The position numbers and the translations under genes were made by a program. A model generated the notes under the pieces. It ran no database searches. It was given only the letters and a program-made list of their open reading frames with translations, and was not told the DNA's origin. This document shows positions 1-64,000 of a stretch of 64,000 nt of DNA, in pieces; position 1 is the stretch's first letter, and each line of letters opens with the position of its first letter. The stretch is from Verrucomicrobium sp. BvORR034 (GTDB taxonomy: Bacteria > Verrucomicrobiota > Verrucomicrobiia > Verrucomicrobiales > Verrucomicrobiaceae). Location: the NCBI RefSeq assembly GCF_000739635.1, contig NZ_BATQ01000119.1, forward strand, positions 1 to 64,000. The letters are read 5' to 3'.

Positions 1-282
1 GATGTGAAATCCGATCCTGCTCAAGAACACGACCTCGCCAGTGGGAAGCCGGAGGTGGTCAAGAAACTGGCCAGCTCCTATGAAGCCTGGTGGCAGTCGG
101 TCAGGCCACAGATGGTCAATGAAAACGCACCGCTACCTGCCGTGAACCCTTTCAAAGAGCTCTACTGGAAACAATTCGGCGGAGGCCCCACTCCTGCGGA
201 GTTGGAGGCAATGAATCCGGATCGAGCCCAAGAGCTGAGTGCGCCGCGAACTGCCGGAGCCAAAAAGCGCCCTAAAGACTGA
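1..282 (+). CDS. Sulfatase family protein, C-terminal fragment
   Basis: The open frame runs in from the left edge, so only the last ~93 codons are present. The stretch DVKSDPAQEHDLA followed by a helix with KLASSYEAWW is the usual C-terminal end of type I arylsulfatases (the 'LYDLxxDPxExxNLA' segment), which cleave sulfate esters using a formylglycine nucleophile. The catalytic CxPxR region lies outside the window. A GTG at position 4 could be mistaken for a start, but it falls inside this conserved motif. Sulfatases are abundant in PVC bacteria and usually act outside the cytoplasm on sulfated polysaccharides; the substrate cannot be told from this fragment. Confidence 0.75.
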   Translation, partial: DVKSDPAQEHDLASGKPEVVKKLASSYEAWWQSVRPQMVNENAPLPAVNPFKELYWKQFGGGPTPAELEAMNPDRAQELSAPRTAGAKKRPKD

Positions 283-309
283 ACCCTCGGTCACCTGCCC
301 CACCCTGAA

Positions 310-927
310 TCACAGGTAGGGGTTGGTCTCCCTTTCGGTGCCGATAGTGGTCTCAGGGCCATGCCCGGAATAAACCACCGTCTCATCTGGCAGACTCATG
401 AGGTGCTTCTCAATGCCCGCCAGCAGCACTTCCTCACTGCCCCCTGGGAAATCGCATCTCCCCATGCCACCCGCCATCAGCACATCCCCGTCGAAGATCA
501 CGCCCGACTTCGGGTTGTAGAAGGTGATGCTGTCCGCCGAGTGCCCCGGCACATGGGCCACCTGCCAGGCCAGCCCCCCCGCCATCACGGCTGGCACGTC
601 TTTCAGAAGCTGATCCACCTTGAACGGAGCCACTTCGAAGCGCGTGCCGCTGACGAAAGCCATCAAAAACTCCAGCGTCAGCTCCTTGGAGAAGTCGGCA
701 TAGGCATACACCTTCGCCCCAAGGTCCCGCTGAATGGCCGCCGCATCCTGCACGTGGTCAAAATGAAGATGTGTTAGCAAGAGGGTGGGCAACGTGGATT
801 TACCTTGTGCCCTGAGCCAGGCGGCCATACCATCGGGTGCGTCCACCGCAAACGCTGATTCTCCGGTTTCTACAAGGTAGCCGTTGGTGGCGGCAATGCC
901 GCCGGTAAAAGACGAAATCTTCAGCAT
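310..927 (-). CDS. MBL-fold metallo-hydrolase (glyoxalase II-like)
   Basis: This is a 205-residue metallo-beta-lactamase fold protein. The zinc motif THLHFDH gives His53, His55, Asp57 and His58. Further ligands are His129 (VPGHS), an Asp in IFDGD (about 146-148) and His189 (SGHGP). The size and motif order fit the hydroxyacylglutathione-hydrolase-like group of small cytoplasmic hydrolases, which split thioesters or related substrates; the actual substrate is unknown. No signal peptide is seen. It converges with the sulfatase fragment and is divergent from the protease at 1039, with about 110 bp between the two starts. Confidence 0.88.
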   Translation of the reverse strand: MLKISSFTGGIAATNGYLVETGESAFAVDAPDGMAAWLRAQGKSTLPTLLLTHLHFDHVQDAAAIQRDLGAKVYAYADFSKELTLEFLMAFVSGTRFEVAPFKVDQLLKDVPAVMAGGLAWQVAHVPGHSADSITFYNPKSGVIFDGDVLMAGGMGRCDFPGGSEEVLLAGIEKHLMSLPDETVVYSGHGPETTIGTERETNPYL

Positions 928-1038
928 GGGCGGGTAATCAGCGGGAAAGAGGTGGACATTTCAATGCGGAAAAGCAAATTCTTGGAGATCAAGTGCTTTC
1001 GAGCGACGTTTTGATTATAAATAAGACCTCTAGTGTCC

Positions 1039-3375
1039 ATGCGCTACGCCTCCACGCTCTTTTCTACGGCGGTCCTCGGTTCACTGCTCCTTGCAGGACC
1101 AAAGGTCCGCGCCGAAACCAATTATGGGCAGGTGGCCATGCATGTGGCCTACATGCTTCAGAATCATCACTACTCCCGAAAGGAGTTTGACGATGAGATC
1201 TCGAAGCGTCTGCTCGACAGCTACCTCAACTTTCTCGACTTCTCTCACATCTACCTCACCCAGGAGGATGTGGACAAATTCAAGACCGACTACGCCACCA
1301 GCCTGGACGAGCACATCCTGACCCGGAACATCAGTCCAGCGCTCGACATCTACTACAAGTACGAAGAGCGGGTGAAGCAGCGTGTCGCCTACGCGAAGAA
1401 GGTGCTGGAAACCAAAAAGTTCACGTTCGACTCCAACCGGTCCCTTGAGGTCAAGCGTGAGAAGGCTCCCTGGCCTGCCAATGAAGCGGCCTCCGACGCG
1501 CTCTGGAACGACCTGATTGAAGGTGACCTGCTCGCCGAGCGACTGAGCGACAAGGCCCGCGAAGAGGCCAAGAAGAAAAAGGCTGAGGAAAGAGCCAAGA
1601 AGGCTGCCGAGAATCCCGAAGAAGCCGCCAAAGCCGCGGCCAAGGCTGATAAGGCCGTGAAAGCAGACCCCGGTGAGGAAGATCCGCCGGACAAGCGTGT
1701 GCTCAAGCGCTATGAGCGCCTCCTGGAACAGCTCGCTGAGAACGAGCAGGAAGACATCGTGAACTACTTCCTCTCCTGCCTTGCGGGCAGCTATGACCCT
1801 CACACGGAGTACATGAGCCAGCAGGAGTCCGACAACTTCAAGATTCAGATGAACCACTCCCTCGTGGGGATTGGCGCGCTGCTGAGCACGAAGGACAACG
1901 TGGCCGAGATCCAGGGCATCGTGGTGGGCGGCCCAGCTGACAAGCAGAGCGAGCTGAAAATCAGTGACAAGATCCTGGCCGTGGCTCAAGGCGATGGCAC
2001 CGGTCCCAACAGCGACTGGGTGGACATCAAGTACATGAAACTTCAGAAGGTCGTGGAAATGATCCGCGGCAAGTCTGGCACCGTGGTCCGCCTGAAGGTG
2101 AACCCCGCCGCTGCCGAGGACCCCTCCGAAGTGAAAATCATCTCCATCGTGCGCGGTGAAGTGGAGCTGAAGGAAAAGCTTGCCAACGCCGAACTGCTCC
2201 TCACTCCTCCCGTGAACGGGAAGAGCACGAAGATCGGCTGGATTACCCTCCCCTCCTTCTATGCCGACATGGAAGACGGCACGGTTAGCTGCACGGCTGA
2301 TGTGACCCGCCTGCTCAAGCGCCTCATGGCCGAGCGCATCGAAGGCCTCGTGGTTGACCTCCGCGGCGACGGTGGCGGCTCCTTGGAGGAAGCCATCAAG
2401 CTGACCGGCCTCTTCGTCCCGAAAGGCCCAGTGGTGCAGGCTAAAGACTGGCGCAACAACATCACCTGGCGCGACTGTGACAACGAGCGTCCGGTGTATG
2501 AAGGACCCCTCATTGTGCTGACCGACAAGGCCAGCGCTTCTGCCAGCGAGATTTTCGCCGCAGCCCTGCAGGACTACCGCCGCGCCGTCATCGTGGGTGA
2601 AAAATCCACCTTCGGCAAAGGCACCGTGCAGACCATCCTGCCTGTGGAGCGCTATATGCCCTTCTTCAGCGACAAGAGCCGCGCCGGCTCCCTCAAGGTC
2701 ACGATCCAGAAGTTCTACCGCATTGCCGGTGGTTCCACTCAGCTTCGTGGCGTGATTCCGGACGTGGTGCTGCCCAGCATCCGCGACGTGATGGAGATCG
2801 GTGAAGACTCCCTGCCCCAGGCCCTTCCCTACGACACGATCCCACCGCGGACCTTCACCTACGCGACCAAGACTCCCCTGCCTCTGCAGGAGCTGAACAC
2901 CCGCGTGAAGTCCCGCTTGGATTCCAATCCAGAGTTCCAGTTCGTGATCGAGGACACCAAGCGCATCAAAGAGCGTCTCGACAAGAACACGGTCAGCCTC
3001 AATGAGAAGGACCGCCAGAAGGAGTTGGATGAGAACAAGGCCCGCTTTGAGGTCCGCAAGGAAGAGCGCAAACGCCGCACCGAAGAGGTGGCCAAGCAGT
3101 ACAAGCAGGGCTTTGAGCGCTATCGCCTGACTCTGGACAACGTGGACGCCACCGAACTCGTCAAAGAGTCCAGCTTCACCAAGGAGCAGACCACCGGCAT
3201 GCGCATGGCCTCTAGCAATGACGACGATGACGCCTCCGATGACAGCCAGTTCCCCTTCGGCGTGGAGCCGGTCAAACTGGAGACGGTGAATGTGATGCGC
3301 GACCTCATCGAGGTCTCCTCCCACCAGCCCCAGACCGCCAACGCTGGCGAAGCCAAGAAGCCCGCCCAGCAGTAG
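1039..3375 (+). CDS. Carboxy-terminal (tail-specific) processing protease, S41A
   Basis: A secreted serine protease of the Prc/Tsp type, which degrades or trims envelope proteins by recognising C-terminal tails. From the ATG, residues 1 to about 25 form a signal peptide (hydrophobic run ending in VRAE). An N-terminal helical domain follows, interrupted by an Ala/Lys/Glu-rich charged insert (about 170-215). A PDZ domain lies around 265-350 and the S41 core around 390-590. The nucleophile is Ser501 in KASASASEIF and the general base is Lys527 in STFGKGTVQ. The C-terminal ~120 residues are a charged DUF3340-like tail. At ~778 residues it is longer than E. coli Prc. A GTG two codons upstream (1033) is an alternative start. 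A strong terminator follows the stop. Confidence 0.93.
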   Translation: MRYASTLFSTAVLGSLLLAGPKVRAETNYGQVAMHVAYMLQNHHYSRKEFDDEISKRLLDSYLNFLDFSHIYLTQEDVDKFKTDYATSLDEHILTRNISPALDIYYKYEERVKQRVAYAKKVLETKKFTFDSNRSLEVKREKAPWPANEAASDALWNDLIEGDLLAERLSDKAREEAKKKKAEERAKKAAENPEEAAKAAAKADKAVKADPGEEDPPDKRVLKRYERLLEQLAENEQEDIVNYFLSCLAGSYDPHTEYMSQQESDNFKIQMNHSLVGIGALLSTKDNVAEIQGIVVGGPADKQSELKISDKILAVAQGDGTGPNSDWVDIKYMKLQKVVEMIRGKSGTVVRLKVNPAAAEDPSEVKIISIVRGEVELKEKLANAELLLTPPVNGKSTKIGWITLPSFYADMEDGTVSCTADVTRLLKRLMAERIEGLVVDLRGDGGGSLEEAIKLTGLFVPKGPVVQAKDWRNNITWRDCDNERPVYEGPLIVLTDKASASASEIFAAALQDYRRAVIVGEKSTFGKGTVQTILPVERYMPFFSDKSRAGSLKVTIQKFYRIAGGSTQLRGVIPDVVLPSIRDVMEIGEDSLPQALPYDTIPPRTFTYATKTPLPLQELNTRVKSRLDSNPEFQFVIEDTKRIKERLDKNTVSLNEKDRQKELDENKARFEVRKEERKRRTEEVAKQYKQGFERYRLTLDNVDATELVKESSFTKEQTTGMRMASSNDDDDASDDSQFPFGVEPVKLETVNVMRDLIEVSSHQPQTANAGEAKKPAQQ

Positions 3376-3390
3376 CGGCAAGAGATGTTA

Positions 3391-3427
3391 AGGCCCCGAT
3401 TCGCGATGCGAGTCGGGGCTTTTTTTT
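3391..3427 (+). terminator. Rho-independent terminator after the tail-specific protease
   Basis: A GC-rich hairpin (GGCCCCGA pairing with TCGGGGCT, with an inner TCGC/GCGA stem) is followed directly by eight T residues at 3420-3427. It begins 15 bp after the protease stop codon. Confidence 0.93.
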
Positions 3428-4155
3428 GTGGGATGGAAGAGTGCAGAAGAACCGTCTCGGTTCTTGTTCTCTCATCGCCCAGTGTTACCCAAGAGCCGGG
3501 ACGACTCTTCTACCTTCTCCCGTGCGCGGCCACCAGGTTAAAGAAAGCCGGGGTCTCCGGCCCCGCGGGCGAAGACCACTGATCCCAATCGGCTCGATTG
3601 CCCGTTGAGTTTGGCCATTCGCGACAGGGGAATCGACGAGAACCCTGATGCCAATAGGCGGGACCACAGCACTCAAAAGGATCGAAGGTTCGGCCTCACC
3701 TCGGTCACGAAGAGAGGTTACTTAAGGGGCGTTAGGGGCGTGTTTGATTTGCACGCCATCGCCAGCCGAGGGGCTGAAAGGCCCAAATCATCATTTCAAA
3801 CACGCATTGGTAGCCTAACTCTTCTCCTCTGATGGCATGGCCTCAAAGCCGCATCTTCTTAGAGGGGCACGCCGACTGTGCAGGCAGAGGAGTAGATAAC
3901 CGAAGAGACTTGTGACGGCATGCGCGATTCACCGCACGGCATTCTGAATAGGTTCAACAACAGCCCTTGCAAATGCGCCGACGGAAGGCGGCACTCCAAC
4001 CTCATCTCAGATCATCAAAGGGATGATCAGACGGAAACACGCCCTTGGATGTGGGAATGAAAGCACTCACCACAACAGACGTCGCCCCAATCCGCTCCCG
4101 ACCTCAGGTCTTCTGTCTTTCGTCTTCCAGTCTTCTGTCTGCCCGCGAAGCGGGC
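3428..4155. other. Intergenic region with short inverted repeats, no gene seen
   Basis: About 730 bp between the protease terminator and the 3' end of queE. Short ORFs here have no recognisable content. Visible structures are a GC hairpin near 3555-3575 (GCCGGGG/CCCCGC), a perfect 10-bp inverted repeat GCGTGTTTGA at 3738-3747 against 3796-3805, and a 6-bp hairpin at 4141-4155 directly after the queE stop. That last hairpin has no T-run on the queE strand, so termination there is doubtful. Confidence 0.6.
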
Positions 4156-4852
4156 TTACGTCCCCCGCTTATTGCCGAACAAGTCGATGTGCAATCTCGC
4201 GCAAAAGCGCCAGCCGCGTTCTTTGCACCACTCCACGACTTGGGGGGCCACAGCGTGGAGTCGAGTTTGCTCTCGTCCCTCGGGCATGAGGAGGATGTTT
4301 TCGGGAGCAGTTTCGATCTTTGCCTCGGCCAGCAGGCTTTCGATTTCGGCCAAGTCCTCCTCTGCAGACACCACAAACTTGAGCTGATGTTCGTACTTCT
4401 CCGTCCAGGCACGGAGCACATCTGGCTGTAAACGCGTCTTCTCGTGGCGGTCATGCCAGCCCTGCCCTGCCTCTTCCACACTGGGTGTGGAGTTCGCCAG
4501 CTTCGGACTGAGAGAAGCTAGGTCGCATGCCAGACCAGTTGGCATCACCGTGCCGGCGGTTTCGATCGTGATGTGCTTGCCGGCATCCCGGAGGCCCTGG
4601 AGCAGCTCCCGGATGCCCGCGGCAATGGTGGGCTCCCCCCCGGTCACTACCACGTACCGAGTGGGGTGGCGGTTCACTTCTGCCAGAATATCTTCCACGG
4701 AGACATCATCCCCCTCGGGTTTCCATGAGGCATAGGGGGTATCACACCAACGACACCTCAGGTTGCACCCCGACGTGCGGATGAATACGGAAGGGACCCC
4801 GGTCAGCTTCCCTTCACCCTGCACAGAAAAAAATTGTCTCTGAAATCCGCAT
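4156..4852 (-). CDS. queE: 7-carboxy-7-deazaguanine synthase (radical SAM), 5' end frameshifted
   Basis: QueE converts 6-carboxytetrahydropterin to 7-carboxy-7-deazaguanine in queuosine/preQ0 synthesis. The protein has the radical-SAM cluster motif CNLRCRWC (CxxxCxxC), the family start signature QGEGKLTGVPS, TGGEPT and the SAM-site ETAGT. The uninterrupted frame begins only at a GTG (4824) inside the QGEG motif and lacks the family's N-terminal strand. An ATG at 4852 starts MRISETIF in another frame; it joins SVQGEG correctly if the seven T residues (A's at 4827-4833 on the plus strand) were six. The coordinates given include this 5' part. The cause may be an assembly error, a mutation or slippage. 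No other queuosine genes are in the window. Confidence 0.85.
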
Positions 4853-4922
4853 GTCCCTTCATAGCTAGCATACGACTGGGAAATGCGCCTGAAATTGCTC
4901 TCGCCACTCGCCTCTAAAACCC

Positions 4923-4936
4923 TTAAGATATCTTAA
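4923..4936. promoter_or_regulatory. 14-bp perfect palindrome between divergent genes
   Basis: TTAAGATATCTTAA is a perfect dyad, lying 8 bp before the GTG start of the NlpC-like lipoprotein gene and 70 bp before the queE ATG. It could be an operator or simply part of an AT-rich promoter; no regulator can be assigned. Confidence 0.35.
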
Positions 4937-4944
4937 CCAATCTC

Positions 4945-5451
4945 GTGCATCGCCTCCTCCCCATCGCGGCCACCCTCTGCCTCGTACTGCTCGCCAGTTG
5001 CAGCAGTACGCCCGAGTCTTATACCTACAAGTTCGTCCCCGGAAAATCTGCCGTCCTTCAGGGCAAATACGCTCTGATCCCCACGAACGCCCCTGAGCCA
5101 GTGAAACGTGCGGTGGCAGCGGGGAACCGACTCCAGGGCAAACCGTACATCTATGGTGGGGGTCACCGGCGCATCGAGGACGCAGGCTATGACTGCTCCG
5201 GCACCCTTTCGTACGTCCTCCATCATGCTGGTCTGTTGAAGACACCCATGGCTTCCAACGAGTTCCGCTCATTTGGCAAACCCGGGCCGGGCAAATGGAT
5301 CACGATCTATGCCCGCAAGGGGCATGTGTTCTGCACGATCGCCGGACTGCGTCTGGACACAGGCTACAACGGCGAGAACGAGGGCCCTAAATGGACCACC
5401 CGCCCCCGCCCCACCAAGGGCTGCGTCGTGCGTCACATTCCGGGTCTCTAG
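4945..5451 (+). CDS. NlpC/P60-like cysteine peptidase lipoprotein
   Basis: A 168-residue predicted lipoprotein. A hydrophobic N-terminus ends in the lipobox LASC, with lipidated Cys19. The NlpC/P60-type core follows: YIYGGG, then GYDCSG with candidate nucleophile Cys84, and RKGHVF with His127. Members of this family hydrolyse peptide bonds in peptidoglycan stems, most often the gamma-D-Glu to diamino-acid bond. Here the domain is compact, and the final polar residue of the triad is not obvious. GTG is the only start that gives a complete signal sequence. A GC hairpin at 5440-5459 overlaps the stop codon. Confidence 0.75.
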   Translation: MHRLLPIAATLCLVLLASCSSTPESYTYKFVPGKSAVLQGKYALIPTNAPEPVKRAVAAGNRLQGKPYIYGGGHRRIEDAGYDCSGTLSYVLHHAGLLKTPMASNEFRSFGKPGPGKWITIYARKGHVFCTIAGLRLDTGYNGENEGPKWTTRPRPTKGCVVRHIPGL

Positions 5452-5497
5452 ACACCCGGCTTGACGGGACGATGCCACTTTGCCTATGCTGGAGGGA

Positions 5498-5992
5498 ATG
5501 AAAGCCCCTTGCCTGCGATTGATGGGAATGGGACTCGCCCTTGGGTGGAGTTCTCTGACGGCCACTTTGGTTGCCCAAGAGCCAGTAGCTTCAGACAAGG
5601 AGACGATCAAGTTGCTGACGGACCGTCTGGCGGCTCTGGAGAAAAAAGTCACCTCCTTGGAGGACTCTCTCGCCCAGTTGAAGCGGGAGCAAAACTCTTC
5701 CAGTCCTGGAGAGCGCCGTACCATGACTGCAGAGCAACGCGAGTTTCAAAGCGAGCAGCGCAAGCGTTTCAACTCCCTGTCCGACGAAGGGCGCCGTAAA
5801 TTCATCGAGGGCATGCGGGACAAGCGCGAGACTCTCGCTAATTCGACGCCTGAAGACAGGATGAAGCTGGCGCGGGAACTTTTCGAAAAGATTCAGGCTG
5901 AAGATCAGGCGCAAAAAGGCAAAACACCTGAGGCCCCCGCAAAGGCGGACGCTCCCAAATCAGAGTCCCCTCCTCCCGCAGAACAGAAGTAG
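5498..5992 (+). CDS. Secreted coiled-coil protein of unknown function
   Basis: I do not recognise a family. From the ATG at 5498, preceded by a GGAGGG purine run, the protein has a signal peptide ending near LVAQEP. A leucine-heptad coiled coil follows (LLTDRLAALEKKV...LEDSLAQL, about residues 38-64), then a highly charged helical segment rich in Arg, Lys and Glu, and a low-complexity Pro/Ala/Lys/Glu tail. It is probably periplasmic or envelope-associated. Earlier in-frame starts exist at 5480 (TTG) and 5486 (ATG) but lack a ribosome site. It converges with the PQQ-propeller gene, leaving 26 bp between the two stop codons. Confidence 0.6.
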   Translation: MKAPCLRLMGMGLALGWSSLTATLVAQEPVASDKETIKLLTDRLAALEKKVTSLEDSLAQLKREQNSSSPGERRTMTAEQREFQSEQRKRFNSLSDEGRRKFIEGMRDKRETLANSTPEDRMKLARELFEKIQAEDQAQKGKTPEAPAKADAPKSESPPPAEQK

Positions 5993-6018
5993 CCACTCCC
6001 TGCGAGTCCATCAGCCTG

Positions 6019-7305
6019 CTACTCCTCACGCAGTCTCAAATCCACCGCCACTACCTGTCGGTCATCCCGGGCAAAGAACACACCGTTGGAGAACGCCCCG
6101 TGTGAACGGTGGCCCCCGCGCAGGATCTGTTCCTGCCCCCGGCGGTTGAACTTCGCAGGTGAGGCATCGACCAACCAAAGTTCGCCCGCCTCCGTCAGCA
6201 CGAGCAAGGTGTCATGGACACGCAGCAGGGTGCCGCCTGCGACCCGACCGGACTCCCACATCACCTTGCCATCTTGCACACGGACGCACCGCAAGGACTG
6301 GCCAAATTCCTGGCGTCCATGGAACCCGTAGAGGTATCCATCGTAGTACACCGGAGTGCTGTAGTGGGCGTCCAGCACATCCTCTTTTTGCCAAAGACGC
6401 GTGAACTTCCCCTCCGGCTTCCATTGCCAGAGACTCGCTCCCACGTCATAGCAGGCGGTGAGGAAGAGCTTGTCTTCACCACACCAGAGGGGCGTGGCAG
6501 CGTTCACAGAGGCGTCTGCATCGGAACGCAGCCGCTGCTGAAATTTCACGCCGCCATCCAAAGCATTGACCACCACCAGATCATTGCGCATCCAGGCGAT
6601 GATCGCGGGAAACGTCGCCCCGCCTCCGAGCTTGAGAATGGGAGCCGCATAGCTGGCTTCATCCTTGAGACATTGCCATAGGATGCGGCCATCATCGAGG
6701 CTGAGTGCGATCATTCCGGCCGCTCCTTTGCCGTTGGCTCCTCCTGCCTCCATGATCACCTTCCCATCCGTCACCAGAGGTGCGCACACGCGGCCAAAGA
6801 AGCCTTGAGGCGAGTTGAGTTCCTTCACGGTATCAAATCCCCAAAGTCGCTTCCCCGTCGTGAGATCCAGTGCCTGCACCGTGCCTTCGGCTCCATGGAT
6901 GATCACCTTGCCCTGCGCCACCGTTGGGCAGGCCCGCGGGCCGTTGTCGAATCCGAAGCTGTCTTTGAAGGCATTGGCGTAGGTGTAGCGCCATTCCTCG
7001 GTGCCTGTGGCGGCGTCCACGCACACCACGATGGCCTGGTCGTTTATTCGATGGAAAAGGATCACCCTGTCTCCCACCACCACGGGCCCGGCAAATCCAG
7101 TGCCCACGGGATGCTTCCAGCGGAACTTCACGCCCGAAAAAGCGAAGCCCTTGATCACTTGCTCACTATCAGCGGCCGCGCCATCCCGGTTGGGCCCCAG
7201 GAACTGGGGCCAGTCCGCAGCAGGAACACTTCCCACCATCAAAATGGTGCTCATGAAGAAAAAGCCGGCCTTCAGAACTCGCTTGCTTGCCTTCTTCATG
7301 AACAT
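6019..7305 (-). CDS. PQQ-binding-like beta-propeller repeat protein
   Basis: A 428-residue secreted protein with an N-terminal signal (hydrophobic run ending VPAADWPQFLGP). The WPQFLGPNRDG opening is the hallmark of planctomycete/verrucomicrobial 'outer membrane biogenesis protein BamB'-like PQQ repeat proteins. Repeated blades of the type VVxVDAATGTEEWR, ALDLTTGKRLWGF and ALSLDDGRILWQ are visible. These propellers usually serve as scaffolds, and some relatives bind PQQ and oxidise sugars or alcohols. No dehydrogenase motif was recognised, so an enzymatic role is uncertain. GGAGG lies 8 bp before the ATG at 7305. It is the third gene of a probable minus-strand unit, 25 bp after the sugar-isomerase-like gene. 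Confidence 0.85.
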   Translation of the reverse strand: MFMKKASKRVLKAGFFFMSTILMVGSVPAADWPQFLGPNRDGAAADSEQVIKGFAFSGVKFRWKHPVGTGFAGPVVVGDRVILFHRINDQAIVVCVDAATGTEEWRYTYANAFKDSFGFDNGPRACPTVAQGKVIIHGAEGTVQALDLTTGKRLWGFDTVKELNSPQGFFGRVCAPLVTDGKVIMEAGGANGKGAAGMIALSLDDGRILWQCLKDEASYAAPILKLGGGATFPAIIAWMRNDLVVVNALDGGVKFQQRLRSDADASVNAATPLWCGEDKLFLTACYDVGASLWQWKPEGKFTRLWQKEDVLDAHYSTPVYYDGYLYGFHGRQEFGQSLRCVRVQDGKVMWESGRVAGGTLLRVHDTLLVLTEAGELWLVDASPAKFNRRGQEQILRGGHRSHGAFSNGVFFARDDRQVVAVDLRLREE

Positions 7306-7330
7306 CAGTCGTGCCTCCCGCGTGTTTGCG

Positions 7331-8248
7331 CTACGCCCACCATTCTCTCAATACGGCCAGATCGCGGCGCGTGGCCTCAAACGCCTTCTGCACTTCCTCC
7401 TTGGTATCGAGTTTGTCTTTAATATACTCCACATGCAAGCTCACAGGTCCAGCATAACCGCCCGCTTTCAGCAGCTTCGCATACTCCTTGCCCGGTGCCA
7501 TCCCCTCTCCCAGCGGCACCACCTCCGCCTTGCCATTGGCCCACTGGTAGTCTTTGAAATAAGCCGCGCCAATCCGGTCCTGTACCAGCCTCAGCTCAAT
7601 GGGCCAGGACGTTCCGCCTTCCACTGAAGCATGCAGGATGTCGAAGGCAAAGGCCCAGTCTTCTGTCGGATAGTCGCGCATCAGCGTCGCCACATCCCAG
7701 ATCGGAGCTCCCACATAGTCTTTGCCGTGGTGATTCTGGAAGAGAGGCTGGATTCCGATCTCTTTGCTCAGGACAATCAGGTCCTTCACTCCTGCTTTGA
7801 TCTTGTCCAACTGGGGCCAGATCGGCTGCTTCAAGTCATACTTCCAGTAGTTCATGCGGTACCGGGCGATGCCAAGAGCCTTGGCCGTCCGCAGCACCTT
7901 CTCTGTGTTCTGTGCAGCAGATACCTCATTGATGCCGGAGGTGAGGATCGTCATCTCCAGACTGTGCTTCTTGAGTTGCTCCATGAGCTTGGGCAGATCT
8001 TCTTCCACCCGCTCAGGTTCCACGTGTCCTTTGGGTCGTACAGGTGCCTCGATCCCGTCCACACCGAGCTGGGCGGCATGGGAGGCAATCTCCTCAAAGC
8101 TGAGCCCCTGCAGGTGCTTGGTGAAGAAGCAAAACTTGTGCTTGGCACCTGCGCTTGTAGCAGGCGCAGCAGCAGCGGTGGCAAAGGGCAGAGCCAGGGC
8201 CCCGGCTCCTTGAAGGGTGGTAAGAAGAAAGTCGCGACGATTGTGCAT
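7331..8248 (-). CDS. Sugar phosphate isomerase/epimerase-like TIM barrel, Tat-exported
   Basis: A 305-residue protein opening with NRRDFLLTT, a twin-arginine signal followed by an Ala-rich hydrophobic segment, so it is predicted to be exported folded. The remainder is the xylose-isomerase-like TIM barrel (AP_endonuc_2 superfamily). Visible features are GVDGIEAPVR, LFQNHHGKDYVG, FAFDILHASVEGG and SLHVEYI, which supply the His, Glu and Asp metal ligands typical of the family. Exported members are common in Verrucomicrobiota and Planctomycetota, next to sugar-processing genes; their substrates are mostly unknown. It lies between the ceramidase-like and PQQ-propeller genes with gaps of 52 and 25 bp, which suggests co-transcription. 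Confidence 0.85.
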   Translation of the reverse strand: MHNRRDFLLTTLQGAGALALPFATAAAAPATSAGAKHKFCFFTKHLQGLSFEEIASHAAQLGVDGIEAPVRPKGHVEPERVEEDLPKLMEQLKKHSLEMTILTSGINEVSAAQNTEKVLRTAKALGIARYRMNYWKYDLKQPIWPQLDKIKAGVKDLIVLSKEIGIQPLFQNHHGKDYVGAPIWDVATLMRDYPTEDWAFAFDILHASVEGGTSWPIELRLVQDRIGAAYFKDYQWANGKAEVVPLGEGMAPGKEYAKLLKAGGYAGPVSLHVEYIKDKLDTKEEVQKAFEATRRDLAVLREWWA

Positions 8249-8300
8249 GGGTGATAGGGCGCAAAAGAGTGCGTATAGATTAACGGAGGCTCAGAGAAGA

Positions 8301-9671
8301 TCACTCAGCCAACTGCCGGTGCAGTTCGTGAACTTTGCCCATGATCAGCTCTTCCACCTCAGGCTTCCAGGGACCAGGATGGGCTGTGTAGAGCATGGCG
8401 CCGCCGGCTTCATACCCGCCTTCTTCCAGCACACGACGGCTGGGGATGTAGCCCATCACATCGTTGGAATAGCCTGCCACCCAGACCGTGGCTTGCTTGG
8501 GCATTTCCTTCTTGAGCCGCAATGCGTAGTCCACCACCACTTCACCCGCCAGGGCGACCAGTGTGAAGTCCGCCCCCAGTTTCACGACTTGGACAGGATA
8601 GTCATAGCTGGAGGCCAGTTTGCCTTCGGCCTCCAGTTTCTTAAGCTGCATGGTTGCATGGGCGGCCTCCCAGCGATTCGTGGATCCCGCCATCTTCTCC
8701 AGGTCGGCTTTGGAAGGCGGTGGGGCAAAAGGCAACGCCACCGTGCCCAAGGCCGCTTTCACCGTCCCGCCTACCGGCTGCTTTTGTGTGACAGTGAGGG
8801 CTGTCTCCACCGCATTGGCAAGGGTGCGGCCGTGCTGCTGGGCGAGCTCCAGCTTTCCCCGTGGGTAGGGATTCTGGTCCCCGCCGCAACCCATCACAAA
8901 GAGCGCCACCGCACCGGGATGCGCCGCCTCCAGGTACTCCTGGGCATAGCCAGCGTAGTCGCCGCAGAACTGCTGAAAGCTCAGGGTCGTATTGTGGCAG
9001 GCGTAGCCAAACATCACCGCCATCAGCTTTTCCCCCTCCGCGCCCCGCACCTCCAGCACCGGCACCGAGTGATCTACCGGACCGTCCGGGTACGGGCTGT
9101 TCTTGAAACCCAGTCGGGTGGGCTGCCGCCGGTTCATGGCAAAACCGCATCGGGCATGGGTCGCGCTCAACTTCGCCGGGGCGAGCCTGCCTATGGCATC
9201 TCCCGTGAGCCGCACCAGTTCCTCCGCCAGCCAGGCCCCATACTGGGCTCCACGTTCGTCTCCGTGATCCATCACCTCCAGGTAGAGGGACCTCCCCACC
9301 CGGAACTCCGGCCCACAGTGCGTGTGGGAGCAGTTCATGAACACCCGCTCTGGTGATAGCTGATGTTGTTTCCGCAATGCCTCCACCACCGTACTCCGCA
9401 GTGAGCTGGGAATGCCGATGAGATCCATCGTCAATGTTACGAAACGGCCACCCTGCCCATCCTCCAGCACCAGCGCCTTGGCGTAGAGATCCTGGGCCAC
9501 CCCGTCAGATGGGGTAGTGCGGGAGGCGTACCCAGCCATCCACATGGGCTCTTTGGGCGTGATCTTGACGGAGGCAGCGGCCGCCTTCCAGCCAGCACCC
9601 TCTTGGGCCCAGACGGTCCCACCCGCGGCACACAACATCCATCCCAACAGGAAAAGAACACGACGTGTCAT
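8301..9671 (-). CDS. Neutral/alkaline ceramidase N-terminal-like secreted protein
   Basis: About 456 residues from the ATG at 9671, chosen because it begins a clean signal peptide (MTRRVLFLLGWMLCAAGG); an in-frame ATG at 9689 is possible. The segment WKAAAASVKITPKEPMWMAGY, the SHTHCGPEFR motif and GYACHNTTLSF match the N-terminal domain of neutral/alkaline non-lysosomal ceramidases, a zinc amidase fold. The HTH pair and the later His are candidate zinc ligands. Bacterial proteins of this short type lack the C-terminal domain of true ceramidases and often sit in carbohydrate-degradation loci, so ceramide hydrolysis should not be assumed. It is the first gene of the probable three-gene unit at 6019-9671. 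Confidence 0.83.
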   Translation of the reverse strand: MTRRVLFLLGWMLCAAGGTVWAQEGAGWKAAAASVKITPKEPMWMAGYASRTTPSDGVAQDLYAKALVLEDGQGGRFVTLTMDLIGIPSSLRSTVVEALRKQHQLSPERVFMNCSHTHCGPEFRVGRSLYLEVMDHGDERGAQYGAWLAEELVRLTGDAIGRLAPAKLSATHARCGFAMNRRQPTRLGFKNSPYPDGPVDHSVPVLEVRGAEGEKLMAVMFGYACHNTTLSFQQFCGDYAGYAQEYLEAAHPGAVALFVMGCGGDQNPYPRGKLELAQQHGRTLANAVETALTVTQKQPVGGTVKAALGTVALPFAPPPSKADLEKMAGSTNRWEAAHATMQLKKLEAEGKLASSYDYPVQVVKLGADFTLVALAGEVVVDYALRLKKEMPKQATVWVAGYSNDVMGYIPSRRVLEEGGYEAGGAMLYTAHPGPWKPEVEELIMGKVHELHRQLAE

Positions 9672-9746
9672 GGCACCAATGCGTGCCATGAGGGCGCAAT
9701 CTTGCCGGGAGGCCGGAAATAACCCGCCGTCCCCTCCGGCCCAGCC

Positions 9747-10526
9747 CTACGGACTGCCATTTGCGGCAGGCTTGTCCTCCGGTGCATCCACCGCATCTGT
9801 CGGCGCACTCCCAGACTTCCGGGGCGGCGGGGGCATGGTCTCTGGCGGGAGCATCTGCGGAATGTCGCTGGCCCCTTCCACTGGAGGGAGCAGCGGACTG
9901 GACCGGATTTCTCTAGGCACATCCTCGGGTGACAGGGCGGGCAGCAGCGGATTGGGCCCTTCTTTCCATGAACGCTTCCACTCCGGCATCACCACGGGGG
10001 TGCCCGTGGCATCCTGCGTCGTCTTGCGATGACTGCCGATCACCTGCAGACGCAGCCCTTTGATGTAGAAGACGGTGTAATCACTCAGCCCTTCCACCAC
10101 CGTGCGACCTCGCTGCAACAAGGGCTTGCCTCGCACAATCAGCTCGCCGCCGCTCTCGATGTAGGCCTCCTGGCCCAGCGTCCGAAGTTGTTCACGAAAG
10201 TCCACCTGCATATACACCTTGCCCCGTGCCCTCACCCGAAGCGGTTGGCCCGCTGCGTCAGACTTCAACACAGTAATTTCATCAGCAGCCACCTTGTAAA
10301 AGAGAGGGATTTCCAGGCTTTTCGGACTGACCTTCTTGGCCTCCTCAAAGGTCATGGAGAGCACCGAGGCCGGATCCACCTTCTCTTCCTTCTGCGGCAG
10401 GCCACTGATGTGGGAGCCCGTGGGAGCGTCGGACATGGGTACCCCCTTGCAGCCAGTCAGGAAGGCGACACACAGCGCCGCCGTCCCTGCCCTCTGCCGT
10501 GTTACCTGAAGAAGCTGCTCGACCAT
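9747..10526 (-). CDS. Hypothetical lipoprotein with possible LptA/OstA-like core
   Basis: About 259 residues from the ATG at 10526, chosen because it places a lipobox (FLTGC) about 25 residues in. The ORF could extend to 10595. The middle portion alternates short beta strands (RVRARGKVYMQVDF, EAYIESGGELIVRG, VVEGLSDYTVFYIKG), resembling the beta-taco pattern of LptA/OstA-like envelope proteins; this is a weak resemblance, not an identification. The last ~80 residues are proline-rich, low complexity and probably disordered. It is divergent from the GYF_2-domain gene at 10640, with about 110 bp between the starts. Confidence 0.55.
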   Translation of the reverse strand: MVEQLLQVTRQRAGTAALCVAFLTGCKGVPMSDAPTGSHISGLPQKEEKVDPASVLSMTFEEAKKVSPKSLEIPLFYKVAADEITVLKSDAAGQPLRVRARGKVYMQVDFREQLRTLGQEAYIESGGELIVRGKPLLQRGRTVVEGLSDYTVFYIKGLRLQVIGSHRKTTQDATGTPVVMPEWKRSWKEGPNPLLPALSPEDVPREIRSSPLLPPVEGASDIPQMLPPETMPPPPRKSGSAPTDAVDAPEDKPAANGSP

Positions 10527-10639
10527 GACTGAAGCATAGTCAAAAACTGCGCGTAAAACCATCATGAAAATAATACGCCTCTCGTCCGGCCACATTTTTG
10601 TCTTGGCTCACGAACCTCGTTTCCGTTAGGATATTTTTT

Positions 10640-11188
10640 ATGGATGGCAATCACTGGTATCTCCTTAAAGTGGCAGGCAACGAGATCTTTGGACCCGCCC
10701 CTTTGGACCAGTTGAGGATCTGGGCGGCGGAAGCCAAGATCTCCCCCATGGACCGAGTCTCCAATGATGAGCGCCGGACATGGATGCGGGCTCCGATGGT
10801 CACAGCCCTTCAGATGGACTGGCTGGTGGAGATGTCTGACAACTTCCTCTATGGTCCTACCAGCGTCGGCACGCTTCAAGAATTTCTGGCCACCGGTGAG
10901 ATTGACGAGAACGTCTCCGTCATCAATACCCTGGAAGGCACCAAGACCCGTCTCAGCGACCTCCCCTTCTTCAAGGCCAGCCCCCACCGGGTGCGCGGCA
11001 CGCAGGAGATTTCCCTCGGCTATGGCGAGGAGTTCGGCACGGGCGAAGCCAATGCGAACCTCAAGCAGCGCTGCCTGTGGCTGGAAAAGCAGGTCATGGA
11101 GTTGCAGCGTGAGGTAGGCGCCTGGTCGGAACGCTGCCACAGCCTCCGCCAGCAGTTCGTGGAAATGACCGGTCGCGATCCCCGCTAG
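10640..11188 (+). CDS. GYF_2 (DUF4339)-type domain protein with C-terminal coiled coil
   Basis: The ATG at 10640 is preceded by TTAGGA at suitable spacing; the longer frame from 10598 adds residues without support. Residues 1-50 (NHWYLLKVAGNEIFGPAPLD...) follow the GYF_2 pattern WYxxxxxxxGPxxxxxL. A second, weaker copy follows (DNFLYGPTSVGTLQEFL, about 75-95). GYF-type modules bind proline-rich peptides, and in PVC bacteria they are frequent in membrane or scaffold proteins. The C-terminal ~50 residues form a heptad-like helix (LKQRCLWLEKQVMELQREV). No signal peptide or membrane segment is seen, so it is probably cytoplasmic. A terminator follows 24 bp after the stop. Confidence 0.65.
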   Translation: MDGNHWYLLKVAGNEIFGPAPLDQLRIWAAEAKISPMDRVSNDERRTWMRAPMVTALQMDWLVEMSDNFLYGPTSVGTLQEFLATGEIDENVSVINTLEGTKTRLSDLPFFKASPHRVRGTQEISLGYGEEFGTGEANANLKQRCLWLEKQVMELQREVGAWSERCHSLRQQFVEMTGRDPR

Positions 11189-11212
11189 GCCCTTCCATCA
11201 CGAGATTCTAAA

Positions 11213-11242
11213 AGGCAGGCCCCGGGAGGGACCTGCCTTTTT
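11213..11242 (+). terminator. Rho-independent terminator after the GYF_2 gene
   Basis: The stem AGGCAGG/CCTGCCT encloses a CCCCGGGAGGGA loop region, and a five-T run follows at 11238-11242. Confidence 0.85.
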
Positions 11243-11288
11243 AGCCTCTCAGTCAGCAGGACCCCTTATCCCGCCATGTGCTGCGGTG

Positions 11289-12989
11289 TCATCGGGACGT
11301 GATGACTTGTGGCCCCTCCCTCAGGTGCAGATGCAAAATGCGATTCACCTCGGCGATGCCCTGAGGGTGTTGGTTGGTCCAATGACCACTGGGGATGATG
11401 ATCTCGCTCTGAGCGCCATCCAGGTGGCTGCTCCAGTAGGGCACGATGCCATCGGAGCTTACCGGCGGGGTGTGATCCTTGTTCCCGCCCTTGCCGCGAT
11501 CACCGATGATGGTGTGATAGGGAATGCCTGGTGCGAGAGGCAGCTCGGCGAGGTTCTTCACAAAGCGGTTCTCAGGATCGAGGAAATCAATGCTGTTGGG
11601 CATCTTCTTCAAGTGCGTGCCGGAGGAGCCTGGCTTGGCGAGGTCAAGCGCGCTGCTGTCCCCCTTCAGTAGGTTCTTGGGCCCACCGATGATCTTTGAA
11701 CCGAGACGGCCAAAGAAAGTGGTGGCCATGTCTGCCCCACGGTGCGAGGGCGAAGCATAGATGACGCGTGAGATCTCGGGGCGGTGTTCGAAGATGAGCG
11801 CCTCCTTCATGAACTGGCGTGTGGTCTCCTCTGCGAAAGGCGTCTCCGCCGGCGGCTTCTCATAGATGGCGTACCAGAGTTTCATGCCGCTGTCCGTCAT
11901 GAGCGTACGGCTGATCATGCCTCCCATGCTGTGGCCGATGACGACGATGGGCTTGTGGTCCGGATAGCGGGCGTTGATAAGGTCAAGCTGCCTCCTCAGA
12001 AAGGCCGCGCTGGCGGGATAGGGATAGCCCGACGCATAGCTGAAGAACCAAATCTGATAGTTCTGCCGGATGACCGGGTCAGCGCGCAGTGACTCGATCA
12101 TCGGCGCCCAAGTGGCCTGGGAATCACCGAGCCCGTGGATGCAGAGGATGGGAATCTTCTTCGGATCGTACGGCTGGAGCCTCGCCAGCCGTGGGCCGCT
12201 GGCGAACTCATCCGGTTTGAAAAGGCTTCCCAGCTCACGCCTGCGGGGCTTCAACTCCGCCAAAGCGAGAGCGATGGGCGCGGTGAAGTTTGCAGCCAGA
12301 GGATACGAGCGCCCCTGCATGACCACCGTCTCCGCAGACAGCGGGTCCTGGACCCTGAGCGTGGCGTGCGATCCCTGGATGTCCACCAGACCGGTGATGC
12401 CATAGTAGACGTGTTTCCCTTGCGCGAAGGGATCGATCTTCGTGGCATCAGGCACCTTGCTCTTGGCCACGAGTGCCGCCCCCAGCCCTTCCTTGTCCGC
12501 CTGCTCCACCACCAGCCTGCCTTTGAATGCATAGCGGTCTGCCGGCATGAGCTGGTAATTGGCAGGGTTCTGCTCCGGGTGTGAGTTGGACTTCAGCGAG
12601 AGAAGCCATTCCTTTTTGGCTCCCGGGCAGCGCACCGGAGCCGACCAGGGCTGTAGTCCGGCGGTATCAACAATCTCAAAGATCCGCGCCACGGCGAAGT
12701 TGTAGTCGGCAAGTGCCTGCGCCTTGGCGGGATTTTTCGCGAGCGCCGAGCTGGCGGTCGCAATGGCAGCCGCAGTGGCGTCCAGATAGGTACCAATCTG
12801 CGCCTCGGGACCGGCGTGCCCCCGCTTGCCAGCCTGGTCAATGTATTGTCCAGCAACCGTGCTCGAATGGTGGCTCAGCCGTTTTTTGGTGGCGGTGGAG
12901 TAGGTGTTGCACCCCACCATGGCCACCAGGGCCAAAGAGATCGAGGTGCAAGAGAGAAACCGCTTTGGGGCATTGAGCAGTGTACGCAT
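11289..12989 (-). CDS. Alpha/beta-hydrolase lipoprotein (lipase/PGAP1-like)
   Basis: A 566-residue protein with a lipoprotein signal (hydrophobic segment ending MVGCNTY). The first ~260 residues are an alpha/beta domain of unknown role. Then comes an alpha/beta-hydrolase core: ILCIHGLGDSQATW (oxyanion region) and VVIGHSMGGMIS, with the nucleophilic Ser in GHSMGG. A later acidic residue and a final His near the C-terminus (SGHWTNQHPQG) could complete the triad. The layout resembles triacylglycerol-lipase/PGAP1-type esterases of other Verrucomicrobiota. It probably acts in the outer envelope on lipids or esters. It converges with the GYF_2 gene, and a 1.2-kb repeat-bearing non-coding stretch lies upstream of it. 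Confidence 0.83.
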   Translation of the reverse strand: MRTLLNAPKRFLSCTSISLALVAMVGCNTYSTATKKRLSHHSSTVAGQYIDQAGKRGHAGPEAQIGTYLDATAAAIATASSALAKNPAKAQALADYNFAVARIFEIVDTAGLQPWSAPVRCPGAKKEWLLSLKSNSHPEQNPANYQLMPADRYAFKGRLVVEQADKEGLGAALVAKSKVPDATKIDPFAQGKHVYYGITGLVDIQGSHATLRVQDPLSAETVVMQGRSYPLAANFTAPIALALAELKPRRRELGSLFKPDEFASGPRLARLQPYDPKKIPILCIHGLGDSQATWAPMIESLRADPVIRQNYQIWFFSYASGYPYPASAAFLRRQLDLINARYPDHKPIVVIGHSMGGMISRTLMTDSGMKLWYAIYEKPPAETPFAEETTRQFMKEALIFEHRPEISRVIYASPSHRGADMATTFFGRLGSKIIGGPKNLLKGDSSALDLAKPGSSGTHLKKMPNSIDFLDPENRFVKNLAELPLAPGIPYHTIIGDRGKGGNKDHTPPVSSDGIVPYWSSHLDGAQSEIIIPSGHWTNQHPQGIAEVNRILHLHLREGPQVITSR

Positions 12990-13642
12990 AAGACTTATGG
13001 TGTGGGCATCAGGCTGCTATTCCGCACGTTTCACTGTCGGCAGCCGGTAGGAGGCATCGAGGTGCTTGCAGGCCGTGGAAACACATCGTGACTGCCAGTT
13101 GATTGTAAAAACGCATCTTCACGACTCTCTCCACTCGAGGTCGCGAACAGCTCACCAAGGCCCCACGTGCCCCTTAGCACACGACAGATCACGACTTGCC
13201 TCCCCTTCCCTTAAAGCATGCTTATCGTCGCAAATACTTGAATAAACGTCTATCCAGATTCCGAAAAACTGCGGTGAATTTTTCGCCTCACACCGCCAAT
13301 GCAACCCAAGGGATAACATTTCAGGAATGTCGATTGTGCGACTGCTGATCTGGACTGATCTCGGCTGCCGCTTGCTGAGGAGGCCGGTTTTCCCAACCGC
13401 CTTAGGGAGAGGAGCGGGACGTGAGGTGGAAGGGTTCAACGCGATAACGTTCTGCCATTCAGGGATTGCCCTACAGCATCGGTAACCGATCTAAATCGGA
13501 GTAGTGATCTTGGCAAGTGGCATGGTCCAGCGTTCAGCGCGTGGAGGACAAGAGCCTGTCGAAACTGGGTGACATTGGCGAGAAGGCGAAGCTCGCAGAC
13601 GCTTCAGTTAGTGCCAGCCAAGGAACCTTGGATGCGAAAGGC

Positions 13643-13757
13643 TCTCAGACCGCCACAACTCCTTCGGAGTAAAAACCTCCAACACCCGTACCCAACGTAG
13701 ACTCGCTGGAGCTCGTCAACGTTGGGCTTGTAGCCCCATCCTCTTCGAGGAAGAACT
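13643..13757 (+). repeat. REP-like palindromic repeat, copy 1
   Basis: About 115 bp that recurs inverted at 15757-15869. Shared blocks in order are TCTCAGACCGC, a CTC..GGAG hairpin, ACCCAACGTAGA, GCTCGTCAACGTTGGGCTTG and CATCCTCTTCGAGGA. Inside it, CCCAACGT and ACGTTGGG form the arms of a palindrome. Confidence 0.8.
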
Positions 13758-13838
13758 TCGACTGAGCGAGTGGATGGCACCGGGTCTTTGAAGCGCTCGC
13801 CACAGTCCGAAGTTGATCCCAGCGGGATCTCTAACACA

Positions 13839-13880
13839 GCCCAACGTTGGACGAGCCCTAAGCGAGTCAACGTTGGGTAC
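13839..13880. repeat. REP-like palindromic repeat, copy 2 (short)
   Basis: Contains the same core arms, GCCCAACGTTGG and CAACGTTGGGTA, around GACGAGCCCTAAGCGAGT, and is followed by CCTCCGCGGAGG. Its orientation matches copy 3 and is opposite to copy 1, so copies 1 and 2 face each other. Confidence 0.65.
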
Positions 13881-14184
13881 CTCCGCGGAGGATGATCATC
13901 CGCTTTCGCCCCACCGCCATCAACGCCTCCACGTCGCTCGCATGCGATGCAGCACGAATGTTTGGTTGCAGGTCGCGAGGTCACGCTGCCCTTCCATCGA
14001 CTGCCCGCAACGACTGCCGTTTTTGCAGACCCAATCGTTACGCAGCGATTGATGGGCCCCGTCATCGTGTCTGTGGGACCAGGGCTTGGCCCCAAGTTGC
14101 ACTCTACTCATCCTCTTCCACTTGAGCGTCCCTCCCCTCCTCTTGGGCTCACAAAAAACTTCGCAGAAACTTTGCAAAAGATGC

Positions 14185-14212
14185 TTGCACATTTTCAGGT
14201 CTGGCGTACATA
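14185..14212 (+). promoter_or_regulatory. Putative tRNA-Leu promoter
   Basis: TTGCAC (14185-14190), a 16-bp spacer and TACATA (14207-14212) lie 18 bp before the tRNA. The arrangement closely resembles the one before tRNA-Arg (TTGCAA, 17 bp, TACAAA), which is the main reason for listing it. Confidence 0.4.
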
Positions 14213-14230
14213 GAAAGCCCCTCTCGACCA

Positions 14231-14312
14231 GCGCGGGTGGCGGAATTGGTATACGCGCAAGACTAAGGATCTTGTGCCGAAAGGCTTAAGGGTTCGAGTC
14301 CCTTCCCGCGCA
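14231..14312 (+). tRNA. tRNA-Leu (anticodon AAG)
   Basis: The acceptor GCGCGGG pairs perfectly with CCCGCGC. The D-arm is GCG/CGC. The anticodon stem is CAAGA/TCTTG with loop CTAAGGA, giving T33 and anticodon AAG (14265-14267). A long variable arm (GCC-GAAA-GGC) marks a class II tRNA. The T-arm is AAGGG-TTCGAGT-CCCTT, and discriminator A is typical of Leu. CCA is not encoded. An adenosine at position 34 is unusual for bacterial tRNA-Leu, where GAG is the normal reader of CUU/CUC. Confidence 0.93.
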
Positions 14313-14374
14313 CTTTCTCCCTAACCATGTGGAGTTGAGACCGGCAATCCGGGCGATCTCCCGCCCCGTTGCCC

Positions 14375-15235
14375 ATGTCTTCATCAGATACCGCCACTCT
14401 CCTCATCCACTGCCCGGATCAACCGGGTCTGGTTCATGCCGTGACGGGATTCATCTTTGCCCATCAAGGAAACATCCTGGATCTGGAGCAGCACATTGAC
14501 CCCCCGGAGAATCTCTTTTTCATGAGGGTGGAATGGGCCGTGGAAAACTTCACCTTGGCCAAGGACGATATCGCAGCCGCCTTCGCTCCCTTGGGTGAGA
14601 AGTACCGCATGGGCTGGACACTCCACTTCTCCAGCGAGCGCAAGCGGGTGGCCCTCTTCGTCTCCAAGGAAAGCCACTGCCTCTACGACCTGTTGTCCCG
14701 GCATGAGGCGGGCGAACTTCCCGTGGAGATCCCGGTGGTCGTGAGCAACCATGAACACCTGCGGCCGGCGGCAGAGAGATTTGGCATCCCCTTCCACTGT
14801 TTTCCCATGAGCCCTGCCACCAAGGCTGTGCAGGAGAGGGCGCAAATCGATCTGCTGCGCGAGCATGCGGTGGATACCGTGGTGCTGGCCCGCTACATGC
14901 AAATCCTGAGCGAGGATCTCATCCGCGAGTTCCCCAATCAGATCCTCAATATTCACCACTCCTTCCTCCCCGCTTTTGTGGGAGCCAAGCCCTACCATCA
15001 GGCCTATGAAAGAGGGGTCAAGATCATCGGAGCCACCAGTCACTATGTGACGGCAGCTCTGGACGAGGGCCCCATCATCCATCAGGACGTGATGCGGGTG
15101 ACCCATGAGGACAGCGTTGCCGATTTGGTCCGGTTGGGAAAAGACCTGGAGAAGACCGTACTGTCCAAGGCCCTCTGGTGGCACGTGAGAGACAAGGTCC
15201 TGGTGTACCACAACAAGACAGTAGTGTTCTCCTGA
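14375..15235 (+). CDS. purU: Formyltetrahydrofolate deformylase
   Basis: PurU hydrolyses 10-formyl-THF to THF and formate, supplying formate and balancing one-carbon pools. Residues 1 to about 85 form an ACT domain (TATLLIHCPDQPGLVHAVTG). About 88-286 form the formyltransferase-fold catalytic domain, with LARYMQILS, the active-site segment NIHHSFLPAF (Asn and His) and GATSHYVT. The length (about 286 aa) is standard. The ATG at 14375 was preferred to a TTG two codons upstream. It lies about 60 bp after tRNA-Leu in the same direction, and repeats follow. Confidence 0.95.
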   Translation: MSSSDTATLLIHCPDQPGLVHAVTGFIFAHQGNILDLEQHIDPPENLFFMRVEWAVENFTLAKDDIAAAFAPLGEKYRMGWTLHFSSERKRVALFVSKESHCLYDLLSRHEAGELPVEIPVVVSNHEHLRPAAERFGIPFHCFPMSPATKAVQERAQIDLLREHAVDTVVLARYMQILSEDLIREFPNQILNIHHSFLPAFVGAKPYHQAYERGVKIIGATSHYVTAALDEGPIIHQDVMRVTHEDSVADLVRLGKDLEKTVLSKALWWHVRDKVLVYHNKTVVFS

Positions 15236-15302
15236 GGAGAACGCACCAACCGCGCGCGTTTGGGGTGGTCACCAAGGAACCGACCTGCACATGGGTGTTT
15301 GT

Positions 15303-15404
15303 GGGGAGCGCAGGCGGCTCGCCTGCCACAAGGGCGGCCCCGCCCGCGTAGGACATCGTTATCCGGTGGAGGCCCTCTTTTTGTTCCAGCCGCCTGCGCT
15401 CCCC
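15303..15404. repeat. Palindromic element with 16-bp perfect terminal inverted repeats
   Basis: GGGGAGCGCAGGCGGC at 15303-15318 is exactly inverted at 15389-15404, separated by 70 bp that contain further small GC dyads (GGCGGCTCGCCTGCC, GGGCGGCCCCGCCC). It carries no ORF. It resembles a REP/MITE-like insertion downstream of purU. Confidence 0.7.
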
Positions 15405-15510
15405 TTCGCCAATCCGTTGCTAAGGGGGAATGGTGATGGTCTGACTGCCTTTCGAACCGCGAGGTTCCTTGGCAGCACCGGCTGATCCCCTTCCCTCTGT
15501 GTTCGGGAAG

Positions 15511-15715
15511 TTCGAACCCGAAGGGTTCACCACAAGCCAAACCCATGAAAAGCATGAGCACAGCGCTACCGCGGAGTGGTAGGCCTTGGACGGGCAGTGC
15601 CCGCTTGGGAATATTTGCCCGCGTTGATGGCCTACCGCTCCACGTTTTCGATGGGTTTCCTCGCTCGTTCGTTCCACCGCATAGCTTTTCATGGTGAACC
15701 CTCCAGGTTCGAGTG
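15511..15715. repeat. About 205-bp imperfect inverted-repeat element
   Basis: Outer arms are TTCGAACCCGAAGGGTTCAC (15511-15530) and the near-inverse TGGTGAACCCTCCAGGTTCGAG (15692-15713). Inner arms are GAGTGGTAGGCC (about 15574-15585) and GGCCTACCGCTC (15629-15640), with one mismatch. No protein of its own is visible; it is probably a non-autonomous palindromic repeat. Confidence 0.6.
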
Positions 15716-15756
15716 CGTGGTGACGATCGTCGGCATGAAAGCAAACAGACTGAAAT

Positions 15757-15869
15757 TTTTCCTCGAAGAGGATGTGGCTACAAGCCCAACGTTGACGAGC
15801 TTCCGGCGACTCTACGTTGGGTTGAGGAGAGATGAGCACTCACTCCAAAAGAGTTTCAGCGGTCTGAGA
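15757..15869 (-). repeat. REP-like palindromic repeat, copy 3
   Basis: This is the inverted counterpart of copy 1. On the minus strand it reads TCTCAGACCGC, then ACCCAACGTAGAGTCGC, GCTCGTCAACGTTGGGCTTG and CATCCTCTTCGAGGA in the same order and spacing, with scattered substitutions. It lies between purU and the protease gene at 16074. The remaining ~200 bp of this intergenic stretch show no gene. Confidence 0.8.
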
Positions 15870-16073
15870 AGGGCGGCCTGCACAGTTGGCACATTGCACC
15901 TCCAACCTCTCCGCTCCCGAAACGACGAGGACCGTCAGACTCCTCCGCGGCATCGTGTTCAACGCATGGCGGCAACTCACGTCGTTATCCGACACCCTGT
16001 AATTTTCCATCGCGCAAAGAAACATCTGTTCGTCCACGAGCACATGGCGTAAACTCCGCCAAGGAGCCTTCCC

Positions 16074-17600
16074 ATGATTGCCAATTTTGCCTGCCCGCAT
16101 TGCCAGGTCAGTCTGAAGATGGACACCACCCTCCTACAAGGGCACATTCGCTGCCCCAGTTGCGGTCAGGTGTTTGCCGTGGAGCCACCACCCCCGCAAC
16201 CCGTGATTCCCGTTGCCATCCTGGCAAGCCCGCCCACGCCACCGCCCATCAGTCACGCGGCCGCTCCCGTTCAAGCCACCCCAACTGACCAAGCCTTTCA
16301 CCCCAATCCGCCGCCTCATAAGGCTCCGACACGTCCCGGCCCACCCCGCCCGCACAGCCCGGGGCTTCCAAGGCCACCCCAATCTCCCGAAGCGGCCGCC
16401 GCCAAGGCTGCACAAGAAAAGGCCGAGACCAATGCCCTGTACGCGATGATCGGCATTGGCATCGTGTCCTTCATCGCCCTCATCTTTGTGATTCGCTGGG
16501 GCATGGGTTGGGTAGAGAAGCGCCGCATTGAGAACTCCAGCAGCCATCAGGTGGCCATGATTGAAGCGGCTCAGAAGAAGGCCGACGATGAAGTGAAACG
16601 AAAAGACGCCGAGGCCGCGAATGCCCGACGCGAAGCGGAGAGGAAGAGCATCCGCGCCCAGCTCAGCCTGCACGTCACGGGAGGCAACGATGCCGTGGCC
16701 GACGCCCTTCTGACGGCGCTGGAGGAAGTGAATACCGAGACGGAACTCGCCCTGCAAAATGGCAGTCTCCGCACCAACGTGCAACTGCACATGGAACAGG
16801 CGCTGCTCGCCAAGATGACCGAGAACACAGTGCTGCGGAAGTGGTTTGGAGCTCAGGGATCCCCCTCAGAGTTTGTACGCGCCATCTATGGTCTGGCGGA
16901 TCCCCGCAGCAACATCCAAACAACTCAGCCCGCCCTTCCCGGGGCTGTTTCACCTCTGTTCACAGATCAGAAATACCGCTCCATGGGGACGGGCTTTTTC
17001 GTGGCCCAGAGCGGATGGCTGGTCACGAATCATCACGTGGTTCGAGGAGCGATCAATGTCGAGGTCAGGACCTCGGGAGGCAAGATTGTCAACGCCCGGG
17101 TGGTCAAGAGTGATGAAGAACGGGATCTGGCCCTGCTCAAAGTGGAGGTGACACCTGGGGCCTGGCTGCCCATCACCATGGGTGAGCCCTCCCTGGGCAC
17201 GAATGTTTTCACCGTGGGTTTCCCCCAGCCCACGCTCCAGGGCATCGAGCCAAAGTTCACCGAGGGCACCATCAGCAGCACCCGGGGTTTGCGCGATGAC
17301 GAAAACTCCTACCAGATCTCCGTCCCCGTACAGGGTGGAAACTCAGGCGGAGCCCTGGTGCACCAGAAAAGCGGCTGGGTAGTGGGCGTGATCCGCTCCA
17401 AGCTCACCTCCAACTCTCAGGGCGAGGCCCTGCAGAACGTCAACTATGCCGTCAAGAGCAAGGCCCTGCGAAGTTTCATTGAATCCATCCCGGATGCCAA
17501 GTCGCTGCTCGACGTTCCCGTTGCCTCGAACCCTGAGGATACCGACGCCATCATCGAGAAAGTACGTTCCGCCACGGTGCTCGTACTGATACCCAACTAG
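16074..17600 (+). CDS. Membrane-anchored trypsin-like protease with N-terminal zinc ribbon
   Basis: A 508-residue protein starting at an ATG preceded by AAGGAG with 7-bp spacing. It opens with a CxxC...CxxC zinc ribbon (Cys7, 10, 27, 30) of the MJ0042/FHA-adjacent type seen in PVC proteins. A Pro/Ala-rich linker, one membrane segment (about 122-145) and a charged coiled coil (about 150-190) follow. The trypsin-like domain has TNHHVV with His321, RDLALL with Asp351 and GGNSGGA with Ser424. No PDZ domain follows, unlike DegP/HtrA. The topology suggests a cytoplasmic zinc ribbon and an exported protease domain. The substrate is unknown; envelope quality control is one possibility. Confidence 0.85.
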   Translation: MIANFACPHCQVSLKMDTTLLQGHIRCPSCGQVFAVEPPPPQPVIPVAILASPPTPPPISHAAAPVQATPTDQAFHPNPPPHKAPTRPGPPRPHSPGLPRPPQSPEAAAAKAAQEKAETNALYAMIGIGIVSFIALIFVIRWGMGWVEKRRIENSSSHQVAMIEAAQKKADDEVKRKDAEAANARREAERKSIRAQLSLHVTGGNDAVADALLTALEEVNTETELALQNGSLRTNVQLHMEQALLAKMTENTVLRKWFGAQGSPSEFVRAIYGLADPRSNIQTTQPALPGAVSPLFTDQKYRSMGTGFFVAQSGWLVTNHHVVRGAINVEVRTSGGKIVNARVVKSDEERDLALLKVEVTPGAWLPITMGEPSLGTNVFTVGFPQPTLQGIEPKFTEGTISSTRGLRDDENSYQISVPVQGGNSGGALVHQKSGWVVGVIRSKLTSNSQGEALQNVNYAVKSKALRSFIESIPDAKSLLDVPVASNPEDTDAIIEKVRSATVLVLIPN

Positions 17601-17626
17601 CAGGGAGGTCGCGTGATCCACACCAC

Positions 17627-18702
17627 TTACGGCAGCGCCCCCTGCCAGACACCCGGCACCAGGGTGAGCATCGGCTGACCCGGAATCCCCTGCTCGTTGC
17701 GATGGATCTGGCCGATCACTAAATCCACCCCGGTCGCCCCTACCAGCCGTGACTGTTGATTGATCCCCGGTGGATCCTCTGGAGAACGCCCGGTATTGAG
17801 ACTGGCGAAGATGAGCCCTCCAGGACTGTTAACAATCATGCCCGCAGCTCTGATCCAACCGAGAATCTGGTTCTGCGCCCCCACCACGGCATCGGGACGA
17901 TGCGTGTGCATCCACCCGGCCATGCCTGTCCCTTCGGTATCGGGACAGATGAAGGGCGGTAGCCGACGACTGGCGGGCAGCCGTTGCTGGAAGACCAGAT
18001 AGGCCGCCAGCCAGGAAAGCTGCACCCGCTCATGAGTCTTGGCATCCGTGGCAAACCCGACGCGCCGGGCACCATGTGCGTGCAGATGCTCCAGTGTAAC
18101 GAGGTTCCCCTGGTAAAAGTTGGGGACCACCCTGGAGACGGACGGTTCCAGCAGCGTATGACCAATGGCAATGGCCGCATGATTCTCCCAGCACAGCGGC
18201 ACGGTGCCGTTTGGCTCAGGCAACGGGCAATCAAGACGCCCCGGATGTGGCGGGTGTGCAGCATCTTGTTGAAGCGCTCCACCTCCAGCACGGGATCCTG
18301 AATCCAGAAGGTTTCCAGCAAATAACCCTGCTCAGCCGCACGATCACGCGCGCCTTCATAGTACTCGACGAAGCTCGGATTGGGGTATCGCCACCCCTCA
18401 CGGGTCGGGTGCGCCGTGATATAGGCCAGTGTATTGACCGTGCGGGGCTGACGGTGGGATTTGAGGTCCGCCATCAAGGCTGACACCATGGCATTGCGAC
18501 GATAGCCCATTTCACCCGCCAGCTTCTGGATGGCTTCACATCGCTCTGCGGGAAGCCGCGGATGATTGCTCAAGGCACGAGAGACCGTGGACCGGGACAC
18601 GCCTGCCGCGCGGGCCACTTCCTCCATGGTGACCGGGCGTTCAGACTCGCGCTTTTCACTCGCTGGATCCACAGCGTGCAACGACGTGCACAACCGACAC
18701 AT
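17627..18702 (-). pseudogene. LacI-family transcriptional regulator, split by a frameshift
   Basis: The first frame (from about 18702) encodes the DNA-binding half: TMEEVARAAGVSRSTVSRAL, hinge region, then the start of the ligand domain up to RGVLIAR. The second frame (stop at 17627-17629) continues seamlessly from LPEPNGTVPL through RVVPNFYQGN, HGARRVGFATD and ERVQLSWLAAYL to the end of the sugar-binding domain. The join lies at about 18224, where one missing base would restore a full regulator of about 360 aa. It may be a true pseudogene or a sequence error. If read alone, the first frame gives a truncated DNA-binding protein. It is divergent from the DJ-1-like gene (64-70 bp between starts), so that gene or its own promoter may be its target. 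Confidence 0.8.
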
Positions 18703-18772
18703 TGTCACGCGTTTTCCTCCCTGCCATCATACCGGCGCGCAAGAACACAACCTACCCTTCCGCTCCCTCACC

Positions 18773-19348
18773 ATGGAAAAAGTTCTCATCATTATCGGCG
18801 ACGCCACAGAAACGGTGGACACCCTCTACCCCTTCTACCGCCTGATCGAAGGCGGCTACCAACCCGTCGTCGCAGCCCACGAAAAGCGGCGCTACCAGAT
18901 GGTGATGCATGAGGTGAAGCCTGGCTGGACCATCACCAAGGAATGGGAGGGCTACACCATCAATGCCGACGTGACCTTTGTCGAAATCAAGGCCGAGGAG
19001 TACGCCGGCATCTTCTTCAGCGGCGGTCGCGCCCCGGAATACATCCGTGAGGACCGGGATCTGCTGAAGGTCACCAAGTACTTCTTTGAGAAGAACCTGC
19101 CCATCGCCAGTGTCTGCCACGGCGTGGAGATTCCCGCCCGGGCCGACTGCGTTCGCGGTCGCCGCATGGCCACCGTGCCCAAGTGCCAGTTCGACCTGGA
19201 AGTCTGTGGCGGCATCTTCGTCAACGAAGCCTGCGTGGTGGATGGCAACCTCGTGAGCGGGCGCACCTTCCATGACCACGGCTACTACATGGGTGCCTGG
19301 ATGAAGCTGCTGGATGAGGAACGCGCCCGTCGCCAGGCGGCCGCGTAG
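18773..19348 (+). CDS. DJ-1/PfpI family protein
   Basis: 191 residues from the ATG at 18773; upstream in-frame codons overlap the divergent lacI region and have no support. The class I glutamine-amidotransferase-like fold is clear: VLIIIGDATE at the start, GIFFSGGRAPEY in the middle, and the nucleophile elbow SVCHGVEI with Cys115 followed by His116. Members act as glyoxalase III/deglycase-like hydrolases, chaperones or intracellular peptidases; which applies here is not visible. It is cytoplasmic, with no signal peptide. A strong terminator follows the stop. Confidence 0.88.
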   Translation: MEKVLIIIGDATETVDTLYPFYRLIEGGYQPVVAAHEKRRYQMVMHEVKPGWTITKEWEGYTINADVTFVEIKAEEYAGIFFSGGRAPEYIREDRDLLKVTKYFFEKNLPIASVCHGVEIPARADCVRGRRMATVPKCQFDLEVCGGIFVNEACVVDGNLVSGRTFHDHGYYMGAWMKLLDEERARRQAAA

Positions 19349-19383
19349 TCCGACACCCAATCACAGGGACCTCTCTCCCGCCA

Positions 19384-19411
19384 GCCGGCAGAACATTCTG
19401 CCGGCTTTTTT
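19384..19411 (+). terminator. Rho-independent terminator after the DJ-1/PfpI gene
   Basis: An 8-bp stem GCCGGCAG/CTGCCGGC with a six-base loop is followed by six T residues (19406-19411). Confidence 0.93.
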
Positions 19412-19430
19412 GTGCACGGCCAACCCTCGA

Positions 19431-20648
19431 TCAGCGAGTGCGGTTGATGCTCTCCACACGCGTGCGCGGGATGTTTGCCGGAGGCTCTGTGGCGGCCCCG
19501 CCACCCATGGTGTCCTCGTCGTCTTCCAGTTCCGGGACTTCCAGCACCACTTCCCCATGGCGAACCTTCTTCTTGGCCATGGCCACGGAGATCCACCGAA
19601 ACTCCTCAGTATTCTCCAGAATAACCTTCATCATCATGGTGAGCGGCACCGCCAGGAACATGCCCGCAGGCCCCCATAACCAACCCCAGAAGATGACGCT
19701 GAGTACAATGACCAGCCCGGAGATGCCAAAACGCCGCCCCATGAGCATGGGCTGCCAGAGGCTGTCCAGGCAGAAGTTGATGACCGCATAGCCAATGGCC
19801 ACCCCTACCGCAGGACCCACGCCGTGCTGCACAAGCGCCTCAATGACCGCCGGGATGCCCGCCGCCGTGGAGCCCACAGCCGGGATGTAGTTGAAGGCAA
19901 ACGCCAGGATGCCCCACAGCAAGGGGTACTTCAGATTGAAGCTCCAACAAAGGATGAAGGCCGCCACTCCGGTGGCGGCACTGATGAGCGTTTTGACTCC
20001 TAGATACTTCTGGATGTCCGTGGCAGATTGCAAGAGGACGGCAAGATTCGGCCCGCCCGCCTGCTCCACCACAGAGGCGCGACTCGTGGTGCCGGGAGCC
20101 TCCATGAGGATGAACATCATTACTACGAGGACGATGATCGTCGACCCCAGCCAGGTGGCCACCGTTCCGAAAGTGGTCCCCACCATGGAGGCGACGTTCT
20201 TCACCACATCCTGATTCGTCGCCAGCGAGATGATGGTGGGCACGTCAAAGACCTGATTGGCCGTATCCTTGGCCCCTTCCACACCGCGTTCTTCCAGCCA
20301 GGCACCCGTCTGATCCACGTAGGTCTTGAGTTTGTGGACATAACCAGGCACCTCACTCTGAAACTTGCGCAACAGGCTGGCTCCGGCATACACGGTGAGC
20401 CCAAGCGTAAGCACGATGGCCCCCACCGTGATAAAAAGCGCCACCATATGAGGCAGCTTCTTGGACATGAGCCAGTGCATGAGCGGAAAGCTCAACACGC
20501 TCAAGAAAAAGGCGACCACGATAGGCACGAGAAATCCCGCCCCGGCCTTCAGCCCGGCGATGACGACAATGACGCATGCCAGCGTCAGCAAAGCGCGTCC
20601 GGCCTTCATGGCGCGGGGCATGGGGGGATCAGCTTCGCGTTCTCTCAT
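19431..20648 (-). CDS. AI-2E family transporter (UPF0118 permease)
   Basis: A 405-residue integral membrane protein with about seven or eight hydrophobic segments: two near the N-terminus (about 18-60), one near 68-95, a long soluble loop (about 95-165), then a cluster to about 345. The signatures NYIPAVGSTAAGIPAVI and WGWLWGPAGMFLAVPLT are diagnostic of the AI-2E/TqsA permease family. Family members have been linked to autoinducer-2 export or to Na+/H+ antiport, so substrate assignment is not safe. The C-terminal ~50 residues are acidic and cytoplasmic. It converges with the DJ-1-like gene. Confidence 0.9.
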   Translation of the reverse strand: MREREADPPMPRAMKAGRALLTLACVIVVIAGLKAGAGFLVPIVVAFFLSVLSFPLMHWLMSKKLPHMVALFITVGAIVLTLGLTVYAGASLLRKFQSEVPGYVHKLKTYVDQTGAWLEERGVEGAKDTANQVFDVPTIISLATNQDVVKNVASMVGTTFGTVATWLGSTIIVLVVMMFILMEAPGTTSRASVVEQAGGPNLAVLLQSATDIQKYLGVKTLISAATGVAAFILCWSFNLKYPLLWGILAFAFNYIPAVGSTAAGIPAVIEALVQHGVGPAVGVAIGYAVINFCLDSLWQPMLMGRRFGISGLVIVLSVIFWGWLWGPAGMFLAVPLTMMMKVILENTEEFRWISVAMAKKKVRHGEVVLEVPELEDDEDTMGGGAATEPPANIPRTRVESINRTR

Positions 20649-20807
20649 CTCCTGGGGATTGGGATATTTCTACTCTGACAAAACAATTGGGAACGATACA
20701 GAGCACGAGGACGAAAGCGATTAATCTCTGTGTCAGATACGCCCCCTTGGTCCGCGACGGTTCGACAACGGTCGCCATGAGGACGTTGAGCCCAGGGCAA
20801 GAAAGAG

Positions 20808-21659
20808 TCAGCGAGTCGGCTTCTCCGCCACGAACACCACGTAACGCATCGCTTTCGTGCGATAAGCCACCCAAATTCTCACCATGGTGATCGCAAAAAT
20901 GCGGTTGTCATTGCGGGCATCAAGGAGAAACCGAAGGTAGCCCGGCCGCCGGATCAGCCCTACAACAAAGCGCCATGCGCAGATGGGCCAGGTACGGGAG
21001 ACCTTCCGGGTCACATCCAGCCGCTCCTTCATGGCAAAGCCCGCTTGCTCCATCCATGCCACATAGTCTTCCTCAGTCCCCATCGCAGGAAGCCTGCCCT
21101 CACGACACACTGGCTCCACCAGATGCCGCACCTGCCAGGGCTTGAGCGCGTCCCCTGCCAGCCAAGCGCAAACCACCAACCGACCGCCGGGTTTCAAGAC
21201 GCGAGCAGCTTCAGAAAACACCCTTGGTTTGTCCGCCATATGCTCCGTGCTCTCGATCGCCACCAAGGCATCAAAGGCTTCATCAGGACGCCGATTGCGC
21301 ATCCAATCCTCCACCAAATACGAGGGATTCCCGGGCGTATGCGTGACCTCAGCGGCATAACACTGCTGGGCGGGAGAGACTGTCAATCCCGTGACCCGAG
21401 CCCCATACTCATCTGCCAGCAGGCGGGAAGTCCCACCATAGCCGCACCCCAGATCACATACTTCCGCCCCCGGCACCAGCGCTGCCTTGGCCGCTACCAG
21501 ATGAGACATTGCCCGAACGGCCTCATCAGAGCTTTCCCTCCCCGTCTCCCACAAGCCATGGTGAACATGCTCCCCCCATATTTCGCGATAAAAACCGTCC
21601 AGCTGATCATAGTGCCGCGCCACGTCGTCCACAGAGATCGGCAGGGAGGATTCAACCAT
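20808..21659 (-). CDS. SAM-dependent methyltransferase, tocopherol/sterol-methyltransferase-like
   Basis: A 283-residue class I methyltransferase. Motif I is VCDLGCGYGG (about 68-77), followed by GARVTGLTVSPAQQ, the post-motif segment VAIESTEHMADK and RVLKPGGRLVVCAWLA. The N-terminal HYDQLDGFYREIWGEHVHHGLW is characteristic of the gamma-tocopherol/sterol/cyclopropane-synthase-like branch, which methylates lipids, quinones or small aromatics. No membrane segment is obvious, though the C-terminus (about 215-270) is hydrophobic and may touch the membrane. The substrate is unassigned. Its neighbours give no pathway context. Confidence 0.85.
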   Translation of the reverse strand: MVESSLPISVDDVARHYDQLDGFYREIWGEHVHHGLWETGRESSDEAVRAMSHLVAAKAALVPGAEVCDLGCGYGGTSRLLADEYGARVTGLTVSPAQQCYAAEVTHTPGNPSYLVEDWMRNRRPDEAFDALVAIESTEHMADKPRVFSEAARVLKPGGRLVVCAWLAGDALKPWQVRHLVEPVCREGRLPAMGTEEDYVAWMEQAGFAMKERLDVTRKVSRTWPICAWRFVVGLIRRPGYLRFLLDARNDNRIFAITMVRIWVAYRTKAMRYVVFVAEKPTR

Positions 21660-21780
21660 GGCAGTTCAATGGAGAAATGGATGACGCACGATACTGGGGC
21701 CTTGGTCAATATGCCCTCTTCTGCAATCGTGTGCACCAAGAACCAGACGGAAGTAATTTCATCCACATTCCGATCCGTCA

Positions 21781-21819
21781 CAAAAACAACGGCCAGCCGG
21801 ATTTCCCGACTGGCCGTTG
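21781..21819 (-). terminator. Rho-independent terminator after the HTH-receiver gene
   Basis: On the minus strand, a 10-bp stem CAACGGCCAG/CTGGCCGTTG with a 13-base loop is followed by five T residues (A's at 21782-21786). It lies about 45 bp after the stop of the gene at 21866. Confidence 0.9.
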
Positions 21820-21865
21820 CAAAAGTCAATCATCTAGGACGGCTTCTGCCGACCACGGGATCGGG

Positions 21866-22429
21866 TCAAAGACCGATCTCAGCGCCCTTGTGGCCGAGCT
21901 GCTTCACAGCCTTGTTGAGCTGATCGAACTCGATGGGCTTCTTGATCACGGTGACTGGCCCCGTCGACAGGATCTTGCTGAGAATCTCACTGTCAGGGTA
22001 ACCGGTAATCACCACAATAGGGAGGTCCGGATGGATGTCCTTCAGCTGGATGTAAACTTCATCTCCAGGAATGTCAGGGAGCTTGAGGTCGAGGAACACG
22101 AAGTCAAACTTCTGTTTCTTGGCCAGAGAGATGGCTTCAGCACCAGAGCCGACGACAAGACGACCGAAGCCGGCCTTCTTGAGGAACTGCTTGAACAGCG
22201 CCTGCAAAGCAGGGTCATCATCCACGACCAACACAGTTGGCTGACCCGACTCCTCTTCCTTGCGAAGCACATCACGGTCAAGCAGGCTGCGCTTGATGCG
22301 CCAACGTCCTCCGATCTGCACAGCGGGAAGCTGGCCCCGTTGCACGAGGTAATAGACGGTCGGAAGAGGAATCCGCAGATACTCCGCGGTTTCCTTGACC
22401 GTCATCAATTCGGGTGAGGTTTCAGCCAT
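21866..22429 (-). CDS. Excisionase-type HTH fused to a response-regulator receiver domain
   Basis: 187 residues from the ATG at 22429 (a TTG lies three codons upstream). Residues 6-55 are a helix-turn-helix of the excisionase/MerR type (MTVKETAEYLRIPLPTVYYL, then LPAVQIGGRWRIKR). Residues 65-185 are a receiver domain with acidic pocket Asp70-72, phospho-acceptor Asp114 (VFLDLKLPD), Thr142 (ITGY) and Lys164 (VIKKP), so it should be phosphorylatable. The order DNA-binding then receiver is the reverse of common response regulators. No histidine kinase is adjacent. It is monocistronic, with its own terminator and a long upstream non-coding region. It is probably a phosphorylation-controlled transcription factor; its targets are unknown. 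Confidence 0.88.
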   Translation of the reverse strand: MAETSPELMTVKETAEYLRIPLPTVYYLVQRGQLPAVQIGGRWRIKRSLLDRDVLRKEEESGQPTVLVVDDDPALQALFKQFLKKAGFGRLVVGSGAEAISLAKKQKFDFVFLDLKLPDIPGDEVYIQLKDIHPDLPIVVITGYPDSEILSKILSTGPVTVIKKPIEFDQLNKAVKQLGHKGAEIGL

Positions 22430-22970
22430 AGTGTTCAAGAGAAAGGGTGGATGGAGATTGAGAAATCGTGTCGTAGGAATGAGCAGGAAAATCTGCGCTT
22501 CTGGTTAGCAGCGATGTGACACACAATTACTATAAGTTCAAAAAAATGACAAGGAGAAACTGCCCGGAATACTGAGAAAATTAAGGTTAAGTGGAATTAA
22601 GCATCAAATTTGCGAGTCATTACTGATCTCATTACACGATCGAGGAATGTGACAAAACCGCAATTCTCATGCAAGCGCGACGGGATTGGGACAATTTTCT
22701 CCAATGGCAAGAATAATCATTTGGCTCTCCAGATAACTTGGACAACAAAGAAGAGGCGTTGTTCTAGTTTCTCTCATTTGAGAGCACACATCCCTAGGAG
22801 AGCCCCATCCACCTTTCGAACTACGAGAAGGCCTGAAAATTTTAGGCCTGATAGAAGCGTCTTTCAGCCACCACTGCCTTCGAGGGCTCCGTCTGGCCGG
22901 ATTGCGTTGCGCATTCCATTCCGGCAGACTGACAGAGAGACTCACCAGGATTCACAGCTTGGCTGCGAAA
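22430..22970. other. Non-coding region upstream of the HTH-receiver gene
   Basis: About 540 bp, visibly more AT-rich than its surroundings (for example 22500-22640). It contains the promoter of the HTH-receiver gene and the end of the kinase-gene transcript. I see no gene, tRNA or clear terminator in it. Confidence 0.5.
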
Positions 22971-25463
22971 CTACTCATCCATTCGGGCGAGGACTCCATT
23001 CTCTCCCAGAACCAGGCGGAACCCGATTTCATCATTGCGAGTGCCGGTGGGCATGGGTCGCCGATAAGAAGCCAGCAATTCTTCCCGCTCGCGAGTACGC
23101 CAGCTGCCGCCACGCACCACGCCCATACGCTGCTGCTTGGGCTCAGGCCCGCCAAAGTCTTCCGCTACCCATTCCCAGACGTTACCCGAAAGGTCTCTGA
23201 GGCCGGTGCGCGCATCCGGCGTGAAGGAGCCTGCCGGGGCGAGCCCGACGAAGCCATCATTCAGCCCCGGGATGCCATTCTTCTGTTTGGCGTCATCTGC
23301 CGCACTCTGGTCCCAGAGGTTGCCCGGCACAACTGGCGGCACCCAGATGAACCCCCAAGGATAGAACCCCTCGATCCGGCGATTGCGATCTGCCGGAGTA
23401 TCGCCGCGCTCTCGAGGCAGCCCGGCGGCCATGCTCCACTCATCGTCTGTAGGCAGTCGGTAGCTTTGATTCTCCTCCAGCAGCCCCTTGGCCTGCTCGG
23501 TGCGGGTGAGCCACCTGGCATAGTGAATGGCATCCTCCCGGCTGACAAAGGTCATGGGCAGGGTGCTGTCCTCCGCCGGGTCAATTGGCGGTGGATTGGT
23601 GATGGGGACGGATCGCAGATAGCTGGCGTAGTCCGCCCTGCGAATCTCCGTGGCGGACATGAGGACCGCTCCCAGTGGGACGAAATCCATGCCCAGAGAG
23701 TTCTTCCACTTACGACCGAATGCCACCGCGTCGGTGGGCTTCATCTTGGCCGTCAGCGTGAGCAGCTTGCCCTCCTCCACCTTGCCTTTTAGGATCTCCC
23801 GTTTGTAGCCAGGCAGGCTCATCACAAATGAGGCCTCCCCCACCCGCATCCGCGAGAGGGACAACGGGGTGGTGCCGAGCACTTCGCCGTTGTTGATGAC
23901 CTCAGCATGAGGTGGCAGGCTCTCCACCAGTACCTGGCCGAATTGCAGCTTCTCCAGCGAGAGACGCATGGCAAACCAGTTCTTCTGCGAGCCCGGGCTG
24001 CGCTTGAGCGTGGTGTCTGGCCGCCAGCCGTACTCCATGTCCAAGCCAAGAGCACCAGCCGCGCGGTCTTGATCGGTCAACCAGTTGCAGAATCCAGTCG
24101 CATCTGCCCGGGGTACCACCACGGAGTATTCAGGTTTGCCCCCCTTCTGGAAGCTGGGCACCACCTCGCCTTCAAAGGACTGCATGGTGGACTCCAGGAA
24201 CTGATTGAACAGTTCTAGAGTGACGGGCCGGTCCGCCACGTGGCGATCCTTCTGCCAGGTGAAGCGCATGTCGAAGCTGTTGAGCCACATGCGCCCCGGA
24301 TTGGGCAGCTTGGCCTGGGCGATCTCCTCTGGGGTGAGTTTCTTCGCCTCGGGGGCCTGAATCTGGTAGCTCCAGGCAGTCTCCCGCTGCACCACGGCGA
24401 GCAACGCCCCGCTCAACACGGAGCCCACCGCCAGATGCCAGGTGGCATTCACCAAGCGTCGGGAAAGGGGCACGGGACGAGGCACACCCACCATGCGCAA
24501 TGCGGCGGCAAAGTCAGCAGAGCTGGCGTAGCGTTCCTTGAGACTGGGTGCACAAGCCCGGCAGATGACGGTGTTCCACTCCCGCCACAAGTTCCACTCT
24601 GCCGCCCCCAGATCCTCCGGCACCTCCGGGAACTCCATACGATCCTTCCCGGAACTGATCTCATAGAGCACCTTGCCCAGACTATAGATATCAGAAGCGA
24701 ACGTGCCAGGGCCCTCCGGGGGCACAAATCCCTCTGTGCCGACGTAGGAACGCTCCCCGTGGACAGCGACCAGGCCGATATCCGCGAGCTTCCAGGCTCC
24801 CTTTACATAGATGATGTTGGACGGCTTGATGTCCCGGTGGGTCAAGCCATGGCTGTGCATGTAGCCAAGGGCGTCCGCGAGGAAAATCCCGGTCTCCTTG
24901 CACTCCTGGAGGCCGATACGACCCCGGTTTCGAAAGTCCGTGGTGAGCGTGCGTGGCACGTACGTGGTGATATCGACATCACGCCCACTCTGGGCGTCAT
25001 CAGCCAGCTCCATCACGTAGTAATAGAAACCGTTGGCGTCATTCCAGCCCACATGAAGGACGTTCACCAGTCCAGGATGACCGCGGGAGATGGGTTCAAA
25101 CTGCTGAATCCCCTCAAACTCACGCCGGAAGGTCTTTTCGTATTCGAAATCCTCCCGCCAGACGATCTTCACGGCGCGGAGAGCACCGGTGATGGCCTGA
25201 GCAAGCCACACCTCCCCGTAGGCTCCAGACCCGATGCGCCGGATCAGCTTGAAGTCGGGAATTGGGATGTCGTTGTCCCGAGTGCTGACGGGCTCCTCGG
25301 GAGGGATGCGGGTATCCGCCTTTACCTGGCCGCGAGGCTCGATCTTCACTCCCTGCTTCACGTCGCCCGGCGGCGGTGGCAGGGCCGAAGCGCGACCACC
25401 CTTCTCCGATGACTTGTCGCCAGCGTTGGGGGTCGGGGCTTTGGGCTCGTCAGGGGCGGGCAT
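22971..25463 (-). CDS. Ser/Thr protein kinase fused to PEGA and FGE-sulfatase domains
   Basis: About 830 residues from the ATG at 25463 (a TTG lies seven codons upstream). Residues 70 to about 330 are a Hanks-type kinase: GSGAYGEVW P-loop, Lys99 (AVKIV), catalytic HRDIKPSN with Asp211, and ADIGL in place of DFG. A single membrane segment follows (about 341-359). Outside it are a degenerate FGE-like stretch (about 385-470), a PEGA segment (VESLPPHAEVINNGEVLG) and a C-terminal FGE-sulfatase/SUMF1-type domain (SLGMDFVPLGAV to VRGGSWRTR and GFRLVL). It is probably a transmembrane receptor kinase with a surface-exposed sensor, not a true formylglycine generator. The ECF sigma gene lies 120 bp upstream on the same strand. 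Confidence 0.92.
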   Translation of the reverse strand: MPAPDEPKAPTPNAGDKSSEKGGRASALPPPPGDVKQGVKIEPRGQVKADTRIPPEEPVSTRDNDIPIPDFKLIRRIGSGAYGEVWLAQAITGALRAVKIVWREDFEYEKTFRREFEGIQQFEPISRGHPGLVNVLHVGWNDANGFYYYVMELADDAQSGRDVDITTYVPRTLTTDFRNRGRIGLQECKETGIFLADALGYMHSHGLTHRDIKPSNIIYVKGAWKLADIGLVAVHGERSYVGTEGFVPPEGPGTFASDIYSLGKVLYEISSGKDRMEFPEVPEDLGAAEWNLWREWNTVICRACAPSLKERYASSADFAAALRMVGVPRPVPLSRRLVNATWHLAVGSVLSGALLAVVQRETAWSYQIQAPEAKKLTPEEIAQAKLPNPGRMWLNSFDMRFTWQKDRHVADRPVTLELFNQFLESTMQSFEGEVVPSFQKGGKPEYSVVVPRADATGFCNWLTDQDRAAGALGLDMEYGWRPDTTLKRSPGSQKNWFAMRLSLEKLQFGQVLVESLPPHAEVINNGEVLGTTPLSLSRMRVGEASFVMSLPGYKREILKGKVEEGKLLTLTAKMKPTDAVAFGRKWKNSLGMDFVPLGAVLMSATEIRRADYASYLRSVPITNPPPIDPAEDSTLPMTFVSREDAIHYARWLTRTEQAKGLLEENQSYRLPTDDEWSMAAGLPRERGDTPADRNRRIEGFYPWGFIWVPPVVPGNLWDQSAADDAKQKNGIPGLNDGFVGLAPAGSFTPDARTGLRDLSGNVWEWVAEDFGGPEPKQQRMGVVRGGSWRTREREELLASYRRPMPTGTRNDEIGFRLVLGENGVLARMDE

Positions 25464-25586
25464 TGATTGCAGCAAACCTAGCAAGGATGATCCCTACCAT
25501 CCAGTGAACGATGCAAGAAAAAAGACGGCAGCACCTGAACCGCCCCGTCGATCCGGGAAAAGATCCTCACGCCAACCACAGAATGC

Positions 25587-26267
25587 CTAGAGCATCGTGG
25601 ATTCCAGAGCCTGAACCTCTTTTTTGACCAGCGCACCGACTCGGTGCTTGGCGAGATAAACTTGGGCAGCGTTGATACCCAGCACCTCAGAGGTCTTCTT
25701 CACCCCCCAGCCCTTGAGCACGTAACAGTCAAAAATTTGATACTGACGGGGGGAGACACGGGACTTCACCCGCTCCAGGGCAGCGGAGGTGATGTTGTCG
25801 CGCCACTCCTTGTCCCATACCTTTTCCAGAATGTTGTCCTTCTCGTGGCTGAGGCGCTCCATGGCCAGATCGGCGCTGTCGGAGCTCTCGTTTCCCTGAT
25901 CGGCCAGGGACGGCTGGCGCTTGCGAGCGCGAAAGACGTCCAGAATGCGCCAGCGGGTCATCTGCAGGAGCCAGGCCTTGAAAGACCCTGCGCGGGGGTC
26001 GTACTGCCCCTTTTTCACCTGCCGGGCAATGGCGAGCGTGGTTTCCTGCACCACGTCAAAGGCCTCTTCACGTGTGAGGCCGGACTTCGTTGCCACGCTG
26101 AAAATGAGACGCCAGTAGGTCTGGTAGAACTCGTCCCAGACCTTGTGGTCTTCCCAGTTATCGAGCTTCTCGATCAGGCTCTTACGAGTCTTCTCACAGA
26201 GGGCGCGTTGCTTCCGCTCGTCAGTGCTGGGTCTTGCGTTGCTCAAATCAAGGGTGCTGCGCGCCAT
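25587..26267 (-). CDS. ECF-type RNA polymerase sigma factor
   Basis: 226 residues from the ATG at 26267. The track can be opened to 26321, but the added residues look non-coding. Region 2 is seen in FYQTYWRLIFSVATKSGL, EAFDVVQETTLAIAR and KAWLLQMTRWRILDVFRARKR; region 4 is VSPRQYQIFDCYVLKGWGVKKTSEVLGIN. The gap between regions 2 and 4 is short, as in ECF sigma factors. No anti-sigma gene is next to it. The downstream gene is a transmembrane Ser/Thr kinase, an arrangement known in PVC phyla, where a kinase is thought to control the sigma factor; that link is inference here. It is divergent from a degenerate receiver gene. Confidence 0.9.
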   Translation of the reverse strand: MARSTLDLSNARPSTDERKQRALCEKTRKSLIEKLDNWEDHKVWDEFYQTYWRLIFSVATKSGLTREEAFDVVQETTLAIARQVKKGQYDPRAGSFKAWLLQMTRWRILDVFRARKRQPSLADQGNESSDSADLAMERLSHEKDNILEKVWDKEWRDNITSAALERVKSRVSPRQYQIFDCYVLKGWGVKKTSEVLGINAAQVYLAKHRVGALVKKEVQALESTML

Positions 26268-26421
26268 GACTGGCAGTTTCGGAAACGCTACAGGGGAACG
26301 CAAGAGGAAAATGGGACCCATGCGTCATTCTCTGTGCAGAATCGGTCGTCATAGAGAGGTACGTACAAAACTGCCTGAGGGAGTCCGTCTGGACTGGATT
26401 TTGCCAGAACCCCCATACATC

Positions 26422-26850
26422 ATGCGTCCCATGCCTGAGCCGACCCCCCTCCGCGTGCTGGTAGCTGATGAGAGCCTGCCCAACCGGCGCCTCATCCGGG
26501 AACTGCTAACCGCTTTCTGCGCCTGCGAGGTGGACGACGCCGCCAGCGGAGAGCATGCGTTTGAGCGGATCACCCAGCGGGAGTACGCTCTCTTTTTGGT
26601 GGCTTTCACCCTCCCCGACATCAATGGAGCCTTGCTGGACCGGATGATCGCCAGGGTATACTCCCGCTGCCACCCGGCAATCTTGTCGGCACCACCCGTG
26701 ATTTTTCTCATTCGGCCGGACGAGAGCGCGGAATTCCAAGCTGTGAAACGCGATGCCCGGGTGCGGGGTGCAGTACCCCTGCCCCTGAGTCTGGACGTAC
26801 TCATGCAAGTAGCAGGCCCACTCCTCCCTCCCAGAGGCCCCGCGCTCTGA
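26422..26850 (+). CDS. Degenerate receiver-domain protein
   Basis: 142 residues from the ATG at 26422. The fold order matches a response-regulator receiver: RVLVADESLPNRRLIRELL (strand 1 and helix 1), DAASGEHAFERI, FLVAFTLPDINGALL, VIFLIRPDE and RGAVPLPLSLDVL. The phospho-acceptor Asp is replaced (VAFTLP where VLLDxxLP is normal), and the strand 5 Lys-Pro is VPLP. One Asp/Glu pair remains in the pocket. It is therefore likely a pseudo-receiver acting through binding, not phosphorylation. There is no output domain. It sits divergently from the ECF sigma gene, about 155 bp apart, and just before trpF. Confidence 0.75.
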   Translation: MRPMPEPTPLRVLVADESLPNRRLIRELLTAFCACEVDDAASGEHAFERITQREYALFLVAFTLPDINGALLDRMIARVYSRCHPAILSAPPVIFLIRPDESAEFQAVKRDARVRGAVPLPLSLDVLMQVAGPLLPPRGPAL

Positions 26851-26887
26851 GCCAATCACACTTTACCCTTTCTTACCTTACCATTCC

Positions 26888-27526
26888 GTGCCTTCCACGT
26901 TGATCAAAATTTGCGGTGTCACCCAGCCCGATCAGGCCCGGGAGATTGCCGCCATGGGTGCTGACTTCATCGGCATCAACTTCTGGCCAAAGTCGAAACG
27001 TTACCTGCCTCTCGCGGCAGCAAGCTGGCTGGCGGAGGTCCCCCGGACCTCCCGGCTCGTGGGAGTGTTTGTGAACCCGGACCTGAGCTATCTCGAGGAA
27101 GTGGTGGAATTGAACGTGCTCTCTGCGCTGCAGTTGCACGGCGATGAGACGCCGGAGTTCTGCGCGGAAGCGCAGCTACTGGGCCTGCCGGTGATCAAGG
27201 CATTTCAGGTGCAGGATGAAGCCATGCTGGCCCCGATCAGCCAGCATCCTCTGCAGGACATCTTGCTGGATGCCTACCACCCGCAGGAACGGGGCGGACT
27301 GGGCCACACTTTTCCGTGGGAACTGGCCACGCTGTTCCAGCAACGCCATCCCCACCACCGGCTCTACCTGGCGGGCGGCCTCACTCCAGAGAATGTGGCT
27401 ACGGCGGTAAGCGGCCTGCACCCCTATGCCGTCGATGTGGCGAGCGGCGTGGAGAGCGGCACACCGGGCGTGAAGGATCTGGCCAAGGTGCAAGCCTTCA
27501 TCAATGCCGTCCGCAGTGCCCCGTGA
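26888..27526 (+). CDS. trpF: Phosphoribosylanthranilate isomerase
   Basis: TrpF catalyses the Amadori rearrangement of phosphoribosylanthranilate to CdRP in tryptophan synthesis. It is a 212-residue TIM barrel with all signatures: LIKICGVT with catalytic Cys9, FIGINFWPKSKR, LVGVFVN, LQLHGDE, the LLDAYH strand with the general-acid Asp, YLAGGL and DVASGVE (phosphate loop). The GTG start (26888) gives the standard length; no nearer ATG precedes KICGVT. It stands alone here without other trp genes, 37 bp after the pseudo-receiver, which suggests possible co-transcription with it. Confidence 0.96.
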   Translation: MPSTLIKICGVTQPDQAREIAAMGADFIGINFWPKSKRYLPLAAASWLAEVPRTSRLVGVFVNPDLSYLEEVVELNVLSALQLHGDETPEFCAEAQLLGLPVIKAFQVQDEAMLAPISQHPLQDILLDAYHPQERGGLGHTFPWELATLFQQRHPHHRLYLAGGLTPENVATAVSGLHPYAVDVASGVESGTPGVKDLAKVQAFINAVRSAP

Positions 27527-27708
27527 GCATTCGATCTCGCGCGGCAGAAAAGTTCAACATTTTGCGTTACGCATCGCCATGGAGGGACATTGGCTGATGG
27601 GTCTTGTCGTGTTCTGATACTTTTGTGATCAGTGATGCACGAGATTGCTGAAACACCATTTATCACATTCCGTATTTGTTCCCGATACCCTTGTTTCATC
27701 ATCCCAAC

Positions 27709-29055
27709 ATGAAATTGCTCCCCGCCCTCACCACCCTGCTGTTTGTCGCCGGCTCCGCCTTTGCCGGCGCTCCTCCGGCTGGATTCAAGTCGCTGTTCAA
27801 TGAAAAGGATCTCACCGGATGGCGCGGTGGCAGCACCTTTGACCATCGCAAGCTGCTGGAAATGCCGGAAGATGCCCGAGCAGCCCAGATCGCCAAGTGG
27901 ACGACCACGATGACCGCGAAGAGCGACAAGACTGGCAAGCCCCACTGGTATGTGGAAGGCGAAGAACTGGTCAACGACGGATTTGGTGACTACGCCACCA
28001 CGGAGAAGGACTACGGCGACTTTGAGCTGCTGGTGGAATACAAAACCGTTCCCAAAGCAGACAGCGGGATCTACCTGCGCGGCGTGCCCCAAGTGCAGAT
28101 CTGGGACTCGACCGAGAACGATGAGAAGGCCGTGCAACTGGGCAAGCCCAAGGGCTCCGGCGGACTCTGGAACAACGCGGCGACCGCACCCGGACGGGAT
28201 CCGCTGGTGAAGGCGGACAAGGCCTTCGGCGAGTGGAACAAGTTCCGCATCGTGATGGTGGGCAGCCGCGTGAGCGTCTGGCTCAACGACCAGCTCGTGG
28301 TGGACCACGCCATCCTGGAAAACTACTACGACAAGAAACTCCCTGCTGACCAGCAACGCCCGGTGCCCGCCAAGGGCCCCATCCAGCTCCAGACCCACGG
28401 CGGAGAGATCCGCTGGCGCAACATTTTCCTCCGTGAGATCGGCGCTGAAGAAGGCAACAAGATCCTCTCCAGCAAGGGTGGCGCAGGCTTCAAGTCCGCC
28501 TTCAACGGCAAGGATTTCACCGGATGGGCAGGCCCGGTGGAGAACTATGAAGTGGTGAGTGGCGCCATCCGCTGCAAGGAGAAGAAAGGTGGCACCATCT
28601 ACTTCAACGAGGACCTGAAGGATTTCCAAGCCCGTCTTGAGTACAATGTGCCCCCTGGCGGCAACAATGGCCTGGCCATCCGCTACCCCGGCGAAGGCAA
28701 CACCGCCTACGTGGGCATGACGGAACTCCAAGTGCTGGACAATGACGCCCCCAAATACGCCAAACTGGACGTGCGTCAGTTCCACGGTAGCGTCTACGGC
28801 ATGGTGGCCGCCCAGCGTGGCTACACCCGCCCGGCTGGCACTTGGAACTTTGAGGAAGTGACCGTGAAGGGATCTACGATCACCGTAGAACTGAATGGCA
28901 CCGTGATCCTCAACGCCGACCTGAGCAAGGTGGACATGAGCACCGTGATGGCCAACTCCGCCCACCCCGGAAAAGACCGTACCAACGGGTTCTTCGGCTT
29001 CGCCGGTCACAGCGATCCGGTGAGCTTCCGGGAGATCAGCCTCAAGAAGCTGTGA
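27709..29055 (+). CDS. Secreted double DUF1080 (3-keto-disaccharide hydrolase-like) protein
   Basis: 448 residues from the ATG at 27709, which starts a classical signal peptide (hydrophobic run to SAFAGAPP). It has two DUF1080 lectin-like jelly-roll domains. The first (about 25-240) has GFKSLFNEKDLTGWRGG, DFELLVEYK and GIYLRGVPQVQIWD. The second (about 258-448) has GFKSAFNGKDFTGWAGP, GLAIRYPG, TELQVLDND and HSDPVSFREISLKKL. DUF1080 proteins are concanavalin-like folds, some shown to hydrolyse 3-keto-glycosides, and they are strongly expanded in Verrucomicrobiota and Planctomycetota. The duplication may give one catalytic and one binding module. It is monocistronic and ends at a clear terminator. 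Confidence 0.9.
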   Translation: MKLLPALTTLLFVAGSAFAGAPPAGFKSLFNEKDLTGWRGGSTFDHRKLLEMPEDARAAQIAKWTTTMTAKSDKTGKPHWYVEGEELVNDGFGDYATTEKDYGDFELLVEYKTVPKADSGIYLRGVPQVQIWDSTENDEKAVQLGKPKGSGGLWNNAATAPGRDPLVKADKAFGEWNKFRIVMVGSRVSVWLNDQLVVDHAILENYYDKKLPADQQRPVPAKGPIQLQTHGGEIRWRNIFLREIGAEEGNKILSSKGGAGFKSAFNGKDFTGWAGPVENYEVVSGAIRCKEKKGGTIYFNEDLKDFQARLEYNVPPGGNNGLAIRYPGEGNTAYVGMTELQVLDNDAPKYAKLDVRQFHGSVYGMVAAQRGYTRPAGTWNFEEVTVKGSTITVELNGTVILNADLSKVDMSTVMANSAHPGKDRTNGFFGFAGHSDPVSFREISLKKL

Positions 29056-29082
29056 TACTCTCATAGCAGACAGACTCTCTCT

Positions 29083-29110
29083 GGCGGCCCCTCATCGGGC
29101 CGCCTTTTTT
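29083..29110 (+). terminator. Rho-independent terminator after the DUF1080 gene
   Basis: An 8-bp stem GGCGGCCC/GGGCCGCC with a six-base loop is followed by six T residues at 29105-29110. Confidence 0.94.
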
Positions 29111-29209
29111 GTTTCCACCGGGAACTGATCGCGCGAGTGACACATCGTTTGCATGACTGAAGTGCCATATTTCCTTGTCTCCACCGCTCCCCCTCGTTAA
29201 CCTAGATTC

Positions 29210-29488
29210 ATGATCGAAAACCTTCTGGCCGAACTTCGCAAGCAGGTGGAGCGCGCCGACAACCTCCCCGAGGAAACGCGTGCCGATCTCCTAGAACACG
29301 TGGAAGCCATGGAGGCCAGCCACGCCAACATCGCACTGGAAGAGCCCGATGACAGTGCTGCCCCGGCAGAAGAGCCTCAAGGCATCGACCGCCTGGTCTC
29401 CTCGGTTGAGGAACTTGAGGCGTCACACCCCGAGATCACCGCAACGGTGAACCGGATCGCGACCGTTCTGGGGAACATGGGGATCTGA
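29210..29488 (+). CDS. DUF4404 family protein
   Basis: A 92-residue acidic helical protein. It matches the DUF4404 pattern: LLAELRKQVERADNLPEETRADLLEHV at the start and SVEELEASHPEITATVNRIATVLGNMGI at the end. The 'HPxxTxxxxRIxxxLxxMGI' C-terminus is the family hallmark. The function is unknown. It is cytoplasmic with no membrane segment, probably a short helical hairpin. It is separated from the following DUF1294 gene by 93 bp containing a GC dyad near 29490-29510. Confidence 0.8.
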   Translation: MIENLLAELRKQVERADNLPEETRADLLEHVEAMEASHANIALEEPDDSAAPAEEPQGIDRLVSSVEELEASHPEITATVNRIATVLGNMGI

Positions 29489-29581
29489 AGCCTGCTTCGC
29501 GCAGGCACCAGGCTGGAGGACGGCAGACTCCAGACCCGAAGACATCAGGCTGAAGGCCTTGCATCTTGAGAAACCGGGGCT

Positions 29582-29986
29582 ATGCGGTGCCAGATGCCAC
29601 CGCTTTCCACCAGCCCCCTCACCCTCCGCCAGTGGGGTCTGCTCGCCGGGCTGCTTCTTCTGCCGGTGCTCATGATTGCCCTGGCCATGCCTCGCCCATG
29701 GGTGGCGGCCAGCTACTTCCTCACCATGAGCGTGGCGTCCTACGGGCTTTTTGCTTATGACAAGCAGCGCGCCCAGGCCGGCAAGTGGCGCATTCCGGAG
29801 TCCCGGCTTCACTTGTTCTCCCTGCTGGGTGGCTGGCCCGGTGCCTACCTGGCGCAGAGACGTTTTCGCCACAAGACGGCCAAGACCTTCTTTCAAGCCG
29901 TCTTTTGGATCATTGTTGTGGGCTATCAGGCCGTCGCCGTCGATGGCCTGCTGGGCTGGCCACTGCTGGGAGCGATGGGAAGGTAG
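29582..29986 (+). CDS. DUF1294 membrane protein
   Basis: 134 residues with three to four hydrophobic segments (about 20-40, 44-60, 82-95 and 104-126). The signature YDKQRAQAGKWRIPESRLH followed by LGGWPGAYLAQRRFRHKTAK is characteristic of DUF1294 proteins, often found alone or fused to a cold-shock domain; no cold-shock domain is present here. The function is unknown; it is an inner-membrane protein. A later ATG at 29594 is an alternative start. It converges with the giant repeat gene, with about 50 bp between the stops. Confidence 0.83.
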   Translation: MRCQMPPLSTSPLTLRQWGLLAGLLLLPVLMIALAMPRPWVAASYFLTMSVASYGLFAYDKQRAQAGKWRIPESRLHLFSLLGGWPGAYLAQRRFRHKTAKTFFQAVFWIIVVGYQAVAVDGLLGWPLLGAMGR

Positions 29987-30039
29987 GAAACAACAAAGAG
30001 TGGTGAACTCGTTGCAGCCCTACCCTGCCATTTTACAGA

Positions 30040-33000
30040 TTACCGACGGCGGCGGCGCGTGATCATCAACAGCCCGAGCAGTATCAGCAATGCCCGGCCA
30101 GGCTCTGGCACAGCGGTCACGATCAAGATCCCTTGCGATGCAAACAGGGATGTGTCCCAACGATAGCCGCCACCCAAGGTGGGCAGATCAAGATCGGTGC
30201 CAGTTTCACCGCCCACACGGATGCGATCCCCCACGTTAAGCGATCCGGCCAAAGTCCCCACCCAATCCATCAGATTGAAGACGTCGCCAATCTGCGCGCT
30301 GTAGCCGGTGTTCACGATTGAGAACTTTGTGCCGGTTACCGTCAAAGTGCCGTTGATCTCCAGATGATCGTGGGCGTTCGGCGTGACTGGCTCCGCCAAC
30401 AGACTGCTGTAAGTGCTGGGCAACCCAACCACACGGCTGTCATAGGTTGAATCGACGAGACCGTCGTTGTTCAGGTCGTAGGCGGTCAGACCGTAGTCCA
30501 CAAACGAGGCGCGGAAGATCTGAAGGGACACGGTGGCGTTCTCAAACTTCGTGTTGCCGTTGAACGTGAGCGTTCCCGTTGACTCTCCCGCGAGGTCACC
30601 CGGCTTCAGGTTGCCTGACACAAGGTGCTGGGTGAAGCCAGTGCCCTTGCCTTGAACGACGCCTGTGCCAGCCAGGGTGGCTCCCGTTTGCACGACAATT
30701 CCGCCTGCATTGTTGTCCGCACCGGTATCGCCAATCCCACCGCGTCCGACCTGGAGAACGCCCGCAGCCACTGTCGTGGTGCCGGTGTAGCCATTGTTCA
30801 CCGTCAGCGTGGCCCAGCCGTCGCCGGCCTTCACCAGGTTGAACTTGCCCGTGCCCGCCTGGGCCTCATCAGGGCGCACCAGATGGCTGGCAAGATTGCC
30901 GTCTTGGAAGAGGGCATCCCATTGCGCCTCGTAGGTGGAAGGCGTTGTCTGGGTGATGGTGAGCGAGGCTGAGGTGTTGGATCCGTTCTCGATAACCTCC
31001 GTGCTCAGCACCCCGGTGCCAGCCTGGGTCCAGAGGGAGCCAATCGTGGTGTTGAATCCGGCAATCTGCAGGCGGGAGTTGAAGTTCATGATCACGTCGT
31101 TGGCAGCGCTGAGAGCATTGATGTTCCCGAGGCGGACAATGGCGTTTTGATCATCATCATAGCTGGTGTTCCCGCTGATGATCGCGTCTCCCGTCCAACC
31201 GGAGTTGTTGCCATTCAGATAGAAGTAGCTCCACATCTCCCCGGCCGTGCTGTCCGAGGCGGTCACACGGAACAGGATGTTGCCGGAAGTAGCAGCCCCG
31301 TCCGTGATGTTTCCATTGTAGGCAATGTGCACATAGTTCCCCCCCGGCGCTGTCGTCGAATCCTCCAGCATGAACGTCACGTTGTCGTTCAACTCGATGT
31401 TGCCGTTAAATGCGAAGTTCGAATAGGCGTGGCTATCGCTGATGCTGATGGCCCCGATTCGCTTCTCCTGGAGCGGGCTGTAGCGAACGACAATGTTCTG
31501 ATTGATCTCGTAGTTCCCCCATCCGTTCTCGGGGTGCAGCATGAGCTGAACGGATCCGCCGGCAGGCATGCTGTCATTTCCCATGAGGATGGGGAGCGTG
31601 CCAGTGCCCAAGGGATTGCCCTGGCTGCCGGCAAGGACGCGCCCCTCGTTGATGATCAACTGGCCTTTCCAATCAGGTGAGTTCTCACGGAACTGCACGG
31701 TGCTGGCACCCTGCTTGATGATGGTACCGTTGCCGGTCAAGAATCCATTTGCCCCGTCAAAATTCAGAACCAGTTCACTGATGGTGTTGAGTGTCAGTGT
31801 ACCACGCACATCCAGCACGCCATTGAGCCGGATCTGACGCGTGGAATTGACGCCATTGGAATCGATCCCGCCAGTCGTCAGAACGTTGTTTCCTTCAAAC
31901 ACGAACCATTCCTCTGTCTTGACTTCGCTGTCACGGCTGCCGTCACCGACGTGCGGGCGGATGATCAAGTTGGTTCCGGACTTGAAGACAGTGCTGTCGA
32001 TGTAGCTTTCACTGGTGCCGAAGGGAGTGATGGTTGAGCCATCATTGGGCGTGCCTTCGACAATCACCGTTCCCTTCTCCACCACTGTCAGACCGGAATA
32101 CGTGTTGGAAACCCCAGTCAGATCCTGAGTGTCCGCCGCTGAAGTCGCTACGCCAAACTGCACAGCCCCATTGGCCCGGATGATCAAGTCCCCGTCGCCC
32201 TGGCTGCTGCCATTTTCTGGAGCGATGACAGAGCGCAGCACCAAGATCCCATTGGGATCAGAGACCTCCAAAACACCTCCGCTGCTTCCCAAGGTGATGC
32301 CGCGATTGAGGTTGATGGAATTGTTGCTCGTCGTGCCGGTAAACCGCAAGGCACCGCCATTGAAGTAGAGCTGGTCTGCCACCACTGATCCGGGATCAGC
32401 GCCGAGCCGAGAGACGATATTGTCCACTGCCAGGATGGCCCCATTCAGCAGCGTCTTGCCGGAGAAGGTGTTGGCGGCGCTGAGCCGCACCACACCTGCG
32501 GAGTTGACCTCAGCAGGATCCCCGGAGGTTGCCTTGGCCCCGTTGATCACCAGATTGTAACTCGCACCCGAAATGGGGGCCGCGATGTCCAGCGTTCCAG
32601 TGCCATAGTGGTGCAGAATGAGCTCGGTGGCCGTACCGGTGAGGCTGCCAGAGCCGGTGATGGTCTTGTTGGCTCCGCCAACCTGGGTGGAAACAAGGAT
32701 GCCTCCTGAGCTGACCGTCAGGTTGTTCGCGCCCAGATTGATGGTGCTGTCCGCCGCCACATCGAAGTGGATGGAGTTCACGGCGAGCGAAGCGCCCAAG
32801 GTGCCGGAAAAGCCGTTGGAGCCAGCAGTATTCTGCTCGGACACGTTCTCAGCCGCCAGCCAGGTGGAGACATCGTTCTTCTCACTGCCAGCGGGGCGTG
32901 CATAGGAAACCACTCGCACGGAACCCGTGGAATTGAAGATCGCAAAGTCATTGGCCTGCCCCAGGGCGTCCCCATAAGTGGCCCAACCCAGGAAGGAATC

Positions 33001-36000
33001 CATGAATCCCGCAGTGTTCGTCTGGAGGGTGAGTATTGCAGAGCCTCCCGCCAGAGGATCGATCTCCACAAAGTTGACGGTGCCCCCGACTGCCCGGCTG
33101 AGGCCGGTACTGCCGCCACCAATGGTCAGCGTTGTATTGAAAGCGCCTGTGCTAGAGCGGGACTCCACGGCCACCTCACTGCCCCCCCGGGCAATGGCGA
33201 TAGTGCCAGTCATGGTCTGCGTCGTGGTCGCCTGGTCGTTCCCAAGGAGATGCAAGGTACCGCCGCCCAAGGTCAACTGCGTCGCTGCATCCACACGATT
33301 GTTGTTCAGGGCGGTGGAACCAGTGCCGTAGTCAAACACAAGACGCCCAGACCGGACTGCGAGACGATCTGCACTGCTGGCACCCGCCAGGCTGCCAGAC
33401 ATGATCACCGTCCCGCGGCCCACCTTGGTGAAACCGCCATTCCCCGCCACACGGTTGAAGCGAGTCTGAAAATCCACCGTTCCGCCAGCTCCCGCGAAAA
33501 CGTGGATGCCACGAGAGTTCAGCTCGATCGTGCTCTGCGCGGAGCCATTGCCATAGAATACGGTGCCGGAGGTATTCTCGCCCCCAATGACGAAAGTGCC
33601 GCTCGAACTGTTGTTCACCCGCCACAAGCCCATGTTGAAGCGTTGCTGATCCTGGGTGAGCAGCAAACTCAGCCGTGAGGTGCCGCCTGCTTCGGTAATG
33701 TTCGTCCCCAAGATGAAGCCTGTCATCCCTGAGGTGGGATCTGCGGCATTTTGCAGGAGAGCGTTGGAGTTGCCGTTCGGAATGCGTGAGAGGGCGGTGT
33801 CCGTCCAGAAGCCCGTGCCATCATTGCCCACAGCAGTGGGATCGTATGCAATGCGCAGGTAGCCGCGGTCGAGGATGAGCCGTCCCGCTGCATTGTACTG
33901 GCTGTACATCACGGCATTGGTGTCGTCCCTGCCGCCCAGATGAAGGCGGAAGACCTCGTTTTCATTGACGAGCCCGGCCCCAGTGGGTTGAAGCGTCACC
34001 GTTCCACTCACCGCGCCCGTCGATTTGTCACGAATCTGCCCACGGAACAGGAAGATGTTGCCGGTCTGGTCAGAGGCAGTGGAAAGGATGCGCGAGTCAC
34101 TAAAGTACAGGTCGTTGGTGATGGCCGTGTTGCCTCCATAGATGTTGCCCTCAATCCGCAGGACCGAATTGGTTTCCGCGCGGAGACGCGGGGTGAAGAG
34201 GGCATGTCCGAGAGCATCCACGTTGTCGATCTCCACATCTCCGGCCCACGTGTTGAGCTGGCCGTTCCCACTTAAGCTGCGCAGTACGATCTGGTCGCCA
34301 TTCAAAATCCTCGCAGTCACCTTCGCACCCGCACCCTGATTCGTGCCGCCAGCCAGAATGAAGCTGCCTGAGCCGTCCACAAAGACCTGCTGGGAGTTGC
34401 CGATGCCTTTGTTGTTGGCGCTGATCAAGGTGCCCTCTGAAACATAGGTGTTTCCTGTGTAGGCGCTGGCACCGTGCAGCACCAGGTTCTGGAGTCCGGT
34501 CTTGGTCAGTCCCCCACTGCCCGCGATGCGAGCCCGGATCTCCATGTTCTGTCCCTGGAAGGTTCCGTCAGTAGGACGGAAGAACCCGCCATTGCTCTGA
34601 ATGATGGCCTCATTGGTGCCGAAGTCCAGGGTCCCCTCCCCGAAGATCACCATGGTCGTACCATTGTTCGCCGACCCCATGTTTGCCCCCACGATCATGC
34701 CAGAGGCAATGGTGAGCGTCGCGCCATCGTCAATGGCCAGGGTGGTGGTCGTGTTCTCCTGCTCCAGCAAGTTGCTTTGATCCTGGCCGTAGGCGCCGGT
34801 GAAGTTGTGGTCCTGCAGGTTACCGAAGCGCAGGGCGTTGATGGACATGGACGTGCGGGCCACGGTGTACATCTCATTCAGATTCACGTTCTGGCCGGAG
34901 ATCAGGCTCGTCGCATATTCGTTGCTATTGAGCGGACGCAGGACGTTGCCAGCATCCAGGGTCATGAAATGTGTGCCCGTGAAGAACTGACGGTTGCGCT
35001 CCTGAGTGAGGTAGTCGGAAAGCCGGAAGTCCGGCGAATAGGGCGCAATCCCACCGAAAATGCCACGTGCGACCGCCTTATCCGTGAGCCCGCTGCCGGT
35101 GCCGACAAGGGATAGCCCGGCCGTGTTGCTCACCACCACGCGCACATTGTCACCGGTCGTGTTGGTGCTGAAGGTGGAAGTGGCATCGAAGCTTCGGAAC
35201 TTGAGCACCGCCCCCTGGCTGCGACTGATGCTGCCCACGGTGAGCGTGAGGCTCTGTGCGAGATCAGACGCCTGGTCAAACAGGTCGAAGTCGATGAAGT
35301 TCGTCCCGCTGTTCAGTCTGAGCGCAGCTCCGCCGGTCGTGGCAAGGCTCTCGGTGGTTGCCCCCGAATTGAAGGGCCGAATTTCAAGAAATCCGCCGTT
35401 CATGACAAGGTCGGCGGAATCGTTGATGCGATTACCGTTCGGTCCGACAGTGACGGTTCCCGAGCTGGCGTCCAACGTGTTGGAGTTGTCCAACATCAGG
35501 TGCGCATTCCGCTCAAACTGGACCTTTGAAGTGGCCGTCAATGCACCATTGGGACCCGAGATAACCGTACCCCAGTTGTCTGCATAGCCCTGGCTTGGAT
35601 CATAGAAGGGAATCACGGCTGATGCAGACCGAGTGAGATAGGTTGCACCAGTGTAAGTGTTGTTTCCTGTCAGGCGCAGTTCACGTCCGCCAACTTTGGC
35701 GAAGCCGCTGCTCCCAACCAGCGTTCCACTGATGACGAGTTTGTTGGGCACTTCGCTCAGCGTGCCACCCAGCGCAGTTGGACCCGCTCCTGAAGTCGTG
35801 AAGTTGCCGCCTTCAATGTTGAAGAAGTTCTTCGTGGCATCTCCCGCCAAGGTGATCTCCCCTGAAAGACGGGTGATGACGGGGGCCCGGCCGGAAGCCA
35901 CATCGGAATGACCGACAGTGTCGCCGCGCACCTCGATGTAGCCATCGTTCAAGGTAATGGGAACGTCATTGGTCTGGCCTACGGTGTTGCTCTGGTTGTT

Positions 36001-39000
36001 GAACACCAGCTTGGCGCCGAAGATCGGGTTGAGAGTGTTGGTGACGGCATCAACGGTTGGACCGCCATAGGCTACGACCACGCGCTGAATCTGGGAGGCT
36101 TTCAACAAGGTGGGCGCATAGAGCTGGGCATCGGATGCCGCAGCATCCACCACCCGCATTTCATCAAGGAAGATTCTCCCTTCTGCGATCGTGAGCGTGC
36201 CCAGGTTCGTGATATCCACATTGCGCAAGATCCACGCGTTCGCCCCGATTTTGGTGAGATTAAAACCTCCACCATTGAGGGTGGCCTGCTGCCAGTTGTG
36301 CCAGTTTGCATTGGGATCGATGTCGAAGGCCGAGAGCACGGTCGCACGACCATCGAGACGGCCGTCGGTGGTTCCCAAATAGCTGCCACCTACCGTGGCA
36401 TGACCCACCAGCTCGATGTGGGACAAGAAGGCCGAACCCGCGCCAAAGTTGGTGATCGCCCCGTAGTTCGAGGCAATACCCGTACCACTGATCTGGAAGA
36501 TCTCCCGCGTCGTCGCAGTCTCATCCGCCACATTCAGATCCTGGTCATTGAGGTCGAAGGTGGCTCCGGCCTGGATGACCGTTTCGTTGCCCACCCCACC
36601 TGCACCAAAACCGCGGACAGTGCCAGCCCGCAAAATGCCCGCGGCCGCAATGATTTTTCCGGTCAGAGGGCTGCCGAGGGTGTTGGCGTCAAGATAGCTG
36701 CCGCTGAGAACGAGGATGCCATTCCCTGACTTCGTAAATCCTCCAGAGCCAAGAAGCGCGCCCGACATCGTGAGCGTGGTGTTTGTCTGCGCCTCGATGA
36801 GGTTGTTGGCACCCGCAAACTTGATCGCACCGGAGAAGGTTCCACTGACCGCCGTGGTGGTGGTACTGATGAGAAGGCGTCCACCATTGTTCATGAGGAT
36901 GGATTCACCAGAGTTCCGTGTGTTCAAGATCTCGACAGCGCCGCCTGCATTGACTTCGGTGTAGCCAGTGTTGGTGTAAAAGCTGCCGGCAGCACCGAGC
37001 GCGCTGTTGTGATTGGCCACCAGCCTGCCAGCATTGACACGAATCACTCCCGAGTAGGTGCTATTGTCTCCGCTGAAGGTGAGGGCGTTGGTGTTGTCCT
37101 TGATTACAAGGCCGCCTCCAGGCGTGTTGGCGTCGAGATCCACCGTGGCGAGGCTGACCAAAGCGCCGGAATAAGTCTGGTCGGTGGTGGTGTTCCAGCG
37201 GAGGGTCGCCCCAGTGAAGAGATCGACCTGCATCGCGTTGCTTCCGAGCGTACCCGTGGCCCCGCCATTGCCGATCTGAACGGTCCCCGCAGTGATAAAG
37301 GAGCGGGCCGAGAAGGTGTTGTCACCGGAGAGCACCAGCGTCCCAGTCCCGGCCTTGGTCAGGGCAATGGCGGTCCCGGCATTGTTGATGATGCTGGAGT
37401 TAATTTCCAGGATGCCCGTTCCATTGTGAATGACCGTGAAGTTGCTCACGTTCGGCGCACCAGCGTTCACTGTGATTGTCCCGCCGCTGAGCAAGATGTT
37501 GCTGGCCCCTGCATCGGACGAGACGAGAAGTCCGCCGGAGTCGAGGATCACCGCCCCCAAATTCAAGGTGATGTTGGTGGCTGCGGCAAAGCGAAGTGAG
37601 TTGATCTGCCCGGACTCCGTGGCATTTGCGGTGATGTTGACGTTGCTGTTGTGCAACCAGACATCATTGGAATAGCCGGTAAAGGCCTTGATATCCCCAT
37701 CTGCAACACCGGAATTATAGGCCCAGTCTTTTCCATTCACCGTGATCCATCCACCAATGATGCCGTTGGTGTTGGTGTTGTCGGTGGTGGCGATGTCGTT
37801 CTCTCCAATATTGAGGGTGGCACCAGTGGCGCGGCCAATGGTATTGAGATTGATCTTCGAGGTGGCACCCACTCCGGTGCGAATGATGCGGTGGGCCCCT
37901 TCAAACATCGACAAACCGCCGATGATCTCTGTATGAGAACCGCCCCGGAGTTCAAGCGTGGCCCCCGGACTGCGGTTACCGCCCAGGCGAATGATGGCCG
38001 TATCTGCTATGCGCGAGGTGTTCGGGGTGCCCAGCGTGTAGTCCAGAGCCAGGGTGCCGCCCTCCACGCGAATGCTGTCGCTGGCGGCAGTCGCGTTTAG
38101 GAAGGTGTTCTGCCCCGCCAGCACCAGGGTGCCCAGACCGCGCTTCATCAGCAGCGGGTTTCCACTCGCCGCGTTTCCGCTGATCACACCCGTGAGCGTA
38201 AGGGAGTCAGCAGATGAAAGCACGTTTACCACATGGCTGGACGCGGCCAGCGCGACGTCGCCCGCAAAGGTGCTGATGCCGGTGCCACGGATGCTGCCGT
38301 TGGTGACGGTGAGCGCCTCCGCGGTGGAATAGGTCACGTTGCGGAATTCAAGGTTGGCATTGGTGCCATTGATCGTGGTACCGCCCGTGGCATTGCCCAG
38401 GCCGTTGTTCTGGGTCACCACCAGGATGCCATCGGTGATGGTGGTGATTCCGGAGTAGGTATTGGACCGGGTCAACACCCATGTGCCAGCATTGGCCTTG
38501 GTCAGTGAGGTAATGTCGGAGGCTGGCGTTGGCCCGTCGCCGATTGAGAGCCTGAAGAAGTTGTCATTCCCGTTCAGTCCCGCACTCAAACCGGTGGTCC
38601 CGCCCGTATTGGCACCGCCCAAGGTGAGCGTGCGCGACCCGGCACCCGCCATGGCGACAGCGCCGGTGGCGTTGGTGAAGCTGTAAGTCGCCAGCGGACT
38701 TGCACTGCCGTTGTTGATGGTCGCTCCACTTGCTCCTACCGTAAACTCCCGATTGGTGCTGAATGAGGTGAATCCGGTATTTCCAATGGTGGTAGGATCC
38801 AGCGCGAGGAATTCGAGTGTGCCCCCGTTGATGACCAGATCCGAAGCCGAAGGCACAGCTCCGCCCATGCCCAGACCACTGGCAGATCCATTGTTGGCCA
38901 GACGCCAGATGCGCAGGGTGCCCGCATTGATGGTGGTGCTCCCCGTGTAGGTGTTGAGACCGTTGAAGTCCTGCCGATTGGCACCCGCCTTGATGACGCT

Positions 39001-42000
39001 GCCTACGGCAGTGCCATTTTGGACGACCCCATTGAATGTGGTGTCCGTACCAACACTCAGCGTCAGAGCTGTGCCGTCCAGAGTGACAGTCGTGCCCACT
39101 TGACCGGATATACGACCAATCGTTTCAGAGGTGTTTCTGAAATCCAACACAGCTCCGGTACCCAGAGTGTTGGCCAGCGTCACCAGCAGTGCGTCATTGA
39201 GCCGGTTGGTGCTCCCTGAGTTGATCCTCACCGTGCCGCTGTTGATGGTGAAGCCGCTGTTCAACGCGTTGAGATCGTTGTTGAAGATGAGCAGGCCGTT
39301 GCCGCTCTTCGTGAGAGCGAAATTTCCTCCAACTGCGCCATTGAGCTGCAGACTGGCTCCAGTGTCCACTTGAATGGTTCCAGCGACATTTAGCGTGATG
39401 GCTCCGGCGAAGGTGCTGGTACCGCTGGACGTACGCAGAACTGCCGCAGCGTTGTTCATGGTCAGAGCCTCTGCCGTTGTGTAGGCAACATTGACGAGAT
39501 CCAGGGTGGCATTGTTGAGTGTCGTGACGCCAGCCGCAGTCCCCAACGCATTGTTGGCGGTGACCCGGAGTCCGCCGCCACCCCCGATGGTTGTCGCACC
39601 CGTATAGGTGTTGGCGTTGGAGAGCTCCCAAACCGAGGTGCCCGACTTGGTGACGCTCACAACCGCAGAGCCGTCACTGATGACACCGCCGAAGACGTTG
39701 ATGATTGCGGGATAGGGTCCCACCGCAGCCAACACACCGGTGTTGCCCCCGAGGGTGAAAGTCTTGGCATTGGCCGTAGTGGCCGAGACTGCGGACGACG
39801 CATTGAAGACCAGAGCCCCCGTACCGCTGGCCTCGATGATGCCGCCTCCAGCGGCCCCTGCAAGCTGGAAGGTGCGTGAGGCGGTGTTGCCGGCACCCAA
39901 ATAGCGAAGCGTGCCAGTATCAGCCCCGTTCCCCAAGATGACGGTGCCGCCAGTGCCGAGGGAACTGCTGGCCCCCACCAGATCAATGGACATCACTTCC
40001 ACTGTTCCCTGTCGGATGTCGACTCCCCCACCAAAGGAGCTGCTGGTGCCATACAGGCTGAGGGTAGTGCCCGTGTTGTTCTTGACTAGAGACCCAGTGC
40101 CAACCCCGGCGTCGGATATCGTGCCGGAGTAGAAGCTAGATGTGGCAGTGGTGCCAACAGCTCCACTGATGGTGAGAACTGCCCCATTGTTCAGGACCAC
40201 ACGTCCCCCGCGGTTCGAGCCCAAAACACCCAGCGTTTCGGCAAAGTTGAACTGTGCCATCCCCTGCCCGGCGACGTAGAGTGCGTTGGTGTCCGCAATG
40301 GCTCCTCCGTTGCGGTCAAACACCAGGGTGCCGCGGTTCACCACCGTACTCCCTGTGTAGGTGTTGTTGGCCTGGAGGGTGGTAATTCCTGTGCCGTTGT
40401 GAATGAGCAGTCCGCCGCCCGAGATCACGCTGTTTGAGGCAAGATCGCGATTGAGGCTCCCCGCAAAATCAATGACCGAGTTGTTCTCGAACCGGAGGGC
40501 ATTGCTGGTGCTGTCAATGAAGTCGCCGGTGAGTCGCAGGTATCCGGCCTGGGAGAACACTCTTGCAGTCTGCCCGTCTGTAGTCGTGGCGGAGCCTGCG
40601 GTGATGGACCCGCTGAACTCCACTACGTTCGGAAGGTTCTTCACCAACTGGGCGTTGGAGGTGGCGGCATTGAGCACGAAGTTATTGGCAAGCACCACAT
40701 TGTCCATGCGGTTGACCCGCAGGCTCGAGGCGTTGGCCCCGTTGGATGTGATGGTGACCGTGGCCGTGCCCAGGTCACCACTGAAGCCTTCCATCCCCAA
40801 GTGGACGGCAGCATTGTTTGATCCCGCAACTCCCAAGGTCACGAACCCCGTGAGTCCCGAGTTGTTCTGACTGACATAGTTGGTATTCTGGATAAAGGCG
40901 AGCGTTCCCCCACCGCTCACCACATGGTGGAAACCACTGTCAAAGTTCCGCCGCAGGGCAAACGTGGAGCCCGCCTCGATGGAGATCGCGCCTGCTGATC
41001 CGTTGTTGTAGTACACTGCGGAGCCTATATTGCCCACGGAGTTGAGTCCCACGTTGACCGTAGAGTTCCCCTTGATGGCGAGATCGCCAAAGTTGGATGT
41101 CCCCTGGATGGTGACGATACCCCCGCCTTGTACCGTAAGGTCAGCGAGCGTGCCGTCTGCCTCCACCCCGCCCTGAAGGAACGAGGCAGTGTTGAAGAAG
41201 GCCGTACGCCCGGCGGCGACGCTGATGGTGCTGTCCGCAGAAAGCCCCAGCAGAGTTCTAAAAGTGGGATCACCTGTGCCGCCCACCGCGAGGGTGCCCC
41301 CCAGGAGATGAATGTTCTCATCCACGTTGCCAGCCCCGGTAAGCACATAGGAAAGCGTGGCACCGGATGCGACGGTGGTGAGATTGTTTGCAGCGCTGCC
41401 GAAGCCCGCCACGTTGTTCGTCTGCAATGTTCCGCCCAAGACGCGGGTGCGGCCCGTGTAAGTATTGGTGGCATTCAGATTGACGATATTGGTTCCCGTC
41501 TTCTCCAGCCAGCCATAGCCGCTGATCACGCCAGTCTGGTCTGTCGCGGCCGCAGTGTTAAACACCAGCCATCCGCGGTTGTCGATGAGTGAGGCTGCGC
41601 TGATCGAGCCGCTGGTGCCATTGCCAATCTGAAGCACCCCACCCAGGATGTAAGTCGTACCTGCATACGTGTTGGCCCCGGTCAGGATGACTCGGCCATT
41701 GCCGCTCTTGGTGAAATGCCCCGCGCTGCCGCCCGTGATGACTGCGTCGATTTCCAAGTCCCCATAAGGATTCATTTGATGGACCACAAGGTCGGTCGAT
41801 CCCGTGGAACCCAACGTGGTGGCAGCCCCACCTTTGAGAATTCGGACCGTGTTTGCTCCCACATTGGCGGTGACAAGAATACCTCCGCCAGACACATTCA
41901 TATTCGCATTGAGAGTGAGTTCAATGGCTCCCCCTGCATTTGTGTTGAAGCGCAAGGTTCCCGTCTGTGTGGCGGCCGTGCCCTGGGTTTGAGTGATGTC

Positions 42001-45000
42001 AGTGTGGACGTTTGTACCGAAGGTGTCGGCAGAGTAACCACCCGACGCAAGACCGGAGATGGCCACACCCGCACCATTCGCAACTGCCCAGGTGCTACCT
42101 TCATATACAGCATAGCCGCCCACAATGTTGAGCCCGGCGGCATTGGCCTGAGTCGTCTCCGCTGAGGTGTTGTACACATACAAGGCCGAGCCTGCATTCC
42201 GTGTGATGGCACCCAGCGTGAGACGGGCCGTGTGATTCTCAAAGCCGGCGGTTCCCCAGCGGAGAATTGTGGAGGCTCCCGCCCCTAGGGTAGTATTCCC
42301 GGCGGTCTCCGTCCCCAGCAGCCCTCTCATGTCGATCGTGGCACCATTGAAGGTCATGGCGGTGGCACCCAGGATGTTATTTCCTCCCGTGCCGCTCTGG
42401 TCAAGTATCATAGTGGCATTCGTCACGGTGGTGGCCCCGGTGTAGGTGTTGGCCCCGCTCAAGGTGATGGAACCGCCCCAGTTGTTTGCCGAACCCACAG
42501 TGAGCAACCCGCCCGTCCCCACAATGTTGCCCGTGAACGTCTTGCCATTGGGATTGGCAAGAGTGAGCGTGCGGGCCGTGCCGCCGTTCAAATTCACAGT
42601 ACCAGCCCCTTCGAGTGAGGCGATGGCATCATTCTGAAGAACACGGTACTCGGCGCCGGATTCCACGATCACCTGCAGCGCATCAGAAAGTGTCGCATTC
42701 ATGTCCAGCCTGCCACCGCTGATCCGGAGAAAACCGGTGAAGGTGCTGTTGCCGGCAAGGGTGAGCGTGCCCGTGCCCTGCTTGATGACACCGCCATTCC
42801 CGCTGATCACTCCACCGTAGGTCCCGTTGCCGTCCGACAAGGTAAGCACCGCCAGACCTGTCCCTAGTCCCACACTCCCACCAGTCGACCCGCCGCCTGT
42901 GATGTTTCCAATCGTCTCGCTGGCGCTGTTAAGATTGAAGCTCGTGTTGGCCCTGTTTTCAAAGGTGATGACAAGGTTGTCCGCCAGACTGCCGCGGAAG
43001 TCCGAGCCGAAGATCGCCCCCGCCCCCGTTGCCCGTCCCGCAACACCAAGGTACACATTGCCCCCATCTACGCCCGAAGTACCAATACGCAGACCTCCAG
43101 TAAAAGTGCTGGCCCCGTAGAGAAGCAGGTTGTGGCTGCCACCGGTGATAGTCAGCGAACCTGCTCCCGCAATGATGCCCCCAAACGTGGAGTTGGTGGT
43201 CGTGCTGGACGTCAGCGCCTGTCCACTCGCAATGTTGATGGTGGCGGAACCCCCGCCGGTCGAGGCCACACTCTGTGGTGCCGTGCTTGTGGGCGTCGGA
43301 GCGAAAGTGTTAACTCCTTGGTAGGCCATGTTTCTCCCACCTCCAAGCAACGCCCCTACCGTTTCAGATGACGCGACATTGAGAACTGCGGTGCTGCGGT
43401 TGCTCATCACCAAGGCTGTAACATCGGCAAGCGCACCTGTAGCGGCATTTACCGTAAGTGTGCCGTCATCCACCCGTGTGAAGCCGGTGTAGGTGCTCGA
43501 TCCAGTGAGAATCATCTCGCCGATGCCAGCTTTGACAAAGAAACCGGCAGCGGCGCTGTTCTGCATGACGCCTCCGAAGGTGATCGCGCTGGCGCTGTTG
43601 GTCTCGACGATCAAGCCGCCTGCGCTGGCGGTGGCTCCGCCGACAACAACGTTGCCGGTGCCTGTCAAACTGCCAATTTTCAAAACACGATTGCGACTGT
43701 CGGTCACCGAGAACGTCGCCCCACTGGCCACATCGACGGCCATACCGGAAGACAACATGCTGCTGGCGAGGGCATTGGCACCATTGTAGAACCGGGCTCC
43801 TCGCCCCATCGCCAGCGTTCCTGCGGTGACACTGGTCGCCCCTGTGTAGGTGGATGGAAGCTCCAATGTTACCACGCCAGCCCCATTTTTCGTGAGGGTC
43901 CCTGAGCCTGAAATTGCGTTGCCCACCACAAAGCTGTCAGAACGGTTCAAGATGAGACTCCCGTTGTTCTCCACATTGCCACCCCCGAAGGTGCCCGCAG
44001 CTCCACCATCGCCCACTTGCAAGATTGAGCCGGATCCAATGAACGTGGTGCCCATGTAGTTGTTGGCCCCGGTGAGCACCAAGGTGCCGCCTGTACCGGT
44101 CTGGTTGAGCGAACCGTAGCCAGTCACCTGATTGGCCAGGGTGACCACGCCCGTACGGTTGTAAACCAACTGCCCATTTACCACGATGGGCGCGGTGGAG
44201 CTGCCCAGGCTCCCGGAAGTTCCGCCATCTCCCACCACCAGGGTGCCGTTGAGCACCTGGGTGCGTCCTGTGTAAGTGTTGCCTGCGGTCAGCACCATCG
44301 TACCGGCTCCTAATTTGCTAAAGCCGCCGCTGCCCGTCAGCACACCGGAAACCGTGAGGTCTGCCGCCGCCCCTGCGGAATCTGCCACCACAAAGTCACG
44401 ATAGTAGTTTCCAAAATCGATGCCGTTGCTGTAGGTCGCGCCGGCCCCTGTGCCTACATAGCTGTAGTTGGCCGAGCCGGTGGAGGTCACATTGACGGAA
44501 TAGTTGACGTTTATGTCCCCAAAGATGAAGGCATCATGGGCTGCGCTCACCGTGACCGAGCTCACATTGGACAGCAGTCCGCCCCGGTGAGCAAAGGTGT
44601 TGGCAGCAATGCTTCCGGAAGTCATGTCCAGTTGTCCGCCGTTGAGATTTACCAGACCGCGACTGGAGGCGGAGGCTGTGTGCGTAATGTTGCCACCAAT
44701 CGTGACCACCCCGCCGTTGACCGTGAGCACCCCGCTCACATAGCCGCCGACATTGCCTCCCAGATCGACTCCGAGAGCCACGTCTCCCGCCACCGTCAGA
44801 TTGCCGCCCCCCCAAACCAGGGTCCCGGACGTCTCACCGGCCAGATTCCGCGACGAAGAGGCGCCCATGCGCCCCAGCACAACCGAGTTCGCGGTAACTT
44901 GATTCCCCGCACTGCTGCCAGCCAACAGCACCCCGGTTGCCACACCAGTATTGCCAGAGCTGCCCATGTCGCCGAGGACAACTTCGTCCAGGCTGGCCAC

Positions 45001-48000
45001 GAACGTGCCGGCGGAGACGTCTAGCAACCCTCGGGACCACGTGGCGGTGTTGATCGGGTTCCGGCCAATGTAGAGGTCGGTCGCACCGGCAGCACCAGCG
45101 TCCAGGGTCAAGGTGCCGCCTGACGCGACCGTAAATGTCGCGAATCCTTTGCGCCCCCCCACCGTCATCGTCGGTGTCTGAATCACCGTGCTCCCCGACC
45201 CTGTTTGCACGACGCTCTGAGCCACTATGCCCACAGCATTGCTGTCGGAAATCAGAACTTCTACGCTGGCAACAATGGTGGCATTGGTGCCAAGCAGAAG
45301 GGTGCCGGAGACATCACCACTGCCATTGCCACCGGCTTCCACCCCGATGCGAACCCGGGCAACGTTAGCGTTGAGCATGGACGTTCCTGAGAGATCCAGT
45401 TTGCCCTGAGTGATGCCAGCCACGTTGCCGCTCCGCACGCCGACATCCAGGTTGTCACTGCTGCCGCTGCCCACGGTCAAGATGCCGCCCGCAGTATTGT
45501 AAGTCACCGTGGCAGCTCCAACATCAGTGGCGGTGTTGACCGTGTTGTCTCCCACGCGGAAGCTCGCGAGGACGTCGTTGCGAGCACCAGCGAGGCTGCC
45601 GCTGCCACGCTGCCAGATGATGGAGCCCTGATACATCAGCCCCTGCTGAAGGTTGAGCTGGCCGTTGTTCGCCTTGGTGAGAGTGGCCGTTCCTGTCAAC
45701 ACACCGCCAATATTCAAGACCGTGCCAGTTGCCACATCAAGGGTGCTGCTGGTCGCCACATTGACTCCCCTGTTCGCATGAAGGGTGAAACTGGCTGTTG
45801 TGTTGAGAGTTCCTCCATTCAGGGTGAGCCAATCCCCTGCTTCCGTGGTGGGAGCGGTACCGAGATTGGCATCCGCGCTGATGGAAAGAACGCCAGCAGT
45901 GACGGTAACCGGTGCGGTGAAAGTGTTGTTTCCTGCGAGGACCAGAGTGCCCGCGCCCGTCTTCACCAGCCCCAGGGTGCCACGGTCCCCGGTACCGCTA
46001 AGAGTGCCGTCGATGATGACGGTGTTGGCCGTACCAATGTCAATGGTGCCACCAGCATCGTTGATGGTGACGCTGCGAGCCAGAATGAGGGGGCGTAGCG
46101 AAGGCACCCCCGTGGCCCCTGCCCCTACCTGCAATGTGCCCCCACGAAGATGCAACGCACTGGAGGCGGCGCCCAACCTGGCATCGGCATTGATGATCAA
46201 GGTACCCTCATTCAAAAAGGTGCCACCGGTGTGCGAGTTCGCTCCAGTAAGGGTGAGCGTGCTGCCGCCACTTTTGGCCAGGCCCACGGCACCGCCGCTG
46301 TTGTCGATGATGTCGGTGTCCAGGGTCAGGCCCGTGCTGGTGAAGATATACAGGTTCTGCGCACTGGTGTTCCCCGCCGTCAAGGTGCCCCCGCGAATCA
46401 CGCTGGCGGTGGTGCCAGATTTCACCAGGCCACCCAGCTCAATATTGAGTGCATGGGTAGGAGCCATCAGGATGTCAATGCCGTCGCCCAGTTTCAGCAC
46501 GTTGACGTTCCTGCTGGCTGTGGTGGTGACGTCTGCCGCCGGCGCCGCATTTTGGTCAAAGGTCCAGGTGGTTTCGGCCCCTGTCTGGTAGTTGGCCGCC
46601 TGGGCAGAGCGTATGGAAACCGTGCCGGTGGTGTTGTAGATGGCAAAGTCTGTGCCGTTCACAAAAGCCCACCCGCCCACCAGGGAGTTGTTGGCGGTGG
46701 GAATCGTCGGCGCAGTGGTGAATACAATGCGGTTGCGAGTGTCATCCCCAATGGCGGCACCGTCACCGGTGAAGTTCAATGTCGACCCGCCCGACAAAGC
46801 AGGGCCATTGAGCTGGGAGAAGGTCAGTGTGGTAGTCTGGTTGGTGGTGGCTCGATCTGACCTGACCGTGTTGGCCCCAGCTAGAATGTTGAGTGTGCCC
46901 ACGTTTTCAGCGAAGTTTGTGGCTGCGGCAGCGTCGTTGTCGAAGTCAAAGGTGCCCCCGCTCATATTGACCGGCGCACTGTCGAGAAGCCGGTCCGTGT
47001 TGTTGTTGGGGCTGGCACGGTTCGCCAGGCGGAGAGTGCCACCTCCCATGATATTGATGGCCGTGACGTCATCGAAGTCCCCGGCTCGGAAGAGCTGCAG
47101 GATCCCACGCTTGATGGAGAGGGTCCCCGTCATGCCATTCACCGTTCCCTGGCTGCTGTCCCCCTGAACGTCGAGCGTGCCCGCACCAGTTTTGACGAGA
47201 CTCAGCGATCCGCCGCCGGCGCCATTGCGAAAGGTGCCACCAAAGGTGCCATTCGCAGACTGCTGGAGCGTGAGAGTCGCAGCATTGGCACTGGCATTCT
47301 CAATGATGGCGCCAGAGCCGGTTCCATCCACGAGGCCACGGTTGAGGCTTCCGGTCAGAGTGTTGTTTCCTCCAAGCTGAAGGATGGCACCCGACTGGGC
47401 GATGTTGAGGTCTTGCGGCAGGAAGTCATTGAGGGCATGGGTGCTGCCGAGCGTGACAGTGAGGTTGGCCACGGTCACTGCCCCCAGCAGGCGGCGATTG
47501 TCCCCGCTAAGGATAGCCCGGTTGGTGAGTAGATCGCTGGCGAAGTTCAACCCGCGCATGCCGTAGAGATCAGCAGAGAGAGTCACCGGGTTGAGCGCCG
47601 AAGCGCCACCCATGAGCGAAACACTGCCCGTCTGAACGCCGAAGTCGAGGACCCCGTTGCTGATGGTGGAGGCTCCATTGAAGAGTACGTTTCCAGATTT
47701 CACCCACAGCCGATTGCCCCCCAGATCCAGGTTCACTCCGCCAGCAGTGAAACGCAAGGAGTTGATGGCAAGGTCGTCTGCCAGGCTGGTGCTGGCGCTG
47801 AGGCTGATGTCATCATCCGCGACCAATGAGGCGGAGTATTCGGCGTCCGTCAGAGCACGCAAGCCATTCACGGCGTCATAGGTGACAAAGGTGGTCCCGG
47901 TGCCCGTGGCGCTCGGGGATGCGATCACGGAGGAGAGGATGCCACCTGTTAGACGTGTGACGGGAACGGAGCCCAGGATGAGCCGGGTGGTGTCGGGTCC

Positions 48001-51000
48001 GGGCGCGGAGCCGAGATTGGTGCCACGAACCAGCACCGTAGTTCCCGAGTTTGTCCATGTACCGCCCGCCGTCTGCGAAAGGGTGAGCTCCTGGCCAGAT
48101 GCGGGGTTCAAGGTAAGAGTCACGAGACCGCCACCCTGGAAAGCCAGGTTTCCAATAGTCTCAATGAATCCGCCGGAGCCGACTGACGCAGGGCCATTGT
48201 AGGTCAGAGCCACATTGCCCATGTTGCCCCCGCCATTGGTGGTGTTGAAGGTGATGCCCGCCGCATTGCCCAGACGGTTCAATGCACCCGCGACAGCATC
48301 CGAAGTGCTGCCGATCACGAGGCTCGAACCACTGGTGGTGATGCGGTTCTGCACGAAGATGGAAGAGCTGCCTGAAATGCTGGCATCATTGCCTGCCACG
48401 ACAAGGGCACCATCATGCACAGTGGTGGACCCGGTGTAAGTATTGGCTCCCGTAAGGGTGAGAGTGCTGAACCCACGCTTCGCATAGTTGGCAGTATTCG
48501 AAATCACTCCATCAATGGTGACATTCGAATCCATCTGGAAGATGCGCGCTGCCGTTCCAAGATCCCAATTGCCATTGAACTCCAATGCGCCGCTGCCAGC
48601 CGCTCCGAAGACAATTGGGGCGTTCGTGTTGGCACCTGTGATGGTGACGGCGTTGTTCAACACGCGCGCTGCTGCGGTGGAAGCCCGGAAGAAGATGGTC
48701 GAGTTGTTGGTGTTGAGGTCGAACACCAGAGTCCCAGTTCCAAGTGCGTTGTCATGTCCAACACGGATGGCTCCTCCGTTATTGGCGTTGCTGAAATTGA
48801 CGCCGCCGCCAAAAGTGTTGTCACCATCCAGCTGGAGAATGGAAGCCCCCGTCTTGAGGATGCCCGCCGTCGCATTGCTGCTGGAGCTCGAGATCACCCC
48901 GGAAAAGGTGGTCTGCACATTCGTCGTCATCGTTCGCACCGCCCCATTGAGATCGGCAGGCCCGCTGAAAGCAAGTGTCCCGGTAAAGGTGGTGCCTGAT
49001 CCAGCGATTAGGTTGTCCAGAAATTCAATCTCGTTGGCCACGGACCGGGCGGTCGCGTCGATGGAGGTGATCGTCGTGGTGCCTCCCAAACCCGCCCCCA
49101 GCGTCAGCACCCCAGTGCCAAATGCCCCGCTGGTGATCGTGGGATAGGTTCCAGCACTGTTCACCCCCAGCCGGATGATGCTGTTGCTCAGCGCGGTGTA
49201 ACCGCCAGAGAAAGTATTTGCCCCTGCCAGAAACACTTCACCCCGGGTGTAAGCTCCCGCAACCAATCCGTAGGAGCTGCTGTTCTGCACGATGGAGCCA
49301 GCTCCAGAGATCACCCCGTTCAACCGAAGCACCGCCCCACGAGCCCCCGTGCCAGTGGTGGTATTGCCCGCCGGATCCAGCGTCAGCACCGTTCCATTGG
49401 CGAGGGAAACAGTGCCACCAAGAATCGTAACTTGCGCCGCAACCGCCTGGGCGGAAATGCGCCCACTTTGGTTCACGGCGATAATGTTGTTGAAAGTGGG
49501 GCCCCCGACATAGGAGTCGAGGACCAGATTCCCGCCGTTGAGCTGGATCTGGGCGGAGCCAAACGGGTTGTTGGCACCCGCTGCGGTGCTTCCCATGCCC
49601 ACCACGGAGCCCTGGTCTATGCGGATGATGCTAGTGGCACCGAGGCTGTTTACTGCGGTGACCTGGTCAAAGACGAGGCGCCCCGTGCCCGTCTTCACAA
49701 TGGTGGCCGTCGTGCCTCCGTCGGAGATCTGGCCCACCGCCACATCCATAGGGCTGTCGTAGGTATGCAGCCCGCCACCATTGAGCGTGGTGCCGGTAAA
49801 GCGGAGCAACTTGCCCGCCAGCCCATTCACCGTGAGCGTGGTGCCCGTGGCACGGGTGAGGCTGCCGTAGGCCACCTCGGTGAAGTTTGCATTGGTGCCA
49901 AAGTCAATGCTGGAGGAGGCGGTCAGACCCACATTGTTTCCCAAGACGATGGCATTGCTCGTGGACCCGGCGGAGACGGACTCTGCCGCATACAAGGTGC
50001 CTGCCGTAGTACCAAGCGCCTCGCTCGACCCGCCTGGAGGGATCCAGGTGAGCGTCACCCCCGCTCCTCCGGTCCCCTGACCCGAAAGAATCCGGATGTC
50101 ATGCAAACCCGCACTCAGGGTGATGGTGTTTGTCACCGGGGTGGTGATCCCCTGGCCAATGTCATTGTTAATGACAGCAACTCCATCGATGAAGAGACGG
50201 GATGCATCATCGGAGGCCAGGGCAAACGTCACACTTCCGCCCGTAGTCAGATTGACTTTCCCACGAAACTCCACCCCATAGTTGACCAGAGCCACCTGGC
50301 CCGGCAAGGCATTGGGACCCAAGGCTGTACCGGTGCTCATGGACGGCAGGTTCAAGTTGGCCGCAGTACCTGTGACAACACTGGTGAGGGTGCCAAAGTT
50401 GACCGAGCTGACCGCACTGGTGCCACCACCACCAATGCGGAAGGAAGCTCCCTGGGTGGAGGTGTTGGCCGTGGGATCCAGCGCCAGCGTACCACCGCTG
50501 AGGGTGATGGCCCCTGTGCTCAAAGGATTGACCCCCGTGGCCACCGCCGCCTGCAGGATACCAGCGCTCACTGTGGTGCCGCCCGTATAGGTATTGACTC
50601 CCGACAAGACGAGACGCCCGGCTCCAGTCTTCACCAATCCCGAGTTGCCCGTGATGACGGACTGGATGGTCGCGGTGTGGCCCAGATTGGCTACAGAAAG
50701 CGTTGGAGCGGTGCCCGCAAGGTTGAGGGAATCCGCCAATACGGCCGACTTGATGATGTATCCATCCACCAGAAACTCCAGGCCATTGGCAGTCACTCCG
50801 GTACCGCCAGTGATGGTGACGTCCCCGCCGCCCCCATGAAACCGGGCGATCGAATCCGCTGCGTTCGGCCAGATGATGTTGGGCGCGCTCGCATCGTCAT
50901 TCCAGAAAAAGCTGCTCAGATCCCAGCTGCCAACGCCACCGGAATTACTCTGATTCCCGGCTGGATCCCACACGTAGGTAGCGGCCTTAAGGGGGAGCGG

Positions 51001-51075
51001 AGCAAATTGCCAGCAGGTGGCCAGGGCGGCGATAATTCCAGCGTAGGAAGAGCGGGGGCGGGATGTTTTGCTCAT
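30040..51075 (-). CDS. Giant autotransporter-associated beta-strand-repeat protein with PEP-CTERM tail
   Basis: A single unbroken frame of about 7,010 codons (TTG at 51108 is an alternative start). A signal peptide (to about LPLKAATY) is followed by a WD/GNWD-like opening, the first of dozens of imperfect repeats of the type LVKTGAGRLVLSGVNTYTG then TTVSAGTLQ (TIGR02601/PATR family), and a PA14-like domain at about 247-365 (GGSVTFALASDDASRLFIDG). Repeats continue to about residue 6,780, interspersed with longer beta-rich modules. A 13-residue dockerin/EF-hand-like loop (DLNNDGLVDSTYD) and a PEP-CTERM anchor end the protein. I noticed no cysteine after the signal. The composition is Gly, Thr, Asn and Ser rich. 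It is predicted to be a surface beta-helix anchored through an exosortase, for adhesion or matrix roles. No beta-barrel translocator and no exosortase gene are present in the window. Confidence 0.93.
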   Translation of the reverse strand: MSKTSRPRSSYAGIIAALATCWQFAPLPLKAATYVWDPAGNQSNSGGVGSWDLSSFFWNDDASAPNIIWPNAADSIARFHGGGGDVTITGGTGVTANGLEFLVDGYIIKSAVLADSLNLAGTAPTLSVANLGHTATIQSVITGNSGLVKTGAGRLVLSGVNTYTGGTTVSAGILQAAVATGVNPLSTGAITLSGGTLALDPTANTSTQGASFRIGGGGTSAVSSVNFGTLTSVVTGTAANLNLPSMSTGTALGPNALPGQVALVNYGVEFRGKVNLTTGGSVTFALASDDASRLFIDGVAVINNDIGQGITTPVTNTITLSAGLHDIRILSGQGTGGAGVTLTWIPPGGSSEALGTTAGTLYAAESVSAGSTSNAIVLGNNVGLTASSSIDFGTNANFTEVAYGSLTRATGTTLTVNGLAGKLLRFTGTTLNGGGLHTYDSPMDVAVGQISDGGTTATIVKTGTGRLVFDQVTAVNSLGATSIIRIDQGSVVGMGSTAAGANNPFGSAQIQLNGGNLVLDSYVGGPTFNNIIAVNQSGRISAQAVAAQVTILGGTVSLANGTVLTLDPAGNTTTGTGARGAVLRLNGVISGAGSIVQNSSSYGLVAGAYTRGEVFLAGANTFSGGYTALSNSIIRLGVNSAGTYPTITSGAFGTGVLTLGAGLGGTTTITSIDATARSVANEIEFLDNLIAGSGTTFTGTLAFSGPADLNGAVRTMTTNVQTTFSGVISSSSSNATAGILKTGASILQLDGDNTFGGGVNFSNANNGGAIRVGHDNALGTGTLVFDLNTNNSTIFFRASTAAARVLNNAVTITGANTNAPIVFGAAGSGALEFNGNWDLGTAARIFQMDSNVTIDGVISNTANYAKRGFSTLTLTGANTYTGSTTVHDGALVVAGNDASISGSSSIFVQNRITTSGSSLVIGSTSDAVAGALNRLGNAAGITFNTTNGGGNMGNVALTYNGPASVGSGGFIETIGNLAFQGGGLVTLTLNPASGQELTLSQTAGGTWTNSGTTVLVRGTNLGSAPGPDTTRLILGSVPVTRLTGGILSSVIASPSATGTGTTFVTYDAVNGLRALTDAEYSASLVADDDISLSASTSLADDLAINSLRFTAGGVNLDLGGNRLWVKSGNVLFNGASTISNGVLDFGVQTGSVSLMGGASALNPVTLSADLYGMRGLNFASDLLTNRAILSGDNRRLLGAVTVANLTVTLGSTHALNDFLPQDLNIAQSGAILQLGGNNTLTGSLNRGLVDGTGSGAIIENASANAATLTLQQSANGTFGGTFRNGAGGGSLSLVKTGAGTLDVQGDSSQGTVNGMTGTLSIKRGILQLFRAGDFDDVTAINIMGGGTLRLANRASPNNNTDRLLDSAPVNMSGGTFDFDNDAAAATNFAENVGTLNILAGANTVRSDRATTNQTTTLTFSQLNGPALSGGSTLNFTGDGAAIGDDTRNRIVFTTAPTIPTANNSLVGGWAFVNGTDFAIYNTTGTVSIRSAQAANYQTGAETTWTFDQNAAPAADVTTTASRNVNVLKLGDGIDILMAPTHALNIELGGLVKSGTTASVIRGGTLTAGNTSAQNLYIFTSTGLTLDTDIIDNSGGAVGLAKSGGSTLTLTGANSHTGGTFLNEGTLIINADARLGAASSALHLRGGTLQVGAGATGVPSLRPLILARSVTINDAGGTIDIGTANTVIIDGTLSGTGDRGTLGLVKTGAGTLVLAGNNTFTAPVTVTAGVLSISADANLGTAPTTEAGDWLTLNGGTLNTTASFTLHANRGVNVATSSTLDVATGTVLNIGGVLTGTATLTKANNGQLNLQQGLMYQGSIIWQRGSGSLAGARNDVLASFRVGDNTVNTATDVGAATVTYNTAGGILTVGSGSSDNLDVGVRSGNVAGITQGKLDLSGTSMLNANVARVRIGVEAGGNGSGDVSGTLLLGTNATIVASVEVLISDSNAVGIVAQSVVQTGSGSTVIQTPTMTVGGRKGFATFTVASGGTLTLDAGAAGATDLYIGRNPINTATWSRGLLDVSAGTFVASLDEVVLGDMGSSGNTGVATGVLLAGSSAGNQVTANSVVLGRMGASSSRNLAGETSGTLVWGGGNLTVAGDVALGVDLGGNVGGYVSGVLTVNGGVVTIGGNITHTASASSRGLVNLNGGQLDMTSGSIAANTFAHRGGLLSNVSSVTVSAAHDAFIFGDINVNYSVNVTSTGSANYSYVGTGAGATYSNGIDFGNYYRDFVVADSAGAAADLTVSGVLTGSGGFSKLGAGTMVLTAGNTYTGRTQVLNGTLVVGDGGTSGSLGSSTAPIVVNGQLVYNRTGVVTLANQVTGYGSLNQTGTGGTLVLTGANNYMGTTFIGSGSILQVGDGGAAGTFGGGNVENNGSLILNRSDSFVVGNAISGSGTLTKNGAGVVTLELPSTYTGATSVTAGTLAMGRGARFYNGANALASSMLSSGMAVDVASGATFSVTDSRNRVLKIGSLTGTGNVVVGGATASAGGLIVETNSASAITFGGVMQNSAAAGFFVKAGIGEMILTGSSTYTGFTRVDDGTLTVNAATGALADVTALVMSNRSTAVLNVASSETVGALLGGGRNMAYQGVNTFAPTPTSTAPQSVASTGGGSATINIASGQALTSSTTTNSTFGGIIAGAGSLTITGGSHNLLLYGASTFTGGLRIGTSGVDGGNVYLGVAGRATGAGAIFGSDFRGSLADNLVITFENRANTSFNLNSASETIGNITGGGSTGGSVGLGTGLAVLTLSDGNGTYGGVISGNGGVIKQGTGTLTLAGNSTFTGFLRISGGRLDMNATLSDALQVIVESGAEYRVLQNDAIASLEGAGTVNLNGGTARTLTLANPNGKTFTGNIVGTGGLLTVGSANNWGGSITLSGANTYTGATTVTNATMILDQSGTGGNNILGATAMTFNGATIDMRGLLGTETAGNTTLGAGASTILRWGTAGFENHTARLTLGAITRNAGSALYVYNTSAETTQANAAGLNIVGGYAVYEGSTWAVANGAGVAISGLASGGYSADTFGTNVHTDITQTQGTAATQTGTLRFNTNAGGAIELTLNANMNVSGGGILVTANVGANTVRILKGGAATTLGSTGSTDLVVHQMNPYGDLEIDAVITGGSAGHFTKSGNGRVILTGANTYAGTTYILGGVLQIGNGTSGSISAASLIDNRGWLVFNTAAATDQTGVISGYGWLEKTGTNIVNLNATNTYTGRTRVLGGTLQTNNVAGFGSAANNLTTVASGATLSYVLTGAGNVDENIHLLGGTLAVGGTGDPTFRTLLGLSADSTISVAAGRTAFFNTASFLQGGVEADGTLADLTVQGGGIVTIQGTSNFGDLAIKGNSTVNVGLNSVGNIGSAVYYNNGSAGAISIEAGSTFALRRNFDSGFHHVVSGGGTLAFIQNTNYVSQNNSGLTGFVTLGVAGSNNAAVHLGMEGFSGDLGTATVTITSNGANASSLRVNRMDNVVLANNFVLNAATSNAQLVKNLPNVVEFSGSITAGSATTTDGQTARVFSQAGYLRLTGDFIDSTSNALRFENNSVIDFAGSLNRDLASNSVISGGGLLIHNGTGITTLQANNTYTGSTVVNRGTLVFDRNGGAIADTNALYVAGQGMAQFNFAETLGVLGSNRGGRVVLNNGAVLTISGAVGTTATSSFYSGTISDAGVGTGSLVKNNTGTTLSLYGTSSSFGGGVDIRQGTVEVMSIDLVGASSSLGTGGTVILGNGADTGTLRYLGAGNTASRTFQLAGAAGGGIIEASGTGALVFNASSAVSATTANAKTFTLGGNTGVLAAVGPYPAIINVFGGVISDGSAVVSVTKSGTSVWELSNANTYTGATTIGGGGGLRVTANNALGTAAGVTTLNNATLDLVNVAYTTAEALTMNNAAAVLRTSSGTSTFAGAITLNVAGTIQVDTGASLQLNGAVGGNFALTKSGNGLLIFNNDLNALNSGFTINSGTVRINSGSTNRLNDALLVTLANTLGTGAVLDFRNTSETIGRISGQVGTTVTLDGTALTLSVGTDTTFNGVVQNGTAVGSVIKAGANRQDFNGLNTYTGSTTINAGTLRIWRLANNGSASGLGMGGAVPSASDLVINGGTLEFLALDPTTIGNTGFTSFSTNREFTVGASGATINNGSASPLATYSFTNATGAVAMAGAGSRTLTLGGANTGGTTGLSAGLNGNDNFFRLSIGDGPTPASDITSLTKANAGTWVLTRSNTYSGITTITDGILVVTQNNGLGNATGGTTINGTNANLEFRNVTYSTAEALTVTNGSIRGTGISTFAGDVALAASSHVVNVLSSADSLTLTGVISGNAASGNPLLMKRGLGTLVLAGQNTFLNATAASDSIRVEGGTLALDYTLGTPNTSRIADTAIIRLGGNRSPGATLELRGGSHTEIIGGLSMFEGAHRIIRTGVGATSKINLNTIGRATGATLNIGENDIATTDNTNTNGIIGGWITVNGKDWAYNSGVADGDIKAFTGYSNDVWLHNSNVNITANATESGQINSLRFAAATNITLNLGAVILDSGGLLVSSDAGASNILLSGGTITVNAGAPNVSNFTVIHNGTGILEINSSIINNAGTAIALTKAGTGTLVLSGDNTFSARSFITAGTVQIGNGGATGTLGSNAMQVDLFTGATLRWNTTTDQTYSGALVSLATVDLDANTPGGGLVIKDNTNALTFSGDNSTYSGVIRVNAGRLVANHNSALGAAGSFYTNTGYTEVNAGGAVEILNTRNSGESILMNNGGRLLISTTTTAVSGTFSGAIKFAGANNLIEAQTNTTLTMSGALLGSGGFTKSGNGILVLSGSYLDANTLGSPLTGKIIAAAGILRAGTVRGFGAGGVGNETVIQAGATFDLNDQDLNVADETATTREIFQISGTGIASNYGAITNFGAGSAFLSHIELVGHATVGGSYLGTTDGRLDGRATVLSAFDIDPNANWHNWQQATLNGGGFNLTKIGANAWILRNVDITNLGTLTIAEGRIFLDEMRVVDAAASDAQLYAPTLLKASQIQRVVVAYGGPTVDAVTNTLNPIFGAKLVFNNQSNTVGQTNDVPITLNDGYIEVRGDTVGHSDVASGRAPVITRLSGEITLAGDATKNFFNIEGGNFTTSGAGPTALGGTLSEVPNKLVISGTLVGSSGFAKVGGRELRLTGNNTYTGATYLTRSASAVIPFYDPSQGYADNWGTVISGPNGALTATSKVQFERNAHLMLDNSNTLDASSGTVTVGPNGNRINDSADLVMNGGFLEIRPFNSGATTESLATTGGAALRLNSGTNFIDFDLFDQASDLAQSLTLTVGSISRSQGAVLKFRSFDATSTFSTNTTGDNVRVVVSNTAGLSLVGTGSGLTDKAVARGIFGGIAPYSPDFRLSDYLTQERNRQFFTGTHFMTLDAGNVLRPLNSNEYATSLISGQNVNLNEMYTVARTSMSINALRFGNLQDHNFTGAYGQDQSNLLEQENTTTTLAIDDGATLTIASGMIVGANMGSANNGTTMVIFGEGTLDFGTNEAIIQSNGGFFRPTDGTFQGQNMEIRARIAGSGGLTKTGLQNLVLHGASAYTGNTYVSEGTLISANNKGIGNSQQVFVDGSGSFILAGGTNQGAGAKVTARILNGDQIVLRSLSGNGQLNTWAGDVEIDNVDALGHALFTPRLRAETNSVLRIEGNIYGGNTAITNDLYFSDSRILSTASDQTGNIFLFRGQIRDKSTGAVSGTVTLQPTGAGLVNENEVFRLHLGGRDDTNAVMYSQYNAAGRLILDRGYLRIAYDPTAVGNDGTGFWTDTALSRIPNGNSNALLQNAADPTSGMTGFILGTNITEAGGTSRLSLLLTQDQQRFNMGLWRVNNSSSGTFVIGGENTSGTVFYGNGSAQSTIELNSRGIHVFAGAGGTVDFQTRFNRVAGNGGFTKVGRGTVIMSGSLAGASSADRLAVRSGRLVFDYGTGSTALNNNRVDAATQLTLGGGTLHLLGNDQATTTQTMTGTIAIARGGSEVAVESRSSTGAFNTTLTIGGGSTGLSRAVGGTVNFVEIDPLAGGSAILTLQTNTAGFMDSFLGWATYGDALGQANDFAIFNSTGSVRVVSYARPAGSEKNDVSTWLAAENVSEQNTAGSNGFSGTLGASLAVNSIHFDVAADSTINLGANNLTVSSGGILVSTQVGGANKTITGSGSLTGTATELILHHYGTGTLDIAAPISGASYNLVINGAKATSGDPAEVNSAGVVRLSAANTFSGKTLLNGAILAVDNIVSRLGADPGSVVADQLYFNGGALRFTGTTSNNSINLNRGITLGSSGGVLEVSDPNGILVLRSVIAPENGSSQGDGDLIIRANGAVQFGVATSAADTQDLTGVSNTYSGLTVVEKGTVIVEGTPNDGSTITPFGTSESYIDSTVFKSGTNLIIRPHVGDGSRDSEVKTEEWFVFEGNNVLTTGGIDSNGVNSTRQIRLNGVLDVRGTLTLNTISELVLNFDGANGFLTGNGTIIKQGASTVQFRENSPDWKGQLIINEGRVLAGSQGNPLGTGTLPILMGNDSMPAGGSVQLMLHPENGWGNYEINQNIVVRYSPLQEKRIGAISISDSHAYSNFAFNGNIELNDNVTFMLEDSTTAPGGNYVHIAYNGNITDGAATSGNILFRVTASDSTAGEMWSYFYLNGNNSGWTGDAIISGNTSYDDDQNAIVRLGNINALSAANDVIMNFNSRLQIAGFNTTIGSLWTQAGTGVLSTEVIENGSNTSASLTITQTTPSTYEAQWDALFQDGNLASHLVRPDEAQAGTGKFNLVKAGDGWATLTVNNGYTGTTTVAAGVLQVGRGGIGDTGADNNAGGIVVQTGATLAGTGVVQGKGTGFTQHLVSGNLKPGDLAGESTGTLTFNGNTKFENATVSLQIFRASFVDYGLTAYDLNNDGLVDSTYDSRVVGLPSTYSSLLAEPVTPNAHDHLEINGTLTVTGTKFSIVNTGYSAQIGDVFNLMDWVGTLAGSLNVGDRIRVGGETGTDLDLPTLGGGYRWDTSLFASQGILIVTAVPEPGRALLILLGLLMITRRRRR
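30043..30111 (-). other. PEP-CTERM sorting signal
   Basis: The last 23 codons read VPEPGRALLILLGLLMI followed by five arginines: the Pro-Glu-Pro motif, a hydrophobic helix and a basic tail. This is the exosortase-dependent C-terminal sorting signal of Gram-negative bacteria. Confidence 0.95.
30439..30477 (-). other. Dockerin/EF-hand-like calcium loop in the giant protein
   Basis: These 13 codons encode DLNNDGLVDSTYD, with Asp/Asn at positions 1, 3, 5, 9 and 13 and Gly at 6, the spacing of a dockerin-type calcium loop. Only one copy was noticed, whereas true dockerins have two, so it may simply stabilise the C-terminal region. Confidence 0.6.
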
Positions 51076-51493
51076 GGGAACAGCTGGGGATTGGGTAAAA
51101 GAGATCAAAATGGCGTCTTGGGTAACCGCGAGACCGCGGTGCGAAGCGTTGCTTCCTCCATATCATTACAAAATTTTCCCAGCCGACCCTAGACCCTGTC
51201 TCTTTCTCGAGAACGAGTCGCAAGGCAGTCCGATACCTCGGTTTGTAATTACGATGGATTCACTACAGCCACGCTGTAACGTGCGAAACGCCATTTGTTT
51301 CAGAAAGAACTAATGTGGACAAGCATTTTGCTTAGCTCCTTCAGGATACATGCTTATATACCACACGTAGCCCGCGCAGATAATCCATGCCGTGGCTGGC
51401 ACAATTTCTCCTGCGTGCGGAGATTCGCAGATTTCCACCTCACTTCACTTGAAGTGCCACTTTATAGAGTCATCCCCTCTCACAAAATTCTGT
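51076..51493. other. Upstream region of the giant gene
   Basis: About 420 bp between the start of the giant gene and the stop of the NHEJ polymerase gene, both on the minus strand. It should hold the giant gene's promoter. An AT-rich patch at 51300-51365 contains TATATA on both strands and the small dyad AAGCA-TTT-TGCTT, which are candidate promoter elements only. No ORF looks real. Confidence 0.45.
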
Positions 51494-52423
51494 TTAGGCC
51501 AGTTCGCTCCTCCCCAGCGCGGGCAACTTTTGCTTCAAGGTCAGCACTTCTGCAAAGAGGTCTCCTTTGGCCTTGATTCGCTTGATGACATCCTGGGTCT
51601 CAAACACCAGCAAGGAGGCTTTCTTCTTCCGCAGGGCGTTTTCGAGCTCCCCCCACTCCAGCGGGGTGGAGACGGTGGGCCGCTCTTTGGCGCGCAGGGA
51701 ATAGACGGCCACAGTCGTTTTCGTGTCATCGTTCTGGCTCCAGTCGATGAAGACCTTCCCCTTGCGCAGATTGCGGGTCATCTTTGAAACCACCTCTTTG
51801 GGAAACTTCGCTGCCAACAGCTGGGCGATCGCCAGAGCCCACTCCTTGGTGCGGTCATAGGTGACCGGCGTGTTCAGCGGCAGCACCAACTGCAACCCCT
51901 TGGAGCCCGATGTCTTCACAAAGGACTGCAGACCCAGCCCACTGAAGACACCTCGAATGCGTACCGCCACACGTCCACAGTCGAGCACATCCGCCGGGGG
52001 GCCGGGATCGAGGTCAAACACGAGCGCAGTGGGTCGGGTAAGCGCCCGGGCCCGATGCTGGAAGGGGTGCAATTCCAGATTGGCGATGTTCGCCGCCCAC
52101 ACCAAGGAAGGCTCGTCCTGGATAAGGCAATAGTTGATGATCTCTCCGTTGCCCTTCTCCACTGGCGTGGTCTTAATCCACTCGGGAGCATGGGAAGGGC
52201 ACTGTTTCTCATAGAAGAAGCTTCCCTCCACCCCGTCGGGATACCGCTTCAGCGTGATGGGGCGGTTTTTCAAATGGGGCAAAAGGGCCGGAGCAACCTC
52301 GCTGTAGTAGCCGATGACATCCCCCTTGGTGAAACCGGTGGCGGGATAAAAGACCTTGTCGAGATTGGACAAGGTGACCACCTTGCCCCGGATCTTGGCC
52401 TGTGTGTGTCGGGAAGAAGGCAT
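51494..52423 (-). CDS. NHEJ polymerase/primase (LigD POL domain, stand-alone)
   Basis: A 309-residue archaeo-eukaryotic primase-type polymerase, normally the POL domain of LigD. It fills and remodels broken ends with ribonucleotides during non-homologous end joining. Visible are NLDKVFYP at the N-terminus, ITLKRYPDGVEGSFFYEK, the metal-binding motif FDLDPGPPADV (two catalytic Asp), SGSKGLQLVLPL and the third acidic motif near KVFIDWSQND. The full domain is present. It is 29 bp downstream of the PE-ligase gene and is the third gene of the Ku-LigD-POL operon. It is encoded separately, unlike the three-domain LigD of Pseudomonas or Mycobacterium. Confidence 0.93.
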   Translation of the reverse strand: MPSSRHTQAKIRGKVVTLSNLDKVFYPATGFTKGDVIGYYSEVAPALLPHLKNRPITLKRYPDGVEGSFFYEKQCPSHAPEWIKTTPVEKGNGEIINYCLIQDEPSLVWAANIANLELHPFQHRARALTRPTALVFDLDPGPPADVLDCGRVAVRIRGVFSGLGLQSFVKTSGSKGLQLVLPLNTPVTYDRTKEWALAIAQLLAAKFPKEVVSKMTRNLRKGKVFIDWSQNDDTKTTVAVYSLRAKERPTVSTPLEWGELENALRKKKASLLVFETQDVIKRIKAKGDLFAEVLTLKQKLPALGRSELA

Positions 52424-52452
52424 CTTGGCAAGAGGTTCTACTGCTTATTCAT

Positions 52453-54147
52453 TCAGTCAGGCAGCTCGCGAACGACCTCACGAGCTGGTTTGTCCTCCCG
52501 CAGGCCGAGATACACCGGCTGCCGGAGTCGACCGTCACGCGTCCATTCGCCAAACTTCACCTGACAGACCAGCACCGGTTTCACCCAGTGGCAGCGTTTC
52601 ATCACGGCCGCAGTGATGCCCTGACCGTAGCGACCTTCGCGCTCCTCGGGCAAGTCGGAGAACGGACAGGTGGTTCGTTTGAGCTTCGCCATTTGTTGGT
52701 GCAGCTCCTTCAGCGTGGCAGCGGTGAATCCCGTGCCCACCTTGCCTGAATAGATCAGCTTCCCTTTCTCCAGCACTCCCACCAAGAGAGCCCCCAGATG
52801 AGACCGGGCCCCCGAGGGCTCGGTGTAGCCGCCGATCACAAATTCCTGCTGCTGATGCACCTTGAGCTTGATCCATTCTCCGCTCCGGCGGCCGGGCTCA
52901 TAGGTCGAGCCCTTGCGCTTGCCGATAATGCCCTCGAGACCGTGCCTCTGTATTTCCTTTAGCACGGGTGCAGCATCCTCTCCCAGACTGGCGGAAAGAC
53001 GCAGGATTGAGCTGCGCGTGGGCAAGATCTCCTTCAGCTTCTTCCGGCGTTCGTGCAGAGACAGAGCGGTCTGAGATTTGCCATCTACAGAGAGAATGTC
53101 GAAAATATAGTAGCACAGCGGAGGCTTCTCCTGCCCCAATTCATAGGCCTGTAGCAGTTGGAAGGAAGAGCGCCCTTGGGCATCCAGCGCCACAATTTCC
53201 CCATCCAGCACAAATTTTGTTTTCTCCAACTCCATGAGTGCATGGGCGATTTCAGGAAACTTTCCCGTCAGATCGTGCCGCGTTCGGGAGAGCAGGCAGA
53301 TACCGCCGCCCTGACGATAGGCCACGGCGCGAAATCCATCGAACTTGACCTCGTACTCCCAATCCCCTTGTGGAGCCTCGTCTACCAGACGCGCTTTCAT
53401 GGGTTCTATGAACTTCACTTCATCCGCCTGCAGAACCTTCAACTTCAAGATTTCACTGTGGTCGTTCGCCCGGTTGTGCGGAACCCTGCCCGTGTCCTCC
53501 GCTTCGGCCTCAGCCTTCCCTTTTTCGTCCGCAGCCCTGATGATGGAGACGGTTTTCGTGCGTTTGGCTGGCTTCTCATGCTTCGCGATCTGGGGCAGCG
53601 TGCGCCCGGTGAGGGCTGAACTGGAGGCCGTTTTTTTGGCAATCCGGGCATGATTGGGGCCACCTCGTATGATGAGCCAGTTGTCCTCATCCCGCAGCCT
53701 CACGAGGTACCACTCACCGCTCAGCTTTGTGCCATGCAAGATGAAGTGAAGCTTTCCCCCTTTCAACTCCTTGGCCGGCGTCTTGCTGAGCGGCTCATAG
53801 GTCCCGACATCCCACACCTGTACCGTGCCGCCACCGTACTGCCCTTTCGGAATGGTGCCTTCAAAGTCGAAGTAGGACAAGGGATGATCCTCCACCTTTA
53901 CGGCAAGGTGCTTCTCAGCATGCTTCAACGGAAGGCCTTTCGGCACCGCCCAGGACACCAGCGTACCGCCCAGTTCCAGCCGGAAGTCAAAGTGCAGCCG
54001 GGAAGCATCGTGTTGTTGAATCACGAATCTTCTCCCCGAACCAGCCTTCTTCGGTAGCGCCTTGCGAGTGCCCGATGCCTTCCGGTTGCCGGAAGGTTCC
54101 GCGGTCACGTTGAAGTTGCGTTTCCGCTTGTACTCCTTGAGGGGCAT
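52453..54147 (-). CDS. ligD: DNA ligase D (3'-phosphoesterase plus ATP-dependent ligase domains)
   Basis: 564 residues. The N-terminal ~35 residues are basic. The phosphoesterase domain (about 40-160) shows FVIQQHDASRLHFDFRLE with the catalytic His/Asp set, and SWAVPKGLP, KVEDHPLSYFDFEG and GGGTVQVWDVG. After a linker, the ligase domain (about 250-560) has the adenylated Lys in YEVKFDGFRAVA, FVLDGEIVALD, LEGIIGKRKGSTYEPGRRSGEWIKLK and the C-terminal OB fold. It seals double-strand breaks after Ku recruitment, and the PE domain trims 3' ends. The polymerase domain is a separate downstream gene. It is 34 bp after Ku. Confidence 0.94.
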   Translation of the reverse strand: MPLKEYKRKRNFNVTAEPSGNRKASGTRKALPKKAGSGRRFVIQQHDASRLHFDFRLELGGTLVSWAVPKGLPLKHAEKHLAVKVEDHPLSYFDFEGTIPKGQYGGGTVQVWDVGTYEPLSKTPAKELKGGKLHFILHGTKLSGEWYLVRLRDEDNWLIIRGGPNHARIAKKTASSSALTGRTLPQIAKHEKPAKRTKTVSIIRAADEKGKAEAEAEDTGRVPHNRANDHSEILKLKVLQADEVKFIEPMKARLVDEAPQGDWEYEVKFDGFRAVAYRQGGGICLLSRTRHDLTGKFPEIAHALMELEKTKFVLDGEIVALDAQGRSSFQLLQAYELGQEKPPLCYYIFDILSVDGKSQTALSLHERRKKLKEILPTRSSILRLSASLGEDAAPVLKEIQRHGLEGIIGKRKGSTYEPGRRSGEWIKLKVHQQQEFVIGGYTEPSGARSHLGALLVGVLEKGKLIYSGKVGTGFTAATLKELHQQMAKLKRTTCPFSDLPEEREGRYGQGITAAVMKRCHWVKPVLVCQVKFGEWTRDGRLRQPVYLGLREDKPAREVVRELPD

Positions 54148-54181
54148 GGCTGCTGGAGGTGGCCCATCCGTTCAGGTCAGA

Positions 54182-55081
54182 TCAGGCGGCTTTCTTCGCA
54201 CGGGAGGTTTTCTTCCTCGAACTCGCTCCCACGGAAGTCCGCTTCTTTGCCGCAGGCTTCTTGGCCTTGGCACGAGCGCCAGCACTGCGTTTGGCATTGC
54301 TGGATCCCCCTCCGCTTGGGCGCAGGCTCTGCTCCAACACAGCCACCAGATCCACCACGTTCGGCGGATGCTTGCGCACTGGTGCCTTGCCCACCGACTT
54401 GCCGCCATGGGCGATCTTGTCCTCGATCATCTCCTCCAGAGCCTCGCGATAGTCGTCTTTAATCTTGGCCGGATCCCACTTCTCGGTCATCGAGTCCACG
54501 AGCGACCGGGCCATATCGCTCTCTTTCTTGCTGATCTTGGCCTCGCGGGGTTTCTTGAACTCATCCACGTCCATAAGTTCATCAGGGAAGTGCATCAGTT
54601 CCAGCATCAACCCCTCATCCTGGGGCTTCACTGCCGCCAGATGCTGCCGGGTCTTGATCACCACTTTGGCGATGCCAATCTTGCCCGAACCCTCCAGAGC
54701 CTCGCGCAGCAGCACATAGGCGCGATCCCCGCCCTTCTGCGGCTCCATGTAGTACGGTTTGTGAAAGAACAGTGGGCTTACCTCCTCCAGATTCACAAAG
54801 GACTGGATGTCCACCGTCTGGGTTGCCTCCACGTCCACACGTTTGAAGTCATCGTCCTTGATGACCACATACTTCCCCTTCTCATACTCGTAGCCTTTTA
54901 CGATCTGATCCCAAGGCACCTCTTTGCCATCGGTTTGCGCCACCCGCTTGTAGTTCACCGGACTCAGGTCCTTCGATCGCAACAGATGAAATCGAAGTTC
55001 TTCGCGGTGGGTGGCCGGATAGAGAGCAATGGGAATGTTCACCAGTCCGAAGCTGATGGATCCCTTCCAGATGGCACGCAT
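54182..55081 (-). CDS. ku: Non-homologous end joining protein Ku
   Basis: 299 residues from the ATG at 55081, where the family start MRAIWKGSISFGLVNIPIAL begins; the upstream in-frame extension is not conserved. The Ku core beta-barrel (about 1-250) includes FHLLRSKDLSPVNYKRV, VDIQSFVNLEEV and PYYMEPQKGGDRAYVLLREAL. The last ~50 residues are a Lys/Ala/Arg-rich tail, as in other bacterial Ku proteins, that aids DNA binding and end threading. It forms a homodimeric ring on broken ends and recruits LigD. It is the first gene of the operon. Confidence 0.95.
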   Translation of the reverse strand: MRAIWKGSISFGLVNIPIALYPATHREELRFHLLRSKDLSPVNYKRVAQTDGKEVPWDQIVKGYEYEKGKYVVIKDDDFKRVDVEATQTVDIQSFVNLEEVSPLFFHKPYYMEPQKGGDRAYVLLREALEGSGKIGIAKVVIKTRQHLAAVKPQDEGLMLELMHFPDELMDVDEFKKPREAKISKKESDMARSLVDSMTEKWDPAKIKDDYREALEEMIEDKIAHGGKSVGKAPVRKHPPNVVDLVAVLEQSLRPSGGGSSNAKRSAGARAKAKKPAAKKRTSVGASSRKKTSRAKKAA

Positions 55082-55255
55082 GGCAAAAAGAGCGACAAGG
55101 GTTGAGACGACAAGTGCAGGCGATGGCCACAGCCACCCGCCCATTACCGGATCGGGACAATCCGGAAAGTGGATGCGTCAGGATGACCACTCGCAAAGGG
55201 GTTAACTACAACCCGTTCCTGTTGTCCCGCCCCCCACCGGTTGTTTGCCGCCCAC

Positions 55256-56224
55256 TTACTGTCCCGTTGCCGTCTGAGCGTTCACCGTCTCATAAGCGAA
55301 CTTGGCCAGCATCTCATGTCCCTTGGCAGTTGGGTGCAGGCCATCGGCAGAGAACAGATGGCGGTCATCGTTGGCTCCGGTGCTCACGTCCGCGAAGCCA
55401 TATTTGCCGGGATCGGCTGCCACGTCCGTGAACTTCGCATGCAGATCCAGTTTGATGATCTGGAGTTGGGGGTAGGCCGCCTGTAGCCTGCCAATGGCGG
55501 CATCCATCTCACGATTGTGGGCGTCGATCGCCTTGGACACCGCCTTGAGCACAGTGGGAGCCTCTGCACCGCCGAGCAGGGTGACCTTGCCCACGAGGGA
55601 TGGAGCCTTTCCTACATCGAAAAGGTTGCCCCACAGCACCTGCTTCACGCCCGCCTTGGCCAAGGCGGTCACTTGAGCCTCGGTGCTCTTGGCCACCTCT
55701 ACGCCCACAGCATCCAGCGTGGCCCAGCGACTGAGAATCTGCTCCGGGGAGATGCAGGCCCGCATCAGATCATTGGCCCCGATCACCACCACATGCAGAG
55801 CTTCGGGTTTGGGTCCGCCGGGGTTGAACTGGGCATTGAGATACCGCCGCGTCACCTGTTGGGTGAGGTTTTGCCCCTTGTTCCGGTCGCTGCTGATCTT
55901 CGCTGTGTACTCTGTGGTAGCGCCACCCACTGCGTAGTTGGTACCTCCGTAGAAATAGGACATGCCGGAAGGCTTGAACTCCGCAGCGTTCAGCATGCTG
56001 GGGCCGGCCAGTTGAGCCACCCAGTTCAGCTTGAACTTGAGATCCGGCTTCCGGGTCTCCGCCATACGGTTGCCCATGTCTGTCAGACTGTCCCCAAAGG
56101 CGACTACCTCCCGCGACTCCGCGCAAACGGCCTGTCCCCAGAGGGCCAGGCTGGCAAAGCAGCCGAGGAGAAGTCCAAAGGAACGACGGGAAAGGCTGGC
56201 GGAGGGGGCAGTCCGGGAAGTCAT
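55256..56224 (-). CDS. SGNH/GDSL-type hydrolase, secreted
   Basis: 322 residues from the ATG at 56224, which begins a signal peptide (LSRRSFGLLLGCFASLALWG, ending near VCAES; the double Arg could make it Tat-like). The frame is open much further upstream, but that part overlaps the tRNA-side region without support. GDSL block I is VVAFGDSLTDMGN with nucleophile Ser, block III is VVIGANDLM with the oxyanion Asn, and block V is DGLHPTAKGHEML with the catalytic Asp-His pair. Family members are esterases or lipases acting on acyl or acetyl groups. It resembles thermolabile-hemolysin/plant-type GDSL lipases in length. It precedes the Ku operon on the same strand with a 174-bp gap. Confidence 0.9.
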   Translation of the reverse strand: MTSRTAPSASLSRRSFGLLLGCFASLALWGQAVCAESREVVAFGDSLTDMGNRMAETRKPDLKFKLNWVAQLAGPSMLNAAEFKPSGMSYFYGGTNYAVGGATTEYTAKISSDRNKGQNLTQQVTRRYLNAQFNPGGPKPEALHVVVIGANDLMRACISPEQILSRWATLDAVGVEVAKSTEAQVTALAKAGVKQVLWGNLFDVGKAPSLVGKVTLLGGAEAPTVLKAVSKAIDAHNREMDAAIGRLQAAYPQLQIIKLDLHAKFTDVAADPGKYGFADVSTGANDDRHLFSADGLHPTAKGHEMLAKFAYETVNAQTATGQ

Positions 56225-56361
56225 GACAAGGCAGATAGCCAAGATGACGACTGTGGCCCTCCCATGGTTACCAGAAAATGGGCAAAGCTCCCCTGCCAAC
56301 CCAAAGCCAGCCACTCCCCCGCCCCGTTCGCCTTCAAACTGAACTCCGCACGAAACATCGC

Positions 56362-56390
56362 TTGCAAACTTGCCGCCTCTCACGTACAAA
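56362..56390 (+). promoter_or_regulatory. Putative tRNA-Arg promoter
   Basis: TTGCAA (56362-56367), a 17-bp spacer and TACAAA (56385-56390) lie 39 bp before tRNA-Arg. Each hexamer matches the sigma-70 consensus at four of six positions, and the whole is similar to the sequence before tRNA-Leu. Confidence 0.45.
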
Positions 56391-56429
56391 TTGCCCCCCT
56401 GTCCACCGCTCTGCGGAAAGAGACCATTT

Positions 56430-56504
56430 GCACCCATAGTTCAACGGATAGAACAGCGGTTTCCGGAACCGCCGATGCAGGTTCGATTCCTGCTGGGTGC
56501 ACCA
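56430..56504 (+). tRNA. tRNA-Arg (anticodon CCG)
   Basis: A 75-nt cloverleaf. The acceptor GCACCCA pairs with TGGGTGC, the D-stem is GTTC/GAAC, and the anticodon stem is GCGGT/ACCGC with loop TTCCGGA, giving anticodon CCG (codon CGG). The T-arm is GCAGG-TTCGATT-CCTGC, discriminator A is followed by an encoded CCA. The next ~260 bp (56505-56767) show no gene. Confidence 0.96.
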
Positions 56505-56767
56505 CAATACGTCCCTCCAGGCGCTGTCAGGTGGACGAACGACATCAAGCCCCCTTGCGCGTACCCGATGGAGTCGGCTGAATCCGCAATTCTGGCCAAC
56601 CTCTGCACGGCCTCTTCTGGGGACGCATCTTGGGCTCAGGCAGATCTGCCGTGATTACCGCCCGCTGCCCACTGTCAGGCCGCCTTGGCCGCTTCTTAAA
56701 TGCATCTCTTGTTTCGTACTTCGAAAGCATGAAGGTCAGGGGATCACACTCTCCAGAAAAACGAACC

Positions 56768-57568
56768 CTACCCCGCCCCATCCCCGGCCCCCTTTGTCAG
56801 CGGAGCAAGCAGGGCGGAATGCACCACCGCAACCGTATAGTCTCGATTGAGCTTGGAGATCCATCGTATGCCGATCCGTTTGGGACACGCGGCTTCGCAC
56901 TCGTACTGGTTGGTACAATTGCCGAAACCCGCATCATCCATGGCCTTCACCATGCCTAGCACTCGACGGTGTTTCTCGGGCTGGCCCTGGGGCAGCATGT
57001 TGAACTGGCCCGCTTTGGCCGCTGTGAAGAGCATGGCACTGGCGTTCTTGCACGACGCCACGCAAGCACCGCAGCCAATGCACTCGGCGGCGTCCATGGC
57101 GGAGTCCGCCACTTCCTTTGAGATGGGCAGGGCATTGGCATCCTGCGCGGAGCCGGTGCGCACACTTACAAAGCCGCCTGCGGCCATGATGCGATCAAAC
57201 CCGGTCCGGTCCACCATCAAATCCTTGATGACGGGGAAGGCGCTGGCGCGAAAGGGCTCCACCCAGATGGTGTCACCATCGTGGAAGGTCCGCATGTGCA
57301 GCTGGCAGGTGGTGGTGCCGCCCTGTGGACCGTGCGGGATCCCATTGATGACCATGCCACAGGTGCCGCAGATGCCTTCCCGGCAGTCGTGGTCAAAGAC
57401 GACCGGATCCCCGGTGGTGGAAATGAGCTTCTGGTTGACGATGTCCAGCATCTCCAGAAAGGAGGCGGTCTCGGGAATCTCCGGGGCTTCAATTTCCTGA
57501 AACCACCCCTCAGCCTGGGGGCCGGGCTGACGCCAGATTTTCAGATGCAGGTTCAGAGTGCGGGCCAT
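56768..57568 (-). CDS. sdhB: Succinate dehydrogenase/fumarate reductase iron-sulfur subunit
   Basis: 266 residues from the ATG at 57568 (the frame opens earlier, without support). It carries the three Fe-S centres that pass electrons from the flavoprotein to the membrane quinone site. The [2Fe-2S] centre is CREGICGTC with Cys62, 67, 70 and later Cys88. The [4Fe-4S] and [3Fe-4S] centres are [11 protein letters not shown] (163, 166, 169, 173) and [11 protein letters not shown] (218, 224, 228). The CIGCGACVA form fits the type B, cytochrome b558-linked group. It is the last gene of the sdhCAB run and lies 44 bp after sdhA. Confidence 0.96.
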
Positions 57569-57612
57569 GGGGAACGACGGTTGGAAGGTTGACTTAAGGA
57601 CAGGCGGCACGG

Positions 57613-59622
57613 TCAGACGTAGCTGCGCACGGCGAGATGAGCTTCCTCGAACTGGAGGTGCTCCTTATGGAGCACGGGTCGGCCAGTGTCCCCGGTGTAT
57701 TCCCAGGCGGCCACATAGGTGAAGTCCTCGTCATTGCGCCTGGCCTCGCCCGCCTGACCGAGCTTTAGCGCTTCATCCTCTTTGGTGTACTGATGCTCCA
57801 CCCGGAAGTGTCCGCCGCAGCTCTCCTCGCGGTGCAGCGCATCGATGCACATCAGTTCGCCGAACTCCAGGAAGTCCGCCAGGCGACCGGCCTTTTCCAG
57901 CTCCTGATTGAGGTCCGCGCTGCTGCCTGGCACCGTCACTCCCGCCCAGAACTCCTCGCGCAGGCCCGGTAACCGCGCCAGCGCCCGCTCCAGGCCCCCC
58001 TTACTGCGCGCCATGCCGCATTCGTCCCACATGAGCAGCCCCAGTTCGCGGTGAAAACTGTCTACGGAGCGTTTCCCTTTGATGTCGAGCAGCTTCTTCG
58101 TGCGAGCATTTACCGCCTCCGTCGTCTCGCGAAAAGCTGCATGTTCCGCCGACACCGCGCCCGGCTTCTGTGTGGCCAGATACGGTGCAATGGTCGTGGG
58201 GATCACGAAGTACCCGTCTGCCAGCCCTTGCATGAGCGCGCTGGCCCCCAGGCGGTTCGCGCCGTGGTCAGAGAAGTTGGCTTCCCCCAGGACGAAGAGG
58301 CCGGGCAGATTGCTCATCAAGTTATAGTCCACCCACAGGCCGCCCATCGTGTAGTGCACAGCGGGGTAGATGCGCATGGGCCGCTCGTACCCACTCTCTC
58401 CGGTGATTTGCTGATACATCTCAAACAGGTTCCCGTACTTCTCCGCCACCACCGCCTTGCCCAGACCGCGCAGATCGGACTCCGCCAGTTCCCTGCCTCC
58501 GGCCCGGTCCTTGCCATAACGCAGGATGGCCTCTGCGAAATCCAGATACACCCCCAGCCCGCCAGGACCCACTCCCCGCCCCTCATCGCAGGCCTCCTTC
58601 GCACTGCGGCTGGAGATGTCACGCGGGGCCAGATTTCCGTAGCTCGGGTACTTGCGCTCTAAATAGTAGTCCCGGTCGTCCTCGGCAATCTCGTTGGGGT
58701 GCCTGCCGCAGTCCTCCTTCTTCTTCGGCACCCACACGCGGCCATCATTGCGGAGAGACTCCGACATGAGCGTGAGCTTGCTCTGGTAGTCCCCGCTCAC
58801 CGGAATGCATGTGGGGTGGATCTGGGTGTAGCAGGGGTTGGCAAAGAGGGCCCCTTTTCTGTGCGCCCTCCAGATGGCCGTGGTGTTGCAGCCTTTGGCG
58901 TTAGTGGAAAGGTAGAAGACATTCCCATAACCGCCGGTGGCCAGCAGCACCGCATCCCCGGCGTGTACGGTCACCTTCCCCGTCACCAGATCCCGCACCA
59001 CGATGCCCTTCGCATGCCCGTCCACCACCACCAGGTCCAGCATCTCCGTTCTAGGAAACATCTGAACGTTCCCACGGGCGATCTCCTTGGTCAGCGCGGA
59101 GTAGGCACCCAGCAGGAGCTGCTGCCCCGTTTGTCCGCGGGCGTAGAAGGTGCGACTCACCTGGGAGCCACCAAAGGAACGGTTCGCCAGCAGGCCGCCG
59201 TACTCCCGTGCCAGGGGCACGCCCTGGGCCACGCACTGGTCGATGATGGCGGAACTCACCTCCGCCAGGCGATACACGTTGGCCTCCCGCGCACGAAAGT
59301 CGCCGCCCTTGATCGTGTCGTAGAAGAGGCGGTGGACCGAGTCCCCGTCGTTCTGGTAGTTTTTGGCCGCATTGATGCCCCCCTGCGCCGCGATACTGTG
59401 CGCCCGCCGGGCCGAGTCCTGGTAGCAGAAGCATTTCACCTTGTACCCCAGCTCAGAGAGAGTGGCCCCCGCGGAGGCCCCGGCAAGACCGCTGCCGACC
59501 ACTAAAACGGTAAACTTCCGCTTGTTTGCCGGGTTGATCAGCTTGGAGTCCTGCTTGTGTTTGGTCCATTTCTGGGCCAGGGGCCCCGCGGGGATTTTTG
59601 CATCGAGCACGATAGTAGACAT
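57613..59622 (-). CDS. sdhA: Succinate dehydrogenase/fumarate reductase flavoprotein subunit
   Basis: 669 residues from the ATG at 59622, which starts [19 protein letters not shown], the type B family N-terminus; the upstream extension overlaps sdhC. FAD binding is through [12 protein letters not shown] (about 41-52) and covalent attachment at His75 in [14 protein letters not shown]. Substrate and catalytic regions include [17 protein letters not shown]-type [23 protein letters not shown] and [19 protein letters not shown]. The enzyme interconverts succinate and fumarate on the cytoplasmic side of the membrane. Large insertions typical of the Bacteroidetes/Verrucomicrobia type B enzyme are present. 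sdhC is 47 bp upstream and sdhB 44 bp downstream. Confidence 0.96.
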
Positions 59623-59669
59623 GGGTGCGGGATGTTGAAGGATGGATGAACGCGCCGGTTCGAGTTGGC

Positions 59670-60371
59670 TCAGTGAACCCACTTGAACCAGACCGCGAAT
59701 ACGATGAGGGCATTTCCCATAAAGATGACCGCGGCATAAACCCGGCCCAGATTCTTGAAGGTGCCCATGGTGCGCGGCGTGGTGATGCCCAGCGTCTGGA
59801 ACATGCTGCTCACCCCGTGACTGAGGTGGGAGCACAGCATGGCCATGGCGATGAGATAGAAGACCGAAGCCGGCCACCAGGTGAATCCGGCGATGACCAT
59901 GCGGTACACGTCATGCACCGTCTCTCCGTGCAGGGTGGTCTTGTAGGTGCCATACTCGTTGCCCACCCGGAGGGTAAAATGCAGCAGGTGGTACACGATG
60001 AAGGCCAGCAGCGTAAGCCCGCTGAAGATCATGGTGCGGGAGGATCGCGTGGCCTGGATGGTTGCATCATACCCGTAGCGCCCGGGGCGGGCCGCACGGT
60101 TCTCCCTGGTGAGCTGGACGGTCAGCACCACATGAACAACGGTGCACGCCAGCAGGCCCAGACGCGCCACCCACACGCCCATGCCATGCAACATCGTCTG
60201 GAGGAAGTGACCATACTCGTTAATGGCGTCCGGCCCGGCAAAGATGAGGAGGTTCCCGATCAGGTGACCTAGCACAAAGCCCGCCAGCACCGCTCCAGTC
60301 AGGGCAACCAGGACTTTCTTGCCAATGGAGGAGCCGATCGTCAACGACATCGCCTGCGTCAGAGTGCTCAT
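59670..60371 (-). CDS. sdhC: Succinate dehydrogenase cytochrome b558 subunit
   Basis: A 233-residue membrane anchor with five predicted transmembrane helices (about 18-45, 63-87, 113-135, 158-182 and 204-228). Histidines suited to binding two hemes b lie at helix positions: [30 protein letters not shown] and LCSHLSHG. This matches the single-subunit type B anchor (Bacillus SdhC, TIGR02046) that exchanges electrons with menaquinone. With a low-potential quinone such enzymes can run as fumarate reductases. It is the first gene of sdhCAB and lies about 60 bp after the DUF1269 gene. Confidence 0.93.
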
Positions 60372-60433
60372 GATCGTGATGGGATGAGGTGGGATCAGGT
60401 TACAGGTGAAAGTGAAAAGGCGGGTAGGCAGGC

Positions 60434-60991
60434 TCAGGCAGCGCCCGGTGCCGGGCCGGGCTCCGCCTTCTCCAGCAGGGCCCGCAGTCGTGCTTCATTC
60501 TCCGGTGGCAGGGGCGCCTGCAGCACGCGGCACCGCCCAGCGAACCCCTGCAGCGCGGCGATGACCTCGTCTGGATTGGACGACTGGCGCACCAGTGCAA
60601 AGAGGGCCGAGGTGCCGTTGGTGAAGGAACTCCCCAGCTCCCGCATGAAGGCATCGCTGATGCCCACATCACTGAGCCGGCCCGAGATCGCCCCGATGCC
60701 AAAGCCGAGCAACACTCCCGCGGGATTCAGAAAGACAATCGAGGCCAGCAGCCCGGCGAAGGAGCCGTAGGTCGCGCCGATCACCGCCAGGTTGTCCTGC
60801 TGGTGCAGTGTCACCCGGCCGAGCTCATCCCGCACCACCACGACCATCTCCACCGCATCCATCGTCCGGCGGTCGCGCAGGCCAGCCAGGGTGCCCCGCA
60901 TTGCAAATGCCTCGGACACGTTGTCGAAGGCCACCACCACGAGCCGGGTTTCGGGAAGGCCCTGATCATTGTCTGGTTGTTTCATCGACAT
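60434..60991 (-). CDS. DUF1269 family membrane protein
   Basis: 185 residues. The opening TRLVVVAFDNVSEAFAMRGTLAGL and MVVVVRDELGRVTLHQ, then a glycine-rich hydrophobic hairpin (IGATYGSFAGLLASIVFLNPAGVLLGFGIGAISGRL, about 70-108) and a soluble C-terminal part (FMRELGSSFTNGTSALFALV), match DUF1269. The fold resembles TM2-less, Gly-zipper hairpin proteins; the function is unknown. Its stop lies about 60 bp before sdhC and its start is 5 bp after the PduL C-half stop, so it is probably translationally linked to the fermentative genes. Confidence 0.85.
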   Translation of the reverse strand: MSMKQPDNDQGLPETRLVVVAFDNVSEAFAMRGTLAGLRDRRTMDAVEMVVVVRDELGRVTLHQQDNLAVIGATYGSFAGLLASIVFLNPAGVLLGFGIGAISGRLSDVGISDAFMRELGSSFTNGTSALFALVRQSSNPDEVIAALQGFAGRCRVLQAPLPPENEARLRALLEKAEPGPAPGAA

Positions 60992-60996
60992 AGTTT

Positions 60997-61368
60997 TCAG
61001 CCGTCCTCCTGGATGCCATCAATGTACCCCTGGGCTCCGTTGCCCAGGTTGGCCGCGTTGGCTTCATCCGTGTCAATGTGCATGGCCAGGGCGAAGCTGG
61101 GGTCCACCCGGATCCGCACATCGCCAAAGATCAGCTCACGGTCCCCCTGCACGCGGATGCGCACCGTGCCCTTGTCCCGCACACCGTACCGCAGGGCATC
61201 TGCCGGCGTCATGTGGATGTGGCGCAGGGCGCAGATGACGCCCTGGTCCAGGTTCACACTGCCCGCCGGCCCCTCCAGCGTGCAGCCGGGCGAGCCCGCG
61301 ATATCGCCAGACTCACGGATGGGCGGCTGGATGCCTAGCTTGAACTGCTCCGTCATCGCGATCTCCAC
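60997..61368 (-). CDS. PduL-type phosphotransacylase, C-terminal half (continuation after amber codon)
   Basis: 123 residues beginning at the codon immediately after the TAG that ends the upstream gene, in the same frame; GTG at 61368 or ATG at 61356 could restart translation. The sequence is the second half of PduL: QFKLGIQPPIRESGDIAG, GSVNLDQGVICALRHIHMTP with zinc ligands His50 and His52, and ALAMHIDTDEANA with His97. PduL exchanges CoA and phosphate on acetyl- or propionyl groups and needs histidines from both halves of its duplicated beta-barrel. This fragment alone should therefore be inactive unless it pairs with the upstream half or is made by readthrough. A CAG at the TAG position would give the usual family residue Gln. 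Confidence 0.85.
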   Translation of the reverse strand: MEIAMTEQFKLGIQPPIRESGDIAGSPGCTLEGPAGSVNLDQGVICALRHIHMTPADALRYGVRDKGTVRIRVQGDRELIFGDVRIRVDPSFALAMHIDTDEANAANLGNGAQGYIDGIQEDG

Positions 61369-63309
61369 CTAGGTGGCCTTTCGCACCGGACCCAGCACCC
61401 GCACTCGCTCGATGCGTCCCTTCGGCCCCACGATGGTCAACTGCTCCTTGCAGGCATACTGCCCGGGCTGGGAGAGGTCTGCATGCTTTGTGAGCTGGTG
61501 TCCGGGGCCAAAGAGCGCCTCCACATCCAACGGGGAGAGATGGATGTGGTGTGCAGAAACTTCGATGGGTACTGGTGCATGGCGGCAGGCATCACTGGCC
61601 CTTACCAGGCAGTCCCGTGCGAGCACCCGCAGGGTCTCCCGGGCGATCATGCGCTCCTCGTCCGTGGGCACCACCAGCACCGTCACCGGGGAGTCCGGCG
61701 CGGAGATAGGGCTCACGGCCCCTGTGACCACACGGCGGTTGAGTTCCTCATCCAGCACGATGCCCATGCAGCCCAGCCCCTGGAGCGCAGTGGCACGCAC
61801 ACCGGCACTCCCCTGCCCGATGCCTGCGGTGAAGAGCACCACATCCACCCCTCCCATGGCAGCGATGTAAGCACCGATGTACTTCCGCACCCGGTAACAG
61901 AAAACCTTGAGCGCCGTGAGCGCCCGGGCGTCGCCTTGCTCCACCTCTCGCATGTCACTGGACACCCCGGAGAGCCCCAGCAGACCGCTGCGGCGGTTCA
62001 ACATTTCATCGAACTGCTCCGGCGTCATCCCCTCCGTGCGAGCCAGGTGGGCGGCCACTCCGGGGTCAATATCGCCGCAGCGGGTGCCCATGAGCAGCCC
62101 CTCCCCAGGCGTGAGCCCCATGGAGGTGTCCACGGAGCGACCGTGGTCGATGGCGCAAACCGAGGCGCCGTTGCCCAGATGGCAGCTGATGATGCGCAGG
62201 TCCCGTGGCCTCCGCCGCAGGTGCTGCGCGGCCGCCAGCGTCACGTAGCCGTGGGATGAGCCGTGAAAGCCGTAGCGCCGCACACCCTTTGTTTCATAGT
62301 ACTCATACGGCAGCCCGTAGAGGTAGGCCTGGCTGGGCAGGGTGGCGTGAAATGCGGTGTCAAACACGGCCACATGAGGAACGCCGGGCAGGACCCGCCG
62401 GGCCTCGCGGATGCCGGCGGCATTCACGGGATTGTGCAGCGGGGCCAGAGCTCCCAGGGACTCGATCTCAGCAAGGACAGCGTCATCGATGACCATGGCA
62501 CTGGAGAACTTCTCCCCGCCATGCACCACGCGGTGCCCCACCACTGTCACGGCCGTGCGGTCGTCGCGGTCCTTCAGCACGCCCGCCTCCGGATGCCCCA
62601 GGGCGGCCTGCATGGCCTGAAACGCTTCAGCAAAACCCCCGCCTGGGAGATCCTGCTGCAGCTCCCCCTTCGCACCGCGCTGGCTGAGCCGCATGCCCGG
62701 CTGGCCAATGCGCTCCACCTGCCCGGCCACCGTCAGGTCCGGCTGCTCCGTGTCAAAGTACCGGTACTTGAGCGAGGACGAGCCGCAGTTGATCACCAGA
62801 ATGCGCTCCGGGCGTTCGCCCTTGAGTTCGAGGAGCTCACCATCCCCCTGCCTCCGGCCCGCCACCGCCACCGCCCGGGCTGGGTCCTGCAGGGCCAGCT
62901 GCACCCGGCTGCTTACCGTCATGGCGATGAGCTGTGCCGCACCCGGATTCGCCATGATGCGCGTCTGAAACAGGGTCAGAGGCACCAGCAACACCCGGCA
63001 CGGGGTGACCGCCACCAGGTCAGCCACAGCCGGGTCTCCGCTCATCAGCGCCAGCTCGCCAAAGGTGCCGCCGGCGTGGATCTCCCCGAGGGGGCCATCC
63101 GCCTCCCCGGTTGCCGGAATGAAGGCCTGGATCGTCCCCTCCAGCAGCACACCCAGGAAATGCACCTCATCCCCGCCGTGCAGGACCACCTCCCCCGCCC
63201 GACAGCTCCGCACCAGGGATCCCTCCACCAGCTCGCGACGCTGTGCGTCCGTGAAGTGGGAGAGCAGTGGAACGCTCGTGTTGACAAAGGCCAGATCACT
63301 CACACTCAT
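61369..63309 (-). CDS. Fusion: cNMP-binding-like domain, acetate kinase, PduL N-terminal half
   Basis: 646 residues, ATG at 63309. Residues 10 to about 140 resemble a Crp/cyclic-nucleotide-binding domain (GEVVLHGGDEVHFLGVLLEG, GGTFGELALMSGDPAVAD). The usual phosphate-binding Arg of the PRxA motif is Ala, so binding of cAMP or cGMP is doubtful. Residues about 168-565 are a complete acetate kinase: LVINCGSSSLKY, GHRVVHGG, FDTAFH, RRYGFHGSSH, CHLGNGASVCAI, GDIDPG and FTAGIGQGS. Residues about 572-646 are the first half of PduL (VSAHHIHLS with His588 and His590, then DLSQPGQYACKEQ and IERVRVLGPVR). It ends at TAG (61369-61371), and the PduL sequence continues directly in frame. It combines acyl-CoA to acyl-phosphate to ATP chemistry in one chain. 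aspA is 29 bp upstream. Confidence 0.9.
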   Translation of the reverse strand: MSVSDLAFVNTSVPLLSHFTDAQRRELVEGSLVRSCRAGEVVLHGGDEVHFLGVLLEGTIQAFIPATGEADGPLGEIHAGGTFGELALMSGDPAVADLVAVTPCRVLLVPLTLFQTRIMANPGAAQLIAMTVSSRVQLALQDPARAVAVAGRRQGDGELLELKGERPERILVINCGSSSLKYRYFDTEQPDLTVAGQVERIGQPGMRLSQRGAKGELQQDLPGGGFAEAFQAMQAALGHPEAGVLKDRDDRTAVTVVGHRVVHGGEKFSSAMVIDDAVLAEIESLGALAPLHNPVNAAGIREARRVLPGVPHVAVFDTAFHATLPSQAYLYGLPYEYYETKGVRRYGFHGSSHGYVTLAAAQHLRRRPRDLRIISCHLGNGASVCAIDHGRSVDTSMGLTPGEGLLMGTRCGDIDPGVAAHLARTEGMTPEQFDEMLNRRSGLLGLSGVSSDMREVEQGDARALTALKVFCYRVRKYIGAYIAAMGGVDVVLFTAGIGQGSAGVRATALQGLGCMGIVLDEELNRRVVTGAVSPISAPDSPVTVLVVPTDEERMIARETLRVLARDCLVRASDACRHAPVPIEVSAHHIHLSPLDVEALFGPGHQLTKHADLSQPGQYACKEQLTIVGPKGRIERVRVLGPVRKAT

Positions 63310-63338
63310 GGCAGCATGCTTAGATCGTTTCCTCTATC

Positions 63339-64000
63339 CTACACCTGGCGCGGGTGGGTCATGTTCTCCGGCTTGAGGAGCTCATCCAGCTGCTCCTTGC
63401 TCAGCCAGCCCTTTTGCAGCACCAGATCATAGACGCTCCCGCCTGTCTTCAGCGCCTCTTTCGCAATTGAGGCGCTCCGTTCATAGCCCAACACCGGATT
63501 GAGCGCCGTGACCAGGCCGATGGAGTTGTGCACGTACTCCAGACAGCGCTCGCGATTGGCCTCGATCCCGGCGATGCACCGGCTGTGCAGAATGATGGCC
63601 GCATTTCGCAGGAGCGTCAGGCCAAACAGGAGGTTGAACGCGATCACTGGCTCCGCCATGTTCAGCTCCAGTTCGCTCGCCTCCGCCGCCATGGAGACTG
63701 TGACATCCGCTCCGATGATCTGGAAGCAGATCTGGCTCACCACTTCCGGCACCACAGGGTTCACCTTGCCCGGCATGATGGACGAGCCCGGCTGCATGGG
63801 CGGCAGCTTGATTTCATAGAGCCCGCACCGCGGGCCGGACGACAGCCAGCGCAGGTCGTTGCAGATCTTGGACAGCTGCACTGCCGCCGTCTTCATGGTG
63901 CTGCTCATCAGCACAAACTCGCCCGAGTCCTGGGTGGCCTCCACCAGATCCCCTGCCAGCGTCACAGGAATGCCGCTCACCTCCGCCAGCCGCTGTGTAC
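63339..64000 (-). CDS. aspA: Aspartate ammonia-lyase, C-terminal part (cut by window edge)
   Basis: About 220 codons; the frame remains open through the right edge (reading TQRLAEVSG upstream of the first internal GTG), so the start is outside. The signature loop GSSIMPGKVNP, with the catalytic Ser region of the aspartase/fumarase superfamily, is intact. LSKICNDLRWLSSGPRCGL and EPVIAFNLLFGL favour aspartase over class II fumarase. The C-terminal small domain includes RCLEYVHNSIGLVTALNPVLGYERSASIAKEAL and ends MTHPRQV. Aspartase deaminates L-aspartate to fumarate. Its position ahead of the acetate-kinase fusion and sdhCAB suggests that fumarate is fed to the type B complex. Confidence 0.9.
   Translation of the reverse strand, partial: TQRLAEVSGIPVTLAGDLVEATQDSGEFVLMSSTMKTAAVQLSKICNDLRWLSSGPRCGLYEIKLPPMQPGSSIMPGKVNPVVPEVVSQICFQIIGADVTVSMAAEASELELNMAEPVIAFNLLFGLTLLRNAAIILHSRCIAGIEANRERCLEYVHNSIGLVTALNPVLGYERSASIAKEALKTGGSVYDLVLQKGWLSKEQLDELLKPENMTHPRQV

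Follow-up and report, generated by a model that had tools for sequence, protein, structure and literature searches.

The structure of PduL, a phosphate acyltransferase (phosphate propanoyltransferase), has been solved for R. palustris: His48, His50 and Glu109 bind Zn1, His157, His159 and His204 bind Zn2, and Gln107 is named among the conserved active-site residues (PF06130; PDB 5CUO; PMC4784909). Restart of translation after a stop codon has been measured in native gene pairs, with stop and start about -8 to +6 nt apart or a Shine-Dalgarno sequence close by, and where a spacing of +14 nt lowers reinitiation by 40-80% in E. coli (PMC10666635). We found no paper on a cNMP-AckA-PduL fusion when we searched the literature. 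Here we describe such a fusion, interrupted by one amber codon, in a 64,000-nt stretch of Verrucomicrobium sp. BvORR034 (the window; contig NZ_BATQ01000119.1).

The fusion gene and the position of its stop

One frame on the minus strand, running from ATG 63309 to TGA 60997, encodes a cNMP-binding/acetate kinase/PduL fusion in which TAG is codon 647 of 770, and a search of the genome (8.58 Mb in 200 contigs) found no other PduL gene. The features of the locus are as follows.

63339..63998, minus: cNMP-binding fumarase/aspartase-type lyase, C-terminal part, upstream in the same operon, ending in TAG (sequence, Pfam)
61369..63309, minus: 646-aa ORF that ends at the amber codon (ORF list and Pfam)
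aa 34-117 of the 646-aa ORF, minus: cNMP-binding domain (Pfam PF00027)
aa 170-557, minus: acetate kinase domain, complete and upstream of the stop (Pfam PF00871)
aa 581-646, minus: first part of PduL (Pfam PF06130, positions 1-66)
61369..61371, minus: TAG in frame as codon 647, which specifies Gln in all aligned relatives (sequence, alignment to 5cuo_A)
61365..61376, no strand: perfect palindrome of 12 bp, CCACCTAGGTGG, that includes the stop; the equivalent in strain BvORR106 (L007) is not palindromic
61354..61368, minus: possible signals for reinitiation, namely GTG at 0 nt and GGAG placed 6 nt ahead of ATG 61356-61354, which is in frame
60997..61368, minus: PduL continuation up to TGA, of 123 aa if begun at GTG and 119 aa if begun at ATG (PTAC positions 68-175)
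60434..60991, minus: DUF1269 protein, its start codon 5 nt past the stop codon of the fusion (ORF list, Pfam)
56768..60371, minus: SdhC, SdhA and SdhB-type succinate dehydrogenase/fumarate reductase, downstream in the same operon (NCBIfam TIGR02046, NF005749, NF005746)

The acetate kinase part of the 646-aa ORF matches NCBIfam TIGR00016 with 454 bits, and in a profile search the frame read through across the stop matches PTAC positions 1-175 with 261 bits. The original prediction placed TAG in frame directly after KAT, with no shift of frame, and this is what we found: the frame reads ...VRKAT before the stop and VEIAMTEQFKLG after it, PTAC positions 1-66 precede it and 68-175 follow, and position 67 is the sole profile position to fall on it.

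The PduL part of the fusion aligns without gaps to 5CUO, and by count along this alignment codon 647 corresponds to Gln107 of R. palustris PduL, with the zinc ligand Glu109 two residues on. With TAG at this place, BvORR034 encodes no continuous polypeptide that contains Gln107. The ligand residues of Zn1 and Zn2 are all identical to those of 5cuo_A, yet they are spread across two reading frames. The idea that both halves keep their zinc histidines holds for the histidines but is not supported in so far as it suggests two usable halves, because the stop falls within domain 2 (R47-F60/E82-A154 in the alignment to 5CUO), which is one beta-barrel, and not between domains, Gln107 is lost, and the ligands of Zn1 are divided, with His48/His50 before the stop and Glu109 after it.

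Codon 647 in relatives and the age of the stop

The three-domain fusion is found in many genomes. We aligned 85 other loci at codon 647, comprising 80 fusion loci that were kept and five from a whole-genome search, with one BvORR106 contig, seen via two collections, present among them as both L007 and L002. Codon 647 specifies Gln in all 85 (84 of the 86 gene copies have CAG and two, L015 and L005, have CAA), and none of these loci has an internal stop anywhere in the aligned frame. We also sampled 388 genomes from across the phylum: 47 match PTAC, and in 46 of these, all but BvORR034, PduL was likewise free of internal stops. A split form of PduL was absent from every relative examined, whether among the 85 aligned loci or the 47 PTAC-matching genomes. 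In Rhodocyclus purpureus the cNMP-AckA-PduL fusion occurs twice in tandem (L052, 2526-4838 and 5001-7313).

The closest relative is Verrucomicrobium sp. BvORR106, whose fusion (NZ_BATR01000112; 87% identical) agrees with that of BvORR034 in length, reading frame, order of domains and neighbours in the operon, but has CAG at codon 647 and encodes a continuous 770-aa protein. Around this codon BvORR106 reads GCT ACA CAG GTG GAG ATC GCG ATG and BvORR034 reads GCC ACC TAG GTG GAG ATC GCG ATG, so that one C-to-T transition in the first base of CAG would be the simplest account of TAG. The proposed Gln position and CAG-to-TAG change are borne out by these comparisons, except that the motif behind the Gln is VEIA and not VEIS. 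As for a cause of the transition, the ancestral context CCAGG would suit a methylation hotspot, but six other CAG codons of the gene share that context, and the best bacterial PDB match of the genome's single C5-methyltransferase is M.HaeIII. The palindrome at the stop is probably due to chance; CCACCTAGGTGG occurs exactly once in the window, where near-matches with at most 2 mismatches number 11 against 3.2 expected from shuffles.

The stop is thus lineage-specific in a gene that is intact in relatives, and since every relative examined is uninterrupted, it would most likely be a recent and unremarkable mutation that abolishes the function of a gene the cell can do without. We put the probability that it is a young, real nonsense mutation, CAG to TAG in one genome, that removes PduL and leaves the kinase, at roughly 0.7.

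Both parts of PduL are under selection, as had been supposed, with dN/dS against BvORR106 of 0.052 before the stop and 0.063 after it, compared to 0.062 for the kinase. When changes after the stop were assigned to branches with the G014 protein as outgroup, the BvORR034 branch showed two conservative replacements (I687L and S715T) against eight polarised silent changes and the BvORR106 branch five replacements against 15 silent changes, the two branches being alike (Fisher P = 1). By a simple bound, the downstream part can have escaped constraint during no more than about 6% of the lineage's time since the split, or 9% with unassigned changes, in agreement with the view that this is not an old pseudogene. 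No relaxation after the stop was seen, which is the expected result if the stop is young. Constraint downstream is normal (0.063 versus 0.062 for the kinase), so the stop would be recent, a sequence error, or tolerated in that the downstream part is still made; the constraint fits continued use, a young stop and a sequence error equally and cannot distinguish between them.

That the living strain carries CAG and an intact fusion, with TAG a sequence error, we consider unlikely. The rest of the gene is intact and fully constrained and the assembly is a draft of 200 contigs, as an error would have it, but drafts seldom contain isolated substitution errors, and TAG lies inside a 73-kb contig, away from its ends. 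Moreover, 134 other domain matches of the BvORR034 genome (46 sulfatase and 88 ABC-transporter) contain no internal stops, and the assembly is therefore not error-rich.

Translation at and after the stop

GTG directly follows TAG, as originally noted, and an in-frame ATG lies +12 nt from it; the spacing is that of coupled split genes, with GTG at 0 nt and ATG at +12 nt behind GGAG. Ribosomes that stop at TAG might accordingly begin anew at GTG (0 nt) or ATG (+12 nt), with the resulting 119-123 aa piece and the stub fully or partly active together. The spacings are within or near the measured reinitiation range (PMC10666635), GGAG is placed 6 nt before ATG (GGTGGAG-6nt-ATG after the stop), the downstream piece is constrained, and such a restart would also avoid polarity on the closely coupled DUF1269-sdhCAB genes. 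Against such a split enzyme, the bases after the stop are ordinary Val-Glu-Ile-Ala-Met codons, identical in the uninterrupted BvORR106 (L007); the same GTGGAGATCGCGATG is present in that relative, and the start signals are therefore not an adaptation and were not shaped for reinitiation, nothing having evolved for this role. In addition, the cut lies in a beta-barrel, one zinc site is divided, Gln107 is supplied by neither piece, and the split form is absent from the relatives examined. We therefore give an active split enzyme little credence. Of the suggestion that termination-reinitiation yields two halves, what stands is that it could do so in principle; the signals are ordinary VEIAM codons found also in an intact relative. 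Judged from these signals, reinitiation may well produce the 119-123 aa piece in some amount, but its activity with a stub and without Gln107 appears doubtful. There is a slimmer chance still that one transition made the fused enzyme a working two-piece enzyme via pre-existing start signals, the PduL pieces joining up across the break, with a kinase:PduL ratio that is not 1:1. Were the two pieces functional, a gene would here have undergone fission within a domain in one natural step, by termination-reinitiation.

In BvORR034, TAG serves as an ordinary stop, because RF1 is present in the genome (465 bits), no tRNA with a CTA anticodon was found among 61 tRNA matches (the weakest first-look candidates being scored only in part), the adjoining lyase gene uses TAG as its normal stop, and the 134 domain matches are stop-free. 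The DUF1269 gene of BvORR106 also ends in TAG, and the TAG that had seemed to lie inside this gene is its natural C-terminal stop. We reject genome-wide amber recoding, given RF1, the tRNAs, the normal TAG next door and the lack of in-frame TAG in the 134 domain matches, and the amber codon is neither conserved in relatives (85 loci; 47 phylum genomes) nor recurrent in the genome (134 domains).

Low-level misreading of UAG is general in bacteria. Nevertheless, that readthrough yields some full-length fusion, by a suppressor tRNA or by low-level misreading that inserts Gln, is very improbable. The unbroken frame and the fact that Gln belongs at this position would favour it, but the tRNA matches showed no CTA anticodon, the genome has RF1, TAG terminates the adjacent gene, and no other in-frame TAG turned up in the sampled domains; the full enzyme once proposed to arise in this way finds no support. 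Elsewhere in the genome, about a dozen low-scoring, non-standard tRNA genes are clustered in ~2.6 kb (L134, 447-3048; G000:C58:9446-12047), namely Met, Ile, Phe, Gly, His, Pro, Gln, Leu (three), Glu, Lys and Arg-like ones, besides a normal chromosomal tRNA set; the anticodons of the unresolved members of this array were read by eye and none is CTA. The window itself contains a tRNA-Leu with anticodon AAG, which is uncommon in bacteria (14231-14313).

Operon context, redundancy and comparison with known systems

The operon comprises a Dcu-type C4-dicarboxylate transporter, the cNMP-binding lyase (whose gene runs past the window edge, L153), the fusion, the DUF1269 gene and SdhCAB, and is common to BvORR106 and, in part, to G014, with SdhB and SdhC carrying the Sdh point of this synteny. 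The lyase and AckA-PduL, two unrelated enzymes, each have an N-terminal cNMP-binding domain (L153, 5340-8726, G000:C82; window 56768-63998), which suggests that a cyclic nucleotide may exert allosteric control on a fermentative module. The role of the module is probably anaerobic C4-dicarboxylate metabolism with acetate formation, the C4-dicarboxylate transporter and fumarate reductase-type genes pointing to life without oxygen, and this pairing of cNMP domains in an accessory operon is a more interesting context than the stop itself. Also on the minus strand of the window, a single open frame of 7022 aa extends over 30040-51108.

The BvORR034 genome also encodes, apart from the fusion, an acetate kinase (ackA) and, ~1 kb from it, a full-length phosphotransacetylase (pta), both at G000:C38. 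The complete genome of the same genus that we compared (G003) has the ackA-pta pair and lacks PduL; it has no DUF1269 match and one fewer full-length sdhA-type gene, the second full-length sdhA-type gene of BvORR034 being located at C134. G014, which belongs to another genus, has an intact fusion and no phosphotransacetylase. The operon module thus looks accessory.

Under the reading that we prefer, that of a recent nonsense mutation, a C-to-T change would have broken the PduL domain of an otherwise normal fusion in one Verrucomicrobium genome. The ribosome would terminate at UAG, read by RF1, and the product would be cNMP-AckA carrying a PduL stub without function, so that phosphate acyltransferase activity of PduL would be gone or nearly so. 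This loss is presumably tolerated because the separate ackA-pta pair would carry out the same chemistry and the whole operon is accessory. The amber codon may be polar on DUF1269. As a nonsense mutation, TAG matters for annotation only, and the record for BvORR034 should show the cNMP-AckA protein as intact and PduL as interrupted.

Compared to R. palustris PduL (PF06130; 5CUO, PMC4784909), the two BvORR034 pieces share the zinc histidines and Glu109 but are broken at Gln107 and fused to acetate kinase, and the genes examined around them form an organic-acid operon, not a microcompartment locus. With single-base nonsense pseudogenes of bacteria, the BvORR034 gene has in common a single substitution, a frame that is otherwise intact and constrained, a redundant function and restriction to one genome; no established difference sets it apart, and start signals happen to adjoin the stop.
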